In this document: positions 1 through 5,485 of the stretch, piece by piece
Layout: each line of letters opens with the position of its first letter
Position numbering within the stretch: the first letter of the stretch is position 1
Assembly: GCA_020444775.1 (NCBI GenBank)
Contig: JAGRHX010000121.1
Span: forward strand, 1 to 5,485
Reading direction: 5' to 3'
DNA: 5,485 nt
Source: Gammaproteobacteria bacterium
Lineage (GTDB): Bacteria > Pseudomonadota > Gammaproteobacteria > HK1
Notes under the pieces: model-generated
Databases searched by the model: none
What the model saw: only the letters and a program-made list of their open reading frames with translations
What the model was told of the DNA's origin: nothing
Translations under genes and position numbers: made by a program

Positions 1-8
1 TCGGTGGC

Positions 9-88
9 GTGAAGCCCAGCTGACGTGAAGCCCAGCTGACACGAGGCTCAGCTGACGCGAGGCCCAGCTGACACGAGGCCCAACTGAC
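9..88. repeat. Five-copy 16-bp tandem repeat
   Basis: Five consecutive 16-bp units start at 9, 25, 41, 57 and 73, with consensus RYGARGCCCAGCTGAC. Units 1 and 2 are identical. Unit 3 has T for C in the CCC, and unit 5 reads CAACTG instead of CAGCTG. A decayed half unit (ACGACGCC) follows at 89-96. Four units carry the palindrome CAGCTG. The period is not a multiple of three, and TGA stops fall quickly in all + frames, so it is not + strand coding. It could be a protein-binding array, a variable-number repeat or the remnant of an intergenic element. The sequence does not say which. Confidence 0.9.
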
Positions 89-100
89 ACGACGCCTTGT

Positions 101-150
101 CGGTCATCGGACCGGGCCTGGTACCTGATCGCGTGGCTGCGACCGCAGCC
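101..150. other. Two adjacent short hairpins
   Basis: Two small perfect inverted repeats lie between the tandem repeats and the DUF1127 gene. The first is CGGTC-ATCG-GACCG at 101-114. The second is GGCTGC-GACC-GCAGCC at 135-150. Both have four-base loops. Neither is followed by a run of T on either strand, so they are weak terminator candidates. They may end transcription entering from the left or simply be GC-rich secondary structure. Confidence 0.35.
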
Positions 151-265
151 GGCACCGTTTACAACTGTAGCAATTGCCCTCCCGTATCGACGTCGTCCTG
201 ACGCACGCGCTCGCGACACTGTGCAGCGGGTATTGCAAGTGCCGGCATTCGTCGGCCGCCCGAAC

Positions 266-270
266 AGGAG
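266..270 (+). promoter_or_regulatory. RBS of DUF1127 gene
   Basis: AGGAG lies eight bases before ATG 279. It picks this start over an upstream in-frame ATG at 174, which would add 35 residues with no resemblance to the family. Confidence 0.75.
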
Positions 271-278
271 AGTCAATC

Positions 279-593
279 ATGTCCAGCAATCATGTCGGTC
301 CCGCCGCGGAGACGATCGAAAGCGGTGAAGGCAGCGTTGCCGTGCTCAGTGCGGGTGCGCTGCGGCAGGCGGCACGCGCGGCGCTGAGCGCATCGGCACG
401 TACGGTGGCTCAGCAGCTGCGTTCGGTGCTGCGGCTGTGGTATCGAGAGCACGCGATTGCGCGCACGGTGGATACCTTGCGTGCGCTCGACGACGCGACG
501 TTGCGGGATATCGGCCTGACCCGATGCGGTATACGCGCGGCGGCCGAGCAGGCGGTCGACAAGGAGCACAGCCGCGCAAGCGACGCCGCATGA
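279..593 (+). CDS. DUF1127 domain protein (YjiS-like)
   Basis: A 104-residue small protein of unknown biochemical role. The C-terminal half carries the DUF1127 signature: a basic, aromatic lead-in (YREHAIARTVDTL, about residues 55-67), then LRALDDATLRDIGLTR (about 67-82), the hallmark of the family. The N-terminal 50 residues are alanine- and serine-rich, not recognisable, and probably partly disordered. Family members are short and typical of Proteobacteria. Some have been linked to RNA-related regulation or phosphate and carbon metabolism, but nothing here shows which role applies. The start at 279 is supported by AGGAG at 266-270. The gene stands alone on the + strand and converges with the leftward operon ending at 810. 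No cysteine cluster, signal peptide or membrane segment is visible. Confidence 0.85.
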   Translation: MSSNHVGPAAETIESGEGSVAVLSAGALRQAARAALSASARTVAQQLRSVLRLWYREHAIARTVDTLRALDDATLRDIGLTRCGIRAAAEQAVDKEHSRASDAA

Positions 594-634
594 CCGGGGT
601 ATCGTCACGCGAAAGGGATGTCGGTGAACCGGGA

Positions 635-666
635 ACGTCCGGCCACACCGGGTCCGGAGCGGACGT
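635..666 (+). terminator. Possible terminator hairpin after DUF1127 gene
   Basis: Inverted repeat ACGTCCG (635-641) / CGGACGT (660-666) with an 18-base GC-rich loop, 42 bases beyond the DUF1127 stop. No T run follows, so it would not be a classical intrinsic terminator. Weak candidate. Confidence 0.25.
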
Positions 667-739
667 CTGGCGCAACCCACCGGGGCGGCCTGCGCGGGGC
701 GTCCTTCGGTGAGCCGGTCTTTGAAAAGCCCTGACGAAC

Positions 740-790
740 CCGGGATACGCGGCGAGGCCGACGACGGCCCAAGCAAGCCGCGTATCCCGG
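740..790 (-). terminator. Long nested hairpin, probable operon terminator
   Basis: Perfect 14-bp inverted repeat: CCGGGATACGCGGC (740-753) with GCCGCGTATCCCGG (777-790). Its 23-base loop holds a second perfect hairpin, GGCCG-ACGA-CGGCC (756-769). It begins 19 bases beyond the TGA of the selenoprotein gene (812-810). Reading leftward, it is followed after about a dozen bases by CTTTTC, a weak T tract. The position fits a terminator or 3' mRNA-stabilising structure for the leftward operon. It could also block read-through from the + strand DUF1127 gene. The lack of an immediate T run leaves the mechanism open. Confidence 0.6.
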
Positions 791-809
791 CAGGCACGGC
801 GCTACTTGC

Positions 810-2036
810 TCAGGCGCCTGGGGTCGGGCTCACCCAGGGGGCCGGAACGATGAACCGGGAGCCGACCGTGTTGAAGCCGCGATCCTCACTTGCCAGCGCC
901 GCGGTTCGCAGCGCGCGCAGCAGTGCACCGGCCACCGTTCGGTTCCAGAACCAATCGTTGATGGCGTTGCTGCTCGGCCCGGAACCATCCGCCTGCACCG
1001 CCTCCGAATACAGCGTCTTGATGTCATCGGCGATATAGCGCAGCAGCAGGGCGGCCGAGAGACCGTCTCGGATGCTGCCCGGCAGTGGCTCGTCGAGAAA
1101 ACCCACAGCGAATGGTGCCCAGTCAGCGGGCTCGAGCCCGGCATTCCCGACCGTGGTGCGACCGAAGCGTTGTTGCGCGCGCCGCCAGTGCGGCAGCACG
1201 GTGTCGAGCTCCGCCTGCAGCGCGGCACGCCAGTGCTCGGGCGCGCCGGGCCCCGCGGCGGTCGGCGGGGTGGTCGTGATGCCTGGCGTCCAGTCGCCGC
1301 TCTCGCGCATGCTCGGTGCATCCTCGCTGAAATCCTCGAGCAGCACCGGGCCGTTCTTGCGTTCGAGCAGATCCAGCGCGGCCAGCAAGACGCAACGCTG
1401 GAAGGCGGCGTCGCCCGGTTCTCCAAAAGGGCGGCCGAGGGGAAAGGGCACCCAGAGGCCACGCGGTGGACGGGTGGCTTCCATGTGAGGACGCACCAGC
1501 CCGACGACCACGGTGGCGATGCCATGCGTCTCCAGCATGTGTGCAAGCGCGCTCACGGCACGCGTGCAGAAGGGTCAGACCGGGCACAGTAGCAGCGCAT
1601 CGACCGCTTCGGCCCGCAACGCCTCGCTCAGGGCGGCGGCGGTCGAGTCCATCGTCAACGGATCCGTCGAGCCCATGACCGAGTAGTTCGTAGGCGCGAC
1701 CGAACCGATCAGACCTTCGTCGGCCAGCTCGCGGAGCCGATCGAGGGGGTAGGCGACATTCGGATCGCGATGGAAGCCGGTACGGTCGAAGTTGATGGAG
1801 ATATGTGTCATCAACAGGTCGGATGCGGGCCTCGATGTATCCAGCCTTCGAAACCCGGCGCTACCGGCCTCGAACGGCGGGTCCTCGCGGCCATGTAGCG
1901 CGGCGCTGGTGAGGATGGCGACGCGGCTGTCACGCAACGGCGGTGGCGTGACCCAGGGGCTACCGGGTAGCTGCGGGAGCTGCAGCGCCAGCACCGCATC
2001 GCGGGTGGGCTGTGGGATGTCTTCCATACGTGCCAT
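810..2036 (-). CDS. GrdB/PrdB-like reductase, selenoprotein with in-frame UGA
   Basis: Predicted 408-residue protein of the glycine/sarcosine/betaine/D-proline reductase selenoprotein B family. An in-frame TGA at 1577-1575 (residue 154) is read as selenocysteine. Residues before it (VAILTSAALH 39-48, NFDRTGF 82-88, NYSVMGSTDP 117-126) and after it (GLVRPHMEATRPPR 179-192, WVPFPLGRPFGEPG 195-208, NDWFWNRT near the C-terminus) match one continuous family protein in one frame, with no other stop. The active site reads CPVUPFC (151-157), a UxxC redox motif where relatives carry Sec or Cys. A SECIS-like hairpin follows the UGA. Start ATG 2036 is chosen because GAGG lies six bases upstream; ATG 2261 would overlap the dehalogenase gene. 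No signal peptide is seen, so it is probably cytoplasmic. Known relatives form a covalent selenoether intermediate or reduce C-N bonds. The substrate here is unknown, and no GrdA or other Grd/Prd subunit is nearby. It is last in the TetR-dehalogenase operon. The alternative reading is a nonsense-mutated pseudogene. Confidence 0.85.
1542..1568 (-). promoter_or_regulatory. Predicted bacterial SECIS hairpin
   Basis: In the - strand mRNA this is a near-perfect stem-loop. The lower stem is UGCA (1568-1565) with UGCA (1545-1542). A single C·U mismatch follows. The upper stem is GCGUGC (1563-1558) with GCGCGC (1552-1547), one pair being a U·G wobble. The apical loop is CGUGA (1557-1553). The hairpin starts six bases after the UGA, and 17 bases separate the UGA from the loop. 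The loop has G at its second position. As I recall the bacterial SECIS model, these values (upper stem of at least 4 bp, loop of 3-14 nt, G in the first two loop positions, 16-37 nt from UGA) all fit. Bound SelB would deliver Sec-tRNA here. Confidence 0.75.
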
Positions 2037-2042
2037 ATGTGA

Positions 2043-2046
2043 CCTC
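2043..2046 (-). promoter_or_regulatory. RBS fixing selenoprotein start
   Basis: On the - strand GAGG lies six bases before ATG 2036. A second in-frame ATG at 2027 is three codons further in and less well spaced. The longer start at 2261 lies inside the dehalogenase gene. Confidence 0.6.
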
Positions 2047-2121
2047 GCTCGAGTGATTGGCGCGTGGCTCGACGCGTCCGAGGCGGCGTGCGTCGTGCGT
2101 GGATGATGTTGCGCGCGGCGC

Positions 2122-2826
2122 TCAGGCGCGGCTGAGCAGGGCTGGTAGTTCCGCGAGCGTGCGGATCTCCCGGTCAGGACTGCCCGGCAGACGCTCGCGT
2201 TGCTGGCCGTAGCGGTTGCACCAGATGACGCGCATGCCGAACGCGGACGCGGCGTGCGCATCCCAGGCGTTCGAGGATTGAAAGGCGATCGCTGATGCTG
2301 GTACGCCCAGCGTGTCTACTGCGAGCTCGTAGACCCTCGGATCGGTCTTGAACACACCCACCTGCTCGACCGAGAGCACGTGGTCCAGCAAGCCTTGCAG
2401 GTTGGAGCCTGCCACCGCCGCCTCGAGCATCGCCGGCGAGCCGTTGGACAGGATGGCGGTGACGAAGCCGGCCGCCCGCAGCTCACGCAGCACATCGGGC
2501 ACCTCGGAGAAGCAGCGCAGCGTCCGGTACAGATCCATCAGCCGCTCGCGCAGACCCGGGCTATCGATGCCCAGCGTTTCGAGGCTGAAATCGAGCGCGT
2601 CACCGGTGACCTGCCAGAAGTCCACGTGCGCGCCTTGCAGGCTGCGCAGCCAGGTGTACTGCAGCTGCTTGTCACGCCACAGCGTCGTCAGCGGCCCGAC
2701 CGCGTCACCGAGCACATCACGACAGTCAGCGGCCGCCGAGCCGAAATCGAACAGCGTGCCATAGGCATCGAAGACACAGCAGCGTACGGGGATGGTTGCA
2801 GTGGAGGCGTTCCGCGGCTCGTTCAT
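2122..2826 (-). CDS. L-2-haloacid dehalogenase, type II (HAD superfamily)
   Basis: A 234-residue protein predicted to convert (S)-2-haloacids to (R)-2-hydroxyacids by hydrolysis, in the cytoplasm. Its length is normal for the family. All catalytic motifs are visible. Motif I is CVFDAYGTLFD with the nucleophile Asp20, plus Tyr22 and Thr24. The halide/carboxylate Arg is Arg51 (LWRDKQLQY). Motif II is LSNG with Ser127 and Asn128. Motif III has Lys160 (GVFKTDPRVYELA). Motif IV is QSSNAWDAHAASAFG with Ser184, Asn186, Trp188 and Asp189. The only visible departure is Thr161 where a Pro commonly follows the Lys. Start ATG 2826 has GGAG seven bases upstream (2837-2834). It lies 61 bp after the TetR stop and 85 bp before the selenoprotein start, all on the same strand, so one transcript is likely. 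True haloacid activity is inferred. Related HAD enzymes may act on other small acids. Confidence 0.9.
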   Translation of the reverse strand: MNEPRNASTATIPVRCCVFDAYGTLFDFGSAAADCRDVLGDAVGPLTTLWRDKQLQYTWLRSLQGAHVDFWQVTGDALDFSLETLGIDSPGLRERLMDLYRTLRCFSEVPDVLRELRAAGFVTAILSNGSPAMLEAAVAGSNLQGLLDHVLSVEQVGVFKTDPRVYELAVDTLGVPASAIAFQSSNAWDAHAASAFGMRVIWCNRYGQQRERLPGSPDREIRTLAELPALLSRA

Positions 2827-2887
2827 GGCGCATCTCCAAGCATGGAGCAGGGGTATGTGGGACGTGTTGTGGGCATGACGCGGGCAT

Positions 2888-3502
2888 TCATGAGCGGTGG
2901 TTGGCCGGGGATTGAATACCTGCCTCGAGCAGCGCCAGGGCCGGTCGCACCATGCCTTGCAGCAGCTCGCGCTCGGGTCGTGTCCGTGCGGCGACCCGCA
3001 ATCCCAGCACCAGGCCGAGCAGCATGCGCGCGGTATCGGCGGGATCGAGGGTGGCCGGCAGGCCCGGGTTCGACTGCGCGCGCTGCAGACAACGCAGGAA
3101 GAATGCTTCGATCTCGGCCAGATAGCCCGCTATGACCACGCCTAGCGCCGTATCGTGCGGTGCGACCTCCAACGCTGAGTTGACGATCAAGCAGCCGCGC
3201 CGGTCGGGATCGGCCAGTGACCGGCTGATGAGACCATCGAAGAACGCGCGGATCGCCCCGAGCGGTGATTCCATGGCTTCCAGCGACTCGATACGAGCCT
3301 GCATGGAGCGCTGCGCGTAACGCGCCAGGGCCTCGACGAACAGGCCGCGCTTGTCGTTGAAGGCGTTGTAGAGGCTGGGTGGATTCAGGCCGGTCGCGTT
3401 GCTGAGATCACGGATCGATGTGGCCTGCAGTCCATGCCGCCAGAAGCACTCTATGGAAGCATCCAGCACGGCCTCGGCATCGAATGTACGTGGGCGCGCC
3501 AT
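2888..3502 (-). CDS. TetR/AcrR-family transcriptional regulator
   Basis: A 204-residue one-component repressor-type regulator. The N-terminus has the TetR helix-turn-helix. MARPRTFDAEAVLDASIECF is helix 1, WRHGLQATSIRDLSNATGL holds the first helices of the HTH, and NPPSLYNAFNDKRGLF (about residues 40-55) is the recognition helix and its following turn, with the diagnostic SLYNAFNDK. The remaining 150 or so residues form the variable ligand-binding domain, including CLIVNSALE, a motif common in one large TetR subgroup. ATG 3502 is preferred to GTG 3517 because GGAGG (3515-3511) lies eight bases upstream of it, and the GTG overlaps this RBS. It is the first gene of the leftward operon, so it probably autoregulates it and may also control the divergent transporter. 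The ligand cannot be read from the sequence. Confidence 0.92.
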   Translation of the reverse strand: MARPRTFDAEAVLDASIECFWRHGLQATSIRDLSNATGLNPPSLYNAFNDKRGLFVEALARYAQRSMQARIESLEAMESPLGAIRAFFDGLISRSLADPDRRGCLIVNSALEVAPHDTALGVVIAGYLAEIEAFFLRCLQRAQSNPGLPATLDPADTARMLLGLVLGLRVAARTRPERELLQGMVRPALALLEAGIQSPANHRS

Positions 3503-3510
3503 GTCAGTGT

Positions 3511-3515
3511 CCTCC
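3511..3515 (-). promoter_or_regulatory. RBS of TetR gene
   Basis: A strong GGAGG on the - strand, eight bases before ATG 3502. It decides the start, since the in-frame GTG at 3517 begins within it. Confidence 0.8.
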
Positions 3516-3541
3516 ACGTTTGCACCGGCTCGTTGCTACAC

Positions 3542-3555
3542 GGCATCTCGATGCC
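3542..3555. promoter_or_regulatory. Candidate TetR operator (inverted repeat)
   Basis: GGCATC-TC-GATGCC is a perfect 6-bp inverted repeat with a two-base centre. It lies 40 bp upstream of the TetR start and next to the AT-rich promoter island. Size and position suit a dimeric repressor site, but other regulators could use it. Confidence 0.4.
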
Positions 3556-3762
3556 CGACACGCTAGCAGCATTTTTTATCAAACGCTACAAAACTGTCGG
3601 CCGCCGCGCCAGGGTGTGCAACGCAAGAGCTCATCGGGCACGTGCTGTTCGCGTGGAAGGGTCGGGATTAGCGCTGTTCGTCACGTTTCGCCACGCACTC
3701 GCGCGCGTCGCGATGCCCGATGCATTTGTCAGCGCCGGGGCAGCTCACGCAAGATATGGCGC

Positions 3763-5001
3763 ATGAACCGTCTGCGCGCAGCCCTGTCAATGCTCGCCGC
3801 AGCCGTGCTCTGTGCATGCGGCGAGCCGGAAGCGTCCATCCCGACGTTGGGCTGGTACGTGTTCGACGAGCCCTCCGGTGCCTTCGTAGAGGCGGCGCGA
3901 CGCTGCTCGGCGGATTCGGCTGGCGACTACCGCATCGAGGTCAGGGCCTTGCCTTCGGATGCGTCGCAGCAGCGCGAGCAGCTGGTCCGGCGTCTGGCCG
4001 CGGCCGATCCGGATATCGATCTGATCGGCATGGACGTCATTTGGACCGCTGAGTTCGCGCAGGCCGGCTGGATCCTGGCCTGGTCGCGGCACGAGACCGC
4101 CGCAGTCAGCGCGGGGCGGCTGGCCGCGACGGTCGAGAGCGCAAGCCATGCCGGTCGTCTGTGGGCGGCACCCTTCACCACCAATACCCAGCTACTGTGG
4201 TATCGAAGCGATCGGGTCCAGACGCCGCCCCGCACCTGGGACGAGATGATCGAACACGCCGAGGCGCTCGGCGAGGGCGGGGCGATCGCCGCCCAGGGCG
4301 AGCGCTACGAGGGTTTCACCGTGTTCTTCGTCTCGCTGCTCGCCTCGGCGGGTGGCAGCGTGCTCGACGCAGAGGGTGAGCGGCTCGCTCTGCAGACGGA
4401 GCCGACCCTGCGAGTGCTCGCGCTCATGCGTCGTCTGGGGCGGTCCAAGGCCGCGCTGTCGGACCTGCCCAATGCCCGCGAGGACCAGTCGCGGCTGGCT
4501 TTCGAGGCCGGCAGGGCGGCCTTCATGCTCAACTACACCTATGTCTGGCCAAGCGCGGCACGCAACGCGCCGCAGGTGGCCGCGCGGATGCGCTGGGCGC
4601 GCTGGCCGGCCGTAGACCCAAGGCGGCCCAGCCGGGTGGCGCTGGGCGGAATCAATATCGGGGTCGGTGCCTTCACGCGTCATCCGCGCCTGGCCTTTGC
4701 CGCAGCGGCCTGTCTGGTCTCGCTGGACAATCAACGCCGGGCGGCGGTCCAGGGCGGTCTGCCACCCACCGCGAGCGCGCTCTATGACGATCCCGAGGTG
4801 GTCCAGGCCCTGCCGTTCGCGGCGACCTTGCGCGAGACCCTGCGCGATGCGGTGCAGCGTCCACGCACACCGCTGTACAGCGACGTGTCGCTCGCGATCG
4901 CGCGGACCCTGCATCCGATGCATCGTATCGAGCCTGAGCGCGACCTCGATCGATTGCGCGAGGCTCTGCGCCGCGCCCTGAGCTCGCGAGGTCTGCTTTG
5001 A
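3763..5001 (+). CDS. ABC transporter substrate-binding lipoprotein (carbohydrate type)
   Basis: A 412-residue extracytoplasmic solute-binding protein of the MalE/ThuE-like family 1. Residues 1-19 are a lipoprotein signal: MNRLR, then a hydrophobic AALSMLAAAVL and the lipobox LCAC, with Cys19 as the predicted lipidated residue. Family features in order: TLGWYVFDEPSGAFVEAA at the start of the mature protein, DIDLIGMDVIWTAEFAQAGW, WAAPFTTNTQLLWYR, RTWDEMIEHAEALGEGG, FTVFFVSLLASAGGSVLD, GRAAFMLNYTYVW and, near the C-terminus, GGINIGVGAFTRHPRLAFAAAACL and QGGLPPTASALYDD. These match binding proteins for trehalose, maltose and related sugars or glycosides, but the ligand cannot be fixed. ATG 3763 is the only start that puts the signal peptide at the N-terminus. 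The upstream in-frame extension has no family match. Its RBS is weak. The permease gene overlaps its stop. Confidence 0.9.
   Translation: MNRLRAALSMLAAAVLCACGEPEASIPTLGWYVFDEPSGAFVEAARRCSADSAGDYRIEVRALPSDASQQREQLVRRLAAADPDIDLIGMDVIWTAEFAQAGWILAWSRHETAAVSAGRLAATVESASHAGRLWAAPFTTNTQLLWYRSDRVQTPPRTWDEMIEHAEALGEGGAIAAQGERYEGFTVFFVSLLASAGGSVLDAEGERLALQTEPTLRVLALMRRLGRSKAALSDLPNAREDQSRLAFEAGRAAFMLNYTYVWPSAARNAPQVAARMRWARWPAVDPRRPSRVALGGINIGVGAFTRHPRLAFAAAACLVSLDNQRRAAVQGGLPPTASALYDDPEVVQALPFAATLRETLRDAVQRPRTPLYSDVSLAIARTLHPMHRIEPERDLDRLREALRRALSSRGLL
4987..4991 (+). promoter_or_regulatory. RBS of permease gene, inside the lipoprotein gene
   Basis: CGAGG lies six bases before TTG 4998. It supports the non-ATG start and points to translational coupling with the upstream gene. 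Confidence 0.6.
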
Positions 5002-5485
5002 GTCGACTCGATACAAAACCGGCCGATGGCGCGAACGGCGCCGATGCGCGGCACGAGCGGCTTGCGTGGCTGCTCTGTGCGCCGGCCGTGCTGATCATGC
5101 TGCTGGTCACGGCCTATCCGATCCTGCATGCGGTCGGGCTGTCGCTGTACGCGTATGACCTGCGTTTCCCCGAGCGCAGCGCGTTCGTCGGTCTGGACAA
5201 CTATCTGAGCGTGCTCGGGTCCTCCGTTTGGTGGCTGGCGTTGTGCAATACCGCGCTGATCACGGCCTGCTCGGTGAGCGTCGAGCTGATGCTGGGTATG
5301 GCGATTGCGCTGCTCATGCACCGCATGCTGGGGCAGGGATGGTTGCTACGCGGTACGTTGCGTTCGGCGATGTTGGTGCCCTATGCGATCATCACCGTGG
5401 TTGCGGCGCTGGCCTGGCGCTTCGCCTTCGACCCGGTGGTCGGCTTCGTCAATCCCTGGCTGGGCGTGGAGCAGGCCTGGCTGGC
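4998..5485 (+). CDS. ABC sugar permease, MalF/ThuF-type (partial, 3' end cut)
   Basis: The first 162 residues of an inner-membrane permease subunit of a carbohydrate-type ABC importer. The frame is open to the window edge. Visible features are a polar cytoplasmic N-terminus (residues 1-21), TM1 at about 22-50 (LAWLLCAPAVLIMLLVTAYPILHAVGLS, written in part), then YAYDLRFPER and FVGLDNYLSVL (63-73), the FxGLxNY signature of MalF-type permeases. TM2 is at about 78-107 (ALCNTALITACSVSVELMLG) and TM3 begins near 122, with SAMLVPYAIITVVAALAWRF typical of the family. The start is TTG 4998, which shares TTGA with the lipoprotein stop. No in-frame ATG exists before TM1. The EAA loop, which contacts the ATPase, would lie beyond the window. 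A second permease and an ATPase are expected downstream. Confidence 0.88.
   Translation, partial: MSRLDTKPADGANGADARHERLAWLLCAPAVLIMLLVTAYPILHAVGLSLYAYDLRFPERSAFVGLDNYLSVLGSSVWWLALCNTALITACSVSVELMLGMAIALLMHRMLGQGWLLRGTLRSAMLVPYAIITVVAALAWRFAFDPVVGFVNPWLGVEQAWL

Follow-up and report, generated by a model that had tools for sequence, protein, structure and literature searches.

The question raised by this locus is whether a gene that appears in two pieces is broken, or whether it is a single gene in which a stop-like codon is translated. On the minus strand of the window, i.e. the whole stretch of 5485 bases that was analysed, two open reading frames (ORFs) in one frame meet at TGA 1577-1575, the second being open down to TGA 812-810. 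This arrangement, described earlier in a sequence-only reading, was borne out by the ORF listing and by translation. Read through, positions 810-2036 (-) form a single frame of 408 residues plus a stop, with U at 154, and the context of the UGA in the conceptual translation is CPV-U-PFC-TRAV. It is proposed, on the grounds of sequence comparison, that this UGA-split gene is a selenoprotein gene (probability roughly 0.92). That codon 154 (1575..1577, -) is read as selenocysteine (Sec) appears, on the same comparison, firmer still. The gene would thus look broken in two because a stop-like UGA within it is almost certainly the codon for an active-site selenocysteine.

The coding sequence (810..2036, -; 408 codons, Sec at 154, stop TGA 812-810) was delimited by the ORF listing, the translation and a profile match, and is PrdB/GrdB-like. 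The mechanical ORF list places the start of the first ORF at 2261. ATG 2036 was favoured over this position because the full-length relatives P0003 and P0004 begin with MARTEDIP, matching MARMEDIP in the window protein; direct reading of the sequence also revealed an SD-like GAGG just 5' of ATG 2036. The claim that one continuous protein runs across the TGA is sustained by the PrdB profile TIGR04483, which matches residues 31-225 (E 3.4e-30), and by the existence of full-length relatives without a stop (P0003, P0004 and P0293). The codon of Cys157 (1566..1568, -), the partner in the UxxC redox motif, is invariant in the 13 long forms aligned.

A Dehalococcoidales MAG from a named genome collection was found to have a locus (L001) split at the same codon. 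As an even draw, 400 genomes of the phylum of this MAG, which is not the phylum of the window itself, were searched. A match was present in 97 genomes, 81 of them with a TGA-holding match and 16 with stop-free forms only, and 303 had no match; each of the 17 matches that cover 300 query residues or more contains a single TGA. Codons were checked in the window, in 30 of those 81 genomes and in all 18 stop-free places spanning the column; L011 and L012 were excluded because they duplicate L001. The column of codon 154 holds TGA in the window and in 30/30 Sec-class loci examined and a Cys codon (TGC or TGT) in 18/18 stop-free places, so that across the 49 places read it is TGA or Cys only. The window therefore has what is expected of a bacterial selenoprotein, an in-frame UGA at a Sec/Cys column. 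In a pairwise alignment the annotated PrdB of Terrisporobacter has its TGA, Sec at residue 151, in the same column, which places the window's Sec in the active-site column of PrdB. The earlier proposal that the TGA stands at the redox position where relatives have Sec or Cys is upheld by these counts. A sense codon other than Cys, which would have pointed to a nonsense mutation, was sought in relatives of 28-43 % identity and in the three full-length proteins, and none was found. Relatives of about 300 aa on Roseomonas and Haematobacter plasmids (L074, L075) have Cys, encoded by TGC, in the Sec column; on the Roseomonas plasmid the gene next to the Cys relative is annotated SelO.

Bacterial SECIS elements are described in the available text of PMC1088965 as having a G in a small apical loop. 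Just downstream of the UGA the window has a hairpin of this kind (1542..1568, -), which consists of a 6-bp stem (1547-1563) with the loop CGUGA, and of four further base pairs below a 1x1 mismatch. It was recognized by folding, by covariation and by a held-out model. The hairpin lies 11 nt past the TGA, and the stem with its 5-nt loop occupies positions 14-30, counting the T of TGA as 0. All six stem pairs are present in 25 of the 31 TGA loci, window included (10/13 long forms and 15/18 short forms); among the six loci with an incomplete stem three retain five pairs, two retain four and L039 retains one. The six-pair stem was found in 0/18 Cys places, a contrast that is partly one of clades because all 18 are short forms from a separate clade. 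The relatives compared belong to a single phylum and are 33-43 % identical; an unknown base in L020 led to its omission from the structure alignment and the tree. Covariation of the stem amounted to 0.642 against a mean of 0.185 after shuffling, with 0/500 shuffles as high, and it was at most 0.122 when the stem was slid by 1 to 3 columns. At the hairpin position of the Cys set no covariation was present (0.072). The number of pairs changed on both sides (5 vs 3.8, 24/500 shuffles as high) was unremarkable.

A covariance model built from 30 loci, with the window held out, gave the window site 41.0 bits (E 5e-12) and the runner-up 8.0. When the structure was taken out of this alignment, the window site scored 24.3 bits, which means that about 17 bits come from base pairing. 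In the Terrisporobacter record and the 18 Cys loci the model scored at most 13.4 bits, the maximum being at the homologous site of L046. The UGA site of Terrisporobacter PrdB obtained only 5.2 bits, which indicates that the hairpin model is specific to the subfamily of the window protein and does not capture every SECIS. In the window the hairpin folds with -15 kcal/mol at 37 nt (z -2.64); at 53 nt the fold is not exceptional (z 0.17), and an Rfam scan of the window gave 0 matches. TGA 812-810 was also considered as a second Sec site and was rejected, the 37 nt downstream of it folding no better than shuffles (z 0.49). In the mechanism envisaged, the hairpin just 3' of UGA 154 would recruit SelB with Sec-tRNA(Sec), selenocysteine would be put in where relatives have Sec or Cys, and the gene would yield one 408-residue selenoprotein.

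With regard to the machinery required, selB (E 1e-60 or better) was detected in 76/81 genomes with a TGA-holding match, in 12/16 with only stop-free matches and in 223/303 without a match. The association of selB with a TGA-holding match (Fisher p 4e-5, kinship not removed) lends weak support, because kinship was not removed and the selB background is high. A tRNA-Sec was found over the cut-off in 16/16 relative genomes tried, including the five without a selB hit at this threshold, with a match of 65-75 bits in each; the model also exceeded the cut-off in 5/14 control genomes. Together with a column restricted to TGA and Cys and a covarying hairpin absent from the Cys relatives, the tRNA-Sec in the relative genomes argues for Sec at the redox position, as had been claimed. 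We infer that the host itself makes selenoproteins.

To which family does the joined protein belong? The PrdB-like alpha/beta domain comprises residues 31-225 (1362..1946, -), with a model pLDDT of 93.4 in addition to the TIGR04483 match. It is followed by a helical domain at residues 245-408 (813..1304, -; 164 aa), which would mark a long subfamily. A structure model of the joined protein reached a mean pLDDT of 93.4, with U154 just before helix 155-170 and a helical C-terminal part, and the C-terminal domain modelled alone reached 93.9; the latter gave no convincing match among solved structures. According to this model, the N-terminal PrdB/GrdB-type alpha/beta domain would carry the active-site U154-P-F-C157 at a helix start. 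The earlier assignment to the glycine/betaine/D-proline reductase selenoprotein B family stands as far as the fold is concerned, but not for the activity of these reductases. PrdB shares the domain and has its Sec codon in the same column; however, it measures 241 aa against 408 for the window protein, which scores 105.2 bits with TIGR04483 against a cut-off of 300. The PrdA partner was found in 0/12 long-form relative genomes and not among the window proteins scanned, whereas it was found in the positive control record (1/1). Protein B of glycine, sarcosine and betaine reductase (GrdB/GrdF/GrdH) is matched weakly by Pfam PF07355 (GRDB), above the gathering cut-off (29.2 vs 22 bits) but over profile positions 275-344 of 347 only. 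The four NCBIfam models of GrdB type (TIGR01917, TIGR01918, NF040794 and NF040795) remained at 39.9 to 52.5 bits, below their cut-offs of 65.45 to 800. Judged by its sequence, with the PrdB cut-off missed, an extra C-terminal domain and no PrdA in relatives, the protein is not a D-proline reductase proper.

PrdB and GrdB employ Sec for the reductive cleavage of an activated substrate. This use is documented in the accessible part of PMC13188914. The window protein is most likely a selenol reductase of the PrdB/GrdB fold, a prediction in which the selenolate would have as its target a polarised bond (C-N or C-halogen) in a small substrate, or a similar electrophile. The intermediate would then be resolved by Cys157, and cellular thiols would regenerate the enzyme without the PrdA subunit of D-proline reductase. 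Once its halves are joined, the enzyme is complete, its structure is modelled with confidence and a reaction can be proposed for it. For the GrdB-like Sec protein FarB of Cloacibacillus, cleavage of the C-F bond of fluoroacetate has been proposed (PMC10838667, available text). According to the same text, FarB, a Sec protein of the GrdB family, comes from a farACEB operon that also encodes a GrdE-like subunit, a radical SAM protein and a transporter. In contrast, the neighbour in the window is a hydrolytic enzyme, a type II haloacid dehalogenase (2122..2826, -) that lies 85 nt upstream of the selenoprotein gene and scores 209.5 bits with TIGR01428 (cut-off 125.4); its best solved match is the L-2-haloacid dehalogenase 1jud (E 2e-55). 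Because of the use of Sec by PrdB and GrdB, of the analogy with FarB and of the best match of the upstream gene to L-2-haloacid dehalogenases, dehalogenation is the most concrete hypothesis for the reaction, though not a probable one. The same-strand run begins with a TetR-family regulator (2888..3517, -; Pfam TetR_N and TetR_C_13), and as the spacings are only 61 and 85 nt, one transcript of TetR, dehalogenase and selenoprotein may exist.

The neighbours of the long form were compared in 13 regions from 11 genomes. Links between genomes were mostly those of evident close kin, or consisted of the gene itself and its antisense frames. A haloacid dehalogenase directly upstream was also present in 1/13 long-form genomes checked. 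In this genome (G098, 5.2 Mb) the selenoprotein gene has a type II haloacid dehalogenase gene on either side. The upstream one ends 61 nt before the gene on the same strand as in the window (TIGR01428 177 bits) and is 29 % identical to that of the window; the downstream one is on the opposite strand (194.5 bits), and the genome holds four haloacid dehalogenases over the TIGR01428 cut-off. In G162 the long-form gene (L096, G162:C428) is broken into pieces that show additional stops and a change of frame; a haloacid dehalogenase match 5.5 kb away from it scores 116.5 bits, which is below the cut-off. A further search around G098 gave no long-form genome of its class besides G162. In the other 11 long-form genomes no listed dehalogenase hit shared a contig with the gene at 30 kb or less (the contigs are drafts, and that of G164 has the gene at its end), and the nearer relatives G389, G219, G306 and G320 had no haloacid dehalogenase neighbour.

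For 18 long-form loci in 13 genomes (17 loci plus that of G162), with dehalogenase hits taken at E 1e-30, 0.021 hits were expected within 1 kb and two were seen (one locus), and within 6 kb 0.13 were expected and three were seen (two loci). Both distances were chosen after the data had been seen, and G098 and G162 are kin. In view of this, of the 29 % identity and of nearer relatives without such a neighbour, the dehalogenase neighbourhood is a lead and not proof. Four genomes from two lineages (L062, L066, L070 and L072) carry a dehydrogenase of the malate/lactate type (Ldh_2), the usual substrates of which are 2-hydroxy acids, no more than a few kb from the long form.

The reading that survives best beside a substrate reductase accepts the Sec, and is compatible with a selenoprotein gene, but takes the product for a general thiol/selenol redox protein or a peroxide reductase and not for a reductase of C-X bonds. 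Such a role would agree with UxxC being a common thiol-redox motif in the literature as far as available, with the absence of PrdA and with the finding that no neighbour is common to most long-form genomes. On the other hand, both the family score and conserved residues beyond the motif indicate PrdB/GrdB, characterised members of which reduce substrates according to the accessible texts, and a dehalogenase neighbour occurs in two distant lineages. A general redox role therefore seems the less probable of the two, and we lean, without great confidence, towards a substrate-reducing selenoenzyme. It is doubtful whether one can go as far as to regard the long form as a separate family without a pyruvoyl partner, in which the C-terminal domain supplies the substrate site and which acts as a Sec-dependent reductive dehalogenase beside the L-2-haloacid dehalogenase under a TetR switch.

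The remaining explanations deny the Sec itself and have to be weighed against the relatives known from databases. The 238 different relatives considered comprise the best 120 of 241 and the best 120 of 880 matches, and 235 of these have their start at query residue 156-176, immediately after the UGA, in a listing whose length filter N-terminal halves are too short to pass; the other three are full length with Cys. P0002, which is 99 % identical and lies on a 1466-base contig, was called as the same C-terminal fragment. Closer relatives (60-65 % identity) are known as fragments only and stand outside the tree. This tree, built from the shared domain of 53 sequences, unites the 14 long forms (99/95) and places the window as sister of two Cys proteins of full length (100/99); it requires at least three changes between Sec and Cys. 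The tree program warned of long branches, and P0293 was found after the tree had been made. L060 (G389:C27:8487-13236) consists of three TGA-holding long-form copies in a row, with a fourth on another contig of G389, and the copy of the Dehalococcoidales MAG (L001, 3786-4990) has a frame break after residue 338 besides its TGA.

That a nonsense change or a sequencing error has split an ordinary Cys enzyme is suggested by a single contig with one TGA inside the frame, but is very improbable, given P0002 with the same fragment, the 235 listed relatives that begin just past the same place and a covarying hairpin that is found only where the TGA is present. For the family as a whole this explanation is not tenable in the light of the fragment starts and the TGA-linked hairpin. 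No better are the chances that the UGA is a true stop and that the 3' half is a separate gene starting from GTG 1556 or ATG 1538. These start codons are indeed just downstream and are used by gene callers, but such a split would cut through the UxxC motif and its helix, is at odds with the three Cys proteins of full length and would leave the hairpin unexplained, for which reasons two separate genes were rejected. Least probable of all is an alternative code with UGA read as another amino acid throughout the organism, with which an open frame through the TGA is compatible, but which was rejected as TGA serves as the stop codon of this CDS, of the dehalogenase (2124-2122) and of the solute-binding protein (4999-5001), and as the stop-free relatives have Cys at the column.

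The selenoprotein that is thus preferred belongs to a known type. PrdB-type Sec proteins with UxxC have been known since 2005, with 42 sequences in the Sargasso Sea set (PMC1088965), and 235 Sec sequences vs 110 Cys forms were counted in the GOS set (PMC2398784). According to the available texts of these two papers they rank with the most frequent selenoproteins of sea water, and the marine metagenome 'PrdB' selenoproteins share UxxC, pfam07355 and the predominance of Sec over Cys. Their length and C-terminal domain are not stated in those texts, so that they may include the long form. A selenoprotein 'proline reductase' is listed for Anaeromyxobacter and Geobacter in the accessible part of PMC1794560. 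Within the open-access literature, as far as its texts are available, we found no account of a long form whose C-terminal domain is helical. The long form may therefore be new as a variant of the known PrdB-type selenoproteins, unless the 2005 and 2008 marine sets include it. According to the available text of PMC2398784 selenoprotein genes are almost universally misannotated. Among the matches listed, the long subfamily consists almost only of C-terminal fragments, mostly unnamed or called hypothetical protein and without a precomputed Pfam domain. The combination of TGA, hairpin and UxxC motif is offered to pipelines as an annotation rule.

Just past the stop of the selenoprotein gene a perfect 14-nt inverted repeat with a 23-nt gap (740..790, -) possibly marks the transcript end; a pattern scan found no T-run terminator. 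Divergent from the selenoprotein run, positions 3763-5483 (+) encode an extracellular solute-binding protein and the first part of an ABC sugar permease. The window is probably a whole contig, because this solute-binding protein is recorded in the protein database on a contig of exactly 5485 bases. Among the 120 relatives listed for it ten bear an organism name; all ten are Pseudomonadota, and eight belong to the Chromatiaceae or to genera of that family, which on this one gene makes a gammaproteobacterial host likely. A DUF1127 protein is encoded at 174-593 (+), with a true start that is probably further in than the listed TTG. Near the left end of the contig lies a tandem array (14-96) of 5.2 copies of a 16-bp unit (GCCCAGCTGACGCGAG).
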